Source: Phycisphaeraceae bacterium (GTDB lineage Bacteria; Planctomycetota; Phycisphaerae; Phycisphaerales; Phycisphaeraceae). Taken from it: DNA of 64,000 nt. The notes under the pieces were generated by a model that saw only the letters and a list, made by a program, of their open reading frames with translations, was not told the origin of the DNA and searched no databases. The translations under genes were made by a program, and so were the position numbers. Position 1 is the stretch's first letter. Every line of letters begins with the position of its first letter. Positions 1 through 64,000 of this stretch are shown here, one piece after another. The DNA lies in contig JAFIFY010000095.1 in NCBI GenBank assembly GCA_020831765.1, forward strand, positions 1 through 64,000, given 5' to 3'.

Positions 1-1384
1 GAGGGACGGCCGATGATGTGCTGCTGTAGGCATGCACCGCCAGCGCTGCCTCCAGCGAGGCCGTCTCAACTTCCGCGGCACTGAAATTGAGATAAAACGG
101 CGCTGCGCCGGCGGTCATCGCCGCGAAGAAGCGCTTATAAAGCTCCTCGATACGCTGAACGGCCTCACCCGGCGATGTGTGCTGCCTGGTCAGGTCATAC
201 CTGGGCAGGCGGCCGGGCGCGGGCGGCTCGGGAAAGTCCGCACCGCCCCACTTGGTGGCGATCGCACTGTGGCCGCTGAGCGTGGTGAGCAAGTGCCGGA
301 GCGTGGGGAACGTTCGATCACTGAAGCTGGCCGAAGTCCCGCCGCGGTAATAGCTGGCCAATTGGGCGGGGGCATCTCCACCCACCAATTGGCTGACCCG
401 GGTCGCACCGCTGTCGCTTCGGATCACTCCGGGTAGAATCGTCTCAAGGATGCCGGTGGTCCGCGAATCGTTCAGGCCGCCGCGATATCGCAGCGCGGCT
501 TCCTCGTAGATATCGAATCGCTGCCGGCGATGGTCCCAGATGCGTGCTTCGTTCACCCAATGGCCGGCCCGCGTCGCCGGGCTGAGCGAGCCCGGGGCCG
601 GCGGCTGCGTGGACTCCAGACCATGGCTCTGCCAGTTGGTCACACCACGGCTTGAGAGCAGAGCATCCAGCTCGGCCATACCGCCCGATTGAGCCAGCCC
701 AAAGAGGAAAGCAAGGTTCACATCCGTCGGGTGGTAGCCTCGAATCCACCTCGCATCGGCAGCGGCGGTCGGCAGCCGCGTGGCCACGTTCAGGTTCACC
801 AGTGAACTCAGATCGACGATCCGAGGGGCGATGATGTACTGCACATCGCCGATCTGGAATACCGGGGCCGGCTGGAAGGTACTGTCCCTGACACCGTTGC
901 CATCGGCATCGGCATTGAGAATCGCGTTGGTCAAGGCGACGTTGCTGTTCTCGGCGATGAACGGGGCACGGTTACCATCCGCCGGATTGATCCGCTCGCC
1001 CATGAGATTGGATAGATGCCGCCAGCGAGGTGTGCCCGCCGAAAAGTCCGGCAACGTTGTGGCCAGAAACATGTTGTCGCCCTGGCCGGGATTGTCCGTG
1101 TTCGTCCATGGGTAGTCATAGCCCGACTTGCCGTTGGCGGTATTCAGGAAGTTGCCATCTTCATCCACCAGGTTCTCCAGCAGAACCCGTTGCATGTACG
1201 CCACGGTGGACTGGATCACCTGGTCGATGTTGTTCTGATGCATCCGGCTGGTCGCCGCGCGGTCCGACCGCGCCACCTGGACGTATATCACACCGGCAAC
1301 GGTCACCAGGACGATGATGACCACCACCAGGATGAGCAATGAGCCTTTATGACGATTCAATCGTGGGTCGATCAGGCGGGGCAT
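1..1384 (-). CDS. GspK-like minor pseudopilin, partial (C-terminal end beyond the window)
   Basis: The frame is open from an ATG at 1384 to the window edge, 461 codons without a stop. GGAGG lies five bases before the ATG, which fixes the start. The N-terminus is a short basic leader ending in Lys13-Gly14, followed by about 20 hydrophobic residues (15-34), the layout of a class III signal peptide. The Glu at +5 found in ordinary pilins is absent, as is known for GspK. It follows four pilin-like genes in the order G-H-I-J, so the K position fits. GspK caps the pseudopilus tip in type II secretion. At more than 460 residues it is longer than usual (around 320). The assignment rests on position, the leader and the missing Glu; the rest of the protein matches nothing I recognise. 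Confidence 0.7.
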   Translation of the reverse strand, partial: MPRLIDPRLNRHKGSLLILVVVIIVLVTVAGVIYVQVARSDRAATSRMHQNNIDQVIQSTVAYMQRVLLENLVDEDGNFLNTANGKSGYDYPWTNTDNPGQGDNMFLATTLPDFSAGTPRWRHLSNLMGERINPADGNRAPFIAENSNVALTNAILNADADGNGVRDSTFQPAPVFQIGDVQYIIAPRIVDLSSLVNLNVATRLPTAAADARWIRGYHPTDVNLAFLFGLAQSGGMAELDALLSSRGVTNWQSHGLESTQPPAPGSLSPATRAGHWVNEARIWDHRRQRFDIYEEAALRYRGGLNDSRTTGILETILPGVIRSDSGATRVSQLVGGDAPAQLASYYRGGTSASFSDRTFPTLRHLLTTLSGHSAIATKWGGADFPEPPAPGRLPRYDLTRQHTSPGEAVQRIEELYKRFFAAMTAGAAPFYLNFSAAEVETASLEAALAVHAYSSTSSAVP

Positions 1385-1432
1385 AACTGCCTCCAGTCTT
1401 GCATAGGGCGGGGGCTGATCGTTGGTCGATGG

Positions 1433-2620
1433 CTAGCGCGGCCGGACCACGCGGATGATCTGCTCGAACATCCGCCCGGCATCGTCGCCATCGGACAGCC
1501 TGGCGCGGTGATCATGCAGGCGATAACGCACCCGAATCAGCGTCGGCCATTGTCTGCCTTCAAAATCATCATGCTGAAAAACCCAACCAACCTGGGCATT
1601 GGTGCGACCGGAGAACGAACGCACGCTTTCCGGCGGCGCGTTATTCATGTCGTGCCACTCGACGGGATCGCTGCCGCTCGAGAAGGAAAACGCCACCTCG
1701 AAACCGGAAACCCCGGCCATGAGAATCGGGTGCTGCTGGGCGATGTCATCGATGGAAACCGTATCCATCGATGGTGCGGGATTTACGCGAAGCCGATTGC
1801 TGGCGAAGGTCAAAAGATCGGCGGCCGTTCCGGCATACCCTGCCCCGGCCCGCAGTCGAGCGGATGAATCCGATCGTCCGACCAGCAACCGGTTCGCACT
1901 TCCCTGCGGACTGTCTGGATTATGGAGTGAGAACCGCGCCACATCGGTCAGTCCGTCCCAACGCTGGCTTGCATCGAGTTCGGCGACGGATCGCGTCTGC
2001 CCCGAAGGAAGGCTCCGCTCCCAGAGATGGGTCGCCTGCCGGGCCAGAATCCAACGCGAGGACAACTCATCCGGCGAGCCCACATCTCCAAGATTGCCGG
2101 CATTGTTCGCCCGCTGGGCGTGGATGTACGAGACCAGAAGGTAGGGTGCCGCGAGGCTGCTACCCAGGCTGGTATCACTGGCCGGGGTCATCGAGGTCTC
2201 AAGCCGGTTGGCTCGGATGAAGTATAAGCCGTCGCTGCGAATAGGTTGGCCCGGCTGTTCCTCGCCGCCGCGCAACATGCGCGTGGCATTCACTTGCTGG
2301 TTGGTGATGATCAGCACCCCACCCCGGCCAGGGTTCAAGGCAAAGGTTCGCGGATCGGCCTGGGCCGTCAGGCCGCCGGGACCGACCATCTGCGCTGCAT
2401 CCCGCTGAAGCTGGTCGCTGATGACGCGGCCACCGCTGATCACTTCACTCAGCGCCATGCCCTCGGTCACCGCGTTGCTCGTTTCGACCATGATCCGCCC
2501 GGCCAGGCTCATGACCAGCACCGCGATCGAGATCGACACCAGAAGTTCCATCACCGTGAAACCACGGCGACGATGCGGGTTGGAAACCGGATCGGGTTGT
2601 TGATGCCGTAACCTTGACAT
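1433..2620 (-). CDS. GspJ-position pseudopilin (prepilin-type N-terminus)
   Basis: A 395-residue protein with a prepilin cleavage site at Gly20/Phe21, the conserved Glu25 at +5 and a hydrophobic helix to about residue 40. PilD-type peptidases cut and methylate such precursors, which then assemble at the inner membrane. The ATG at 2620 is preferred because AGAGGAG lies about ten bases upstream. The frame extends to 2659 but has no ribosome site there. GspJ is normally near 200 residues, so this one is about double, with a long unrecognised C-terminal region. It sits between the I-like and K-like genes, about 40-50 bases from each, and is probably co-transcribed. Naming it J is inference from order. 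Confidence 0.8.
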   Translation of the reverse strand: MSRLRHQQPDPVSNPHRRRGFTVMELLVSISIAVLVMSLAGRIMVETSNAVTEGMALSEVISGGRVISDQLQRDAAQMVGPGGLTAQADPRTFALNPGRGGVLIITNQQVNATRMLRGGEEQPGQPIRSDGLYFIRANRLETSMTPASDTSLGSSLAAPYLLVSYIHAQRANNAGNLGDVGSPDELSSRWILARQATHLWERSLPSGQTRSVAELDASQRWDGLTDVARFSLHNPDSPQGSANRLLVGRSDSSARLRAGAGYAGTAADLLTFASNRLRVNPAPSMDTVSIDDIAQQHPILMAGVSGFEVAFSFSSGSDPVEWHDMNNAPPESVRSFSGRTNAQVGWVFQHDDFEGRQWPTLIRVRYRLHDHRARLSDGDDAGRMFEQIIRVVRPR

Positions 2621-2660
2621 CGAATCGATACTCCTCTGGCGGTTCGTCCGGAAAACCATC

Positions 2661-3443
2661 TCACCGCACGAAGTTGCTGACAGTCACGATCCGCCGTGTC
2701 ATGGTGACCCGATCCTCCGGCCGAAGCGACGAGCCGACTGCGGCCCGTCCGACCCAGATCGCCGAGACCTCGCCGGGAACCATGCCCGGGGATACAACGG
2801 CCAGGCGATTGGGCTCGATGATCCGAGCAACCCTGTGAATTCGCCCGGTTGAATCCAGGAACGGGTCGCCCACACGGATCGTCACCGCGGCGTTGGGCGT
2901 GTAGTTGAAGATGACCTCACCACCATCCGCCGCGGCCGATGCATTGAGTTGCACCACCGGTACGGGTGTGCTCATCACCTCCGTGCCATCACGCATGTGC
3001 CGTTCCAGGATGAACACGTATCCCGTCCACTGCGATGGATCGGTATCGGCTCCCGCTTGATTGCGCCGGATCAACGGATACCAGAACATTCGAGACTCAC
3101 CTCGTCTCAAGTTCGTGGGCCAGCGGTTCATCGCCGGGCCGGGAAGTGCCTGAACCCGAGTATGGGGCGCCGCGGTGGCCAGGTCCGCCTCGGCCACACC
3201 CCGTCCCTGGAGCAGATTGATCGCCGCCTGGGCGGTCGTGTGCGTCTGCACATCGGTGATGGCGTTGCGTTGCAGCACCGTGCCGACGGGCAGCAGGCTG
3301 GCCACAGCGGTGAAACCGATGACGAACACACCCAGCGCCACCAGCGTTTCCATCAGCGTGAAGCCGCCGGCCCGAATACCGCGCAGAGGGCGGGCGGCGG
3401 GCGAAACCTGATCGTCAATGATTTGGGAGATGTTCATGCTCAT
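2661..3443 (-). CDS. GspI/PilV-like pseudopilin
   Basis: A 260-residue protein with prepilin cleavage at Gly27/Phe28 and Glu32 at +5, followed by a hydrophobic stretch (about 33-50). The FTLMETLVALGVFV-type start is typical of GspI and PilV minor pilins. GspI is usually about 125 residues, so the globular part is enlarged. It begins three bases after the stop of the H-like gene and lies directly before the J-like gene, so it is in one transcript with them. It would help form the I-J-K tip complex of a pseudopilus. The class is clear; the exact subunit name depends on gene order. Confidence 0.82.
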   Translation of the reverse strand: MSMNISQIIDDQVSPAARPLRGIRAGGFTLMETLVALGVFVIGFTAVASLLPVGTVLQRNAITDVQTHTTAQAAINLLQGRGVAEADLATAAPHTRVQALPGPAMNRWPTNLRRGESRMFWYPLIRRNQAGADTDPSQWTGYVFILERHMRDGTEVMSTPVPVVQLNASAAADGGEVIFNYTPNAAVTIRVGDPFLDSTGRIHRVARIIEPNRLAVVSPGMVPGEVSAIWVGRAAVGSSLRPEDRVTMTRRIVTVSNFVR

Positions 3444-3446
3444 GAT

Positions 3447-4181
3447 TCACCTCGCTCCCCGTCGAAGGTCCACGCCGCTGTAACGGCCGAACATCAGCAC
3501 CCGTCCCTGGTCGATGACCTGGTTTCGCTGCTCGGCGCTGAGCGTGCCGGTCGTGGGAATCTGGGGCGAGATCGCCTCACGTGCGAATATCGCCGCGCCG
3601 ATCACCGTCCGATCGTCCGCACCCTCACGAAACAGCCGCTGCGACAGCCCATCACCGGCGATCAGTCGGCCGTCGGCATCGAAGCGGATTGCGAAAGGCG
3701 GGTTGATCATGCTGATGCTGCCGCCATCGATCGTGATGCCCACGACGCCGGCACCGGTGGGAATGTCGTAGGTTGGGGCGTTGAGGAGGTCCTCGAACCG
3801 GTAGCGCGGCGGCGACTGGGAGATGCCCAGGGAGCCGCCGACCGTCCCGTTCTGGTCATGACGCATCGGACGAATCACCAGACGATCGCCATCCAAGCGG
3901 AAACTCAGCCCCACACCGCCATAGTGAGCGCCCTGAATCTCAGGGTCGCGGGCGCCGATCGGATCCCCGGCATGGCTCCTGATCGTGGTCACCGCCACCC
4001 GAACGGTATTGGCCGTGTTGTCGACCAGGCTCGCCCGCCGCAAGGCCCCCAGAACCGGAAGCGCCACGGCGGCCAGAATGATCAGCACCGAGATGACCAC
4101 GAGCAACTCGATCAGCGAAAACCCCGGGGCGCGGCGAACCGGCCGGGCGGCACACGTTGTTCCATCGGGTCGTTTGCTCAT
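3447..4181 (-). CDS. GspH-position pseudopilin
   Basis: A 244-residue prepilin-like protein: cleavage at Gly20/Phe21, Glu25 at +5 and a hydrophobic helix with the ELLVVISVLIILAA pattern. The basic leader of 19 residues contains one Cys. It starts 12 bases after the gspG stop and ends three bases before the next gene, so the three are tightly coupled. GspH usually has 150-190 residues and forms part of the pseudopilus just below the tip. The globular domain here shows no motif I recognise. The protein class is certain from the N-terminus; the H label comes from its position between G and I. Confidence 0.82.
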   Translation of the reverse strand: MSKRPDGTTCAARPVRRAPGFSLIELLVVISVLIILAAVALPVLGALRRASLVDNTANTVRVAVTTIRSHAGDPIGARDPEIQGAHYGGVGLSFRLDGDRLVIRPMRHDQNGTVGGSLGISQSPPRYRFEDLLNAPTYDIPTGAGVVGITIDGGSISMINPPFAIRFDADGRLIAGDGLSQRLFREGADDRTVIGAAIFAREAISPQIPTTGTLSAEQRNQVIDQGRVLMFGRYSGVDLRRGAR

Positions 4182-4193
4182 GGTTCGATCCCC

Positions 4194-4670
4194 CTACCGC
4201 TCGAAACTGTAAATGTCATCGTTGGTGTTCGAACGACGATCCGGCCCATCGGAAACAAAGAAGCTCTCCGTTCGATTCAGGTCCGCGCTTCCTTGGGGGA
4301 AGTAGCGGAATTCCCGATCCCATGCATCGCGCACGGTCGTGAAATCCGTACGTGAAGGGTGCAGTCCATCTCCGATGCTCTCGAGGACCTGACGCGCTTC
4401 GGGGTGCTGCTTGAGTCGCTCGATAAGTTGCCGGATATTCGTGTTCGTCGGCAGCGGGCGACCTTCCAGGACCGAATCGCGATAGACCCGCTCGGCGGTC
4501 TCGAGCTTGGCCAGTGTCGCACGGGTCTCGCTGTGGGTGCCCCTTTCCATGGCCGATCTCATCAGCGCGACGCCGATGCCGATCAGAATAAGGATGACCG
4601 AGATGATCACCAGCAGTTCCACGATCGTGAAGCCGGAAGCGCGTTTTGTTCGAGGGGTTCTCTGGGTCAT
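4194..4670 (-). CDS. gspG: Major pseudopilin GspG
   Basis: A 158-residue protein with prepilin cleavage at Gly13/Phe14, Glu18 at +5 and a long N-terminal helix. The C-terminal third has the GspG layout: a DAW segment, an aromatic-rich strand, then a loop ending VSDGPD...NDDI before the last residues. This matches the calcium-binding loop of GspG, where the family normally reads GADG...DADI. GspG is the shaft subunit of the type II secretion pseudopilus. It follows gspF by about 50 bases and precedes the H-like gene by 12. Length is normal for the family, unlike the other pseudopilins here. Confidence 0.85.
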   Translation of the reverse strand: MTQRTPRTKRASGFTIVELLVIISVILILIGIGVALMRSAMERGTHSETRATLAKLETAERVYRDSVLEGRPLPTNTNIRQLIERLKQHPEARQVLESIGDGLHPSRTDFTTVRDAWDREFRYFPQGSADLNRTESFFVSDGPDRRSNTNDDIYSFER

Positions 4671-4719
4671 GACAATTCCTTTGCCGATGCGGTCAATCGC
4701 CCGTGGAAGCGCGGCGGGC

Positions 4720-6057
4720 TTACTGGCCCACCGTCTGGATCAGGGCCACCATGGGCAGGAACAGGGCCACGACGATACCACCGACGATGACGCCGAGGAT
4801 GACCACCATGATCGGCTCAAGCAGTGAAACGAGGCTCGCGACCATCGTGTCCACTTCGTCGTCGTAGTTTTCCGCGATCTTCTCCAGCATCTTGTCCAGC
4901 TCGCCGGTCTCCTCGCCAACGTCGATCATGTTGGTCACGATCGAATCGCAGACCTTGGTCTGTCGAAGCGGCTCGGCGAAGCTGTCACCCTGTCGTACCG
5001 AATCATGGACTCGCAACAGCGCCCGCTGATAGACCGCGTTGCCGGTGGTCTCACGGGTGATGTTCAGTGAATCAAGGATCGGCACGCCGGCATGGATCAG
5101 GGTGCCCAGGGTGCGTGTGAACTTGGCGATGGTGGCTTTCTCCACCAACTTGCCGAAGATCGGGGCCTTGAGGACCACCGCATCGATGAAGAACTTGCCG
5201 CCCTCGGACTTGCGGATCAGCTTGATCAGCATCCATGCGACAATGGGCAAGAGCAGAAGCCAGACCAGGCCGGGGACGATCTGACCTTCGTTGCCCTCAG
5301 CGCCCACCCAGACAAGGATCGGCCCTCCGATCCACTTGCTGGTGTTGATCAGGAAAAGGGTCAGCCACGGCAACTCGGTGTCGAACTGGTCGAAAATCTC
5401 GATGAACTTGGGCACGATGAAGATCATGATGCCGAACACGATGATCGCGGCGACCGAAATCACCACCGCCGGGTAGATCATGGCACCGACGATCTTCCGC
5501 TTCAGCCGCGCGGCCTTTTCCAGGAAGTCGGCCAGTCGCTTGAGGATCATTTCCAGCACACCGGCGACCTCGCCGGCGGCGATCATCTTGCAGTAGAGCT
5601 TGTCAAAGGCTTTGGGGTGGCGGCTCATGGCGTCGGAGAGCGTCGACCCGGCCGACACATCCTCGGCCACCTCGGTGAGGATGTCCTTGAGAAGGCCCGG
5701 TTTCTGCTGCGCTTCGAGCACCTGGAGACTGCGCAGGATCGGCAGACCCGCATCCTGGAGCGTGGAGAACTGGCGTGTCAGGGTCGTCAGGTCCTTGGTG
5801 CTGACGCCGCCGATATTGATCTGAATGTCGCCAAAGCCCTTCTTCTTGGCCGTCCGCGCGCCACCGCCCCTGGCCGGTGCCGCCTGGGCGCCCGGCGCCC
5901 CGGATTTCTTCTTGACCTTCATCTCGCGGAGCGGCGAGCTTAGGAAAAGGCCCTGGCTCTTGATCCGCGCGGTGGCTTCCTCGGAATTGGCCGCCTGGAT
6001 CGATCCCTTCTGGGCTTTGCCGGCGGCCGTCAGGGCTTCATAGGTGTAGGTGGGCAT
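4720..6057 (-). CDS. gspF: Inner-membrane platform protein GspF/PilC
   Basis: A 445-residue polytopic protein starting with the family's Y-x-Y-E-A-L-like opening. Two repeated T2SSF cytoplasmic domains (about 95-215 and 295-420) are separated and followed by membrane segments near 188-221, 265-285 and 411-440. A basic Gly/Ala-rich linker (about 45-75) joins the N-terminal domain to the core. GspF is the platform that couples the GspE ATPase to pseudopilin assembly. It is flanked by gspE upstream and gspG downstream, the usual order. Length is a little above the typical 400 because of the linker and an insert near residues 245-265. Confidence 0.93.
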   Translation of the reverse strand: MPTYTYEALTAAGKAQKGSIQAANSEEATARIKSQGLFLSSPLREMKVKKKSGAPGAQAAPARGGGARTAKKKGFGDIQINIGGVSTKDLTTLTRQFSTLQDAGLPILRSLQVLEAQQKPGLLKDILTEVAEDVSAGSTLSDAMSRHPKAFDKLYCKMIAAGEVAGVLEMILKRLADFLEKAARLKRKIVGAMIYPAVVISVAAIIVFGIMIFIVPKFIEIFDQFDTELPWLTLFLINTSKWIGGPILVWVGAEGNEGQIVPGLVWLLLLPIVAWMLIKLIRKSEGGKFFIDAVVLKAPIFGKLVEKATIAKFTRTLGTLIHAGVPILDSLNITRETTGNAVYQRALLRVHDSVRQGDSFAEPLRQTKVCDSIVTNMIDVGEETGELDKMLEKIAENYDDEVDTMVASLVSLLEPIMVVILGVIVGGIVVALFLPMVALIQTVGQ

Positions 6058-6167
6058 GGTAAGGGCCTCAAAACCTTGGGTTGGATGTTCTCATTGCCGC
6101 ATGGGGTCAGCAGCGCGATGCCGCGTTCGCTCCAGAGCCGTTTTCGCCTGCCCGGCACCGGCCGGCT

Positions 6168-6198
6168 GGGCCTTGTTCGGCCCGGGTCCACCGGACCC
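6168..6198 (-). other. Tandem GC-rich hairpins between gspE and gspF
   Basis: Two perfect inverted repeats abut in the 161-base gap between gspE and gspF. One is GGGCC-TTGTTC-GGCCC at 6168-6183; the other is GGGTCC-ACC-GGACCC at 6184-6198. Neither is followed by a T-run in the direction of transcription, so they are not classic terminators. They could be an RNA-processing or stabilising element, or a weak attenuator, that sets gspF-gspK expression against the ATPase gene. Confidence 0.4.
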
Positions 6199-6218
6199 CT
6201 CCTTGCGAGGGTTGGGGA

Positions 6219-7976
6219 TCAATCATCGACGATCGTTTCACGGACGACTTCATCGATGGTGGTAATACCGTCGTATAGCGCCAGCAGGCCGCTGTGCCGC
6301 AGCGTTCTCATGCCGCGCTTGAGCGCTTCGGCCCGAATGACCTGCGTCGAGGCGTTATGCATGATCAGCTCGCGCAACTCATCGTCGAGCACCATGATCT
6401 CGTAAAGCCCCTGACGTCCCTTGTATCCACTGTTGTTGCACATCTCACAACCGCGACCCCGGTAGAACTCGCGATCGCGAATATCCTCGGGCGTCAGGTC
6501 GATTTCGAGAAGCTGTTCCTCGGTCGGCGTGAACGCCTCGCGGCAGCGGCCGCAAATCTTACGGACAAGTCGCTGGGCCACGATGCCCTCGAGTGTCGCC
6601 GTGACCAGAAACGGCTCGAGGCCAAGGTCCAGCAATCGGGCGATCGAGGAAGGAGCATCGTTGGTGTGCAGCGTGGTGAACACCAGGTGGCCGGTCAACG
6701 AGGCTTCAACGGCGATCTTGGCCGTCTCGAGGTCGCGCGTCTCGCCGACGAGGATGATGTCCGGATCCTGGCGGAGGAAACTTCGCAGCGAACGGGCGAA
6801 AGTCATCCCCACATCGGGATTGACCTGCACCTGCACCAGCCCTTCGATGTCATACTCAACCGGGTCTTCGACGGTGAGAATCTTTACATCGGGGTTATTG
6901 AGTTCATTGAGGGCGGCGTAAAGGGTGGTGGTCTTGCCCGAGCCGGTCGGTCCGGTCACGATCACGATCCCGTTGGGCTTGTGGGTGAGCTGGCGGAAGA
7001 CATCCAGATCGTCACTGCGCAGGCCCAGTCGTTCGAGGTCCAATTGGACATTGCTGCGATCGAGAATTCGCAACACCACCGATTCGCCGTTCATCGTCGG
7101 CAGGACCGCGACGCGCAGGTCCACCGGGTTGCCCGCGACCAGCAACTCGATTCGTCCATCCTGCGGAACCCGCCGCTCGGCGATGTCCAGCTTGCTCATG
7201 ACCTTGACGCGACTGACGATGGGCATAGCCAGGTGACGCGGCGGCGGCATCATCTCATAGAGCACGCCGTCAATGCGATACCGCATCTTGAACTCATCCT
7301 CGAACGGCTCAAAGTGAACGTCCGAAGCCTTGTCCTTGATTGCCTGCATGAGCACCAGATTCAGCAGCCGCTTGACCTTGTTGTCCTCGGCAGCCTCCAG
7401 CAGCGAGTCGAGATCGATCGATTCACCGCGATCCTTGAGCTCTTCAAGGACCGAATCTTCCGAAATCTCTTCGATCAGCGACGCCAGCGACTCATCCTCG
7501 CCGCCGTAGTACTTGCCGATGAGCTTGTCGACCTGTTCGGCGTCGGCCACGACCGGCCGGACCTGGAAGCCCATCAGCAGGCGAAGATCATCGACCGCGC
7601 GGAAATTCGAAGCGTCCTTCAATGCGATGGTCAGGTGATTGGTCGCCGCGTCATACGCCAGAGGTAAGACCTCATAGGCGCGGGCCGTCTCGGGAGGAAG
7701 AAGTTCGATGACCGCCGGTTCAATCTCAATCTCCTCGAGGTTGAGCGATTCCATCCCGGCCTGAGCCGCAAGCGCGGCATTGACATCCGCCTGCTGAACG
7801 TAGCCCAGTTCGACCAGAATCTGCCCCAATGGCAGACGCCTCTGACTCTGAAGCTGGAGCGCCTCGGAAAGCTGTTCACGATCGACCTTGCCCATTTTGG
7901 TGAGAATCCGGCCAATGCGACGGCCTCGATACTCACTGCCGGAATCGGCCTGGGATCGGGAAGTTTCTGGGGGCAT
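6219..7976 (-). CDS. gspE: Assembly ATPase GspE/PilB
   Basis: A 585-residue secretion ATPase. An N-terminal T2SSE_N domain occupies about 18-160. The NTPase core has Walker A GPTGSGKT at 342-349 (Lys348), an Asp box, and Walker B IILVGE with Glu412. A tetracysteine zinc site, Cys475/Cys478 and Cys510/Cys513, is typical of GspE and PilB. It powers pseudopilin extraction from the membrane through GspF. The gene lies upstream of gspF and downstream of pilT. A 366-base gap before it contains a possible promoter. A second complete paralogue lies at 9735-11489. Confidence 0.93.
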   Translation of the reverse strand: MPPETSRSQADSGSEYRGRRIGRILTKMGKVDREQLSEALQLQSQRRLPLGQILVELGYVQQADVNAALAAQAGMESLNLEEIEIEPAVIELLPPETARAYEVLPLAYDAATNHLTIALKDASNFRAVDDLRLLMGFQVRPVVADAEQVDKLIGKYYGGEDESLASLIEEISEDSVLEELKDRGESIDLDSLLEAAEDNKVKRLLNLVLMQAIKDKASDVHFEPFEDEFKMRYRIDGVLYEMMPPPRHLAMPIVSRVKVMSKLDIAERRVPQDGRIELLVAGNPVDLRVAVLPTMNGESVVLRILDRSNVQLDLERLGLRSDDLDVFRQLTHKPNGIVIVTGPTGSGKTTTLYAALNELNNPDVKILTVEDPVEYDIEGLVQVQVNPDVGMTFARSLRSFLRQDPDIILVGETRDLETAKIAVEASLTGHLVFTTLHTNDAPSSIARLLDLGLEPFLVTATLEGIVAQRLVRKICGRCREAFTPTEEQLLEIDLTPEDIRDREFYRGRGCEMCNNSGYKGRQGLYEIMVLDDELRELIMHNASTQVIRAEALKRGMRTLRHSGLLALYDGITTIDEVVRETIVDD

Positions 7977-8342
7977 GGTGAATCCTCATCAGGCCGGCAT
8001 CGGCCATCGTGCGTCGCCGCGGAACGCCCACTCGCGCCCGGCAGCCCTTGCCCCCCTCGCCCCCCATCACCCCCAAAGCGGCACCATAAGGGCCAGCGCC
8101 ATCCGTAACCTAAGCTTGGTGTCCACTACTCTGCCAAGCAAGTATTCGAAATTCATTGTCGCAATTTCATGTTCCGGCTAGGCTCTCAAACTCGGCGGCG
8201 ATCAAAAGTACGGAGAACGCACGCATGTCAGAGCCGTTCCTAACCTGAGTATATCGCATGATGGTCCACTTGAACATCAGGAAAACAGGATATTTAGAAA
8301 AGTGACACCAGGCTTTAGTTACATCGGGCCCAATTCGAACCC
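7977..8342. other. 366-base intergenic region upstream of gspE
   Basis: No supported ORF. It is more A/T-rich than the flanking genes. It holds an inverted repeat GCTTGG/CCAAGC (8114-8119 and 8134-8139, 14-base loop) and a possible minus-strand promoter near 8248-8276. No tRNA or riboswitch motif was recognised. Confidence 0.5.
8248..8276 (-). promoter_or_regulatory. Possible promoter of the gspE-K operon
   Basis: On the minus strand a good -10 hexamer TATACT (8253-8248) lies 17 bases from a poor -35 TGTTCA (8276-8271). The region is A/T-rich against its surroundings and lies about 270 bases before the gspE start. The -35 match is weak, so an activator or a different promoter is equally possible. 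Confidence 0.3.
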
Positions 8343-9473
8343 TCACGAGTTGAGCAGACTGGGCTTGACATTCTTCTGTTCAAGCTCATCGCGTCCAACT
8401 TTTCCGCCTGCTCGCATGATCTTCTCGCGCAGCTCCGAAGCCCGGGTCGCCCGATCCACCGCATCATCCGCCGAAATCTTGCCCTCGGAGTAGAGCTGCC
8501 ACAGGTGCTCATCCAACAACTGCATGCCGTACTGACGGCCGGTCTGGATGGCCGAATCGATATGGTAGATCTTGTTTTCGCGGATGTAGTTCTGGACGGC
8601 GGGGGTCACCATCAGAAACTCGTAGGCCGCGACCATGCCCTTGACATCCACCCTGGACATCAGTGCCTGGCTGAGGACCGCGATCAAACCGGTGGAAAGC
8701 TGCACCCGGATCTGGGCCTGCTGATTGGTTGGAAACGCATCGACGATTCGGTTGATGGTGCCCGCCGCGCCCGTCGTGTGGAGGGTCGCGAACACCAGGT
8801 GGCCGGTTTCGGCGGCCCGGATCGCCGACTCGATGGTCTCCAGGTCTCGCATTTCACCGACCATGATCACATCCGGGTCCTGACGGAGCGCGCGGCGGAG
8901 CGCCTCGGCGAAACTGGGCACATCATTACCCACCTCGCGCTGGTTGACCACCGATTTTTTGTGCTGGTGGTAATACTCGATCGGGTCTTCAATGGTGATG
9001 ATGTGCCGATCACAGGTCTCGTTCAGCCAGTTGACCATCGAAGCCAGGCTCGTGGTCTTGCCCGAGCCGGTGGGCCCCGTGACCAGAAAAAGACCACGCG
9101 GTCGCTGAATCAGTTCTTTGACCTTCTTGGGCAGGCCGATCTTTTCAAGACTCAGCAGTTCGTTGGGAATCTGGCGGAGCACCAGGCTCACGTTCCCCTT
9201 GACCCTGAAAATGGAAACACGGAATCGCGCCTGATCGCCGTAGGCAAAGCCGAAGTCCGAGCCACCCTCTTCCTGAAGTTCATTCTGGGCTCGTTCCGGG
9301 GAGATGGCCTTCATCAGCGCCATCGTGTCATCCGGCTCCAACACCTTGGTTTTCAGTTCGATCAGATGGCCGCGAATGCGCACCGTCGGGGGCCGGCCGA
9401 CCGTCAGGTGAAGGTCGCTGGCTTTCTGCTTAACCACGGTATCCAGTAGGCGGTCAATATGGAGGGTGGACAT
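8343..9473 (-). CDS. pilT: Twitching/retraction ATPase PilT
   Basis: A 376-residue protein with Walker A GPTGSGKT at 133-140 (Lys139), Walker B IMVGE with Glu207, and the PilT signature AIRAAETGH (about 217-225) followed by ATLHT. There is no zinc tetracysteine site, which separates PilT from GspE/PilB. PilT depolymerises type IV pili for retraction. The ATG at 9473 has AAAGGA about eight bases upstream; the TTG extension at 9500 has no such support. It lies between two assembly ATPase genes on the same strand. Type II secretion operons normally lack a retraction ATPase, so the machine here may be a retractable pilus or a hybrid. Confidence 0.94.
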
Positions 9474-9510
9474 CAGGTCATCCTTTTGGGGTAGTAACAA
9501 ACGAACTGGT

Positions 9511-9571
9511 GTTCGGCGAGTCCGCGGCCGAACCGATGGGCTCGGTTCCCGCCCGGGTCGCCCCGGCGACC
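9511..9571 (-). promoter_or_regulatory. Overlapping inverted repeats in the pilT leader
   Basis: Three inverted repeats precede pilT. They are GTTCGGC (9511-9517) with GCCGAAC (9527-9533), GAACCGA (9530-9536) with TCGGTTC (9542-9548), and GGTCGC (9556-9561) with GCGACC (9566-9571). The first two share bases 9530-9533, so the RNA cannot form both stems at once. That is the geometry of an attenuator or translational switch. The pilT ribosome site is about 25 bases beyond the last stem. No ligand class was recognised. Confidence 0.4.
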
Positions 9572-9734
9572 AACGGCCGGCACCACCTTACCGGACTTTA
9601 GCGGTCAACGCGGTCGAAGGAGGCGATCCGAGCCGCGCCATTGAATCCAAGGCAAGCCGAACTCCGGAAGGCAAACGCCGTATCCGCGGCCCGCCGGTCC
9701 GGCTCGCCGTCGATCGACCGCCTCAAGCGTCACC

Positions 9735-11489
9735 TCATGCCGCTTCGTCATCCACATCCACAACACCTTCAACCTGGGTGATGCGCGCGATCTCGCTGAG
9801 CGTCGTATGGCCATCGAGAACCTTCAGCCGGCCGTCACCGATCAAGGGGCGCATGCCCGATGCCAGGGCCGCGGCACGCAACTGACCGAGCGGCGCGCGT
9901 TTGAACGCCAGCTCACGAATCTCGGAATTGAGCAACATCAGCTCATAAATTCCATTTCGCCCGCGATATCCGGTGTTGCCACAGTTCTTGCACCCCACGG
10001 CGCGGTAAACCTTCCGGTTTTCCAGATCGCTGCTGTTGATGCCGCACAGCCGCATCAACCTCGGGTTGGGTTCGTTGTCCGGTTCCTTGCACTTGGGACA
10101 GAGCAATCGAACCAGCCGCTGAGCCAGGACCGCCTGGATCGAGCTTGCGACCAGGAACGGCTTGATCCCCATATCAACCAGGCGGGTGATCGCCGATGGG
10201 GCATCATTGGTGTGCAGCGTCGAGAACACCAGGTGCCCGGTCAGCGCCGCCTGGATCGCCACCTCGCCCACTTCCTTGTCACGAATCTCACCCACAAGAA
10301 TTATATTGGGAGCCTGGCGGAGCATTGCTCGAAGAATACGGGCGAAACTCAGGCCGATCTGATCATTGACTTGGCATTGATTGATGCCCTTGAAGTTGTA
10401 TTCCACCGGGTCTTCGGCGGTGATGATCTTGCGGTCCGGCCGGTTGAGCACATCCAGGGCCGAATAGAGTGTCGTGGTCTTTCCACTTCCAGTGGGCCCG
10501 GTGACCAGAAAAATGCCGTTGGGCCGCTTGATGATCCGCTCGAAGGTTTCCAGCGTGTCCTGGCGCATGCCCAGACGTTCCAGGCCGATGCGTGCCGCCT
10601 CGGGCCGAAGGATACGCATGACGACGCTTTCACCGTGATAGGAAGGGCATGCCGCGACACGGAAATCGATCGTCTCTTTGTCGATCTTCATTTTGATGCG
10701 ACCATCCTGCGGGATGCGCTTTTCCTGAATCTTCATGCCCGCCATAATCTTCAGTCGGGCCAGCACCGAACTCTGCGTCACCTTGGGGATCGGCTCCAAC
10801 TCATGACACACCCCATCAATGCGATAGCGAAGCCGGACCTTCCGTTCGAACGGCTCGATGTGAATGTCGCTGGCGCGGCCGCGCACGGCATCCATGATCA
10901 GCTTGTTGACCAATCGGATGATCGGCGCCTGGCCGGAATCCTCCACCGCGCCCTTGGCGGATTCGTCCCCCGCGGCCGCTTCGTGATCCACAACCTGCAA
11001 TTCGTCTTCATCGATGCTCAATGTCTGGGTCAACTGGCGAAGGGCATCGTCGGTCTCGCCGGTCCAACTGTCGATCCGCTCGCGAATCTGGCTGCGGGCG
11101 CCCAAGGCGGTTTCAATCTCGCAATTGAGCCGGAATCGCAGCGTATCCAGGGTGGACAGATCGTTCGGATCATGGACCACGACCTTGAGCCTGTTGCCCT
11201 CACGGGAGATCGGAAGGACCAGGTACTTCTTGACCAGGTCCATCGGAATGAGTTCCTTGGCCTCGCTTTTGATCGAGTCGGGCTGGGTAAGGTCGATGTA
11301 TTCCAGATTGTGCTGGCTGGCCAGAGCTTTGGCCACATCCACTTCGCCGGCATAACCAAGATCCACCAGAACCTCACCGATCCGGCGGTGCGAGCCCTTG
11401 GCGATCCCGAGAGCTTCCTCGACCTGCTCAGTGGTGAGTACCCCCCATCGAATCAGAATTTCACCCAGCAAACGACGTCTCGGGGACAT
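9735..11489 (-). CDS. Second GspE/PilB-type assembly ATPase
   Basis: A 584-residue ATPase. It has an N-terminal T2SSE_N domain (about 5-140), an acidic linker (about 150-190) and the NTPase core. Walker A is GPTGSGKT at 331-338 (Lys337), Walker B ends in Glu401, and zinc-site cysteines lie at 464/467 and 500/503. The ATG at 11489 has GTGAGG just upstream; the frame extends to 11690 but without start signals. It is the first gene of the secretion cluster as transcribed and has its own candidate promoter. All catalytic motifs are intact, so it is not a decaying copy. It may drive a second substrate set or pilus form. Confidence 0.92.
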   Translation of the reverse strand: MSPRRRLLGEILIRWGVLTTEQVEEALGIAKGSHRRIGEVLVDLGYAGEVDVAKALASQHNLEYIDLTQPDSIKSEAKELIPMDLVKKYLVLPISREGNRLKVVVHDPNDLSTLDTLRFRLNCEIETALGARSQIRERIDSWTGETDDALRQLTQTLSIDEDELQVVDHEAAAGDESAKGAVEDSGQAPIIRLVNKLIMDAVRGRASDIHIEPFERKVRLRYRIDGVCHELEPIPKVTQSSVLARLKIMAGMKIQEKRIPQDGRIKMKIDKETIDFRVAACPSYHGESVVMRILRPEAARIGLERLGMRQDTLETFERIIKRPNGIFLVTGPTGSGKTTTLYSALDVLNRPDRKIITAEDPVEYNFKGINQCQVNDQIGLSFARILRAMLRQAPNIILVGEIRDKEVGEVAIQAALTGHLVFSTLHTNDAPSAITRLVDMGIKPFLVASSIQAVLAQRLVRLLCPKCKEPDNEPNPRLMRLCGINSSDLENRKVYRAVGCKNCGNTGYRGRNGIYELMLLNSEIRELAFKRAPLGQLRAAALASGMRPLIGDGRLKVLDGHTTLSEIARITQVEGVVDVDDEAA

Positions 11490-11598
11490 CCATACCTCAC
11501 TTTGATGGCATCGGGGAGAGTCACCACGAACGCTCGGCGAGCACAGGCCGAAGCCGGCTGGAGCGTCCAACCAACGAGCCAGGCGGGCTCGAGCGGGC

Positions 11599-11627
11599 AT
11601 TATCGGCCCTCGGGCCGTCGAGGGCAA
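11599..11627 (-). promoter_or_regulatory. Candidate promoter of the second gspE gene
   Basis: On the minus strand TTGCCC (11627-11622) is separated by exactly 17 bases from GATAAT (11604-11599). This gives a 4/6 and a 5/6 match to the sigma-70-type consensus. The predicted transcript would start about 100 bases before the ATG at 11489, within the gap after gltD. Confidence 0.4.
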
Positions 11628-11743
11628 CCAGGATCGGAATAACCGGCGACGAACCCTCGACTCCGATCTCAAGCCTGAATCGATCGTCACCGACAGGGGC
11701 GAAATCGCCGCGACGCCACTGCCCGGCGATGAGGGGCTGGGTT

Positions 11744-13294
11744 TCAGACGGCGGCAAGCAGCGGCTTGCTCATATCCGGGGCGGGCAGATCGCTGTCGCC
11801 CATGAGATGGGCATCGATCGTTCGGGCAGCGCCGCGCCCTTCGGCGATCGCCCAGACGACCAGACTCTGGCCCCGCCGGCAGTCCCCGGCGGTGAAGACC
11901 TTATCGATGTTGGTCCGGTAGTCGGCGTAAGCGGCCTTGAAGTTCGATCTCGGATCGGTCTCGATGCCCAGTTGCTCGGCCAGATACTGCTCCGGCCCGA
12001 CAAAACCCATGGCCAGCAGCACAAGGTCGGCATCCCACGTTTCCTCGGAACCGGCCACCTCGGTAAATGGCGCCTTCTCGCCCGGCTTCGACCAGTCGAT
12101 TCGAACCGTTCGGATGCCGGCCACGTTTCCAGCGCCATCATCGATGAACGCCTTGGAGAGAATGGCGAACTGGCGCGGGTCCTGGCCGAAGACCGCGGCG
12201 GCCTCCTCGTGACCATAATCGGTGCGCAGGATGCGCGGCCATTGAGGCCAGGGATTATCCGGAGCCCGATCCAGTGGCGGCTTGCCCAGAAGCTCAAAGT
12301 TCACCAGGCTTCGACACCCGTGCCGCATCGACGTTCCCAGGCAGTCGTTGCCCGTATCACCGCCACCGATAACGATCACGCGCTTATCCTTGGCGCTGAT
12401 CGGGGGCTTGAAATCGGAGGCGAAGCTCTCCTGTACCAACGCCTGCGTGTTGCCGTGGAGGAACTCCATGGCGAAGTGGATGCCCTTGAGTTGGCGTTCG
12501 GGTATCGGCAGGTCACGGGGACGGGTCGAGCCCGTGGCCAGCAGGACCGCATCGAACTCTTCCATCAGTTTTCGAGGATCGATGTAACGGATACCCGCGT
12601 CCTTCGGGCCCGCGCCGGCTGGAGTATCCGGCCCACCACCGACAAAGGCGTTGGTCACGAATTCGACACCCTCAGCCGCCAGCAGGTCGATCCGGCGCTG
12701 AACGGTACGCTTATCCAGCTTCATGTTCGGGATGCCGTAATACAGCAGCCCCCCGATCCGGTCATGCCGTTCGTAGACGGTCACCTTGTGCCCGGCTTTG
12801 TTCAGTTGCGCGGCGGCGGCGAGTCCGGCCGGTCCGGAGCCGACCACGGCCACGGTCTTTCCGGTGCGGCTCGAAGGCGGCTGAGGCTTGATCCAACCTT
12901 CGGCCCAACCCCGGTCAACGATCGCATTCTCGATGTTCTTGATCGAAACCGGTGATTCATAGAGCCCGGCGCAACAAGCGCCCTCGCAGGGCGCTGGGCA
13001 AACCCGGCCGGTGAACTCGGGGAAATTATTGGTCTTGTGCAGGCGATCCAGCGCTTCGCGCCATCGGCCTCGATAGACCAGGTCGTTCCACTCGGGGATC
13101 AGGTTGTCAATGGGACAGCCCGGGTCCGCCTGGCAGAACGGAAGACCACAATCCATGCATCGCGCGCCCTGAACCTTCAAATGTTCCTCATCCACGGGCG
13201 CGAGAAACTCGTAGAAATCGTTGAGCCGGAGCTTCGGCTCGGTATAGGGCACGGTACGACGCTTGTATTCAATGAACCCGGTGGGCTTACCCAT
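11744..13294 (-). CDS. gltD: Glutamate synthase small subunit (GltD)
   Basis: A 516-residue NADPH-dependent flavoprotein. The N-terminal cysteines 46, 49, 54, 60 and 99, 103, 107/108 match the iron-sulfur ligands of the family. A dinucleotide-binding fold follows with GSGPAG at 152-157, then a second nucleotide-binding region in the C-terminal half. It passes electrons from NADPH to GltB for 2-oxoglutarate plus glutamine to two glutamate. The ATG at 13294 follows GAGGAG by ten bases and lies 31 bases after the gltB stop; the longer frame to 13399 would overlap gltB. The two genes form one operon. Confidence 0.95.
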
Positions 13295-13325
13295 CTGTTC
13301 TGGACTCCTCGATTTTGGATGTCGC

Positions 13326-16300
13326 CTAGAGATCGGCCGCGGCCGTTCCATGGGCGCGCAGTTCCTCGATTTCCGCATCACGGGCCTTGCGGTGTTCAAG
13401 CACCCGCTTGTAATCGGTGGGCATCACTTTGACGAATCGCGGAAGCTCACGTTCAAAGTTCCGGAGCACCTGCTCGGCCACCGTCGATCCGGTGTAGTTG
13501 GCATGGCGCTCGATCAGATTGCGCAGTTCAAGAATATCCTCGCTCTGCTCGAGCTTCTCCAGTTCAACCATGCCGAGATTGCATCGGGCCAGAAACTCAT
13601 CATTGGGGTCCCAGATATAGGCGATGCCGCCACTCATGCCCGCGGCGAAGTTGCGGCCCACCGGACCAAGCACCACGACGCGCCCGCCGGTCATGTATTC
13701 ACACCCGTGGTCGCCCACCCCCTCAACCACCGCCGTCGCGCCGCTGTTACGCACGCAGAATCGTTCGGCGGCGCGGCCGCGGAAATAGGTCTCGCCTCGC
13801 ACCGCCCCATAGAGCACAACGTTGCCGATCAGGATGTTCTCCTCGGGCTTGAACGTCGCGTTGGGCGATGGGTAGATGATGATCTTACCACCGGAAAGCC
13901 CCTTGCCCACATAGTCATTGGCATCGCCCTCCAGTTCAAGCGTGATTCCCTGGGCCAGAAACGCGCCAAACGATTGGCCCGCCGAACCGGTGAAGCGGAT
14001 GTGGATGGTGTCGTCCTCCAACCCATGGGTGAACGGATCGCCCTGGGCCTTGGCCAGCTCATGGCTGAGCATCGCGCCGACCGTCCGGTTGATGTTGATG
14101 ATGGGCGTTTCGATCCTGACTTTCTCGCGCCGCTGGATGGCCGGCTGGGCGCGGCGGATCAACTCGTTGTCCAAAGCCTTATCCAGACCATGGTCCTGCT
14201 TGCGGGTGTTGTAAACCTCGACATCCGGCCGCGGTTTGCGGGCGGGCGTCAGCAGCGAAGTCAGATCCAGCCCCGAGGTCTTTCGCCAGACACGAATCGC
14301 TTCATCGGTCTCGAGCAGGTCCACGCGGCCGACCAGGTCCACGAACCGGCGAAGGCCAAGGGAAGCCATGATGCGGCGACACTCCTCGGCCACCATGAAG
14401 AGGTAATTCACCACGTACTCGGGCTTGCCGGAAAACTTCGCCCGCAGCACCGGATCCTGGGTCGCCACACCCACCGGGCAGGTGTTCAGGTGACACTTTC
14501 GCATCATGATGCAGCCCAGGGTGATCAACGGTGCCGTGGCAAAACCTATCTCTTCGGCGCCAAGCATGGCGGCGATGGCCACATCCTTGCCCGTGCGGAT
14601 GCCTCCATCGGTCTGGAGGATCACGCGCGACCGAAGATCGTTGAGCACAAGCGTCTGGTGCGTTTCGGCGATACCCAGTTCCCACGGCAGACCGGCATGC
14701 TTGATCGAGGTAATCGGCGAAGCGCCGGTGCCGCCGGTGTCGCCGGAAACCAGGATGTGATCGGCATAGCCCTTGGCCACGCCGGCCGCCACCGTGCCCA
14801 CACCCACGGCGCTGACCAGCTTGACGCTGATCCGCGCCGACGGATTGGCGTTTTTCAGGTCATGGATGAGCTGCTTGAGGTCTTCGATCGAATAAATATC
14901 GTGATGCGGCGGTGGTGAGATCAGGCCCACGCCCGGCGTGGTGTGTCGCGTCCCGGCGATCTCCTCGCTGACCTTGTGGCCGGGCAACTCACCGCCCTCT
15001 CCGGGCTTGGCGCCCTGTACGATCTTGATCTGCAACTCATCGGCATTGGTCAGATACCAGATCGTGACGCCGAAGCGACCCGAAGCCACCTGTTTGATCG
15101 CCGAGCGCTTTGAATCGCCGTTGGGCAGAGGCTTGAAGCGTTCCGGATCCTCACCGCCCTCACCGGTATTGCTCTTCCCGCCCAGACGATTCATGGCCAC
15201 GGCAAGCGACTCATGCGCCTCCCGGCTGATCGAGCCGAAGCTCATCGCGCCGGTCACGAATCGCTTGACGATCTCTGAAGCGGGCTCGACATCCTCCAGG
15301 GGAATCGCCCGGGCGTCATCCTGCCTGAACTTGAGCAATCCGCGGATGGTCAGACGTTGGCGCGACTCATCATTGATCATCGCGGCATATTGTTCGTATG
15401 CCTCGGTGCTGTTGGTTCGTGATGCGACCTGCAGCGCCGAGACGGATGCGGGGTTGACTTTGTGAGCCTCACCGTCCGCCCGCCAGTGAATCTGCCCATC
15501 GTTTTGCAGTTCGGGCGGATTGACCTGGCCGCGCGGCGGATAACCCAATTCATGCCGGCGAAGCGCTTCTTCGGCCAGCACTTCAAAATCCACACCCTTG
15601 ATGCGGCTGACCGTGCCGACAAAGCATGTGTCGATGACCTCATCACCCAGACCGACGGCCTCGAAAATCTGGGCGCCCTTGTAGCTGGCCAGCGTCGAGA
15701 TGCCCATCTTGGCCATCACCTTGAGCATCCCCTTGGCCACGGCTTTACGATACCCGGCCACGATCTGCTCATCCGTGTTCAGTTCCTCGCTCAGGGAGCC
15801 ATCACGGCGCGCCTGCCAGAGAGATTCGAAGGCAAGGTAGGGATTGATCGCATCGGCCCCGTAACCAACCAGCAGACAGAAATGATGCACTTCACGTGCC
15901 TCGCCGGTTTCCACGACGATGCCGATCTTGGTCCGCTCGGCGCTCCGCACCAGATGGTGATGCACCGCGCCGGTCGCCAGCAGAACACTGACGGGCAACC
16001 GGTCGGCACTGATGTCGCGATCGGAAAGCACCACCAGGCTGTAGCCCTCGGCGATGGCCTGCGATGCCTGCTCGCATATCCGCCGAATCGCATTTTTCAA
16101 TGCTTCGCCGCGGCCCTTTCGCGCTTCTTCGATCGGGTAGGTGATATCGATCGTCCTGGCCTTCCAGCCGCGGTGGTCCATGTGCCGGATCGCGGCCAGT
16201 TCCTCGTTGGTCAGAATCGGATGCGGGACGAGAAGCCGATGGGCATCGGTCGGCTCAGTGGTCAGAAGGTTGCCCTCAGGCCCGATGTAGCACTCCAGGC

Positions 16301-18020
16301 TCATGATGACTTCCTCGCGGATCGAATCGATCGGCGGGTTGGTCACCTGTGCGAAGAGCTGCTTGAAGTAATCGTAGATCATTCGCGGCTTGTCGCTCAG
16401 ACACGCCAGCGCCGCATCATTGCCCATCGAGCCGACCGGATCGCGCTTTTCATGGATCATGGGGATCAGCATGAACTGCATCGTCTCGGTGGTGTAGCCG
16501 AACGCCTGCATGCGCGGCAACAGCGTCCGGGGGTGGAAGCCGTGAGCGTGTTCGGAGCGGTCCTCCAGTTCGGCCAGTTCGATCCGCTGTTCGCTTAGCC
16601 ATTGGCCATACGGATGGGCCGAGGCCACCTGCTGCTTGAGCTCATCATCCGGCACGATGCGGCCCTGCTCGAAATCGACCAGGAACATTCGGCCAGGCTG
16701 GAGGCAGCCCTTGATCTTGACCGACTCGGGCGGCAACTCCGGCAGCACGCCCACCTCGCTGGCCATGATGACCCGGTCGTCATGGGTCACGTAGTAGCGG
16801 CTGGGCCGCAGACCATTGCGATCAAGACACGCTCCGATCGTCTTGCCGTCGGTGAAAGCCACCGAGGCCGGGCCGTCCCAAGGCTCCTGCTTGCAGGCGC
16901 TGAACTCATAGAAAGCGCGCTTCTGCACGCTCATCGAATCATGATTCTCCCAGGGCTCGGGAATCATCATCATCGCCGCCTCGGCCAGTGAACGCCCCGA
17001 GAGCAGCAACAGCTCAAGCACGTTGTCGAACATGCCCGAATCGGAAGTCTCCGGATCGATGATCGGCATCAACCGGCGGAACTGGCCTTCGTAAAGCTTG
17101 CAATCCATCAGCCCCTGTCGTGCCCGCATCCAGTTCACATTGCCGCGCAACGTGTTGATCTCACCGTTGTGCGACATGAACCGCATCGGCTGGGCACGGG
17201 ACCAGTTAGGAAAGGTGTTGGTCGAAAACCGGGAATGGACCATGCCGATGTGGCTGACAAAGTCCTCAGCCCGAAGGTCGGGGTAATACAACGGCACCTG
17301 GCCGCTGGTGAGCTGGCCCTTGTAGACGATCACGCGGCTGGACAGCGAGCACATGTGATAATCCTCAAGCAGAAGCCGGTTCAACGCCCGAATGGCGTGA
17401 AACGCCTGCTTGCGGATCAGATAAAGCTCGCGGCAGAAAGCGGTGCGGTTGGTGGACTTCCTGGCCCCGATGAAGATCTGTTCGATGCAAGGCTCGCTGG
17501 CCCGGGCCGAGGGGCCGATATCGGCTTCGTCCGGACAGGTCGGCACTCTGCGCCAACCCAGGAACCGCTGGTCCTGCACCTCGATGTATCGCTCAACCAG
17601 AGCCTTGCAGGCTTCGCGGGCTTTTTCATCGCGAGGCAGGAAGACATGTCCGACGCCGTAGAGGCCCGGGTCCGGAAGCGTCACCCCCATCTCCTCACGG
17701 GCGACCCGCTCGAAAAATTCATGGGGCATGGCTGACAGGATGCCCGCGCCGTCGCCGGTATTCGGCTCGCAGCCGCAAGCACCGCGATGATCCATGTGCT
17801 GGAGCATCGTAAGCGCATCGCTGACGATGGCGTGCGATTTCTTGCCCTTGATGTGGGCGATGAAGCCAACACCACAGGCGTCTTTCTCATTGGCCGGGTC
17901 ATACAACCCCCGCTTGGCTGGAAAACCCGACCACCGCTCGTCGGTGGGGGCAACGGCGCGCGGGAGATCGAAGAGGCGTTCAGGAAGCTTTGTTTCGGTC
18001 AGGCGAACGGTCTGGCTCAT
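13326..18020 (-). CDS. gltB: Glutamate synthase large subunit (GltB)
   Basis: A 1564-residue protein with the full GltB layout. A short propeptide precedes the Cys49 nucleophile of the glutaminase domain (ACGVGF). It is followed by the central domain, the FMN-binding synthase domain, and the C-terminal beta-helix. The 3Fe-4S cysteine cluster appears as C-x5-C-x4-C in the synthase domain, starting [12 protein letters not shown]. The enzyme releases ammonia from glutamine and uses it for reductive amination of 2-oxoglutarate. GGAG stands eight bases before the ATG at 18020. It is first in the operon with gltD and is preceded by a long leader. Confidence 0.97.
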
Positions 18021-18591
18021 TGTCACTCTCCAGACCCCGGCGGGCATTACCGCCATGGGCCGGGTCGAAATCCATCACACGGTGGCCGCGCTTCATCAGG
18101 TCAGGTCAAGCGCGGCGGACTGTGGACCGGACAGGTTCCGATCCGAACGCAGTCGATCCACTCAGCTACCGCGCGATCCAGGCGCGGCCGCAACCGGAAG
18201 GTCGATTCTTGGGGTCAGATCAGACGGGCGGGGCCGCCTGATGGACTCAGCATCATCAAAAAATGAGCAAAAGCCTCCATCCCGGAACCGACCGGGCGAC
18301 CGACAAGTGGACCGCCACCACGGAACAATTCCGGGCTTCGAAGACGATGTCTGTCAGGACCGTATCTGGCCCTGTCTCGAAGGTAGAAACTTCGCGTCAG
18401 CACGGCAGTATCTTATCATCGCACCGGCTAATTTCAAGATCGCGTATCATCAGAAAAACTAATAAAATACCCGCATGGATATCGTCTCGGCTTCTTATGC
18501 CGAAGAAAGCGTTCCATCGCCAGCGCCGAGACCGGGATTGTATTTACAACTCATTATTAATACTGCTCTTATACTAAATCATGATCCACAA
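18021..18591. other. 571-base intergenic region: gltB leader and promoter
   Basis: No supported protein gene. The half nearest gltB is GC-rich; the half beyond about 18370 is A/T-rich and holds the candidate gltB promoter. The predicted gltB leader is about 380 bases, long enough for a regulatory RNA, but I recognise no known riboswitch. Short frames here (18263-18577 plus and 18215-18403 minus) have no ribosome sites or recognisable products. Confidence 0.5.
18410..18437 (-). promoter_or_regulatory. Candidate gltBD promoter
   Basis: On the minus strand TTGAAA (18437-18432) lies 16 bases from TAAGAT (18415-18410). The -10 is preceded by TGA, giving an extended TGn element. This is one of the best sigma-70-like matches in the window. 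Transcription would begin near 18403, leaving an untranslated leader of about 380 bases before gltB. Confidence 0.5.
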
Positions 18592-21282
18592 TCAGTGTCC
18601 GCCTTCGCCGCCGGAGCCCGAACATCGCCGCAACAGCGAGGTGACCATCGCCGTCCATCCGGTCTGGTGACTGGCACCCAGTCCCCGGCCGCAGTCGCCG
18701 TCGAAGTGTTCATAGAACAGGACAAGGTCCTTCCATGCCGGGTCGCGAGCATAACGGGGCTCCATACCATGGCACGGCCGTACCCCGGATTCGTCAGGCA
18801 GGAACAATCTTGACAGCCGCGCCGAGATTTCGGCGGCCGCCTGATCCAGGGTCACCCAGTGGCCCGATCCAGTGGGCAGCTCGACCTTCAAATCGTCGCC
18901 GTAAAACGCGTGATACCGTTCCAACGCCTCGACCAGCAGGTAGTTTATGGGAAACCAGACCGGCCCGCGCCAGTTGCTGTTGCCGCCGAACATGTACGTC
19001 TCGGATTCACCGGGCACATAACGGATCGCATACTCCTGCCCATGCAGATGCAGTCGGTAGGGTTCGTCCCGATACGCCGCCGACAGCGACCGAATGCCGT
19101 AGGGCGAGAGAAATTCGCCCTCATCCAGAACATACCGCAAAGCCTTTTCCAGCCGCTCCCGGTTGGGGATCGCCAGCAGCAGCGCGTTGTGGTTTTTGTT
19201 GGCCAACATGCAGGCGATCTGTCCGGACAAATCACGACGGTTATCCAAAAACCACTCCATGCGCTTCTTGAAGCGCGGCAGCCGATCCACCAGGTCATGA
19301 TCCAGCAGGCCGACGGCCAACAGCGGCAGAATCCCGACCAACGAGCGGACGCGGAGCTGCCGGGGCGGGGCCTGACCGACAATGAGCTGGTCGTAATAGA
19401 AACCGTCTTCTTCGTTCCAGAGGCCCGATCCACCCATGTGGTTCATCGCATCGGCGATGGCGACAAAATGCTCAAAGAACTTGCTGGCCACATCCTCGTA
19501 AGCCGGGTCTCCGGCAGCCAGTTCCATCGCCATATTGAGCATCATGGAACAGTAAAACGCCATCCACGCCGTGCCGTCGGCCTGTTCGAGAAAGGCGTCG
19601 GCCGCGATCGGCTGAGAACGATCGAAAAGTCCGATGTTGTCCAGCCCCAGAAATCCACCGGCGAAAAGATGCTGCCCGCGAGGATCCTTGCGGTTGACCC
19701 ACCATGTGAAGTTGATCAGAAGCTTGTGGAAAGCGCGCTGGAGAAACCGGCGGTCGCGCTGACCTTCCGTTCCCGTCAGTCGGTAGACATCCCAGCAGGC
19801 CCAGGCATGCACCGGCGGATTAACGTCGGAAAAATCAAACTCGTACGCCGGAATCTGCCCATTGGGATGCATGTACCACTCGCGCAGAAACAGCAGCAAC
19901 TGGTCCCGGGCGAAATCCGGATCGATCTCGGAGAAAGGGATCATGTGAAACGCCGAATCCCACGCGGCGAACCACGGATACTCCCACTTGTCGGGCATCG
20001 AAAGCACATCGCGATTGAACAGGTGACGCCATTCCCGATTGCGCCCCTCCAGCCGCTGCTCGGGCGGCGGTGGCTGCCCCTGGTCGCCCTCGAGCCAGTC
20101 GAGCACCGAGTAGTGATAGAACTGCTTGGTCCAGATCAGCCCGGCGTAAGCCTGCCGCGCAACGCGTTTACGCTCCGGACAATGATCGTCGGGAATCACC
20201 GTCTCATAAAAGCGGTCAGCTTCCTGGATGCGGCGCGAGACGATTTCATCAAAATCTTCACCCAGCGGCTCCGAAGTTGCTTCGCTCTCGGCATGGAGCC
20301 GAAGCTTCAGCGAGATGCTTTGGCCGGCACCGACCGTGAGCTGATAATCCGCCGCTGCCTTGGTGCCCTGGTGTCTGGGGTTGACCGCATCCGCCTGGCC
20401 GTGGACGACGTAGCGGTGAAGCGCATCCTTGGGATACCTGGTTCCACCCTCAACACCGAAAACCTTCTTCAGATTCGTCTCGTTTTCACAGAAAATCAGA
20501 TCCGGTGCCTCACCCGTCGGCCCAACGCCGGCAACCAGGCTGAAGCGTCCCAGTGTCTTGTGGTCCACCACCACGCGTTGGCGATCGCCTCGCCGCATGT
20601 ACGGCTTGGGCTCGCAGCCTTCGTGCGAGCAGCCCCACATCCATGTGTTGCGACACCAGAGGGTTGGCAGAACCCGCAGGGACGCCTCCTCCCGGCCGTG
20701 GTTGGTGATCGTGATGCGAATCAGAATGTCGTCGGGTCCGGCTTTGGCATACTCAGCCAGAACATCAAATCCCCCTTCCTCAAAGACGCCGGTATCGAGC
20801 AGCTCGAATTCGCGTTCGACCTTGCTTCGCCTTCGATTTTCCTCCACCAGTCGCTGGTACGGGAAGGCGATCGCGGGATATTTGTACAGGGCCTTGAGGT
20901 AGCTGTGGGTCGGCGTGGCATCCAGGTAGTAGTAGCACTCCTTGACATCTTCAGCGTGATTGCCTTCCGGCCCGGTCAGCCCGAACAGTCGTTCCTTGAG
21001 GATCGGATCATGGCCATTCCAAAGCGCAAGGGCGAAACAGATGCGGCATTGACGGTCGGTGATGCCCAGCAGCCCGTCCTCGCCCCATCGGTAAGCGCGG
21101 CTTCTTGCATGATCGTGCGGAAAGGAATCCCAGCTTGAGCCGTCAGCGGAATAGTCCTCGCGCACCGTGCCCCACTGCCGTTCACTCAGGTACGGTCCCC
21201 ATCGTTTCCAGTTGCGCTTGCGCGACGCATCCTCCTCCAGTCGCTTTCGCTCCGGATCGATTCGACTCTGGCGTTTGCTCAT
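18592..21282 (-). CDS. MGH1/GH63-type glucosidase
   Basis: An 896-residue protein without a signal peptide, so probably cytoplasmic. An N-terminal beta-sandwich part (to about 340) is followed by an (alpha/alpha)6 toroid. Family hallmarks are YPWFAAWDSAFH near 435-446, where Asp442 is the likely general acid, and WRGPVWFP at 771-778. GH63 and related enzymes such as mannosylglycerate hydrolase invert alpha-glucosidic or related bonds. The substrate cannot be read from sequence. A glucose dehydrogenase-like gene lies directly upstream on the same strand about 60 bases away, suggesting that released sugar is oxidised. Confidence 0.85.
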   Translation of the reverse strand: MSKRQSRIDPERKRLEEDASRKRNWKRWGPYLSERQWGTVREDYSADGSSWDSFPHDHARSRAYRWGEDGLLGITDRQCRICFALALWNGHDPILKERLFGLTGPEGNHAEDVKECYYYLDATPTHSYLKALYKYPAIAFPYQRLVEENRRRSKVEREFELLDTGVFEEGGFDVLAEYAKAGPDDILIRITITNHGREEASLRVLPTLWCRNTWMWGCSHEGCEPKPYMRRGDRQRVVVDHKTLGRFSLVAGVGPTGEAPDLIFCENETNLKKVFGVEGGTRYPKDALHRYVVHGQADAVNPRHQGTKAAADYQLTVGAGQSISLKLRLHAESEATSEPLGEDFDEIVSRRIQEADRFYETVIPDDHCPERKRVARQAYAGLIWTKQFYHYSVLDWLEGDQGQPPPPEQRLEGRNREWRHLFNRDVLSMPDKWEYPWFAAWDSAFHMIPFSEIDPDFARDQLLLFLREWYMHPNGQIPAYEFDFSDVNPPVHAWACWDVYRLTGTEGQRDRRFLQRAFHKLLINFTWWVNRKDPRGQHLFAGGFLGLDNIGLFDRSQPIAADAFLEQADGTAWMAFYCSMMLNMAMELAAGDPAYEDVASKFFEHFVAIADAMNHMGGSGLWNEEDGFYYDQLIVGQAPPRQLRVRSLVGILPLLAVGLLDHDLVDRLPRFKKRMEWFLDNRRDLSGQIACMLANKNHNALLLAIPNRERLEKALRYVLDEGEFLSPYGIRSLSAAYRDEPYRLHLHGQEYAIRYVPGESETYMFGGNSNWRGPVWFPINYLLVEALERYHAFYGDDLKVELPTGSGHWVTLDQAAAEISARLSRLFLPDESGVRPCHGMEPRYARDPAWKDLVLFYEHFDGDCGRGLGASHQTGWTAMVTSLLRRCSGSGGEGGH

Positions 21283-21342
21283 GATGTATACCGGTTCCAG
21301 TTCAGGGTTCAGCCGACGTTACGGCGCGGTACAGATCGATGC

Positions 21343-22458
21343 TCAGGCGGCGATCTCGATGACCGTTTTGATGCCCTGCCCCGGCGCGGCCAGGGCATCG
21401 GGCACCTGTTCAAGGCCGATCCGCGTGGTGATCAGCCCCCGCAGGGCATCCGGCCAGCGATCGGCAAACCGGCGAAGATCTTCCACCGCGCGCTCATGCG
21501 CTCCCCGGCCGGCGTTGACGGTGCCGAAAATCACCTGGTTCTGCAGCACCAGCCGCCGCATGATTCTTGCCGACTCGACCGCCTCCGGTGCCTTCTCCGC
21601 CGGCACGCCGGTCAACACAAAGACGCCATTGATGCCCAGACGCTCGACGGCGGCAAACGCCAGGCTCGATGCCCCCGTCGCCTCGTAAACCACGTCGATT
21701 TCCCCCAGTTGCTCTGCCAGCGCTTCGATCGGAACATCGGTCGAACTGATGTACCGGGCATCGAACCGCCGCACCAGTTCCGCCCGTGAACTGTCCGCCG
21801 GCTCGCGAGAGTAAACAAACGTTTCGAATCCCGCCGCGACCATGGCCATGGCGCCCAGCAGGCCGATCGGCCCGGCGCCCAGCACCACCGCCCGGTGACA
21901 CCACGCCCGCTGGCGATCCTCGCGAGGATCGCACGACCACGGAAGCCGCTGCTGCACCTGCCAGACCTGCTCCAATGCCTTCTCCGCAATGGAAAGCGGC
22001 TCGACCAGTACGCCGAACTCAGCCAGCGATGCGGGGACAGGAACCAGGTAAGCCGGTTCGTCCAACCCGGCTTCGGCCATGAAACCGTGGGCACCCTTGA
22101 TGCCGCATTCCACAAAATCGCCGGTGAAGCAGAAGTCCTGACGGCCGGCGCGGCAGGATCGGCATTTCTCGTGCGAACAGGGGCGACGGACCATCGGCAC
22201 CACCAGATCGCCGGGCTTCATCTTGCTGACCGCCTCTCCGACAGCCTCAATCTCGGCAAGTCCCTCATGTCCGAGGATCAGGTACCCCCCTCGCTCCGGT
22301 GGCGTCCCGTATTCGAAGTGCGCAATCTCGCGATCCGTCCCGCAGATGCCAACCCGGCGCATCTTCAACCTGACCTGCCCCGAGCCCGGATCACCTGGAT
22401 CGGCATGTCCGACCAGCCGGACCGTGCGCTGCGTCGGATTGACGGCGATTGCCTTCAT
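21343..22458 (-). CDS. Zinc-dependent glucose 1-dehydrogenase-like enzyme
   Basis: A 371-residue medium-chain dehydrogenase. Catalytic zinc ligands fit Cys39, His64 and Glu65. A structural zinc lobe is formed by Cys94, Cys99, Cys102 and Cys110. The nucleotide fold has GAGPIG, followed by a strand ending in SRE, which suits NADP. The overall pattern matches archaeal-type glucose dehydrogenases that oxidise glucose or other aldoses to the lactone. AGGAG lies nine bases before the ATG at 22458; the frame extends to 22500 without support. It precedes the GH63-type gene in the same direction and probably shares its transcript. Confidence 0.85.
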   Translation of the reverse strand: MKAIAVNPTQRTVRLVGHADPGDPGSGQVRLKMRRVGICGTDREIAHFEYGTPPERGGYLILGHEGLAEIEAVGEAVSKMKPGDLVVPMVRRPCSHEKCRSCRAGRQDFCFTGDFVECGIKGAHGFMAEAGLDEPAYLVPVPASLAEFGVLVEPLSIAEKALEQVWQVQQRLPWSCDPREDRQRAWCHRAVVLGAGPIGLLGAMAMVAAGFETFVYSREPADSSRAELVRRFDARYISSTDVPIEALAEQLGEIDVVYEATGASSLAFAAVERLGINGVFVLTGVPAEKAPEAVESARIMRRLVLQNQVIFGTVNAGRGAHERAVEDLRRFADRWPDALRGLITTRIGLEQVPDALAAPGQGIKTVIEIAA

Positions 22459-22666
22459 ACGTCTATGCTCCTGATTCCGCGTCGCCAACCTTAGCGCCAT
22501 CGAGCGCGTGACTCTCGACTACACTATTGGTCAATTGTCCACCGTGAGCAACCGTCGCCCCGCGCTATGCCGGTTCGATGCGGCCCGTCCAAGGCCATTT
22601 TCCAACTTACGCGGAGCTGCCGAACATCCGCCGTGCGGTCGCGGCCGGAGATGGACAAACCTTGCC

Positions 22667-23548
22667 ATGGTCCAGACCCTCTCCACGATTCGTCAACTGC
22701 TCGCCGCGCGTGGCCTGCGCCCAAAACACCGTTTGGGCCAGAACTTTCTGCACGATGCCCACCACCTGGACCGGATCGTCCAGGCCGCTGAATTGACCGG
22801 GCCGGCTCTCCCTCCGTCGTCGGGCCAAGCCGACCCGGCAAACTCCGCCGCACCTCGGGACACCCATCCGCGGGTCCTCGAGATCGGACCGGGGACGGGT
22901 GTGCTCTCGGAGCGACTGCTCGAAGCGGGAGCCGAGTTGATCGCCGTTGAAGTCGATGGTGACCTGATCCCCATTCTTGAAGAGCGACTGGCGCCCTGGG
23001 CCGATCGCCTGCGCCTGATTCAAGCCGACATCCTGCGCAACAAGAACCAGTTGGAGCCCTCCATCGCCGCAATGCTCAACGAAGCTCCGTTCCGCCTGGT
23101 CGCCAATCTCCCCTACCAGGTGGCTTCGCCGCTGCTGGTCTCACTCGCTCGGGATTTTCCCACGTGCATCCTCGGGGTGGCCATGGTGCAGGATGAGGTT
23201 GCCCGGCGCTTGACCGCCCAGGCCGGCGAGGATGAGTATGGGCCCCTGAGCCTGATGGTTCAGGCCTGGTTCAGGGTGGAACGCGTCGCCGAGCTTTCGC
23301 CGGATTGCTTCTGGCCTCGCCCTGAAGTGCGCTCGGCGGTGGTGAAGTTGATGCGGCTCGACCGGCCTCGCTGCTCCGATGCGGCCCAATTTGAATCGAT
23401 GGTCAGGCTGCTCTTTCAGAGCCGCCGGAAGCAGATCGGCGGCATCCTGCGTAGGCACGGACTCAAAACGGTGGAACTGGACCCCACTTTGCGGCCAGAA
23501 GAACTTACGCTCGAACAGATCGACGGCTTGGCCATGGGCCGGAATTAA
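22667..23548 (+). CDS. rsmA: 16S rRNA dimethyladenosine transferase (RsmA/KsgA)
   Basis: A 293-residue methyltransferase with the family start LGQNFLHD near residue 24, the SAM-binding EIGPGTG near 71-77 and the catalytic NLPYQVASP near 146. It dimethylates two adjacent adenines at the 3' end of 16S rRNA during 30S maturation. The ATG at 22667 is chosen because family alignment begins there; the frame runs back to 22508 but that part is unlike RsmA. A Pro/Ser/Ala-rich insert of roughly 20 residues before the SAM motif is unusual. The following glycosyltransferase gene is on the same strand. Confidence 0.95.
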   Translation: MVQTLSTIRQLLAARGLRPKHRLGQNFLHDAHHLDRIVQAAELTGPALPPSSGQADPANSAAPRDTHPRVLEIGPGTGVLSERLLEAGAELIAVEVDGDLIPILEERLAPWADRLRLIQADILRNKNQLEPSIAAMLNEAPFRLVANLPYQVASPLLVSLARDFPTCILGVAMVQDEVARRLTAQAGEDEYGPLSLMVQAWFRVERVAELSPDCFWPRPEVRSAVVKLMRLDRPRCSDAAQFESMVRLLFQSRRKQIGGILRRHGLKTVELDPTLRPEELTLEQIDGLAMGRN

Positions 23549-23625
23549 TTCGGCGTATTCAGAGGCTTCCGAACCGCTTAAGTGTTAGAATCGTGTCAGT
23601 CGGGGATCGCGTTCTGGAGACTGTC

Positions 23626-24429
23626 ATGAGCACTTTGGTGGCCGTGCCCGTTTATAACGAGCAGAAATACGTATCACACGTTCTGCGGAAGATACTTCGA
23701 TTCGCGCCTGATGTGCTGGCGATCGATGATGGCTCGACCGATGAGACGCCGCTCCTGCTTGCCCGGCAACCGGTCGAGGTGATCCGCCATGCCCGGAATC
23801 GAGGATACGGCCAGTCGCTGATCGATGCCTTCCGATGGGCCAACTGTTACGGGTTCCAATGGCTGATCACCATGGACTGTGATGAGCAGCATGAGCCGGA
23901 GGGACTGCCCGATTTCTTCCGCGCTATCTATGATGCGGATCGGGCATCGCCCGGGGTGGATGTCATCAGCGGAAGCCGATATCTGCCCCAATCCGTCGGC
24001 GACGACCGACCGCCGCCCGATCGCCAGGCGATCAATCGCACGATCACCCGGCTCATCAACGAAAAACTGAAATTTGGGATCACCGATTCGTTCTGTGGCT
24101 TCAAGGCCTACCGGGTCTCGGCCATCAACAGGCTAAATCTGACCGAGAAGGGGTATGCCTTTCCCCTGCAGTTCTGGGTCCAGGCCTATGCAGAGGGGCT
24201 CACGATCAAGGAGATCCCCGTCCGGCTGATCTATAACGATCCGAACCGAAGCTTTGGCGGCCCCCTGGATGATTCGGACCATCGGCGAAGCCATTACCTT
24301 TCGGTTTTCGAGCGGGAGTTGGCGATGCTCGAAACCGCTGGAGAAAACGTCGAGTGTGCCGGGTGTGGAGGGAACGGACGGAATCGATCGAATGCTCAAC
24401 ACTCAGCCGGCGAACCACCACTGGCCTGA
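23626..24429 (+). CDS. GT2 family glycosyltransferase
   Basis: A 267-residue GT-A fold enzyme. The N-terminus has PVYNE, then DDGSTDET near 37, HARNRGYG, and a DxD-type MDCDEQH near 83. The SGSRYL and the later GFKAYR segments resemble dolichyl- or polyprenyl-phosphate mannosyl/glucosyl transferases. No membrane anchor is seen at the C-terminus, so it probably acts at the inner membrane face on a lipid carrier. GGAG lies eight bases before the ATG at 23626; the GTG extension to 23593 is less likely. It sits between rsmA and a conserved protein of uncertain function. Confidence 0.88.
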   Translation: MSTLVAVPVYNEQKYVSHVLRKILRFAPDVLAIDDGSTDETPLLLARQPVEVIRHARNRGYGQSLIDAFRWANCYGFQWLITMDCDEQHEPEGLPDFFRAIYDADRASPGVDVISGSRYLPQSVGDDRPPPDRQAINRTITRLINEKLKFGITDSFCGFKAYRVSAINRLNLTEKGYAFPLQFWVQAYAEGLTIKEIPVRLIYNDPNRSFGGPLDDSDHRRSHYLSVFERELAMLETAGENVECAGCGGNGRNRSNAQHSAGEPPLA

Positions 24430-24462
24430 TGGCGCGACGCGGTTTAGACTCCTTCCATCCGC

Positions 24463-25920
24463 ATGCGCCTGCATATCGAACCCCATCCCGGACAGTTCGA
24501 ACCTCGATCGTCATCGGATTCGAACGACCATGGCCACCCATCCTTCGCCGTCCAGACCGGGCATCAGGCCTGGTTCTGGCATCCGGGCATTCTTGTCAAG
24601 CTGCTGCTGACTTCCCGCCTCGCGCAACAATGGGGGGTGCCGGATCGGCACTGGGTGGTCGATCACGATATCCATTCCATCCTGACCATTCCCATCCCTG
24701 TACGCCAGGAAGAAGGCCTGAAGATCGTTCCGCTGTTCCTCGGACTTGAGAACCCGGTCGTCCCCAGCGGAATGCAGCCGGCCGTTGAAGCCCCGGGCAT
24801 TGTGGAGCGAATCGAAATCTTCTCCGGGCAACATGAACTGGAACCGTCGATCGAGCGGGGTCTGATCCGCCTTGCCGATACCTTCACCAACGTCGGCAGT
24901 GATTATCCATCGTTGGCCGGACAGGTGATGGCGGTCATCGGGAAACTATTCAACACGGTCTTTCCCGGACAACGGTTGCCCGAGTTCGCATACACCACGG
25001 ACCTGGTCACCGATCCCCGGTTCACCGCCCGCGTGCGTGACCTGGTGTACGATGCCCCGAGGCTGGTTCGACATTACAATCAGGCGGTGGTCGAAAACCC
25101 GGAGGCGGGGCTTCGTCCCCTGGAAGCCGGTCGCGAACGCGTGGAATTGCCGCTGTGGCTTCTTCGTCATCAACGGCCGCGGCAACCCATCTATATCGAT
25201 CTCGCGGACCATGAACCACAATTGATCGATGAACACGGCCGATCGCTGGACCTCGACGCGTTGCTCGAGCCCTCAACACCTGGCAACAATAAGCGTCGAC
25301 CCGGCGTGATTGCGCCCCGTGCGCTGCTTCTGACCGCGCATCTACGCTCAGCCCATCAAGGAATCTTCATTCACGGGCGAGGCGGAATGGTTTATGACCG
25401 TGCCATGGAGCGTTGGCTGGAACTGGCCGGCTGGGAACGATCATCGCTATGCCCGGCGATGCTGGCTTCAGCCGATGCATTCCTCGACTGGTCCGTTCCG
25501 GTCAACGGCCAAAAGGAGCTCCGGGATGCGATCTGGTGGCGCCACCACCTGCCGCACAATGTCGATCGTTTCCAACCGGTCGATGATGAGCTTCGCCAAC
25601 GCAAGCGGCGGACCATTCAGCTTCTGGCCCAGCCGCTGACACGTGAGGTCAAGGCCGCATGGTTCGAGCAACTCAAGGAGCTGAACCGCACCTTGGCGAA
25701 CGCTTTTCCCGGGGCCTTGGCTGAAGCCGACCGACGGTTGCACCAGGCTCGACAGGGCGTGCGGAATCAGTCCATCGCCGGCAAGCGCGATTGGCCCTTT
25801 TTTCACTACCCGGATGATGATCTGCGGGCATTGGCCACCCGATTGGACCACATGATCCAAACCCCGCCCCATGGGCCACCGACCCACCCGATCCAGGCTT
25901 CGAATCCGGATCGGACTTGA
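24463..25920 (+). CDS. Uncharacterised protein, possible distant BshC relative
   Basis: A 485-residue soluble protein that I do not firmly recognise. Three segments recall BshC, the cysteine-adding enzyme of bacillithiol synthesis. They are TGHQAWFWHPG (about 32-42; BshC has an NQPG..TGPLY segment), WVVDHD (about 64-69; compare a WxxxEDHD segment) and the APRALL...HGRGGMVYD stretch (about 283-308; compare RP...GGPGE.AY). Length is near that of BshC (about 540). No BshA or BshB gene lies nearby, so bacillithiol synthesis is not shown. The start at 24463 lacks a ribosome site and may lie further in. It is likely co-transcribed with the upstream GT2 gene. Confidence 0.6.
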   Translation: MRLHIEPHPGQFEPRSSSDSNDHGHPSFAVQTGHQAWFWHPGILVKLLLTSRLAQQWGVPDRHWVVDHDIHSILTIPIPVRQEEGLKIVPLFLGLENPVVPSGMQPAVEAPGIVERIEIFSGQHELEPSIERGLIRLADTFTNVGSDYPSLAGQVMAVIGKLFNTVFPGQRLPEFAYTTDLVTDPRFTARVRDLVYDAPRLVRHYNQAVVENPEAGLRPLEAGRERVELPLWLLRHQRPRQPIYIDLADHEPQLIDEHGRSLDLDALLEPSTPGNNKRRPGVIAPRALLLTAHLRSAHQGIFIHGRGGMVYDRAMERWLELAGWERSSLCPAMLASADAFLDWSVPVNGQKELRDAIWWRHHLPHNVDRFQPVDDELRQRKRRTIQLLAQPLTREVKAAWFEQLKELNRTLANAFPGALAEADRRLHQARQGVRNQSIAGKRDWPFFHYPDDDLRALATRLDHMIQTPPHGPPTHPIQASNPDRT

Positions 25921-25939
25921 TGTCTGGTCATAGGTTTCA

Positions 25940-26578
25940 ATGTTCCGTAAGATAGCGGCCATGCAAGTCCACCTTGATGAAGTCCGCGTCGAGCTTTCCG
26001 GCACCACGCTCGCCGAGCTCCTGCGATCGGCCAAAAAACGACTGAGCGCGGCCCATCGCGTGGTCGTTGAGGTCAAGCTCGATGGCTTGACGCTGACCGC
26101 CGAGGAGATCGAGGCGGCCTCGGGCAAGCGAGTTGCCGGTGAGTTGAAGCTCTTCAGCGCCGACCCGCGTCAACTGGGTGCCGCCGCGCTCGAGCAGGCC
26201 CGCCAGCGCCTGCCTGAAGCGGCGGGACACCAGGAGCAGGCCGCTGAGATGCTCCAGAAGGATGAACCTTCGGCGGCGCTCAAGAAGCTGGCCGAGGCCC
26301 TGGAAATCTGGATGCAGACCCGCCAGGCGATCTCCGATTCCACCGAACTTCTGGGACTGGGGCCGGGCGAGTTCCAGATCGAGGGCCAATCACTGGCGGT
26401 TCACATCGATGAACTGTTCCAGAGCCTCAAGGGGCTCAAGGGCATGATCACCGCGGGTGACCACAGCGGCCTGGCCGATTCCCTGGCTTACGAATGGCCG
26501 GAGATCACGGAGAAGTGGCAGACCATCCTCCTCAAGCTCGCTGAAAAACTGCTCAAAACGACGGGTCGCCTGGCCTGA
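25940..26578 (+). CDS. Conserved-looking hypothetical protein, mostly helical
   Basis: A 212-residue protein (205 if the ATG at 25961 is used). It opens with a short beta-rich stretch and then has three or four long amphipathic helices rich in Ala, Glu, Gln and Leu. It has no signal peptide, membrane segment or cysteine. The charged helical pattern suggests a soluble scaffold or helical-bundle protein. It follows the BshC-like gene by 19 bases, so they are probably co-transcribed. The function is unknown. Neither candidate start has a clear ribosome site. The coding status rests on the clean frame, strand context and protein-like composition. Confidence 0.65.
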   Translation: MFRKIAAMQVHLDEVRVELSGTTLAELLRSAKKRLSAAHRVVVEVKLDGLTLTAEEIEAASGKRVAGELKLFSADPRQLGAAALEQARQRLPEAAGHQEQAAEMLQKDEPSAALKKLAEALEIWMQTRQAISDSTELLGLGPGEFQIEGQSLAVHIDELFQSLKGLKGMITAGDHSGLADSLAYEWPEITEKWQTILLKLAEKLLKTTGRLA

Positions 26579-26590
26579 TCCGGCCATCGG

Positions 26591-28714
26591 CTACCGGCGA
26601 TATTCAATCACCAGGTCATCGATGTAGAGCGGCCCGGTCCGCGGGTCGCCGATCAGGAAGATGCCCACCGCGCCCGTGGGCGTGAACCGCTCGACCAATC
26701 GCGCGGCAGCGCGGCCATTGCCCGTGATCTCCGGGTTGGCCGGATCAGAAAAATCCATCACCCAGTGGCTCCAGCCGGCTCTCCGGGCAATACCCGTCGA
26801 ACGCGGGCTGAACCACTGGTTCTCACCGGTGTTGATCCACGCGTAATCCCGATCGCCCGCCAGATACGGTCGCCAGACCTGGCGTATCGCAAAGCGATCC
26901 CCCAGCGCGGTGGTCACCCCCCACGCCACACCATTGTGCGATGCCTCGCCGAGCTTACGATCCGCATCCCATATCCACATCGATACGCGAACCGGCAGGT
27001 CATCCCGACCGCCGAAGCGAAGCTCAGCACCACCATCGACGCGAAGGCTCCGCCTGCCCGACCGGGCACGCTCATCCGAGACCCGGGCATTGCGCAGCAC
27101 CCAGCGATCATCAAGATCACCCTCAAAATCCTGGCGGATGGTCCGGCCTCGCGCAAGCTCCTCCGGCCGGGCTTCGTCGGGCACCTCACCCTCGATGATG
27201 TAAACCTGCTGCGTCCGCTGCTCACCATCCAACGTCCAGCGAATCTGATATTGCCCCGGCTGGCGCTTCGCGGTGGCGGGATGGGTTCCATCAAAGAACG
27301 GGGCGTGGTACTCGTTCCGGCCCTCGACCGGAATGCGAGCCAATTCGCCGAGCACTTGCTCACCATCGCCGGTGAGCAACTCGATGACCAGCGTGCCGGG
27401 CACTCGAGCCAGGCAAGCCAATCGCACACGGCGATCGGCCTTCAACTCCACCGTGTCGGGTATCACCACCGTCATGGACAGGTTCCGGCCAGGCTGGAGC
27501 GGCACATCGACCAGCTTCCACGTCTCCGGGTCTGTCGCCCATCGTCGGTCGAAGCTTCGTTGCGGTTCACCAAGACGCCGCAGATACGCCAACCGAATCC
27601 GATTCGCCGCCGAATCGCTATTGCGTAGTCCCTGCTCGTATCGCCTTCGAATTTCAGGATCGAACCTTGCCAGCGATGTCCAGAGGGTGCCCGCGTTCGA
27701 GCTGCCATCACTGCTCCGCCACGCGGTGCGGCCATCCGTGGGCATCATCCAGCGGTTGGTGTTGACCAGCAGCCTGATGTCTTCTTCGCTGAATACCAGA
27801 CCCGCATCGTAGAGACGCACCCACATCGCCACTTCCGACGCCTGATACCCCGCCCGATCGGGATGCACGCCGACCCAACCGCGCGGCGATCGGCCTTCGA
27901 TGTCGTGCGGCCCGTGGGGCATCCAGAAGTTCCAGGCGATGCGGTTCTCTGATGGAAAGTACCGCCACATCGTCTTCGCCCGCCCGGCGACGGAGAGGAT
28001 GCGATCCCGATACGCCTCGCGGCCGGTGATCATCCAGAGATAGAGCAGAACATCGGTGGCGTGATAATGCTTGTTGAGGTTGTCGCTGATGATGCGGTTA
28101 GGTCGATCAACCCAGCGGCCGGTGCGGGGATCGACCAGCTTGCCATGGGTGCGATAGCTTCCCCAGCCCGATCGATCTTCATAATAACAGCCGCGGTGGT
28201 TCCATTTCTCCCAGACGATCCGCTTGCTCAGTTGAAGATACCGGCGGGCCGTCTCGCCGAAGCGCGGCTCCAGTTCCGGATGCTGCTTGAGCACCAACCA
28301 CGCGAAGCGCGCCAGTGGCTTGCACAGCAACGCATCACCCACCAGGGCATCAGCCTTCAACGTCGCATCGCGCTGTCCGATCGGATCACCAATCCAGCCC
28401 TCATAGCCGTCAGGATCGCGCTGAAGCTTTTCGAGGTAGAAATCGTAGTATCGAGCCGCCTGCTCGAGCCATTGAGGATTGCCCCATGCCTCGAAGGCGT
28501 CGAGGAACAGTTCGGCCGAATGGGCCGCGTGCCAGGCGAACCCTTCGCCCGTTCCGGAGGTCCGCAGGTTCGGATTCGCCATCACCGACCGATGGAACGC
28601 CGCGGGATCGGGCTCCGGGGGTGGCGAATCGGTCCGCCGAGTCGCCGCGGCATCGGCGACAACGCCAAGCAGCAGGATCGCGGCCAATCCGATCGTGACA
28701 TTAATCCGCTCCAT
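26591..28714 (-). CDS. Secreted (alpha/alpha) toroid protein with C-terminal jelly-roll-like domain
   Basis: A 707-residue protein with a signal peptide (residues 1-24, AAA cleavage region). The first half is rich in helices with recurrent Trp, Tyr and His, and a GYEGW and HYHATDVLLYLW pattern, as in toroid-fold lyases and hydrolases. A middle segment (about 465-545) resembles a FlgD/Ig-like strand domain. The last 160 residues have the features of a jelly-roll carbohydrate-binding or laminin-G-like module. No catalytic family could be named. GGGAG lies about eight bases before the ATG at 28714. It is likely a periplasmic or surface polysaccharide enzyme or binding protein. Confidence 0.78.
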   Translation of the reverse strand: MERINVTIGLAAILLLGVVADAAATRRTDSPPPEPDPAAFHRSVMANPNLRTSGTGEGFAWHAAHSAELFLDAFEAWGNPQWLEQAARYYDFYLEKLQRDPDGYEGWIGDPIGQRDATLKADALVGDALLCKPLARFAWLVLKQHPELEPRFGETARRYLQLSKRIVWEKWNHRGCYYEDRSGWGSYRTHGKLVDPRTGRWVDRPNRIISDNLNKHYHATDVLLYLWMITGREAYRDRILSVAGRAKTMWRYFPSENRIAWNFWMPHGPHDIEGRSPRGWVGVHPDRAGYQASEVAMWVRLYDAGLVFSEEDIRLLVNTNRWMMPTDGRTAWRSSDGSSNAGTLWTSLARFDPEIRRRYEQGLRNSDSAANRIRLAYLRRLGEPQRSFDRRWATDPETWKLVDVPLQPGRNLSMTVVIPDTVELKADRRVRLACLARVPGTLVIELLTGDGEQVLGELARIPVEGRNEYHAPFFDGTHPATAKRQPGQYQIRWTLDGEQRTQQVYIIEGEVPDEARPEELARGRTIRQDFEGDLDDRWVLRNARVSDERARSGRRSLRVDGGAELRFGGRDDLPVRVSMWIWDADRKLGEASHNGVAWGVTTALGDRFAIRQVWRPYLAGDRDYAWINTGENQWFSPRSTGIARRAGWSHWVMDFSDPANPEITGNGRAAARLVERFTPTGAVGIFLIGDPRTGPLYIDDLVIEYRR

Positions 28715-28848
28715 GATCGACTCCCGGACCAACACGGCCCTTCTGAATCGCAGGCAAACCAAGCGTTCCCTGAGCTTAGCGTCCGGTCGGCACGACGTCA
28801 CCACCCGGCACCCCAGGGCAGTGACTGGCGGCCCAAGGCGGGGAGGGC

Positions 28849-28868
28849 CCTGCCGGGCAGGCTATACT
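28849..28868 (+). promoter_or_regulatory. Candidate alaS promoter with palindrome in the spacer
   Basis: A TATACT -10 hexamer lies at 28863-28868. Just before it is a perfect palindrome, CCTGCC-G-GGCAGG (28849-28861). The -35 region is GC-rich and poor. The predicted leader before alaS is about 140 bases. E. coli AlaRS is known to bind a palindrome near its own start of transcription, so autorepression here is possible but untested. Confidence 0.35.
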
Positions 28869-29015
28869 CTCCGACTTGTCGCGACGAGCGGCCCGGTGAT
28901 GCCGATGAGCCACCTCCGGCCGATCCGTAAACCGGTCAGCACCCGCCAACCCAACGGCGGATCCCCCAGTACCCGTGCCCGACATACGCGGCAGGTTCCG
29001 CAGCGAGAATGCCTT

Positions 29016-31820
<2,805 letters not shown>

Positions 31821-31873
31821 CCGGCTGACCAGTCATCGATTCCCTAATCCCCTACCCAGGACACCCCAGGATT

Positions 31874-33106
31874 ATGTTTCGGATCAACGATCACTACCTC
31901 AAGCTCAAGGCCGGCTACCTGTTCCCCGAGATTTCCCGCAGGGTCAAGCAGTTCGCCGAGGCCAACCCCGATGCTTCACTGATTCGTCTGGGCATTGGCG
32001 ATGTCACCGAGCCGCTGACCCCATCGGTCATCAAGGCGATGCACGATGCGGTGGATGGGATGGCCACCCATGACGGCTTCCACGGCTATGGTCCCGAGCA
32101 GGGCTATTCTTGGCTTCGCGAGGTGGTCGCCCGGCATGACTATCAGGAGCGCGGCTGCCAGATTGACGCTGAAGAGATATTCATCTCCGACGGCAGCAAG
32201 TGCGACACCGGCAACATTCTCGACATCCTCGGGGCCGGCAATCGAATCGCCGTCCAGGATCCGGTCTATCCGGTCTACATCGATACCAATGTCATGGCCG
32301 GCAACACGGGGAAGGCCGACGATTCCGGCGAATACCAGGGGCTGATCTACCTCCGCGCCGATGAGACCAACCAGTTCCAGCCCGCCTTGCCGGATGAACC
32401 AGTGGATGTCATCTACCTCTGCTACCCGAACAACCCCACAGGCACGGCGGCCGACCGCACGGTCCTGGAGCGATGGGTTCAGTATGCCCGGGACAACAAG
32501 GCGCTGATCCTCTTCGATGCCGCCTATGAGGCGTTCATCACCGATCCCAAACTGCCCCGCTCGATCTATGAAATCCCCGGTGCCCGCGACGTGGCGATCG
32601 AGTTCCGGTCGTTCAGCAAGACCGCCGGCTTCACCGGCACCCGTTGCGCTTTGACCATCGTACCGCGCGACCTGGTGGGCAGGGATTCCGGCGGCGATCC
32701 GGTTCAGGTGCATAAGCTCTGGAATCGCCGCCAGAGCACCAAGTTCAATGGCGTTTCCTACATCACGCAGCGCGGCGCGGCGGCGACTTACACCGAGCAG
32801 GGACGCAAAGAGGTGCGGCAGCGCATCGGTTTCTACATGGAGAACGCGGCGATCATCCGCAAAGCGTTGGGCTCAATGGGCTGGAAGGTCTTCGGCGGCA
32901 TCCACGCGCCTTACGTCTGGGTCCGCGTTCCCGGCGGTATGGATAGCTGGGGCTTCTTCGACAAGCTGCTTAACGAAGCCCACGTGGTCGGCACACCGGG
33001 GAGCGGCTTCGGCCGAAGCGGCGAAGGTTACTTCCGGCTCAGCGCGTTCAACAGCCGCGCCAAGGTCGAGCAAGCCATGGAACGAATCGCCAAGAAACTC
33101 GGATGA
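31874..33106 (+). CDS. dapL: LL-diaminopimelate aminotransferase
   Basis: A 410-residue fold-type I PLP enzyme. The PLP lysine is Lys249 in SFSKTAGF, Asp215 contacts the cofactor, and the family signature PNNPTG is at 185-190. Length and the opening RINDHY..L..GYLF match DapL closely. It converts tetrahydrodipicolinate directly to LL-diaminopimelate with glutamate as donor, bypassing succinylation or acetylation. This route is known in plants, chlamydiae, cyanobacteria and planctomycete relatives. It follows alaS by about 50 bases on the same strand and may share its transcript. Confidence 0.95.
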
Positions 33107-33190
33107 ACCTCGGGTCGGCAAGATCGCTGAACGGAGAACCGATCGTCTTGGGCCGGACTTGATCGAAAAGTGTCCACGTCGCCGGTTCGA

Positions 33191-33526
33191 TCAGGCCGCC
33201 ATGAGATCGACCCGACCGGACTCGGATCCGACCACATCAAAACAGAGGGCGACCATCTGGCCGCGCCCATTCGGGGCACTGCGGACGACCGTCGCCCAGA
33301 GCAGGTTATCGGACGAGAGCAGCCCACGGTCCGCCTCAGCCACCCGACTGACTCGAAGCCGCTGACCGCTGATCATCAGGGATGGATGATCGACCTCGAT
33401 CAGCATGCCTCCCTCTGAAAGATTGCGGCTTTGACCGGCGAAATAACGGCCGGTCATCTGGCATTGAATCTTGACTCCACCGGAAATTTCATGTCGTGGG
33501 AAGCGTCGTCGTTCTCGCTGGCTCAT
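33191..33526 (-). CDS. Single-domain PilZ protein
   Basis: A 111-residue protein that is essentially one PilZ domain. The N-terminal RRRFPRH supplies the RxxxR-type motif and NLSEGG near 36-41 supplies the D/NxSxxG motif, the two known cyclic-di-GMP contacts. It probably binds cyclic-di-GMP and alters a partner such as a pilus, cellulose or motility machine. No partner gene is adjacent; the pilus-like cluster lies about 20 kb away. It is convergent with dapL and divergent from the PfkB kinase gene. Confidence 0.8.
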   Translation of the reverse strand: MSQRERRRFPRHEISGGVKIQCQMTGRYFAGQSRNLSEGGMLIEVDHPSLMISGQRLRVSRVAEADRGLLSSDNLLWATVVRSAPNGRGQMVALCFDVVGSESGRVDLMAA

Positions 33527-33689
33527 CGGCTACCCTTTCACCTCGACCCTGGAAGTGTGACCCGCGATACCGTCTGGGATGGCTGTCCATGCCCGAATTC
33601 CCATCCCAGAGTTCATCGGATCAATCAGGAGACCGACTGCAACCCCGGCCGGATTGGTCCGCCGCTCGAGGGGGCGATAATCTGCGTGC

Positions 33690-34688
33690 ATGATGAATGA
33701 GCACGCCCCGATACTGACCGTCACCCCGAACACCGCCATGGACCGGCTGATCGAGGTGCCCGGCCTGGCCACCGGGCGCCATCTCGATGGCCGGGTCATC
33801 GCCCGATACCCTGCGGGCAAGGGCTTTAATGTCTCGCGGGCGCTTGCCAATCTTGCCTGCTCGAACCTGGCCACCGGCTGGGTCGGGTCAGAGGAGTTGG
33901 CCACGTTCGAGTCCTTCCTGGAGGCGGCGGGAAACGGCGTCTCATCAGGCCAGTTCCTCCCGACCCAGGGCTTGACCCGCGAGAACCTGACGCTGATCGA
34001 TCCGCGCGAGCACACTGAAATCCACGTGCGCACGGAAGGGTTTTCGGTCACCGCACGCGATCTTGCCCGCCTCGATGGCAAATTACGGGCGCTGGCCGGT
34101 CCCGAATCCATCGTCACCGTCTGCGGATCCCGTCCAAAGGGCATGAGCGTCCTTGATCTCGCCGACCTGCTTGCCTGGCTGCCTGCGGCCGGGATAAGAA
34201 TTGCACTGGACCTATCCGGCCCGGACCTCCGCGGATTGCTTGCTGTCAGTCCGGAAAGCAAAAAGAAGGATGGTCCGGTAATGGTGCCCTGGCTTATCTC
34301 ACCCAATCGTTCGGAATTCGAGCGAATGCGCGGCGTCGAAGAGGGCGAAAGCGAAAATGCACGGCTTGATGCCATGCTGGAGCTTGGCCGACGCATACCC
34401 TGGGTGATCGTCTCGGCGGCCGAACAGGGAGCTTGGCTCGGCCATGATGGACGAATCTGGCGCGCTTGCCTCGAGGTTTCCCCGGACCGCATTCGCCAGA
34501 CGGTGGGCTGCGGCGACTGCCTGCTGGCCGGCGTGCTCAGTGTTCTATCAGGACAAGATAGTCCTGAATCGGCGCTCCGCCGTGGCGTGGCGTGTGCCGT
34601 GGCCAATCTGCTTGCCGAACGCATGGCCGACTTCACCATGCAGACCGTCCAATCCTTGGAGTCCGATGTCCGAATCGATGCATGCTGA
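33690..34688 (+). CDS. PfkB-family sugar kinase, 1-phosphofructokinase/tagatose kinase type
   Basis: A 332-residue kinase. Family marks are TPNTAMDR at the start, GKGFNVSRALA near 49-59, and the catalytic loop VGCGDCLLAG near 270-280, whose Asp is the base. The GAGD form is usual; here the second residue is Cys. These features fit the FruK/LacC branch, which phosphorylates fructose-1-phosphate or tagatose-6-phosphate. No PTS genes are nearby, so the substrate is uncertain. The start ATGATG is at 33690. The gene is followed by a 270-base gap. Confidence 0.85.
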   Translation: MMNEHAPILTVTPNTAMDRLIEVPGLATGRHLDGRVIARYPAGKGFNVSRALANLACSNLATGWVGSEELATFESFLEAAGNGVSSGQFLPTQGLTRENLTLIDPREHTEIHVRTEGFSVTARDLARLDGKLRALAGPESIVTVCGSRPKGMSVLDLADLLAWLPAAGIRIALDLSGPDLRGLLAVSPESKKKDGPVMVPWLISPNRSEFERMRGVEEGESENARLDAMLELGRRIPWVIVSAAEQGAWLGHDGRIWRACLEVSPDRIRQTVGCGDCLLAGVLSVLSGQDSPESALRRGVACAVANLLAERMADFTMQTVQSLESDVRIDAC

Positions 34689-34829
34689 GCCGGCCGGGAA
34701 TCTCCAAGCCTGAGTCTGGACTTAAGAAAATTCGGTCGGCCATCCGTCGGGTCGGCGGGTGACTTCAGCCACGGTGCAACCTACCATCCCCTGTACCGGG
34801 TTTACGCAGGCCGGCGAACCTCAGGGTCG

Positions 34830-34863
34830 GTCGCTGGCTGCAGACGGCAATCTGTTCCGCGAC
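34830..34863 (+). other. Nested inverted repeat upstream of the HEAT/TPR gene
   Basis: GTCGC (34830-34834) pairs with GCGAC (34859-34863). Inside it CAGA (34841-34844) pairs with TCTG (34851-34854) around a CGGCAA loop. It lies about 95 bases before the ATG at 34958 within a 269-base gap. It may be a leader structure; no known RNA family was recognised. Confidence 0.3.
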
Positions 34864-34957
34864 GATTCCATTGCGGCGGATGGGCCGGTTTCGTCGATCA
34901 GCATGACTGGGAGACGCTGAAGTTGTCTGGAAACCTGAAGAGACAGGAAGTAAGCCC

Positions 34958-35659
34958 ATGACTCAAGCCATCGATCCCGGGCCGTTTCTGTCCACTGTTC
35001 GGCCGATTCTCGAAGCCAACGATGTTGAGCTTCTGATCCGGACGGTCAATGAGCGATGGCGGCTCTGCTCCCTGTGCCGCCTGCTCAAGCATCCGAATGT
35101 CGATGTCCGCAAGGTCACGGCCATTGTGATCGGGTACGTCGGTGATCTGGAGGTCTCCTCGTGTCTGGCCCAGGCGCTTCGGGATGATGACCCGGTCGTC
35201 AACCGGATGGCGGAGCACGGCTTATGGTCGATCTGGTTCCGGTCGTGTACGCCTCGAGCCAGTGAAGCGTTCGGGCGGGGCATGGCATGCATGGCGGCCG
35301 AAGATTACGCCGGTGCCGCCGAGCAGCTCCATGAAGCCAGCCGGATCGATCCATCATTCGCCGAAGCCTACAACCAGTGCGCCATCGCCCATTACTTGCT
35401 CGAACAGTGGCAGCCGAGCATCGATGACTGCCGCAAGGCCATCGACCGCGTACCCCACCATTTCGGCGCATGGGCCGGCATGGGTCACAGCTACGCCCAT
35501 CTTGATGACCTCAAGCGTGCCCTGTCGTGCTACCGCCACGCCCTGGCCATTAACCCGCATCTGCACGCCATCCGCCGCGCGGTCGACCAGATGGTCGCCC
35601 ACACCCCAGTTTTTCCTCCCACGTTCCGTTCGTTGAGCAATGTCCCGGGATCGCGGTGA
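34958..35659 (+). CDS. HEAT-TPR repeat protein
   Basis: A 233-residue protein. Residues 30-105 form HEAT-like helices (KHPNVDVRKVTAIVIGYVGD pattern). Residues 105-210 form about three TPR units (YAGAAEQL..A.RIDPSFAEAYNQCAIA and similar). It has no signal peptide or membrane segment, so it is likely a cytoplasmic protein-protein adaptor. AGGAAG stands about eight bases before the ATG at 34958. It is alone on the plus strand and convergent with uxaA. The partner is unknown. Confidence 0.8.
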   Translation: MTQAIDPGPFLSTVRPILEANDVELLIRTVNERWRLCSLCRLLKHPNVDVRKVTAIVIGYVGDLEVSSCLAQALRDDDPVVNRMAEHGLWSIWFRSCTPRASEAFGRGMACMAAEDYAGAAEQLHEASRIDPSFAEAYNQCAIAHYLLEQWQPSIDDCRKAIDRVPHHFGAWAGMGHSYAHLDDLKRALSCYRHALAINPHLHAIRRAVDQMVAHTPVFPPTFRSLSNVPGSR

Positions 35660-35704
35660 TTGGGTGGCGGCCCGGGGCTGTCCGTCGTGAATCGAACTCC
35701 AGGC

Positions 35705-37249
35705 TCAAAGCGTCGGCCCGAGCATCCACGGCGCGAACTCCTCATCCCCCACCCCCGCCAGCTCGCTCTTGGTCTTTCGTCCCCCGGCGACTTCCAGAAT
35801 CGCCTCGAAGATTCTCTGTCCAACCTGGTCCACGGTCTCGGTACCATCGAGGATCGTGCCGGCGTTGATGTCCATATCGTCGGTCATCCGCTCGTAGAGG
35901 TCGGTCGTGGTGGCGATCTTCAGGCATGGCATGGGCTTGCATCCATACACGCTGCCTCGCCCGGTGGTAAAGACACCCACCGTCGCGCCGCCGGCCACCA
36001 GACCGGTCATGCTGACCGGATCGTAACCGGGTGAATCCATGAAGCCCATGCCCGGGACATCGATTCGCTGGGCATATCGATAAACCGCGGCCAGCGGTGC
36101 TTGTCCGGCCTTGGCCACGGCACCAAGGCTTTTTTCGTAGATCGTGGTCAAGCCGCCCTGCTTGTTGCCGAACGTGGGATTGTTGTCGATCGACGCCCCG
36201 TGCATGCGGACATGATCCTCCCACCAGCCGATGCGCTCGAGCAGCGCTTCGCCCACGGCCCGGGAGATCGCGCGGCGGGTGAGCAGGTGTTCAGCGCCGT
36301 AGATTTCCGGCGTCTCGGCCAACACCGCGGAGCCGCCACAACGAACCAGTTCATCGGCCGCGTAGCCCAGAGCAGGGTTGGCGGTGATGCCGCTGTGCGC
36401 ATCCGAACCGCCACACTGCTCGGCCAGAACCAGTTTGCCCGCCGGTTGCCGGGTTCGCCGCATGGCATCGGCGACCGGGAGCAAGCGCGCAACGGCCTCG
36501 ACCCCCGCCTCGATGGTCTTGCTGATTCCGCCCCGCTCCTGGATGGTCATGAACGTGGGCGCCTGTTCACCCTCGCGGATGATGTCAAGCTTCTGATTCT
36601 CGATCAGGACCGGCATCTGATTGGTTTCGCAGCCCAGGCCGATCATGATGTAAGCCGCGACATTTGGGTGCCGCGCAAACCCGGCCAGCACGCGCTCGAG
36701 TTGGCTAGCCGGCTCGCCCGGCTGAACACAGCAGCCGGTCTTATGCGTGACCGCGATGATGCCGTCCACGTGCTGGTATTCATCCAGCAGTCCGCGCGAG
36801 ACGAACCGCTCGATGATGTAGCGCGACGTGGATGCCGAGCAGTTCACGCTCGAGACCACGGCGACATAATTCCTCGTGCCCACCCGGCCATCGGGACGCA
36901 GGTAACCTTCGAAGGTCGGCACCTCGCCGGGCGGATACGGTTCCAGGGGAATCGAGGCGGCGGCGATCTGGTGATCGCGGCCGAAATCGCGAACTTCAAG
37001 ATTGTGCGAGTGGACGTGGTCACCCGGCACGATGTGCTGCGAGGCGAACCCGATAACCTGGCCGTACTTGAGCACCGGCTCTCCTTCGGCCACCTCACGG
37101 ATCGCCAGCTTGTGGCCGCCGGGGATCGCATCGTTGGTCACGATGCGCCATCGGCCATCGCTCAATTCGGTGCCCGGCTGAATCGGACGCCGGGCCACGG
37201 CGACGTGGTCATCCGCATGGAGCCGCAATAGGCATTGATCAAAATGCAT
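35705..37249 (-). CDS. uxaA: Altronate dehydratase (UxaA family)
   Basis: A 514-residue dehydratase. An N-terminal SAF-like domain (about 1-80) is joined to the catalytic part by a linker starting near GTRNYV. The catalytic part has GLGCETNQ and CGGSDAHSG, signatures of UxaA/GarD enzymes. The reaction is D-altronate to 2-keto-3-deoxygluconate in galacturonate breakdown. Galactarate dehydratase is a close relative, so the substrate could differ. The ATG shares its A with the kdgT stop (37249), so the two are translationally coupled. No uxaB, uxaC, kdgK or kdgA gene is in the window. Confidence 0.88.
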   Translation of the reverse strand: MHFDQCLLRLHADDHVAVARRPIQPGTELSDGRWRIVTNDAIPGGHKLAIREVAEGEPVLKYGQVIGFASQHIVPGDHVHSHNLEVRDFGRDHQIAAASIPLEPYPPGEVPTFEGYLRPDGRVGTRNYVAVVSSVNCSASTSRYIIERFVSRGLLDEYQHVDGIIAVTHKTGCCVQPGEPASQLERVLAGFARHPNVAAYIMIGLGCETNQMPVLIENQKLDIIREGEQAPTFMTIQERGGISKTIEAGVEAVARLLPVADAMRRTRQPAGKLVLAEQCGGSDAHSGITANPALGYAADELVRCGGSAVLAETPEIYGAEHLLTRRAISRAVGEALLERIGWWEDHVRMHGASIDNNPTFGNKQGGLTTIYEKSLGAVAKAGQAPLAAVYRYAQRIDVPGMGFMDSPGYDPVSMTGLVAGGATVGVFTTGRGSVYGCKPMPCLKIATTTDLYERMTDDMDINAGTILDGTETVDQVGQRIFEAILEVAGGRKTKSELAGVGDEEFAPWMLGPTL

Positions 37250-38385
37250 CAGCGACGCCCTCCATCGGGGCCGGTCATGTCGCGGCTCGGCGATGGTTCA
37301 CGGCCGGGATGCTCGACCCGACCATCGATCCCGCGCCGATTCTGCCACCGGGACCAGAAGATTACACCGATCGGGCAGAGAATGGCCGTGGTCATGACGG
37401 AGATGGAAATCTGGGCTGTGGCCAGAGCCTGATTTTCGGCGAACAGCGCGGCACGCTCGGCGGACATGAACCCGGCCTCGACGGCGGCCAGCGCCGCCAA
37501 GGTGACCGCGATGGGCGTCTGCACCGCGTTGCCGGCCGTTGAGGCCTCGGCCCACGCGGCGATCTGGCTCCGCTCGCCACTTAGGCGAAGCAGGAGCGTC
37601 GCCGCCGCACCGGTCAACACAAACGTCGCGATGCCCAGCACCACTCCGCCAACCAGAGCATCCTGATTGCCAAAATCCATCAGATTCATGTTCGCGCCAA
37701 GGGCGAAGGCGAAAAAGGGTATCGTCAACTCCGTACCCGGCTTGAGAAACCGGCGTATGTCTCCATCCAGATTGCCCAGAGCGAAGCCCAGGAGCAGCGG
37801 CAGCAGCACCGCGACAAACACCATGATCGGCAACTGCTCGCCGAACAGGCCCAGGGCCAGAAGGGTCAGGAACGGCCCATCGTTGATCGAGATCACACTC
37901 AGCGAGCCGACATCCGATCGATTGCCGTATTGCCCGGTCAGCGCGGCGAACAAGCCGCCGTTGCCGTTGGCCATGGCCGCGATGATCGCCACCATCGACA
38001 GGCCGAGAATGGTATTGAACGGATCCCCGGTCAGCGCGGCCAGACCGAAGCCACAGGCCACGGCCACGCCGAACTTCGCGCCCGTGATGATCAGGCCCTT
38101 CTTCAGAGCCCGGCCCCCGACGGCAAAGCTCATCTGAGCACCCACACAGACCAGAAACAAGCCGATCAGCGCCAGCGCACCGCCCTTGAAAAGCGCCTCG
38201 CTGAAACCACCAATCCGCAGGAACTCATAGTTCCCGTCGGCCGTCGCCGCGGTACCCATGCTCCTGAGCACATCCTGCACGACCGGAAGATGCATCTGGT
38301 CGATCGTGTTGAGCACCGTGCCGGCGAACAGCGGCACCACCATAAGTCCCCCGGGGATTTTCTCCAACGTACGCTTGATCTTCAT
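37249..38385 (-). CDS. kdgT: 2-keto-3-deoxygluconate permease
   Basis: A 378-residue inner-membrane carrier with about ten hydrophobic helices. The opening RTLEKIPGGLMVVPLFAGTV-type segment and the GNGG, GSLSVISINDGPF and AEASTAGNAVQTP segments are KdgT hallmarks. It imports 2-keto-3-deoxygluconate by proton symport. It is upstream of uxaA in the same transcript with a one-base overlap. The C-terminal tail after residue 350 is hydrophilic and basic. A palindrome and promoter-like signal lie in the 265-base gap before it. Confidence 0.93.
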   Translation of the reverse strand: MKIKRTLEKIPGGLMVVPLFAGTVLNTIDQMHLPVVQDVLRSMGTAATADGNYEFLRIGGFSEALFKGGALALIGLFLVCVGAQMSFAVGGRALKKGLIITGAKFGVAVACGFGLAALTGDPFNTILGLSMVAIIAAMANGNGGLFAALTGQYGNRSDVGSLSVISINDGPFLTLLALGLFGEQLPIMVFVAVLLPLLLGFALGNLDGDIRRFLKPGTELTIPFFAFALGANMNLMDFGNQDALVGGVVLGIATFVLTGAAATLLLRLSGERSQIAAWAEASTAGNAVQTPIAVTLAALAAVEAGFMSAERAALFAENQALATAQISISVMTTAILCPIGVIFWSRWQNRRGIDGRVEHPGREPSPSRDMTGPDGGRR

Positions 38386-38529
38386 CGTTCAGGCTCAGCA
38401 CCGGCGAACACCGGCGGGGGGCGTGACACGGGCAGTGACGATAAACCGGAATCAGACCCAGAATCCGGACGGGAAGCGGGGCACACGACACAGGGCCGTC
38501 GCCGTCAATCCGAACCTGACCGGAAAGCA

Positions 38530-38562
38530 CGGTAGTCTACCGCTTCGCCGCCAGATTGTCCC
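38530..38562 (-). promoter_or_regulatory. Candidate kdgT-uxaA promoter with operator-like palindrome
   Basis: On the minus strand GGGACA (38562-38557) lies 17 bases from TAGACT (38539-38534). The -10 is inside a perfect palindrome CGGTAG-T-CTACCG (plus strand, 38530-38542). A repressor binding there would block transcription. A uronate-responsive regulator is plausible, but no regulator gene is nearby. Confidence 0.35.
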
Positions 38563-38650
38563 GCTCTTTCCATCCCGCGCATTGATTTCGCCCGGCAGCG
38601 CCAACGCACCGCGACGTTTTTCAGGATCCCCTCGGGTTTTGATCCGAATA

Positions 38651-39172
38651 TCAACCCCGGTTCATCCACCAGATCACGAAATTGAGCACACCCGCAAAAC
38701 TCACCCATGCCAGATAAGGCAACAGCAGAATGCCGCCCACGCGTGACAATGGCCAGATCAACCAGAGGGTGACAAGGATGGCGGCCCACAGAAGCACGAT
38801 ATCGATCATTGCCAGGCCCGGTGACCGCAGACCGAAAAAGAGCCAGCTCCAGGCAAGATTGAGCGCAAGCTGAATACCAAAAGCGATCAGCCAGGGCTGA
38901 ACCCACGCCTGCCCCATGGACCCGCACCAGCCCGTCTGGCGCCAGGCCAGCCATGCGCTGATCGCCATCATTCCGTATAGGAAAGTCCATACCGTGCCGA
39001 TCACCTGCCCCGAAGGCGTCCATTCCGGCTTGCGGATGGTCTGGTACCAGGTGCCGACCGAGCTTGCCGTGGCGATGCCGCCCAGGGCCGCCACGCCATA
39101 ACACGCGCCGAGGAACAGCACCAGGACAAGGATCGATCCCAATGAACTGGATTCAAAGCTCCAACGTGCCAT
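38651..39172 (-). CDS. tspO: TspO/MBR family membrane protein
   Basis: A 173-residue protein with five hydrophobic helices. Family marks are WYQTIRKPEWTP near 43-54, WTFLYG.M near 62-69, and NLAWSWLFFG near 104-113. TspO proteins bind porphyrins and tryptophan-rich ligands and are linked to tetrapyrrole and stress signalling. The start lacks a strong ribosome site. It is divergent from the rluA gene, about 50 bases from the chosen GTG. It lies upstream of kdgT but separated by a 265-base gap, so it is not clearly part of that operon. Confidence 0.9.
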   Translation of the reverse strand: MARWSFESSSLGSILVLVLFLGACYGVAALGGIATASSVGTWYQTIRKPEWTPSGQVIGTVWTFLYGMMAISAWLAWRQTGWCGSMGQAWVQPWLIAFGIQLALNLAWSWLFFGLRSPGLAMIDIVLLWAAILVTLWLIWPLSRVGGILLLPYLAWVSFAGVLNFVIWWMNRG

Positions 39173-39225
39173 TGACCGTCCATCGTACCCGATCGGCGGC
39201 CGGGTCCACCGGTTACAATTCCATC

Positions 39226-40392
39226 GTGCCGCTGAAGACCCTTGTTCAAGTTGTCACCCAGGACGATCCAACTCGCGTGGACCGAATCGTCGCCGCGCTT
39301 GGCGGTTTATCCAGGAGCGGCACACTGGGCCTGTTTGACCACGAGTGCGTATGCGTCAACGACCAGCCGGAAACCAACTGCCTGCGCGAACTAGCGCCCG
39401 GTGATACGGTTCAGGTCCGCTTCGATCCGGAACAGCGCTACCGCCCCCGGCCGCGAGCGTGGAAGGATTCGGGCTTCAACATCGTTCACGAAGATGACCA
39501 TCTCCTGGTGGTGGAGAAAGCGGCGTGGATACTTTCGGTGCCGACCGAGGGAACATCGCAGCCCGGCGACACATCGCTTATGGGGCGGATCAGTGCCTAT
39601 CTGAGCCGAGGGGGCAAGCCGGTATCGGCCCATCCCGCCCACCGGCTGGACCGAGGCGTATCGGGCCTGCTGGTGGTCGCCAAGTCACCCCAGATCGCCG
39701 CATCGCTACGGGATCAATTCGAAGCACGAAAGCCCCGACGACTCTACATCGCCATCGCGCGCGGCCGGGTGGATCCGCCGGACGGGACGATTCGCTCCCA
39801 CCTGGCCACCGGCGATGACCTTAGCCGCTATTCCACCGCGGATCATCAGCGCGGCCAGTTGGCGATCACGCATTACCGCACACTGCTCCATGGTGCCGAT
39901 GCGACACTGCTGGAAGTCGAACTGGAAACCGGCCGACGCAATCAGATTCGCGTTCATCTTGCCGAGAAGGGGCACCCGGTTCTGGGCGAGAGGCGCTATC
40001 AACGTCGCATGGCAAGCCACCCCCGCTGGACGGCCCGCAGGCTCGCCCTTCACGCCGCGGAACTCGAATTTATTCACCCGCGCACGCATGTGCCGATGAG
40101 CTTCCGATCTCCCCTACCGGGCATGTTCGCAACCTTTTTCGGCGGCCGACTCGCGGCGAAGATCGCGCGATTTCAGGAAGCCAGGGCGACTGAGTCAGCC
40201 ACTGAGGTCACCCCCGCTGATCACGAAAAAAATCGACCAGTTGGTCATTCAAAGGATCGTGCCGGCGGAGCGCGGGCCGAGCCGGAGTCGGGCGGGCGAT
40301 CCGGCAACACGAAAAAGCCCGCGAAGCGCGGCGGTCCACGGCCTCGACGGAAGACCGGCACCGGAAAAACCATCAAGCGAAGGTCGCGATGA
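39226..40392 (+). CDS. RluA-family 23S rRNA/tRNA pseudouridine synthase with basic C-terminal tail
   Basis: A 388-residue enzyme. An S4-like RNA-binding domain (about 1-70) is followed by the synthase domain with the catalytic HRLDRGVSGLL near 139-149. The family converts uridine to pseudouridine in rRNA or tRNA. GTG at 39226 is chosen because it avoids overlap with tspO and fits the family; ATG at 39142, with AAGGA upstream, gives 416 residues. The last 80 residues are a disordered Lys/Arg/Gly/Pro-rich tail. The stop overlaps the next ATG as ATGA. Confidence 0.87.
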   Translation: MPLKTLVQVVTQDDPTRVDRIVAALGGLSRSGTLGLFDHECVCVNDQPETNCLRELAPGDTVQVRFDPEQRYRPRPRAWKDSGFNIVHEDDHLLVVEKAAWILSVPTEGTSQPGDTSLMGRISAYLSRGGKPVSAHPAHRLDRGVSGLLVVAKSPQIAASLRDQFEARKPRRLYIAIARGRVDPPDGTIRSHLATGDDLSRYSTADHQRGQLAITHYRTLLHGADATLLEVELETGRRNQIRVHLAEKGHPVLGERRYQRRMASHPRWTARRLALHAAELEFIHPRTHVPMSFRSPLPGMFATFFGGRLAAKIARFQEARATESATEVTPADHEKNRPVGHSKDRAGGARAEPESGGRSGNTKKPAKRGGPRPRRKTGTGKTIKRRSR

Positions 40393-41360
40393 CACCGAAC
40401 CAGGAAGACCAGCCGCGCCGCCGACCCGGCGCATCCAAGCCGGGTCAAGGTCCACCCACAGCGGGCCAGCCGTCAAGCCGCACCGGCGGCGTTCGCCCAG
40501 CCGCGCGAAAGCCGCCACCGCGACATCATGCGCCCGGGAAGACACAAGAACCCGGCAACACACGGCGGCCGGAACGAACCGACTGGAACCCCGTCGCCGA
40601 CTGGTACGATGAACTGGTCGCCGATGAAGGCAGCGATTACCAGAAAAACGTCGTCTTCCCGAACAGTCTGGCCATGCTGCCGGCGGCGGGGAATCAACGT
40701 GTGCTCGATCTCGCCTGCGGCCAGGGCGCCTGGTGTCGGATACTGCACGAGCGAGGCTATTCGGTCACGGGCATCGATGCCGCCCCCGCCCTGCTTCACA
40801 GGGCAAAGCAGCGCAGCGACCCGGCGATCCATTACATCAAAGGTGATATCCGAAGTCTTGATGAACTGGGCGAACCCCAGGCGCTATTTGATATCGCCAC
40901 CTGCCTGCTGGCCATCCAGAACGTCGACCCGATCGAGCCGATCTTCACCGGGCTGGGTCGATTGCTTCGGCCGGGGGCGTGCGTGCTGCTGGTGATGATG
41001 CACCCGGGGTTCCGCGGGCCGCGATTCGCATCATGGGGTTGGGATGATCGCCACCACACGCAGTATCGCCGTGTCGAGCGTTACCTCTCCAACCGCCGAC
41101 ATCCGATCCAGATGCATCCGGGCGCCAGACCGGGAGTGGTGACCTGGACGTACCATCGGCCTCTTGGCGAATATGTGCGATGCTTAAGCGCTGGAGGCTA
41201 CGTCATCGATGCGCTGGAAGAATGGCCGGGCCATCGAGTCTCGACCAGCGGCCCGCGTGCCCCGGCGGAGAATCTTGCGCGCCGGGAGATTCCGCTGTTC
41301 CTGGCTTTGCGCGGGGTCTATCTGCCGGACCGGCCCATGCCCGGCACATCCAGCGTCTGA
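40389..41360 (+). CDS. Class I SAM-dependent methyltransferase with basic disordered N-terminus
   Basis: A 323-residue protein. The first 65 residues are Pro/Arg/Gly/Ser-rich and look disordered. Then comes a Rossmann methyltransferase with VLDLACGQGAW near 103-113, GIDAAPALL and a later MMHPGFRGP segment. The substrate is unknown. Coupling to an RluA gene by a four-base ATGA overlap suggests RNA as substrate. The basic N-terminus mirrors the basic C-terminal tail of the RluA protein, as if one disordered region had been cut by the stop and restart. Confidence 0.83.
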   Translation: MTPNQEDQPRRRPGASKPGQGPPTAGQPSSRTGGVRPAARKPPPRHHAPGKTQEPGNTRRPERTDWNPVADWYDELVADEGSDYQKNVVFPNSLAMLPAAGNQRVLDLACGQGAWCRILHERGYSVTGIDAAPALLHRAKQRSDPAIHYIKGDIRSLDELGEPQALFDIATCLLAIQNVDPIEPIFTGLGRLLRPGACVLLVMMHPGFRGPRFASWGWDDRHHTQYRRVERYLSNRRHPIQMHPGARPGVVTWTYHRPLGEYVRCLSAGGYVIDALEEWPGHRVSTSGPRAPAENLARREIPLFLALRGVYLPDRPMPGTSSV

Positions 41361-41475
41361 ATGAAGGACCCTCCGAGCGGCCGCTTGGCGGTGCTTGTCC
41401 ATCGGGTTCGATCGGCTTACGCTGTTGGCAAGCTGACACTTCGACTTTTCCAGTTCCCGCAGGGGCGTCGCATCC

Positions 41476-41949
41476 ATGAGCACAAGCCAGACCAAACGGC
41501 CCAGGGTTGAACTGTTCACCGACGGTGCCTGCAAGTTCAATCCAGGCCCGGGCGGATGGGCATACATTCTCAAGCATCCGGCGACGGGCAGGGCAATCGA
41601 GCGCTGCGGCGGCGAAGCGGAAACCACGAACAATCGCATGGAGATCACCGCGCTGATCGAAGGACTCAGCGCCCTGAAAAAGCCCAGCCATGTCGTGCTT
41701 TACAGTGACAGCGCCTATGTGCTCAATGCCATCAGGGAATGGATGGTCAAGTGGGAGAAGAACGGCTGGCGAAAGAAGCCTAAGTCCAAGGAACAGGTGA
41801 AGAACGTCGATCTCTGGCAACGGCTGTGGGAACTGCTGCGGACACACGAGGTGGAAACGCACTGGGTCAAGGGCCATGCGGGCCACCCGGAAAATGAACG
41901 TTGCGATCAGTTGGCTTCCGACCAGGCGCTTCGGTTCGTGAACCCTTAG
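41476..41949 (+). CDS. rnhA: Ribonuclease HI
   Basis: A 157-residue RNase H fold with all four carboxylates: Asp16 (FTDGACK), Glu56 (TTNNRMEI), Asp78 (YSDSAYV) and Asp144 (ERCDQLA). The basic-handle region with several Lys/Trp residues at about 92-109 is present. It degrades RNA in RNA-DNA hybrids and removes primers and R-loops. It stands alone, about 115 bases after the methyltransferase gene. The gap has no strong promoter. It is convergent with the parvulin-like gene. Confidence 0.96.
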   Translation: MSTSQTKRPRVELFTDGACKFNPGPGGWAYILKHPATGRAIERCGGEAETTNNRMEITALIEGLSALKKPSHVVLYSDSAYVLNAIREWMVKWEKNGWRKKPKSKEQVKNVDLWQRLWELLRTHEVETHWVKGHAGHPENERCDQLASDQALRFVNP

Positions 41950-41977
41950 TCACGTCGGACGGCCCCGGTCGCTGGGT

Positions 41978-43297
41978 TCACGGGTCTCGACCATAGATGG
42001 CCGCCACGATGCGCATGACCTCGCGGGTCATGGATTCGATGCTTGCGTAATTGCCCTCACTCATCAGCCTGGCTTCATATCGAGCCCAATGGTACTGCAT
42101 CGCCCGCTGCTCAAGCAGCCGGGCGATCTCCAACTGCACCGGACCGTCGAAGGGCCGGGCCGCCGGCTGTTCGACGTGATCACTGTAAATCCAGAAAAAC
42201 TCGCCATCGACTTCGATTCTTGATGTGCGCTGGCCCGGCTCCAATGCCTCCAACGCATTGTTCAACCGCTCGTCGGCGAAAACCTGTCCGGAAACGCCGG
42301 CGGCGAACAGGCCCTCGCGATCGGGATTGTTCCGATTGATCGGATTGGCGGCCACCTCCTTGAAGGGCTCTTCCTCAAGCTGCTCTTCGACCACCCGGGC
42401 GGCATTGGCGTTGGTCACCCGGATCATGTGAACCGTGACCTTGCGGGGCGGATTGAATTGTTCGTAGTTCTCATGGTAATACCGCTCGATATCCCGACGA
42501 CTGACCTGCACATGGGGAAGCATTTTGCGATGGCGGTAGCGGCTGAGTATCACGGCCTGCCGATACTGTTCAAGGGTCGCCTCCAGCCCCCTTCCCGTCG
42601 CTTCGCGCAGACGATTGTCGGCCAGCGTCGGCGAACCCTGACCATGGCGACGCAAAAGCTCCTGACGTTGCCGCTCGACCAGAGCCCTCAAGTGCTGTTG
42701 CTCCTGATCCGTCAGTTCCCGCATGGCTTCGGCCAGAACAAGTCGATCGCGAACGATCAGACGAAGCCGCTGCTCAAGAATCGCGCTCGCGTCACGCATG
42801 AATTGTTCACTCGATACCTGTCGCGACAGGGCTTTGAGACGGTCAGCCTCGGGCTCCAGCACATCACTGGCATAGATCGCCCGTGCGTTCACCTGGCCGA
42901 TCATCGCCTGAACGAGCAATTCCTGCTCACCATCCTCAGCCCGCTGAACCCGCAGCAGGGCCGCCAGTTCCTCCTCATCCAGTTCAACCAACCGGTCGGT
43001 CGCGGTCGGGATCGGCTCCGTCAGATCGGGCAGCTCGAACGAATCATCCTCGCCGATCCTCGTCACACCACCCGCCCGGGCAGCGGCGTCTCGCGTCGTG
43101 CGATGTTCCAGGTCCGGACGCTCCGTCCGAGCCCCGTCCCGCTCGGCCCGATCATCCTGAGACGCCACGAAATCGTCCGGCGACAGGGTAAGGCGAATCC
43201 CCTCGGCGGATTCAGGCGTCCCACCACATCCCGCCACAACAAAGACCGGAATGAGCAGGAGGGAAAAAAGGCCGGTTACATTTGAGTGCTTTGCCAT
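41978..43297 (-). CDS. SurA/parvulin-like peptidyl-prolyl isomerase lipoprotein
   Basis: A 439-residue lipoprotein: the signal peptide ends in VAGC, with Cys24 as the lipid-modified residue. An acidic linker (25-110) leads to a helical N-domain resembling SurA (about 115-285). A parvulin-like segment starting near 290 contains HMIRV and the later GLFAAGVSG region. Such proteins chaperone outer-membrane proteins. The isomerase domain is short and partly divergent, so activity is not certain. It is divergent from the secreted beta-helix gene. Confidence 0.75.
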   Translation of the reverse strand: MAKHSNVTGLFSLLLIPVFVVAGCGGTPESAEGIRLTLSPDDFVASQDDRAERDGARTERPDLEHRTTRDAAARAGGVTRIGEDDSFELPDLTEPIPTATDRLVELDEEELAALLRVQRAEDGEQELLVQAMIGQVNARAIYASDVLEPEADRLKALSRQVSSEQFMRDASAILEQRLRLIVRDRLVLAEAMRELTDQEQQHLRALVERQRQELLRRHGQGSPTLADNRLREATGRGLEATLEQYRQAVILSRYRHRKMLPHVQVSRRDIERYYHENYEQFNPPRKVTVHMIRVTNANAARVVEEQLEEEPFKEVAANPINRNNPDREGLFAAGVSGQVFADERLNNALEALEPGQRTSRIEVDGEFFWIYSDHVEQPAARPFDGPVQLEIARLLEQRAMQYHWARYEARLMSEGNYASIESMTREVMRIVAAIYGRDP

Positions 43298-43456
43298 GCC
43301 TTCAGTCTAAGTCCCAGCATCCCCTTCGGCAACGAAATCAAGCCTCGATGTTGGGCAAACCGGTCACCTTGGGGCGATCCAACGGGTACACTGCCGCGGG
43401 GCCGGGTGAGCCTCCGGCCCCAGCGGATTCCCCAAGTGATGCGAGGAGCCAAGGTC

Positions 43457-45949
43457 ATGATTCATCCCCCGCAACGAGGATTTCAGTCCGGACGATCCCC
43501 AGCGCTGTCCGCAATGGCCCTGCTCCGTAACCTCATGGTCGCTTTCATTTTCCTGAACTCGGCCCCGGCCTCGGGAGGCGATGGCGCGGCCGAGTCGTCG
43601 CCTTCGCCGGTGACCTTCCAAGCGGTCACCGAGGCCCTCCAGGAGGGCCGACACCGCCAGGCTCGGATGCTCGCAGCGCGGATCGCCGCGGATGAAGACC
43701 AGCCGCTTCACGCCCGCGCTTTCGCCCGGCTGCGCATCGCCCAGACGTACTTCGCCCAGGGAGATTTTGAAGCCGCGAGGCTGGAGTATGAGCGGATCGC
43801 CGCGGATGAGGGGTTCTCAGAATTCCACAGAGCAGAAGCGGAGGAACTGGCCGCGCAGATGCTAAGACGCCTGCGGGGGGCATCGCCCCATGACCCTGAA
43901 ACGTCCCGCGTCCGACTTGATCCGATCGAGGCGTTCGCGGCTGAGGTGTTTGTGGCGCCGGACGGCGACGATGCCGGCGATGGATCGGCCCGGAGGCCAT
44001 GGGCAACGTTAACCCAAGCCCGGGACCATGTCAGGCAACTGCGCGGGCAAGGCGTTGAGGGTCCGATTCTGGTGAGCATCGGCGCGGGAACCTATTCGCT
44101 GACCGAAACCGCCCTTTCGCTGACCGCCGAGGATTCCGGGCGGCCCGGTGCGCCGACGGTCTGGCGGGCCCGTGAGCCGGGGACCGTGAAGCTTTATGGC
44201 GGCCGACGACTGACCGGCTTTGCGCCAGTGACCGATGAAGATGCGCTCAAGCGCATTCCTGGGCAAGCCGCGGATCGCGTCGTACAACTCAACCTGCGGG
44301 CGATGGGGATCGAAGACCTCGGCCGGCTGCATATCCGGGGCTTCGGCCAGCCCACGCCACCGGCCACGGTCGAACTTTTCTTCAACGGAAGACCGATGAC
44401 CCTGGCACGCTGGCCGAACCAGGGTATGGTCGGCGTCCGCCGCGTCATCGAACCGGGTTCACGCCAGGACAATCAGCCCTCGGTCTTCGTCTTCGAATCC
44501 GACCGTCACGCTCGATGGGTGGATGCGCCCGATGGGTGGATTTTCGGATATTTCCATTTTCTCTGGGCCGATGCCGCCTGGCCGATCGGCTCGATCGATC
44601 CCGAAGCCCGCACACTGACCACCGCCGAGCCCTACCACTATGGCGGGCGCGGCATGGAAACCGATCGGCAGCCCATCCGCTACTACGCGTTCAATCTGCT
44701 CGAAGAACTCGACCAGCCCGGTGAATGGTATCTGGACCGCCGCGACGGCACCCTGTACATGCTTCCGCCCGGCGACCTGGAAGATGCAACCGTCGAGATC
44801 GGCTTGCTCAACGGGCCGATGGTCACCATGCAAGGGGTCAGCGATGTACGGCTGGAAGGACTGGTGCTGGACCTTGGCCGGTCTGATGGCCTGGTCGCAC
44901 GCGATTGCAGCCGGATCATCATCGCGGGCCTGACGGTGCGTCGGATGGCCTCCACCGGAATCTCGATGCGCGGCGGCCGGGATAACACGGTCCTGGGATG
45001 CGATGTTCACACGCTGGGTCGGCGTGGCATCGAGATGATCGGGGGCGACCGGCGAACGCTGACCCCGGGGCGGCACACCGTGGCCAATTGCTGGATCTAC
45101 GACTTCGGACGCATCGATCGGACCTACACGCCGGCTGTTCAACTCGAGGGCGTGGGCAATCGGGTCGCACACAACCGCATGCATCACGGACCGAGCAGCG
45201 CCATGCGGATTGAAGGCAATGATCACATCGTCGAGTTCAACGATTTCCACGACCTGGTGCTTGAATCCGACGACCAGGGCGCGATCGACATGTTCGGCAA
45301 TCCGACCTACCGGCGGGTGATCTTCCGCCATAATCGCTTCAGTGACATCGGCAAGACCGATGGCGAGCCCTCGGTCCACGGCCAGGCCGGCATTCGCTTC
45401 GATGACACCATCAGCGGCATGATCGTCCACGGCAACCTGTTCGTCCGAAGCTCAAACCACAATTTCGGGGCCATTCAGATCCATGCCGGTCGCGACAACC
45501 TGATCGAAGGCAATGTCTTCGTGGAATGTACCCACGGCATCAGCGGCGGCTGGGGCCCAGGCAACCACTTCTGGCGGGCGGCCCGAAGAGACAACCCGCC
45601 CGAAGCGTTCCACACCAACGATCTCTACCGTGAGCGATACCCTGAAATCGCCACGATGTTGGATTCACCCGGAATCAACTTCGTGCGCCGAAACCTCTTT
45701 GTCGATGTCCGCAACATGTTCAACCGGGCTCGGCACATGGACAGCTTCAAGAATCTGGTCGCCGAGGATGCGGGTTTTGTCGATCTTGATGCCGGGGATT
45801 TTCGCTTCAAGGACGATGCGGCGGCGCTGACCCAACTCGGGCTCTTGCGATGGAGACTGGATGCCGTCGGACCCTACGCCGATGACTTGCGGGCCTCATG
45901 GCCGGTCCGCCCCACTAAGCTTGACATCAACGATCCCAAAGCTCCCTGA
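43457..45949 (+). CDS. Secreted right-handed parallel beta-helix protein
   Basis: An 830-residue protein. A hydrophobic secretion signal lies near residues 20-42. A short helical TPR-like part follows (about 45-150), then a VFVAPDGDDAGDGSA segment typical of proteins that start a pectate-lyase-like helix. The last 450 residues show NxVxxNxI-like coil repeats (for example RVAHNRMHHG, RHNRFSDIG, IEGNVFVEC). It probably binds or cuts a polyuronate or similar glycan. GAGGAG stands eleven bases before the ATG at 43457. ATG at 43514 is an alternative that would put the signal at the N-terminus. Confidence 0.83.
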   Translation: MIHPPQRGFQSGRSPALSAMALLRNLMVAFIFLNSAPASGGDGAAESSPSPVTFQAVTEALQEGRHRQARMLAARIAADEDQPLHARAFARLRIAQTYFAQGDFEAARLEYERIAADEGFSEFHRAEAEELAAQMLRRLRGASPHDPETSRVRLDPIEAFAAEVFVAPDGDDAGDGSARRPWATLTQARDHVRQLRGQGVEGPILVSIGAGTYSLTETALSLTAEDSGRPGAPTVWRAREPGTVKLYGGRRLTGFAPVTDEDALKRIPGQAADRVVQLNLRAMGIEDLGRLHIRGFGQPTPPATVELFFNGRPMTLARWPNQGMVGVRRVIEPGSRQDNQPSVFVFESDRHARWVDAPDGWIFGYFHFLWADAAWPIGSIDPEARTLTTAEPYHYGGRGMETDRQPIRYYAFNLLEELDQPGEWYLDRRDGTLYMLPPGDLEDATVEIGLLNGPMVTMQGVSDVRLEGLVLDLGRSDGLVARDCSRIIIAGLTVRRMASTGISMRGGRDNTVLGCDVHTLGRRGIEMIGGDRRTLTPGRHTVANCWIYDFGRIDRTYTPAVQLEGVGNRVAHNRMHHGPSSAMRIEGNDHIVEFNDFHDLVLESDDQGAIDMFGNPTYRRVIFRHNRFSDIGKTDGEPSVHGQAGIRFDDTISGMIVHGNLFVRSSNHNFGAIQIHAGRDNLIEGNVFVECTHGISGGWGPGNHFWRAARRDNPPEAFHTNDLYRERYPEIATMLDSPGINFVRRNLFVDVRNMFNRARHMDSFKNLVAEDAGFVDLDAGDFRFKDDAAALTQLGLLRWRLDAVGPYADDLRASWPVRPTKLDINDPKAP

Positions 45950-45996
45950 CGCCACAACACCAACGCCCACCGGCGCAACCCCCTTCGCGAATCGTC

Positions 45997-46668
45997 ATGG
46001 CTGAATCATCCAAGCTCGGCATCCTCTTCGATCTCGACGGCACGCTCCTGGATACGCTCGAGGCGATCGCCTCGTCAGCCAACCACGCGCTTGAGCAGCT
46101 TGGCCACACGCGGAAACCCGATACATGGTTCCTTCCGGCCATCGGCTATGGCGTCCATCACCTGTTGACTCGCTCGCTGGGCGATGATGATCCGGTGAGA
46201 TTGGACCAGGCGATCGGTCACTTCCGCCGATATTACGACCAGCGCGGCGATGGGCACATCACGATCTATCCCGGAATCCAGGAGATGCTCGATGCCTTGG
46301 AAGGCATGCCGGTCGCGCTTGGCGTCCTGAGCAACAAGCCGCACGAGCCGACGCGGGCCAATATCCGACGATTCTTTCCGGGCAGGCGCTTTGAGTATGT
46401 CTACGGCCAGCGCGAGGGCGTTCCCGTCAAGCCCGATGCCGGTGCCGTCGCGGAGCTGCTTGATCAAAGTGGGATTCCCGCATCGCGCTGGGTGATGGTT
46501 GGGGATTCGGATGCCGACATGATGCTGGCGCGCAATGCGGGCATGATCGGTCTGGGAGTGCTGTGGGGATTCCGGGACGAGCAGGTGCTCAAAGACCACG
46601 GCGCAACCCTGATCGCCCGCAAGCCGGCGGAGGTGGCGCCGCGGATAGAGAAGATGCTTGAAGATTGA
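45997..46668 (+). CDS. HAD phosphatase, phosphoglycolate phosphatase-like
   Basis: A 223-residue HAD-superfamily hydrolase. Motif I is FDLDGTLLDT with Asp12 and Asp14, motif II is LSNKP near 111, motif III Lys145, and motif IV GDSDAD with Asp170. The helical cap between motifs I and II is of the Gph/PGP type. It likely dephosphorylates 2-phosphoglycolate or a related sugar phosphate. It follows the beta-helix gene by 47 bases and precedes metXW by about 185. Confidence 0.87.
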   Translation: MAESSKLGILFDLDGTLLDTLEAIASSANHALEQLGHTRKPDTWFLPAIGYGVHHLLTRSLGDDDPVRLDQAIGHFRRYYDQRGDGHITIYPGIQEMLDALEGMPVALGVLSNKPHEPTRANIRRFFPGRRFEYVYGQREGVPVKPDAGAVAELLDQSGIPASRWVMVGDSDADMMLARNAGMIGLGVLWGFRDEQVLKDHGATLIARKPAEVAPRIEKMLED

Positions 46669-46852
46669 AGGCCCGATGGCATGGGCCGAATCATCGCGAC
46701 CTGAGATCGCATCAGTCCGCAAGAGTTCCGCGTCCTCTCGGCTCGCAGGATTTCCGCTCTCGCCGTAGACTGGACCGCAACGCGGCCAACCGCCGACATC
46801 CCCGATCGGGCCGTGCGCCCCACGATTTCATGATTCCAACACCAGAGCAGGC

Positions 46853-48697
46853 ATGACCTCGTCCGATTCCTTTTCAAGCAGCGACACGGTACGCAGCGCA
46901 ACGCCACTGCGACACGTCAGAACCGCCCAGTGGCAGGGTCCGATCCGCCTCAGGCGAGGCGGCGCCCTTCCCGATGTCCAACTCGCGTACGAAACATGGG
47001 GAACGCTGAACAATCAACGCGATAACGCCGTGCTCATCTGCCATGCGCTTTCAGGCGACTCCCACGCCGCTCGTCACGATGCCGATGACCAGCCGGGTTG
47101 GTGGGACATACTGATCGGACCGGGCAAACCGGTGGACACCGACCGATGGTTCGTGATCTGTTCGAACGTCCTGGGCGGTTGCCGGGGAACGACCGGACCG
47201 GGTTCGACCAATCCGCGAACCGGTCAGCCATACGGCCCGGATTTCCCGCTCATCACCATCGAGGACATGGTCGATGCCCAGGCCCGCCTCATGGACCATC
47301 TGGGCATCGACCGCCTCAAGGCCGTGATCGGTGGATCTCTGGGCGGTCACCAGGCGATCGCCTGGGCTTTGCATTACCCCCAGCGGATCGAGCAGTGCAT
47401 GGGTATCGCCACCGGAGCCTACCTGAGCAGTCAGGCCATGGCGTTTGATGTGGTGGGACGCAACGCGATCATGCGAGATCCATCGTTCCACGGTGGCCAG
47501 TACTACCAGACGCCGGACAAACCCGACGTGGGACTCGCCCTGGCACGGATGCTCGCCCACATCACCTACCTCTCGCCGCAGTCGATGGCCGTCAAGTTCG
47601 ATCCCGACCGTCACCAGCCGCGCGATATCCCAACCGAGTTCGAGAAAAAGTTCAGCGTCGGCTCCTACCTCGCCTACCAGGGCGATCGCTTCGTCGAGCG
47701 ATTCGATGCCAACAGCTACATCACCCTGTCCATGGCCATGGACCTGTTCGATCTCGGCCGCGCACCTGAGCAGCTTGCCCGGAGCCTGGCGCCGGCGGTA
47801 TGCAGATGGTTGCTGATCAGCTTCACCAGCGACTGGCTGTTCCCGGCAAGCCAGTCCCGTGAAATGGTCGATGCGCTGATCAAGCTCGATCGACAGGTGA
47901 CCTACTGCAACGTGCAATCGCCAAGCGGGCACGATGCCTTCCTGCTGGAAGACAGCCTGTGCTCATATGGTGAACTGGTGCGATGCTCGCTCGAGCGGTC
48001 ACCGGTCCGGGCGGAAGCCGATCGCTCCTCCATCGCACCGGAAGCCGGCGGATCGGATGTCGGCGAACCGAAGCTCCGGCCCGTCTTGAGGCCACCGGTC
48101 AGTGATGATCAGCGTCTGGATATCGAACTGACCGCCTCCCTGGTCGAGCCCGGCTCATCCGTGCTGGACCTGGGATGCGGACCCGGCGAGTTGCTTCAGG
48201 CGCTGGCCCAGCGCGGCCATCGGCGGCTGCTGGGCGTGGAACTGGGCGAAGACTTGATTCTCGGCTGCGCCGCCCGGGGCATCGATGTCATCCAGACCGA
48301 TCTTAATGAGGGGTTGAGCCTGTTCAAGGATAAGCAGTTCGATTACGCCATCCTCTCCCAGACGCTCCAATCGATCGTGAACACCGAATCGATCACCGAT
48401 GAACTTCTTCGGGTGGGCCGGAAGGGTATCGTCAGCTTCCCCAACTTCGCATACCACAGAATCCGCGACATGCTCTACCACGAAGGCCGGAGCCCCTCGA
48501 CCAGCGGACTTCTGTCATTCGACTGGTTCAACACGCCCAATCGACGTTTCTTTTCCGTACTGGATTGGCGCGAGTTCTGCCGGCGACGCGGCATCCGCAT
48601 CCATCGAGAACTCTTCCTCGATACCGAAGCGGGCCGGTTCATTGAGGATGATCCCAATCTTCTGGCCGATCTTGCCATCTGCGTGATCAGCCGATAG
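46853..48697 (+). CDS. metXW: Fused homoserine O-acetyltransferase MetX and MetW
   Basis: A 614-residue two-domain protein. Residues 1-385 are MetX, an alpha/beta hydrolase with the triad Ser162 (GGSLGG), Asp327 (SDWLFP) and His360 (SGHDAF). It acetylates or succinylates homoserine. After a linker of about 40 residues, residues 420-614 are MetW, a class I methyltransferase-like fold with LDLGCGPGE near 438 and later PNFAYHR. MetW is normally a separate gene next to metX; here they are one polypeptide. Such fusion fixes the MetX-MetW partnership for methionine synthesis. The frame is continuous across the join. Confidence 0.92.
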   Translation: MTSSDSFSSSDTVRSATPLRHVRTAQWQGPIRLRRGGALPDVQLAYETWGTLNNQRDNAVLICHALSGDSHAARHDADDQPGWWDILIGPGKPVDTDRWFVICSNVLGGCRGTTGPGSTNPRTGQPYGPDFPLITIEDMVDAQARLMDHLGIDRLKAVIGGSLGGHQAIAWALHYPQRIEQCMGIATGAYLSSQAMAFDVVGRNAIMRDPSFHGGQYYQTPDKPDVGLALARMLAHITYLSPQSMAVKFDPDRHQPRDIPTEFEKKFSVGSYLAYQGDRFVERFDANSYITLSMAMDLFDLGRAPEQLARSLAPAVCRWLLISFTSDWLFPASQSREMVDALIKLDRQVTYCNVQSPSGHDAFLLEDSLCSYGELVRCSLERSPVRAEADRSSIAPEAGGSDVGEPKLRPVLRPPVSDDQRLDIELTASLVEPGSSVLDLGCGPGELLQALAQRGHRRLLGVELGEDLILGCAARGIDVIQTDLNEGLSLFKDKQFDYAILSQTLQSIVNTESITDELLRVGRKGIVSFPNFAYHRIRDMLYHEGRSPSTSGLLSFDWFNTPNRRFFSVLDWREFCRRRGIRIHRELFLDTEAGRFIEDDPNLLADLAICVISR

Positions 48698-48734
48698 CCA
48701 TGGCCGATACCCCGTTGCGGATGCCTTGGTCGCG

Positions 48735-50612
48735 CTAACTCGGTTCTGGATCAAGCCGGGGAACGCCGTTGCCCTCGCTGGCCATACCGCCCCGAATGAA
48801 CTTCTCGTAGAGCTTCAGGTAAAGCCCGCGCCGGCCGAGCAATTCCAGGTGCGTGCCCTCCTCGACGATCCGTCCATGCTCCATGACCAGCACCTTGTCG
48901 GCATGCCGGATCGTTGAAAGCCGATGGGCCACCACGAAACTTGTTCGACCCTGGATCAGAATCGCAAGCGCTTTCTGAACGCGGGCCTCGGTCATGGTGT
49001 CCACACTGCTCGTGGCCTCGTCCAGGATCAGAATTCTCGGATCGGCCAGCAAGGCCCGACAGAAGCAGACCAGTTGCCGCTGGCCCAGTGAAAGACTGCT
49101 GCCTCCCTCGCCGACCGATGTACTAAGTCCTTGCGGAAGCGCGCCGAACACATCCAGACAATCCAGGCGTCGGGCCACCTCAATCACCTGTTCATCGGTC
49201 GCCCCGGGCCGGCCCAGGCGGATGTTGTCCATGATCGTGCCGGTAAAGAGGAAATTGGCCTGGAGCACAATGCCCATCCGCCGATGCAGGCTTTGCGAGT
49301 TTATCTGGACAATGTCATTGCCATCAATCAACAGCGTGCCGCCGGTGGGCAGATAGAACTTGCCCACCAGGCTGATCATCGTGGTCTTGCCGCTGCCCGT
49401 GGCGCCGACCAGGGCGATCGACTGGCCCGGCTGCGCGGTGAAGTTGATGTCCCGCAGCACCGGTCTGCCGGGATCGTATTCGAACTGCACATTCTTGAAC
49501 TCGACCAATCCGTGGATGTCCTCAACCTCGATGGCATCGGGCGGATCGGTCCATTCCGGCTCGGTGTCGAGCAGGCCGAAGACGCGTTCAGCCCCGGCCA
49601 TGGCCGTCAGCGCGGCATCGTACATCTGGGCCAGGGTGATGATGGGCTGGAAGAACAACTGGGCCATGATGAAGAACCCGACCAGGTCTCCGATATTGGC
49701 CGACTCGGCCTCGATCACGCGATAGCCACCGACGAGGATGATCCCGGCCGCGATGAATATCTGTGTGTTGAGCTCCAGCGCCGGCATGTACAGCCCGCGA
49801 TTCCTGGCCGCATCCAGGTGATAATCGGAGTGATCCTCCACCAGATCGTCGAACTTCTCCCGGTTGCGATCCTGCCGAACGAAACTCTGGGTGACACGGA
49901 TGCCGTTGACGCTCTCGGCCAGGTAGCCGGTCACGCGACTGAACGATTCCTGAACCGCCCGATAGGCTTCGCTCAAGCGACGATGGAAAAAGCGGTTGAT
50001 GAAGAACATCACCGGCGCCAGGGTCAGCATCAGCAGGAACAGGACCCAGTCGTAGTAGATCAGGAAAGCGGCGGCCACCAACCCCTGCCCACCCTGGACG
50101 ATGCCGACGAACAGAACCTCCTGTACGCCGATCCGGACGTTCTCCACATCCGAGGTCATGCGACTGATGATCCGCCCCAGCTTCATCTTGTTGTAGAAGC
50201 TCATGGGCATCTTCTGGAGATGCTCGAAAATCTGGTTTCTCAGGTCGTAGACCACCGCCTCGCCCAACTCATCGCCCCAACGCCGGCGGAAATGGAACAT
50301 CACCTGCGTGAAGATGGCCAGCATCAGAAACGCCGCCGAGCCCCAGATCACCTTACGGAAATCACCCTCGGCGACCGCCGTTCCGATGACCCATGAGAGA
50401 ATCGCCGCCAGGCAGGGCAACTGGATCGAGCGCAGCGTCACCGTGACCAGAAGCAGATTGCGCTTGAGCCGATAGGGGCGCGTGTGCCGGAGCAGGCGGA
50501 CGATCAGCTTCAGATCGAGCGACCCTTTCTCCGCGGTCAGGCGTGAACCACCCATCCGGCGTCCGCCGCCACCGCCTCCCATACCCAGGCCGAGTCCAAC
50601 GCTCATGCTCAT
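48735..50612 (-). CDS. ABC exporter half-transporter, subunit with degenerate signature
   Basis: A 625-residue protein: six-helix membrane domain (about 50-325) and one nucleotide-binding domain. Walker A is at 403-410, Walker B with the catalytic Glu at 531-532 (DEATSS), and the signature reads LSLGQ at 507-511 in place of LSGGQ. A Gly-rich stretch opens the protein (9-22). Its ATG overlaps the stop of the partner gene by four bases. The pair forms a heterodimeric multidrug/lipid-type exporter. The substrate is unknown. Confidence 0.9.
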   Translation of the reverse strand: MSMSVGLGLGMGGGGGGRRMGGSRLTAEKGSLDLKLIVRLLRHTRPYRLKRNLLLVTVTLRSIQLPCLAAILSWVIGTAVAEGDFRKVIWGSAAFLMLAIFTQVMFHFRRRWGDELGEAVVYDLRNQIFEHLQKMPMSFYNKMKLGRIISRMTSDVENVRIGVQEVLFVGIVQGGQGLVAAAFLIYYDWVLFLLMLTLAPVMFFINRFFHRRLSEAYRAVQESFSRVTGYLAESVNGIRVTQSFVRQDRNREKFDDLVEDHSDYHLDAARNRGLYMPALELNTQIFIAAGIILVGGYRVIEAESANIGDLVGFFIMAQLFFQPIITLAQMYDAALTAMAGAERVFGLLDTEPEWTDPPDAIEVEDIHGLVEFKNVQFEYDPGRPVLRDINFTAQPGQSIALVGATGSGKTTMISLVGKFYLPTGGTLLIDGNDIVQINSQSLHRRMGIVLQANFLFTGTIMDNIRLGRPGATDEQVIEVARRLDCLDVFGALPQGLSTSVGEGGSSLSLGQRQLVCFCRALLADPRILILDEATSSVDTMTEARVQKALAILIQGRTSFVVAHRLSTIRHADKVLVMEHGRIVEEGTHLELLGRRGLYLKLYEKFIRGGMASEGNGVPRLDPEPS

Positions 50613-52564
50613 GACCGACCTCCCGGAGCCTCAAGCCCGCCTTCCATGGAACTGAGCGCCTTATCAGTGTCCGGACCTTGAACCTGCTGCAGGATGTCCA
50701 GCGTCTGTCGATCGGCCGACTGCAACTTGGCCGCGCGCCGATAGTGACCCCCGGCACTCATCAATTCCTCGTGGGTACCCGTCTGAATCACCCGGCCGCG
50801 CTCGAGCACGATGACATGATCGGCGCGTCGCAGCGTCGAAAGCCGGTGGGCCACCACGAAGGTGGTTCGCCCCTCCATGGCCTGATCCATGGCCGTGAGA
50901 ATCTCATGCTCGGTCTCCGGATCGATCGCGCTGGTGGCATCATCCAGGAGCAGGATGGATGGCTCCAGCAGCACCGCCCGGGCGATGGCCAGCCGCTGCC
51001 GCTGGCCCCCGGAAAGATCCACCCCGTTTTCGCCGATCACGGTTTCGTACCCGTAACTGAGATTCTCGATGAAGTCATGCGCGGCGGCGATCTTGGCGGC
51101 CTTGCGAATCTGGTCCATATCCACATCCGGGTGTCCGAACGCGATGTTTTCAGCGACCGTGGCGCTGAACAGAAAATTCTCCTGGAAAACCACGCCGATG
51201 GACCGCCTGAGGGTGTCCAGGTCCAGATCGCGCAGGTCGATGCCGTCGAGCAGGATGCGGCCTTCTTCCGGGTCATAGAAGCGCGGGATCATGGAGAGCA
51301 GCGTGGTTTTGCCCGCACCGGTCGCGCCGACGATGGCGATGCAGCCCCGCGGCTTGACCTCGAAGCTGACCCCGTCCAGAATCCGATGGCCGGGCTGATA
51401 ACTGAAGGCCACGTTCTCAAACGTGACCCGCCCCTCGACCCGCTCGGGCCGAAGGGCATCGGGCTTGCTTTTGATATCCACCGGGGCATCGAGAATCTCA
51501 AAGACCCGCTGCGCGCCGGTCAGGCTCATCTGAACGGAGTTGGTGATGTTGGCGATCGAGGAAATCTGATTGGCGAACTGCCTGAGCAGTTCAGCGAACA
51601 CCACCAGACCCAGGCCAAGTTCCATTCGCCCCTCGATCACCAGCCATCCCCCGTACAGCATGAGGATCAGCATGTTGATCTGTGTCAGGAATCCAACCGA
51701 AGGGACAAAGATGCTGGTCTTCCAGAAGACGCGCTGCCGCGTCTGCTTGACATCGAGGCTGGCCGCGTTGAACTTGGCGATCTCTTCCCCTTCACGGGCA
51801 AAGCACTTGACGACATGAATGCCCTGAATATTCTCGGCCAGGACGCGGACCGCGTGATCGACCTTCTCCCGGCCCAGCAGGTAGATCGGCCGGACAACCC
51901 GCGCGAAGATCACCGAGGCGATATACAACAGCGGCGTGGTGGCCAGGCAGGCCAGCGTCAGCCAGACGTGAATGCTGAACATGAACGCCAGATACGCCGC
52001 CAGCGTCGCGACCAGGGTAATGATCTGAATCATCACGCCGTCCACGAACGTGCGGACCGCCTGAACATCGCCGGTTACACGGTTGATGATCGATCCGGAT
52101 TCGTGCGAGTCGTAAAACCGGAAGCTCAGGCGCTGGAGCTTTTCATACACGCGCGAGCGCATGTTGACGATGATGCGCTGGCTGAGTCTCGCCGCGGTCA
52201 TCGTGGCACTGAATCGTAAAGCAGCCCGCAGCAGGGCGATCAACAGCACACCCGCTCCAAGCCCGCCAAGCACCATCATCGTGGAACCCGACGTCGGCAA
52301 CGTCAGGTTCATCCAGCGGATTTCCGGGTCAACCCCCTGGGCGCGATATCGGATGTAGTCGATCGCCTTGCCCGCCAGCCCCAGTCCCAGAAGTTGAAAT
52401 GCCACGAGAACCAGTTGCTGAAAAATCACCATCAGCGAGCGGGCGCGGTATTCCCAAGCCAGCCCGGTCAGGCGACGCAACAGCCGTCCGGCATCGGCGG
52501 GTAAACCAGTCGCTTGATGCCGTGATCGTCGACTTATCGGGGATTTCTTGCGGGGACGGGGCAA
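50609..52564 (-). CDS. ABC exporter half-transporter, subunit with altered Walker B
   Basis: A 651-residue protein with a six-helix membrane domain (about 43-350) and a nucleotide-binding domain. Walker A is at 413-420 and LSGGQ at 517-521 is intact. Walker B reads LLLDD, with Asp542 where the catalytic Glu normally stands. The start is uncertain: a TTG at 52564 with no clear ribosome site. It is followed by its partner with a four-base overlap. The altered Walker B here pairs with the altered signature in the partner, as in known asymmetric exporters. Confidence 0.88.
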   Translation of the reverse strand: MPRPRKKSPISRRSRHQATGLPADAGRLLRRLTGLAWEYRARSLMVIFQQLVLVAFQLLGLGLAGKAIDYIRYRAQGVDPEIRWMNLTLPTSGSTMMVLGGLGAGVLLIALLRAALRFSATMTAARLSQRIIVNMRSRVYEKLQRLSFRFYDSHESGSIINRVTGDVQAVRTFVDGVMIQIITLVATLAAYLAFMFSIHVWLTLACLATTPLLYIASVIFARVVRPIYLLGREKVDHAVRVLAENIQGIHVVKCFAREGEEIAKFNAASLDVKQTRQRVFWKTSIFVPSVGFLTQINMLILMLYGGWLVIEGRMELGLGLVVFAELLRQFANQISSIANITNSVQMSLTGAQRVFEILDAPVDIKSKPDALRPERVEGRVTFENVAFSYQPGHRILDGVSFEVKPRGCIAIVGATGAGKTTLLSMIPRFYDPEEGRILLDGIDLRDLDLDTLRRSIGVVFQENFLFSATVAENIAFGHPDVDMDQIRKAAKIAAAHDFIENLSYGYETVIGENGVDLSGGQRQRLAIARAVLLEPSILLLDDATSAIDPETEHEILTAMDQAMEGRTTFVVAHRLSTLRRADHVIVLERGRVIQTGTHEELMSAGGHYRRAAKLQSADRQTLDILQQVQGPDTDKALSSMEGGLEAPGGRS

Positions 52565-52589
52565 TGCTGGTGATCCTGGTCATCGAACA

Positions 52590-52627
52590 GGGCTGTAAAG
52601 CCCGTTCGCACCAAGGGCTTGATGATA
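52590..52627 (-). promoter_or_regulatory. Extended -10 promoter candidate and hairpin before the ABC operon
   Basis: On the minus strand TGC precedes TATCAT (52627-52622), an extended -10; the -35 is poor. Downstream in the leader, GGGCT-GTAA-AGCCC (52590-52603) forms a five-pair hairpin. It may affect translation of the TTG-starting first gene. Confidence 0.33.
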
Positions 52628-52733
52628 GCAGTCCGGCGCTGCGTGTGAAATCCGATAATGCAAACCATCAATTGCGTCAGGGCGATGGCATCCGAGGCGG
52701 CAAGCCGGCTCAAGTCCGGAACCGTAGGCACTC

Positions 52734-53450
52734 TCAGCGGTCCAGGCGAAGGTTCCGGTAGTCCCGCAACGCCCGCATCGCGGCGATTTCGACCGCGGCC
52801 AGAAGGTCGGAGAGAACCTGCTCACGGGGCTGACGCTCGGTCACGAAACGGTATCTTGCCGTCTTGACGGCCTCGCCGATTCGGTTCGCCCAGTTTGTCA
52901 GAGCCTGTCCACCGATCTGGGCATCAAAGATCGGCGAGTTGCTCAGACTCGCCCGCGCATCGATCATCCATCGCCCATCCGTTTCCATCAGCATCAGTTC
53001 CTGCTCCCACAGACTTGTCCTGACCGGGTATCGATGATTGACACCGACCACGGCTTCAAGATCGGGCTCTTCTTCCAGCGGCATGCCCGGAAGTGAACGG
53101 GTCGAAGACTCGCCCTCCTCGTGGATCATGCTCATCGGTCCGTGTCGGCGTTCGATCGTTCGCGCAAGCTCACGGACCTCAAGCGCGACATCAAACAGGG
53201 CCAGCAGCACCTGCTTTTCCGCTTCTCCACCATGCAGCAGCCGCTCGAATCCATCGCGATCGCCCTTATCCAGCGAATCCTCGATCTGCCGCCAGACTTC
53301 GGTCAGGGTTTGGTCGCCCTCGGCATCGACCAGCACCGTCTGGTCATCCGGGCCGCAGCCAGAACTCACCATGGCCATCAGCAAAACACCCATGGCCAGG
53401 AAAGCGGCGATGCACCGATCCGCATCTTGAAAGGCGTGTGGTTTACACAT
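52734..53450 (-). CDS. Small lipoprotein of unknown function
   Basis: A 238-residue protein with a hydrophobic N-terminal segment (about 14-31) ending SSGC; Cys32 is the likely lipid-anchored residue, though the lipobox is weak. The mature part is mostly charged helices with Glu and Arg pairs, plus a short beta-rich region (about 125-165). No family is recognised. Its ATG shares one base with the stop of the GH50-like gene upstream, so the two are translationally coupled. It may anchor or assist that enzyme. Confidence 0.7.
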   Translation of the reverse strand: MCKPHAFQDADRCIAAFLAMGVLLMAMVSSGCGPDDQTVLVDAEGDQTLTEVWRQIEDSLDKGDRDGFERLLHGGEAEKQVLLALFDVALEVRELARTIERRHGPMSMIHEEGESSTRSLPGMPLEEEPDLEAVVGVNHRYPVRTSLWEQELMLMETDGRWMIDARASLSNSPIFDAQIGGQALTNWANRIGEAVKTARYRFVTERQPREQVLSDLLAAVEIAAMRALRDYRNLRLDR

Positions 53451-55561
53451 CAGAACAACCTCGGGAGGTACTCGACTTGGGCCTCAAAGGCCTGATCACG
53501 GCCCGACGCCACAGTGTAAAGGCGTTCGTGACTGGTGCGGGCCTGTTCAGCAAGAGGCCGGTAAAGCTGAAAGCACACATCACTGAATCCGATATTGTAG
53601 TTCTCCCCATCGAACCGGCCCCAACACGCCTGATCGCTCCAGGTGAAATAGTGAACCCCGACGCACCATGGCTTGGCCGCGGCATCTTCGAGGTAAACCC
53701 GGTACGCCAGGCCGCGCTGGTGCTGATCGCGAACGTGCCCGATGCCCGATCCCGGCAGCCCGACATCCAACGCGCCGAAGTGCCATTCCCCGACCATCAA
53801 CGGCCAGCCCGTCTGGCGGTGAATCCGCTCCATCCCCTCCGCCGGAATCTTGTCCGTGTAGGCATTCATACTGAAAACATCAAAGCACTTCATCCCCGCG
53901 AGCGCCCAATCCGGAGGCACGGTGTAGTAGCGGATGCCCAGGTTCAGGTGATTGGGGTCCGCCTGGCGGCAGGCATCGCTGAGCACGCGGAAAAAGCGAT
54001 CGATCATGATGGTGCTGAACGCCTCAAGATCGCGATGGGCCGTCGGGCCAAGTGGCTCATGCCGGATGCCCCGCCGAACACGATCCAACGTCATACCCTT
54101 GCCCCATGCTTCGGCGAGCCCAGCCTCCGAGCCGTATCGCTCCAGCAGAAACTCCGCCAGACGATCACGCGCGGGGCTCGCCTCGGTGGTCAGTAGCATG
54201 CCCAGGGCCGGACACTGCGAGGCGAACCCCCACTTGGGTTCGTTCATCAGGAAGTACCCGATCATGGCCGGATCATTCCGGCACGACTCAAGCTGTCGAG
54301 CATAGTCCGCCGCGGCTTGTTCAAAACCCGGGTCGAATACATCCGCAAAATCCCGAAACACCTTCGGCACACCGTCCAGCTCGCCGCGCAACGGCATGAC
54401 ATAAGGAAACCGAGCCTTGGATGCGGCTTCAACATCACTCCAGTTGGCGATCGTATTGAAGCCGACGCGGCGGATCGTTCCCAAAGTCATCGCCATCCAA
54501 CGGCGATACCACTTCGATTCCGTACCCCGCCCCGGATCATCGACCGAGCCGAACGCCCGGATCGCGTTGACCGCCGTGAACGAGAGAATGCTCGATCCAT
54601 CCCGACTTTCCCGCCAGGCATCATCAAATGGACTCGGTTCATGGCCGGGGTGGTCCCAAGCCAATTCATCGCCGCCTCCCTCGATCGCACCGCCCTCTCC
54701 AGTTGACAATGACGGGCGAGGCGGCAACCACTCGAATACGGATTCCAAACCGTCCACCGGACCGTTGGCATCGGGACGGACACAGTTGATCCCGCAGGAG
54801 AAGAACGCGCAGCCATCCGGATCGACGAGCCACCAGCGATGGGATTCCGCGTCCCGTTCCACACGGAAGAAGCCGGTGGCTTCGAACCGTTTTTCCATCC
54901 AGCCGCCCCACCGGCTCCAGCCCTCGGGCCAGGAACCCTCGTTGGCCTGAACCTCGGTCTCAAGCGCATGGGCGACCAGTTCATTGACACTCGCCACCTT
55001 TCCGGCCCACTGGCGATGACGCGACTGACCCAGCCTGTCCACGAGGGGGCCATCCGGAAGCAGAGGATCGGTCAGCGGCTCAGGGGCGTGACGCTCCAGC
55101 CGCCAGGGCCCGATGCAGACTTCCACCGGCTTGGGACCTTTGCGAATCAGTGTGAATCTCGCCACACGAACCGCACCAAGCTCCATCGCCGCGCCGAAAC
55201 ACATGGGCTTGAGCATCGCGCCCTGGCGCGGCCATGACCACCGATGCTGATCCAGCGCCGCCGTCGGAATCGCCACCTGCGCCTGACACCGGCCCAGAAG
55301 CGAGAAGATGAACTTGAACGGCTCGGTCGCCGCCTGGGCATCGCCGAATAACGCCAGCTCGAACACCGCCAGTTCATCACCGGCCAGAAGCATGTCACTG
55401 ACGATCGCCTCGATCGACCCGTCGATTCGATCCGGCCAGGCAAGCACAAGACCGTCCCCGACCTCACCCAGCCGCCACCAGGCCGAACCGGCAAAGTGCT
55501 CCGGCCCGTCGACTGACTCGATACCGCCCAGCTTCCCACTGATCTTCAGTTGTGTGGCCAA
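53450..55561 (-). CDS. GH50-like (beta-agarase type) glycoside hydrolase
   Basis: A 703-residue protein. The catalytic TIM-barrel half has GYFLMNEPKWG with Glu441 as the acid/base and VGEWHFGALD with Glu592 as the nucleophile. The latter is close to the GEFHFGALD signature of GH50 agarases. The N-terminal 200 residues look like a carbohydrate-binding beta-sandwich. No signal peptide is visible, which is unusual since agarases are exported. It could be cytoplasmic or have a different substrate. It is coupled to the lipoprotein gene by a one-base overlap. Confidence 0.75.
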   Translation of the reverse strand: MATQLKISGKLGGIESVDGPEHFAGSAWWRLGEVGDGLVLAWPDRIDGSIEAIVSDMLLAGDELAVFELALFGDAQAATEPFKFIFSLLGRCQAQVAIPTAALDQHRWSWPRQGAMLKPMCFGAAMELGAVRVARFTLIRKGPKPVEVCIGPWRLERHAPEPLTDPLLPDGPLVDRLGQSRHRQWAGKVASVNELVAHALETEVQANEGSWPEGWSRWGGWMEKRFEATGFFRVERDAESHRWWLVDPDGCAFFSCGINCVRPDANGPVDGLESVFEWLPPRPSLSTGEGGAIEGGGDELAWDHPGHEPSPFDDAWRESRDGSSILSFTAVNAIRAFGSVDDPGRGTESKWYRRWMAMTLGTIRRVGFNTIANWSDVEAASKARFPYVMPLRGELDGVPKVFRDFADVFDPGFEQAAADYARQLESCRNDPAMIGYFLMNEPKWGFASQCPALGMLLTTEASPARDRLAEFLLERYGSEAGLAEAWGKGMTLDRVRRGIRHEPLGPTAHRDLEAFSTIMIDRFFRVLSDACRQADPNHLNLGIRYYTVPPDWALAGMKCFDVFSMNAYTDKIPAEGMERIHRQTGWPLMVGEWHFGALDVGLPGSGIGHVRDQHQRGLAYRVYLEDAAAKPWCVGVHYFTWSDQACWGRFDGENYNIGFSDVCFQLYRPLAEQARTSHERLYTVASGRDQAFEAQVEYLPRLF

Positions 55562-55714
55562 GAGACATCTCCATCAAGGCGCATCGGCGGTCCTGAAACT
55601 CGATCGCCACCCGGCCGGATCGCCAATCCGCCGCATCAGCATAAGCCCCGCATCCAGACGCCACCAACCCCAGAAACCAATCCACCCGTTCCATGCGGCG
55701 ATCGTGGCCCTTGG

Positions 55715-55743
55715 TTGACTCAGGCAACGGTGCATGCGACGAT
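55715..55743 (+). promoter_or_regulatory. Candidate promoter of tRNA-Ser
   Basis: TTGACT at 55715-55720 (5/6 match) is followed after 17 bases by GACGAT at 55738-55743, a poor -10. The predicted start lies about ten bases before the tRNA. The good -35 and position support it; the weak -10 keeps confidence low. Confidence 0.35.
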
Positions 55744-55759
55744 ACCTCGTGACCTCGCC

Positions 55760-55849
55760 GGAGAGGTGACCGAGTGGCTGAAGGTACCGCATTGCTAATG
55801 CGGCGTAGGGGGTTAACTCCTACCGAGGGTTCGAATCCCTCCCTCTCCG
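55760..55849 (+). tRNA. tRNA-Ser(GCU)
   Basis: A 90-base serine tRNA. The acceptor stem pairs GGAGAGG (55760-55766) with CCTCTCC (55842-55848), discriminator G at 55849. The anticodon arm CCGCA-TTGCTAA-TGCGG gives anticodon GCU (codons AGC/AGU). A long variable arm and the T arm GAGGG-TTCGAAT-CCCTC are present. CCA is not encoded. It is flanked by the GH50-like gene and the PEP-CTERM gene, with its own likely promoter and a T-rich tail. Confidence 0.97.
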
Positions 55850-55860
55850 TTTTCTTTTAA
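55850..55860 (+). terminator. T-rich stretch after tRNA-Ser
   Basis: TTTTCTTTT directly follows the tRNA, whose stable acceptor/T-arm fold can act as the stem. This is a plausible intrinsic terminator; no additional hairpin is needed. Confidence 0.5.
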
Positions 55861-55936
55861 GTGTTGACTGGGTGAAACTTAGGGCTGTTCTTCGCGCTCA
55901 GCTCCCCAAGCTCCTTTCAGTTCCGAATCGATGTCG

Positions 55937-57976
55937 CTACGAGGCGCGTGTTCGGCGGCCGATCAGCAGCGCTGCGCCGGCCAGCAGCGCCCCGATTGAG
56001 CCCGGTTCCGGGATCACGACCAGACTGAAACTCTGGTCGTCGTAGTCGGCAAGCCATTGCAGGTCCCCGCCCAGTTCCGGCAGGTCGTAGCGAGTGAAAA
56101 CGTCCAGGAGGCTGCCGCTGGTCTGGGCAAGCGTGAATCGGTCGCCCAGTTCAGGCTCGAAGCCCCCTTCCAGCAAAACTTCCAGCTCGCCTGTCAAGTG
56201 AAGCTGAACGCCCGAGCCGCCAATATTGCGGATCAGGTCATGATCCTGCCCCGCGTCAGTACCACCGATCGCCAATCGCACGGTTGAAGCGGACCCAAAG
56301 GCCACCAGGCCCTCCAGTTCCACTTCAACCCCGGCCGCCGCGCCGTACCCGGGCTCGTAGACATCCCGGAAACGGACCCACGATGCACTGGCGATTCGCC
56401 CCGGCCCCTTGACCGGCCCATCAAAGACACTGGGGTGCAGCGTGTGCTTCACGATTTCGCCGTCAGCCATGTTGTGGATCGGCCCGTGGATGGTGGTGCG
56501 ATACAGATCGATGCGCCCCTTGTTGACCAGGGGCGCATCAAATTGATGCTCCACCGCGAGGACATTGTGGGTCTGCGGCTCATCGCGGCTGACCAGAGTG
56601 CCCTCATTGAGAAAGCCGCCATCCCTGGCGTGGATCATGCCACGGGCCTGGATCGTACCGGCGTTCTCCCAGCCATCGGCGATCACCTGTCCATTGGGCC
56701 CGATCCGCAGGAGCCGGTTCTCGCGTACCTGAATCCGATCAAGCACCTCGACCGTTCCGTTGGTACCCAGTTGGTAGCCGTCGGGCACCTGTGAGACAAA
56801 GGACCCATCGGCTCCATCCGGCCCCACGCCCAGCGGCGACTCGGTGATGCGCAGATGCCCCCCACCAACGGCCAGGGTGCCGCCACCGAAAACCGTGGTC
56901 GCCGCGACTTCCATCAGGGCGCCGCTCTCCACGCGCGCCTGGCCGCCGGATCGGACTTCCAGCCGGGTCCGGTGGGTGATCCCATCAATTTCGTAGGCCT
57001 CTCCGGCATAGAACCGGGCATTGTTCGAAACCCGCAGCGTCCCCCTGGAATGGATGAAGACATCTTGACCGCCCACCATGTTCCATACTGTCGGCTCACC
57101 GCCGACAAAGCCGGTGCCACTGACCTCGAGCAGACCCATACCGGTATCGGTCCCCGCCGCGGCGACATGCAACGGCCGCTCGTGGTCAACCCGCGCCCCG
57201 CCGATGACCGACATCGTTCCGTCGCCATGCAGTCCCACCCGCGTGCCCGTGTTGCTCGCGCTGGGATTCATGCGAATGTTGGCGTAGGCGTTCTCTCCGG
57301 CCACGGTGAATGTGCCGTAACCCTGCTCATCCAATCCGATGATGAGCTGCCGGAACGGGTGATGTTCAAGTTGGCCCTCCAGCCGGATATGGCCGTTTCT
57401 TCTCAGGCCGACGCCCAGTTCGATATCCGAATTCACACGAACCGAATGGGCCAGCCCGGTCGTGATCCGCAGCAGTGGATCCTGGTCGGGTGTCCCACCA
57501 TGCGGCACCCGGCCCACGATGAGTTCACCGATGTTCAACCGCATCGGCTGCTCGGGCGGTGTTTCCCTCATCTGGAGTCGGAGACGAACTTCCCGGCCGG
57601 CCACTTCGATGCGGCCCACCGTGTACTGGCCGCCGGGAAGATGAAAGCCGGGGAAAGGGTCGTTGAAATCAACCAGCACCAGGCTGTCTCGCCTGCCCAT
57701 ACCGAAATACGCGCCGCGCTGATGATTGGGCGGACCGGAAACCGACTGGCCATTCACATCTGCCTGTTCCCATGAATCGGAATCGAAGAACTGGCCGCGC
57801 GACTGGGTCTCATACTCGGCCAGTCCTGAATGCACGAACGGCACATCCCAGTTATGCACCGGCATGTCATCGGCCCGTGCGGTGCCGTCAAGAGGTTCGC
57901 CCAAAACCATCCCCAAAGCCAACGCCACGGAACAAGCCCTGCCCGCCAAGCCCCCGTTCCAATCTCTCCAGATCAT
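55937..57976 (-). CDS. PEP-CTERM autotransporter-like surface protein
   Basis: A 679-residue secreted protein. An N-terminal signal peptide (about 1-35, ARA cleavage region) is followed by beta-rich, Gly-rich repeats (ITTGLAHSV..., GYGTFTVAGENA, GGTLAVGGGHL) like parallel-beta adhesins. It ends with a PEP-CTERM sorting signal: IPEPGS, a hydrophobic stretch, then RRTRAS. Exosortase cleaves such tails and targets proteins to the surface or exopolymer. AAGGG precedes the ATG at 57976. A perfect palindrome lies about 45 bases upstream. Confidence 0.87.
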   Translation of the reverse strand: MIWRDWNGGLAGRACSVALALGMVLGEPLDGTARADDMPVHNWDVPFVHSGLAEYETQSRGQFFDSDSWEQADVNGQSVSGPPNHQRGAYFGMGRRDSLVLVDFNDPFPGFHLPGGQYTVGRIEVAGREVRLRLQMRETPPEQPMRLNIGELIVGRVPHGGTPDQDPLLRITTGLAHSVRVNSDIELGVGLRRNGHIRLEGQLEHHPFRQLIIGLDEQGYGTFTVAGENAYANIRMNPSASNTGTRVGLHGDGTMSVIGGARVDHERPLHVAAAGTDTGMGLLEVSGTGFVGGEPTVWNMVGGQDVFIHSRGTLRVSNNARFYAGEAYEIDGITHRTRLEVRSGGQARVESGALMEVAATTVFGGGTLAVGGGHLRITESPLGVGPDGADGSFVSQVPDGYQLGTNGTVEVLDRIQVRENRLLRIGPNGQVIADGWENAGTIQARGMIHARDGGFLNEGTLVSRDEPQTHNVLAVEHQFDAPLVNKGRIDLYRTTIHGPIHNMADGEIVKHTLHPSVFDGPVKGPGRIASASWVRFRDVYEPGYGAAAGVEVELEGLVAFGSASTVRLAIGGTDAGQDHDLIRNIGGSGVQLHLTGELEVLLEGGFEPELGDRFTLAQTSGSLLDVFTRYDLPELGGDLQWLADYDDQSFSLVVIPEPGSIGALLAGAALLIGRRTRAS

Positions 57977-58020
57977 TGCATCACCCTTTGCCAGAAACAC
58001 TGCGCAGAAACGCACCGGGC

Positions 58021-58034
58021 ATGACCTTGGTCAT
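58021..58034 (-). promoter_or_regulatory. Operator-like palindrome before the PEP-CTERM gene
   Basis: ATGACC-TT-GGTCAT is a perfect 14-base inverted repeat 45 bases before the ATG at 57976, in the 257-base divergent gap with dgt. Its size and symmetry fit a dimeric regulator site. No matching regulator was identified. Confidence 0.3.
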
Positions 58035-58233
58035 ACCGATGCGCCCCGCTGATCTCCACATATCAACGCTTTGGCATGCTAGGCCCCGATGCTCGAACAG
58101 TTCAACCCGTCATTCACAGGACCACCGCATCCGAAACGCGACCCATAAAACCCGGGCAATCGCTGGTCTATCCGCCCGATCGAAGTTCCTGCTTTCTCGT
58201 ATCATCCGAGCCGTCCCCGCGGAATCAAACTTT

Positions 58234-59553
58234 ATGGACTGGCAACAGCTTCTCTCCGATCACCGCATGCCCTATGACGACCGTCCGGCCCGCGCATCGG
58301 AGCCTGAACGCTATCGCTCGGCGTTCGAGGCCGATTACGACCGCGTGGTTTACTCCGCCGCGTTCCGACGACTGGCGCGCAAGACGCAGGTTCACCCGAT
58401 GGCGACCAATGACCACGTCCATAACCGCCTGACCCATTCGATCGAGGTGGCCAGTGTCGGTCGCTCCTTTGCCCGAAGACTCGGCGATTTCCTCATGCGG
58501 CAAGGGAAGCTCCAAGCCCGGAACATCGAAGACCTGTGCCAGATACTTCAGGCCGCATGCCTGGTGCATGACATAGGCAACCCGCCATTCGGTCACGCGG
58601 GAGAGTTCGCCATCCGAGAATGGGTCCGAACCCACAAGACACTGGTGTTTCAGGCACCCGGATGCGCGGTACCCGAAGCGATGCAAGCAGACCTGCTGGC
58701 CTTCGAGGGCAACGCCCAGGGATTTCGACTCGCGGCCCGCACGGACCTCAAGGGCGATTTCATGCGCCTGACCTGGGCGACATTGGGAGCCATGATCAAG
58801 TATCCGTGGACTTCAATGGATCCGCGGGCCGAGGCGACTTCTAAATTCAACGTGTTCTCATCCGAGGTTGGCCTGTTCAGACAAATGGTTGAAGGCCTGG
58901 GCATGGTCGGGCCGTCGGGCGAGGCGGCGCGTCATCCGCTTTCGTTCCTTTCCGAAGCTGCCGACGATATCTGCTATCGGATTCTGGACCTCGAAGATGC
59001 GGTGCAACTGAACATCCTGAATGAAGCGCAGGTTCGCGATCTTCTGCTCGATCTGCTGCCGGGTGAGAAATCCCAACCAGATCGAGACCGACCCCTGGGC
59101 TATCTGCGCGGCCAGGTGATCAAACTCCTGGTCGATGAATGCTGGGCCGTGTTCGAGAAGGACTATGCATCGATCATGGCCGGCACGCGCAGTCACGATC
59201 TCAAACAATGCCTGCCGGAAGCCACACGCACGTTTCTTACGCGCGTCAGCGAGCTCTACGCGACGATCTTCGCCACGCGAAACAAGGTCGCAACGGAACT
59301 GGGCGCCTACCAGACACTGGGCAGGATTCTGGAAGTGCTGATCCAGGCGATCCAGGCGCTGAGTCTGAAGGGCGACCATGAATCGGTTGATTTTCTCAAT
59401 CGCAGGCGGCTGGAGTTGGCCTGGGGCAGGGAATACACGATCCGGCATGCCACGCAAAGCTACGACTGGTGGCTGCGACAGGTGATGGATTACGTATCAG
59501 GCCTGACCGACAACTATGCCCGGCAACTTTCACGCGAAATCGCGGGGGTGTAG
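58234..59553 (+). CDS. dgt: dGTP triphosphohydrolase
   Basis: A 439-residue HD-domain enzyme. The metal ligands show as His68 (RLTHSIEV) and His112/Asp113 (LVHDIGNPPFGH), and AADDICYRI supplies the later Asp. It splits dGTP, and often other dNTPs, into nucleoside and triphosphate. ATG at 58234 fits the family start; the frame extends upstream to 57772 over unrelated sequence. It is divergent from the PEP-CTERM gene and convergent with rnc. Confidence 0.93.
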   Translation: MDWQQLLSDHRMPYDDRPARASEPERYRSAFEADYDRVVYSAAFRRLARKTQVHPMATNDHVHNRLTHSIEVASVGRSFARRLGDFLMRQGKLQARNIEDLCQILQAACLVHDIGNPPFGHAGEFAIREWVRTHKTLVFQAPGCAVPEAMQADLLAFEGNAQGFRLAARTDLKGDFMRLTWATLGAMIKYPWTSMDPRAEATSKFNVFSSEVGLFRQMVEGLGMVGPSGEAARHPLSFLSEAADDICYRILDLEDAVQLNILNEAQVRDLLLDLLPGEKSQPDRDRPLGYLRGQVIKLLVDECWAVFEKDYASIMAGTRSHDLKQCLPEATRTFLTRVSELYATIFATRNKVATELGAYQTLGRILEVLIQAIQALSLKGDHESVDFLNRRRLELAWGREYTIRHATQSYDWWLRQVMDYVSGLTDNYARQLSREIAGV

Positions 59554-59581
59554 ATCGCAGGCAACGGCATGCCGTCGGGGA

Positions 59582-60421
59582 TCAGTCGCCATCGGGTCCC
59601 TTCGAGCCATCATCGGACCCGCCGACCGATTGACCCTCGTCGCTGGAGACGGGCGTTGCCGCGGCCTGGGCGGTGCCATCGAGCATCGCGATGATGGCCT
59701 CGACCGCCAGGGAGGTGTCGCGTAACCGGACCCTGCCATCTTCTAACACGTCCGCCAGGCCGATCGATTCCAGCGCCAGGAGCGCTGCCTTCTGTTCGGC
59801 TTCTTTCTTCGTCGGCGCCCAGGCCGAATCGAAGCGTCGGCCGCGTATCTCGACGCAGACCTCGAAACATTTGGCATGGTCCGGTCCTTTTTCGTCAAGG
59901 AGCACGTAGACCGGGTTGGCCGGCAGGTGCTTCTGGGCGAACTGCTGCAGGACGCTCTTAAAATTTTGCTGGTGAACCGAATCGACCGATTCGAGGATGT
60001 ACGGCTGGACGTGGGTCAGGATGAACTCCCGCGCGGCGTCCATGCCGCCATCGAGGTAGATCGCGGCGATCGTGGCCTCGAAAACCGCCGCAGCGATACT
60101 CGGCGGCAGATTCGGACGATTGATCATGCCCTTGCCCAAATTAAGGAGGCTGACCATCTCCAGGTCTTCGGTAATCCGGGCGCAGGTTTTCCTGCTGACG
60201 ACATTGCTCTTGATTTTGGTCAGTTCGCCTTCAAGAAAGGTCGGATAGTTGCGGAACAGATATTCCGAAACGATCATGCCAAGAATCGCATCGCCCAGGA
60301 ACTCCATCCGTTCGTTGGACTCAAGCCGGGTATCGGCACTGGATGCATGAGTGAGCGCCTCGGTCAGAATTGACTCGTCTTTGAAGTGGTATCCTGTAAT
60401 TTGGGCGACTTTATCCCGCAT
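59582..60421 (-). CDS. rnc: Ribonuclease III
   Basis: A 279-residue enzyme. The RNase III signature NERMEFLGD is at 36-44 and the second catalytic Glu115 lies in FEATIAA. A dsRNA-binding domain follows at about 152-220. The last 50 residues form an acidic Gly/Ser/Asp-rich tail that is longer than usual. The enzyme processes rRNA precursors and double-stranded RNA. ATG at 60421 is used; a GTG two codons upstream is possible. It is divergent from the S55-type gene. Confidence 0.95.
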   Translation of the reverse strand: MRDKVAQITGYHFKDESILTEALTHASSADTRLESNERMEFLGDAILGMIVSEYLFRNYPTFLEGELTKIKSNVVSRKTCARITEDLEMVSLLNLGKGMINRPNLPPSIAAAVFEATIAAIYLDGGMDAAREFILTHVQPYILESVDSVHQQNFKSVLQQFAQKHLPANPVYVLLDEKGPDHAKCFEVCVEIRGRRFDSAWAPTKKEAEQKAALLALESIGLADVLEDGRVRLRDTSLAVEAIIAMLDGTAQAAATPVSSDEGQSVGGSDDGSKGPDGD

Positions 60422-60581
60422 GAGCACTCACTGGGCGAACCCGCCACTGAAAAGAAAGCCTCACCGAGCGATGGCCTTGCAGCACCTCAGGAGTATAGGA
60501 TTCGCCGATTCAACACCCCACCCCGGGGTCCGGACCCGCATGGCCGACCATGGCGAGGCTTCGGGCGGACCCCACGCGGAC

Positions 60582-62636
60582 ATGAGTATCTGGATGATGA
60601 ACAAACCTGTCAAGCATTCAAGACCGTTTTTTCCCCTGCTGCTGATCGCTGTCCTGCTGGCCTGCGGCGCGGCCCCGGCGTTTGCCGCCCAGACCGCCAA
60701 GGATGTCAAGAAGCCCGTTGCGGCACGCGTTTCGGCCGATGATGAGGCCCGCCGCCTGAACATCATGGACATCGATGAGGTCCGGATCGGCATGCGCGGC
60801 TATGGCCTGACGGTCTTCAACGGCGCGAAGATCGAGCCGTTTGAACTGGAGGTCATCTCGGTGAACCGCCAGCAGGCTCCCGGACGCGCATCGTTCTGGA
60901 TCGTCTCGGACGATCCACGGCTGGAGCTCAGCGGTCCGGTGATGGGCATGAGCGGCTCGCCGATATACCTATGGGAGAAGGGCGAGGAGAAGGAGCTTGG
61001 TGAGGGCGGACGGCTGGCCGGTGCCTTTGCCTTCGGCTACATGGGGGTTCGCCGGTGCTACGCCGGGATCACACCCATCGCAGAGATGCTTCGGGCGGCC
61101 GATCGCACGCCTCGTCTGGCCGACCTTGAAAATCGACGGCCCGTCCTGACCGGACGCCCCGACCCGCGGCCGGCGATCCAACTGATGATCGATACCGCCC
61201 AACGTCAGACCGGCAATGTCCAACCGTGGCGCGCCAATTCGTTGATCGAAGCTCTGGATCAGGCGATGGGATCGATCGATTCGCCGACTCGACGTGATCC
61301 GCTTCCCGCTCCTCCGGCGGGACTGGCCGGGCAGGACGGCCATGTTCAGCGCCTGATGATGCCCGTGGCGTTCGAAAACGCCGAAATCGCCCGGATGTTC
61401 GCGCCGCTGCTGGAACCACATGGGCTGATGGCTGTCTCGGGGGCCGGAGCCACCACCGGTTTGCCGCCGCTGGATATCGATCCGGATTCGATCAAGCTCG
61501 AGCCGGGAAGCATGGTCACGATTCCCTTCGCGTTCGGCGATCTGAGCCTGGCGGCTTCCGGAACCGTCACTCACATCATGCCTGATGGCCGGGTGCTGGC
61601 GTTCGGCCATGGCATGGATGGGATCGGCGATACCGAAATGCCGATGAGCACCGGCTTTGTCCATTTCATCGTGCCCCGGTACCAGGGAAGCTTCAAGCTT
61701 TCCGGCTCCGCTCAGATGCAAGGGGCCATTCTTCGGGATGAGAGCACCGCGGTGATCGGCAAGCCCGGCCTGAATCTCAAGACTTCCCCGCTGGAGGTCG
61801 AAGTCCATATCCCCGGCCAGCCGGTTCGGACGTTCAACTATCAGATGCTCCGCAATCCCAATTTCATCGGGCAGATGCTCGGCCTTCTGGTCGTTCGCTC
61901 GGCCATCAGTGAGCAAGGCTTCCCGGAAGAGAACACCGTCCGACTTCGCGGAACGCTTGAATTCGAGGGGGACGAGAAAGTCGAGATCGATACCACCACG
62001 GCGGATGCCTCGCCCATGGCATTGATGATGGCCATTGCGCCTTTTGTCAATTCGCTGGCCAACAATCCGTTCGATCAGCGTCTACTGACCGGCGCCAAGC
62101 TCCGGGTCGATGTCGAGCCGGAGATCCGATACGCGGCGATCATCGGCGCGCGGGTCGATCGGCGAGTGGTTGCGCCCGGCGAGAATCTGGTGGTTCGTGT
62201 CGGCCTGCGTCCATTCAGAGCCGAAACCATCTACCGCAACCTCGAGATTCCCATTCCCCAGGACCTTTCTGAAGGCAGCCACACGCTCGTTCTGGCCTCC
62301 GGCGAAAGCTACCTGCGGCGCTGGCAACAGTTGAATCCGCACCGGTCGCTCATCCGCGACAGCGCGGACCTGCTGGATGTGATCCGCAATATCACCCGTG
62401 TCCGGGATGATGAGCTGATCGCCCTTCTGCCCCACGGCCCGATGGGCGTTGCGGTGGACCGCACGGAACTGCCCAATCTGCCCGGCAGCCGCGCGGCGAT
62501 GCTGGCCCCGCCCTCACCCGAACGCACCGTCCGGGCTTTCCGGCGGAGCAGTGAAACCGTATTTCCCATGCCGTTCATGGTGTCCGGCTCGGTCGAGGTC
62601 AGCTTTACGGTTTCCCGCGACGCGCCGCCGTACTAG
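60582..62636 (+). CDS. S55 (SpoIVB-type) peptidase-like secreted protein
   Basis: A 684-residue protein with a signal peptide (about 1-35). Residues 65-75 (VRIGMRGYGLTVF region) and GMSGSPIY at 122-129 match S55 peptidases; Ser124 is the likely nucleophile. A GHG segment near 341-343 with later GxFKLSGS resembles the SpoIVB His region, but here it lies after the Ser motif instead of before it. The rest is beta-rich. It may cut periplasmic proteins or be a non-sporulation relative. It precedes the propeller-like gene on the same strand by about 120 bases. Confidence 0.75.
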   Translation: MSIWMMNKPVKHSRPFFPLLLIAVLLACGAAPAFAAQTAKDVKKPVAARVSADDEARRLNIMDIDEVRIGMRGYGLTVFNGAKIEPFELEVISVNRQQAPGRASFWIVSDDPRLELSGPVMGMSGSPIYLWEKGEEKELGEGGRLAGAFAFGYMGVRRCYAGITPIAEMLRAADRTPRLADLENRRPVLTGRPDPRPAIQLMIDTAQRQTGNVQPWRANSLIEALDQAMGSIDSPTRRDPLPAPPAGLAGQDGHVQRLMMPVAFENAEIARMFAPLLEPHGLMAVSGAGATTGLPPLDIDPDSIKLEPGSMVTIPFAFGDLSLAASGTVTHIMPDGRVLAFGHGMDGIGDTEMPMSTGFVHFIVPRYQGSFKLSGSAQMQGAILRDESTAVIGKPGLNLKTSPLEVEVHIPGQPVRTFNYQMLRNPNFIGQMLGLLVVRSAISEQGFPEENTVRLRGTLEFEGDEKVEIDTTTADASPMALMMAIAPFVNSLANNPFDQRLLTGAKLRVDVEPEIRYAAIIGARVDRRVVAPGENLVVRVGLRPFRAETIYRNLEIPIPQDLSEGSHTLVLASGESYLRRWQQLNPHRSLIRDSADLLDVIRNITRVRDDELIALLPHGPMGVAVDRTELPNLPGSRAAMLAPPSPERTVRAFRRSSETVFPMPFMVSGSVEVSFTVSRDAPPY

Positions 62637-62755
62637 AGGCCCTGGGCCACAAGCCTGAGCACCTTCGACCATGAACCAATCTCCTGATCGCGCATCGGCC
62701 TGAATCAGGAGTTCGACCCCGCAAACCCCATTCCCCGTAGTACTGGAACCGTCTC

Positions 62756-64000
62756 ATGAATTCGTCTTCGCAGTCATTCCGGCCCCTGAATTCACTCGCC
62801 AGCGCCCTGGCCGTCGGCATTTCAACGCTGGCGATCGCCGCGTCTTCCCTGGCGGTTCAGCCCCAGACATGGCAGCATCAGACGCCGGCCGACTTCAACC
62901 AGGGAAAGCTGGACAATGCCGTGGTCACCAGTTTCGGTGACCTCAAGCCGGCAACGCAGTCCCGGGATATCGGCAAGCTGGAGGATGATCTGACGGTCAT
63001 CCATGCCATTTACGCTCTTGAAGATGACCTTTACATCGCCGCCGGGCCGAGAACGACGCTGCTCAAACGCGACGGCGACGAAATCGAAAAGATTCTCAGC
63101 CTCGAAGGCGAGCAGATTTTCTGGCTGGGTGAGTGGGAAGGACGACCGCTGGTGGCGGTGAGCGGCGAAGAGACCAGCCGGCTCGCGGTGCTTGATGGCG
63201 AAGAACTGGACACGCTGATGCCACTGCCCGAGGATGTCCGCTATATCTGGGACGTGATCACCGTCGGGCGGATCATCTACGTGGCCACCGGCACCGAAGG
63301 CCGCGTGCTCCGGCTCAACCCGGCCGCGCGGCGAGATGCCGATCGCATCAAGGTTGTTCTTGATGCCCCGCAATCCAACATTCTTCGCCTGGCCAAGGAT
63401 GCCAACGGCCGACTCTATGCCGGCACCGACACCGATGGCCTGGTTTACCGCATCAGCCTTGAAGATGTGGACAACCCCAGCGTATTCGTCATGCTGGATG
63501 CCAACGAACCGGAGATCGGCTCGCTGATCGCCATGCCCGATGGCACGATCTATGTCGGCACGGCCGATGCCTCGCAAGCCCGACCGGGCAGCATGCTTCG
63601 CCCCCGCGAGGGCGATGAAGGCCGCGCAGAGACACTGCCCGCCACGCCTGATGCCCCCCCTCCCGCACCGGAACCCATCGACGCCCCGGATCAGCCCGAG
63701 GCCGAGCGGCCCGTCGAACCCGCGCCCGAAAACGCCCAGGATTCGGCAGCTCCGGAAGCCCCCGACCACCCGACCAACGACCAGGAGCAGGCAGCGCCAT
63801 CCGAACCGGAAGCTGACGGCCAACCCGACGACGCCCCGGCCAACGGCGCCGATGAACCGGCAACTGAGAATCAGTCCTGGGGGCGCCTCGGTGCCCAGGG
63901 GCACCTATCGCCGCGGGATATGACGCTCCAGCAGTTGACCACCGCGCTGAACGCCGCCGAAGGTCGCGCAGCCCCAACGCCCGAGCAGCGGGATGCCCTG
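62756..64000 (+). CDS. Secreted beta-propeller-like protein, partial (3' end beyond the window)
   Basis: The frame is open from ATG 62756 through the last base, 415 codons. A signal peptide (about 1-33) is followed by repeated blades of about 45 residues with patterns like DDLYIAAGPRTTLLKR, GRIIYVATGTEGRVLRL and GRLYAGTDTDGLVYRI, typical of WD40/NHL-like propellers. A Pro/Glu/Ala/Asp-rich linker covers about 283-377 before a further structured part. It sits just after the S55-type gene and could be its partner or substrate. Function is otherwise unknown. Confidence 0.75.
   Translation, partial: MNSSSQSFRPLNSLASALAVGISTLAIAASSLAVQPQTWQHQTPADFNQGKLDNAVVTSFGDLKPATQSRDIGKLEDDLTVIHAIYALEDDLYIAAGPRTTLLKRDGDEIEKILSLEGEQIFWLGEWEGRPLVAVSGEETSRLAVLDGEELDTLMPLPEDVRYIWDVITVGRIIYVATGTEGRVLRLNPAARRDADRIKVVLDAPQSNILRLAKDANGRLYAGTDTDGLVYRISLEDVDNPSVFVMLDANEPEIGSLIAMPDGTIYVGTADASQARPGSMLRPREGDEGRAETLPATPDAPPPAPEPIDAPDQPEAERPVEPAPENAQDSAAPEAPDHPTNDQEQAAPSEPEADGQPDDAPANGADEPATENQSWGRLGAQGHLSPRDMTLQQLTTALNAAEGRAAPTPEQRDAL

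Follow-up and report, generated by a model that had tools for sequence, protein, structure and literature searches.

The window, by which we mean the whole 64,000-nucleotide stretch of Phycisphaeraceae DNA that was analysed, is part of contig C63 in a genome of 4.7 Mb and carries a gene for a putative ligase immediately downstream of a glycosyltransferase gene. The two genes, their neighbors and the conserved segments of the ligase are arranged as follows, with conservation counted over the rows of the larger of our two family alignments.

22508 to 23548, + strand: rsmA/ksgA, the 5' neighbor (TIGR00755, E 3.6e-59), probably outside the pathway.
23593 to 24429, + strand: GT2 glycosyltransferase of 278 amino acids (PF00535, E 7.9e-23), the proposed maker of an amino-sugar glycoside.
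24463 to 25920, + strand: gene of the divergent BshC-like ligase, 485 amino acids from an ATG start, so named from hhalign and the fold predicted by AF2.
24556 to 24567, + strand: T-G-H-Q (residues 32-35), paired by hhalign with its counterpart T-G-Q-Q of BshC; G33 and H34 in 72/72 rows, Q35 in 66/72.
24580 to 24588, + strand: H-P-G (residues 40-42); H40 in 69/72 rows, G42 in 72/72.
24655 to 24669, + strand: V-V-D-H-D (residues 65-69), paired by hhalign with its counterpart D-D-H-D of BshC; D67 in 72/72 rows, D69 in 71/72.
25144 to 25158, + strand: E-L-P-L-W (residues 228-232); E228, P230 and W232 each in 72/72 rows.
25372 to 25395, + strand: H-G-R-G-G-M-V-Y (residues 304-311); G305, G308 and Y311 in 72/72 rows.
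25940 to 26578, + strand: ORF of 212 amino acids, the 3' neighbor, no Pfam or NCBIfam match above cut-off, probably outside the pathway.

The GT2 gene ends 33 bp before the ligase gene begins and is itself situated 3' of rsmA/ksgA. Far downstream in the window, ARAGORN places tRNA genes for Ser(gct) at 55759-55850 and Arg(ccg) at 63698-63783. Matches to the ligase family were obtained in 51 of 61 genomes, with the window's own genome counted, and relatives also occur at seven named Planctomycetota loci, at least three of which come from genomes already among the 61; the GT2-ligase pair is present in the cultured strain Poriferisphaera heterotrophicis ZRK32 (locus L036). The ligase ORF is conserved among planctomycetes and belongs to no family of Pfam or NCBIfam.

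Across 43 loci from several families, the GT2 gene adjoins the ligase gene in 31, always upstream and on the same strand, and within the window's own family it is adjacent in 24 of 29 short loci. It is the one neighbor kept with the ligase across families in these 43 loci, and 10 of the 12 genomes in which the two are not adjacent carry the GT2 elsewhere; of the remaining two, G170 (a short contig) yielded none and G023 was outside the GT2 search. A sequence-only reading of the window had raised the question whether GT2, ligase and the ORF at 25940 stay together, which held for the GT2 and failed for the ORF: the latter had no match at E 1e-4 across 76 loci and was rejected as a pathway member. 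We also set rsmA/ksgA aside, as it adjoins the pair solely in the window's own family among the loci searched.

The same reading had suggested a divergent BshC relative. Single-sequence and sequence-profile searches place the likeness between ligase and BshC at or near noise. The window protein gave no useful match in Pfam, NCBIfam or the PDB sequences, nor did the family HMM in the PDB sequences; PF10079, the BshC family of Pfam, was listed at E 1 for none of 29 ligase family members and had no match over its curated cut-off (27 bits) in the window's own genome. A BshC HMM run against the 2270 ORFs of the loci picked up ligase members at E 0.013, 0.15 and 0.24, with unrelated ORFs following from E 0.46, and the family profile reached one canonical BshC (genome G088) at E 2.1e-4, with a PF10079 match at the same place. 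Profile-profile comparison supported homology: against an alignment of 22 planctomycete BshC sequences (from 22 of 30 BshC loci), hhalign gave a probability of 95.4 and E 1.9e-8 for a 29-row alignment of the ligase family, and of 96.3 and E 1.5e-9 for a 72-row alignment in which some genomes are represented twice. The controls were clean, with probabilities of at most 0.2 when the family was compared with eight column-shuffled BshC alignments and with the GT2 and BshB profiles, and of 0.3 for BshC against GT2. Identity between ligase and BshC in the alignments is 11-14%. The 29 rows are the window protein and relatives from 28 of 36 loci; those excluded are L005, L011 and L018 (which share contigs with L031, L032 and L036), the fragment L030, L026 with its broken frame, the badly delimited ORF of L006, and, without a compelling reason, L013 and L029.

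All three BshC-like segments noticed from the sequence are present in the ligase (T-G-H-Q at residues 32-35, V-D-H-D at 66-69 and H-G-x-G-G-x-x-Y at 304-311). The third is probably the counterpart of G-G-P-x-E-I-A-Y in BshC, a match made by eye outside the range aligned by hhalign, and the H-P-G at residues 40-42 may echo the HIGH signature of class I synthetases. The family has invariants of its own, including H34, N206, E228, P230, W232, R295 and R442, that differ from those of BshC, which include E139, R336, E355, R379 and Q503 (L038 numbering). Not all of these BshC-invariant positions appear to be retained in the ligase family: the hhalign-aligned column of E139 holds no conserved Glu, while R336, E355, R379 and Q503 lie beyond the aligned range and were compared by eye.

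AF2 modeled the window protein at a pLDDT of 70.2 but poorly at residues 297-343 (pLDDT <50), and the ortholog from L031 was therefore modeled as well (pLDDT 88.5). In Foldseek, the B. subtilis BshC structure 4wbd was the sole match of the window model at E <=0.001 (E 3.4e-9) and the best match of the L031 model (E 4.3e-13). Comparison of these predicted structures with 4wbd by VIA gave Z 17.0 over 384 residues at an rmsd of 5.3 for the window protein and Z 24.8 over 428 residues at 5.6 for L031, for which the next matches were LysRS-I (Z 17.1), GlnRS (10.9), MshC (10.7) and CysRS (10.4). TM-scores to 4wbd, normalized to query length, are moderate (0.46 for the window model and 0.56 for L031). 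Both models thus have a BshC-like predicted fold, and because this fold, the profile-profile match and the aligned T-G-x-Q and D-x-D segments coincide, we conclude that the ligase is a distant BshC homolog outside PF10079 as curated. The idea of a divergent BshC relative has in this respect been borne out.

The distribution of the genes was surveyed in one sample of 246 planctomycete genomes with PF10079, the ligase family profile, TIGR03999 (BshA), a GT2 profile and TIGR04001 (BshB1). The ligase family profile matched 43 genomes, from which we set aside G088, where the match overlaps the genome's own canonical BshC, and G159, where it is short (E 0.0048) and on another contig than BshC; both encode canonical BshC and BshA, so the lack of canonical BshC among the 41 genomes retained is partly a matter of selection. 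None of these 41, which spread over 12 family labels, has BshA over the cut-off, while 40 have the GT2 and 39 have BshB1 at E 1e-30 (29, including the window's own genome, over the curated cut-off); the exceptions are G170 for the GT2, and G150 (86% complete) and G099 (83% complete) for BshB1. Canonical BshC is encoded by 129 of the 246 genomes, together with BshA in 119 and BshB1 in 126 of them, and the 76 genomes with neither ligase include four with BshB1 and three with BshA. BshB1-like proteins at E <=1e-30 occur without either ligase in G129, G182, G201 and G285; the first two show weak PF10079 matches (E 0.35 and 0.011), so that further diverged ligases may exist. These co-occurrences are inflated by relatedness; the Fisher tests applied to them treat genomes as independent.

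At a threshold set before the search (E 1e-70), the GT2 was found in 40 of the 41 ligase genomes and in none of the 205 others. This threshold falls within a wide score gap between the two groups, with at least 261.6 bits in 5 of the 41 ligase genomes and at most 154.9 bits in 55 of the 205 without, these being the genomes sampled for scores. All 26 rows of the GT2 profile come from beside a ligase gene, so that recovery of the lineages that supplied rows is partly by construction; families f50 and f56 contributed none, yet the GT2 was recovered in both. As for the first enzyme of the canonical set, TIGR03999 (BshA, GT4-type) is absent from the NCBIfam matches of the window's GT2, and the best match to this model in the window's own genome, on contig C46, scores 175.6 bits, below the cut-off of 273.7.

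That neither BshA nor BshB lies nearby, as first noted from the sequence, is true of the locus. A BshB1 gene does sit elsewhere in the genome (G000:C49:863-1549, 189.9 bits; 189.4 bits for the match at 875-1522; both over the TIGR04001 equivalog cut-off of 182.5), with the zinc-site motifs HPDD and HPDH present in an alignment to 2ixd, and with it the GT2-ligase pair becomes a bacillithiol-like set. An IQ-TREE phylogeny of 60 sequences combined 28 BshB1 of ligase genomes with two outgroup sequences and with the 30 canonical BshB1 that scored best, extracted with an HMM built from three sequences; in it, the 28 form one clade inside BshB1 with support of 100/99. The two canonical BshB1 of f6, a family in the window's own order, group with the other canonical sequences. 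No neighbor of BshB1 is conserved across families beyond close relatives, and the gene is not clustered with the GT2-ligase pair. Near the window genome's copy (L183:4635-7925 on the same contig), we recognized by eye a 1097-amino-acid ORF that looks like Cas9, along with Cas1- and Cas2-like ORFs. PIG-L proteins in general, present in 60/60 genomes, were uninformative as a marker.

BshC is the last enzyme of bacillithiol synthesis. Taking the computed homology and fold together with the GT2 pair, the co-occurrence of three genes, the lack of BshA and the separate BshB1 clade, we lean slightly towards reading the ligase as a highly diverged BshC homolog that adds an amino acid in the final step of a variant bacillithiol-like pathway. 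We infer the reactions, and with them the sugar, the aglycone and a redox role of the product, as follows. The GT2 encoded upstream would replace the GT4-type BshA and form an N-acetyl-amino-sugar glycoside, the BshB1-type deacetylase encoded elsewhere (G000:C49) would expose the amine, and the BshC-like ligase would couple an amino acid to it. That amino acid would most likely be cysteine, given the homology to BshC and the occurrence of these genes in genomes that lack the bacillithiol set. The order GT2, BshB1-like deacetylase, ligase is proposed by analogy with BshA, BshB and BshC. Such a pathway would yield a cysteinyl-glucosamine glycoside serving as a low-molecular-weight thiol, with an aglycone or anomeric linkage unlike that of bacillithiol.

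The main rival arises from the GT2, whose nearest families use polyprenyl phosphates: the enzyme could make a polyprenyl-phosphate-linked N-acetyl amino sugar that the BshB1-like protein deacetylates and the ligase aminoacylates, so that a cell-surface glycan or lipid is altered. All 26 GT2 rows match models of the PpgS, dolichyl-phosphate hexose transferase, AglJ, PgfS and ArnC type, a dolichol-phosphate mannose synthase comes closest by sequence among solved structures (E 1.7e-22), and this kinship with polyprenyl- and dolichyl-phosphate sugar synthases suggests a lipid acceptor. Against this, the window's GT2 scores 86.6 bits with the PpgS model NF058614, far below its equivalog cut-off of 370, and a membrane-like segment was found in none of the GT2 proteins (hydropathy maximum at most 1.53 over 26 aligned and 31 full ORFs). 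Moreover, the deacetylase belongs to the BshB1 type, which is named for soluble GlcNAc-malate, with the window genome's own copy over the equivalog cut-off. We consider this envelope route unlikely. Many relatives of the GT2 (23593-24429 in the window) have short cysteine-containing C-terminal tails, such as C-x-C or C-C-x-C, after the catalytic domain.

A second possibility is that the GT2 simply makes GlcNAc-malate and that the end product is ordinary bacillithiol. The predicted BshC fold of the ligase would agree with this, as would the BshB1 proteins, which exceed the curated cut-off in 29 of 41 carriers. However, GT2 enzymes invert, whereas the GT4 enzyme BshA retains and bacillithiol has an alpha linkage. 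The deacetylases also differ: while all 28 BshB1 from ligase genomes keep the HPDH motif, they share fixed P43-T44-P45, N74, R75, R122 and K126, where the 30 canonical sequences have mostly M, G and T at positions 43-45, always D at 74, mostly G at 75, no common residue at 122 (R in three) and G at 126 in 26. At position 138 of the window genome's own protein, the arginine of 30/30 canonical sequences is Y, H or W in the ligase genomes. Changes of this kind, fixed as they are in a loop and at other sites, would fit an altered substrate. Finally, bacilliredoxin (PF06491) is encoded by none of 40 ligase genomes compared to 18 of 20 BshC genomes, in a sample of 40 of the 41 ligase genomes (G099, with a 62-position fragment, left out) and 20 of the 129 with BshC. 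An inverting GT2, these BshB1 changes and the missing bacilliredoxins indicate that the product is probably something other than bacillithiol, and we regard ordinary bacillithiol as distinctly unlikely. Arg109 of BshB, described as a docking contact (PMC4101496), was dropped as a specificity marker, since canonical planctomycete BshB1 vary there too.

The ligase might instead couple the amino sugar to an amino acid that has no thiol and so yield an osmolyte, a signal or an antibiotic-like metabolite. Enzymes with the class I synthetase fold act on many different amino acids, LysRS-I is the next structural match after BshC, and BshC-invariant residues do not all appear to be retained. On the other hand, the gene set occurs where BshA is missing within the same phylum, which suggests that the role of bacillithiol has been replaced, and strong matches of the GshB type are rare: glutathione synthetase (PF02955, E <1e-40) was found in just 3 of the 40 carriers and in none of the 20 BshC genomes, with the remaining matches weak, and is absent from the window's own genome. 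We find a non-thiol product improbable. For strain ZRK32, its authors describe the bacterial genome as lacking glutathione synthase (PMC10945688).

Shared ancestry of a few clades, with the three genes in unrelated processes, is very improbable even though the genomes are related and BshB1 is unlinked to the pair, because within the window's class families f8 and f9 (four sampled genomes) lack ligase, GT2 and BshB1 alike, two of the three genomes of f6 have canonical BshC and BshB1 and the third has neither ligase, and the GT2 persists in the 10 genomes in which the pair is broken up.

Disulfide reductases of the YpdA type were dropped as a marker, as no match exceeded the cut-off in any of the 60 genomes; strong matches below it occur in four of the 40 ligase genomes (the window's own, G014, G115 and G289) and four of the 20 with BshC. 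In G115, a YpdA-like flavin disulfide reductase (L168:2347-3372, on G115:C20; 307 bits against a cut-off of 339.9) lies about 1.9 kb from BshB1 (L168:5238-5939) with one ORF in between, and could be a thiol disulfide reductase. The window's own genome encodes a similar protein at G000:C162:5005-5967.

Returning to the variant thiol pathway, we tentatively propose, at somewhat less than even chances, that an undescribed low-molecular-weight thiol, made by the GT2, the BshB1-like deacetylase and the divergent BshC, replaces bacillithiol as redox buffer in large parts of the Planctomycetota; it would be a cysteinyl-amino-sugar glycoside whose aglycone is not malate or whose linkage is inverted. 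If true, a bacillithiol-type pathway can exchange both the enzyme that starts it and the ligase and still retain the deacetylase. The survey sets sampled genomes with the canonical bacillithiol genes apart from others with a distinct set of three, and it points to the genes and to a cultured strain for settling the question of planctomycete thiols. Genetic tools are available for the planctomycetes Planctopirus limnophila and Stieleria maiorica (PMC11958385). In 2018, Hiras et al. (PMC6282198) still counted Planctomycetes among the major lineages for which a low-molecular-weight thiol had been neither documented nor predicted. Despite that statement, about half of the genomes in our sample (129 of 246) carry canonical BshC, and 41 carry the variant set in whole or for the most part. 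The literature searched, which left out bioRxiv preprints and the bulk of subscription papers, yielded no prior report of the ligase family or the pathway.

Among known systems, the closest is BshC itself (PF10079; 4wbd), which the ligase resembles in predicted fold over nearly the whole chain, in the T-G-x-Q and D-x-D segments and in the company of a BshB1 deacetylase, but from which it differs through the invariants of its own family, its GT2 partner and the lack of BshA in the 41 genomes. For the deacetylase, the closest system is BshB1: the window genome's copy exceeds the TIGR04001 equivalog cut-off and keeps HPDD and HPDH, but the 28 sampled sequences form a clade of their own. The GT2 shares its domain and its best family matches with PpgS, AglJ and DPMS-type enzymes, but stays far below their equivalog cut-offs, lacks a membrane-like segment and is paired with a BshC-like ligase. 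MshC and the class I aminoacyl-tRNA synthetases have the fold of the ligase in common, but they match less well than BshC, and no solved structure of either was matched by sequence. MshC carries out the analogous ligation of cysteine to glucosamine in mycothiol (PMC2922099).
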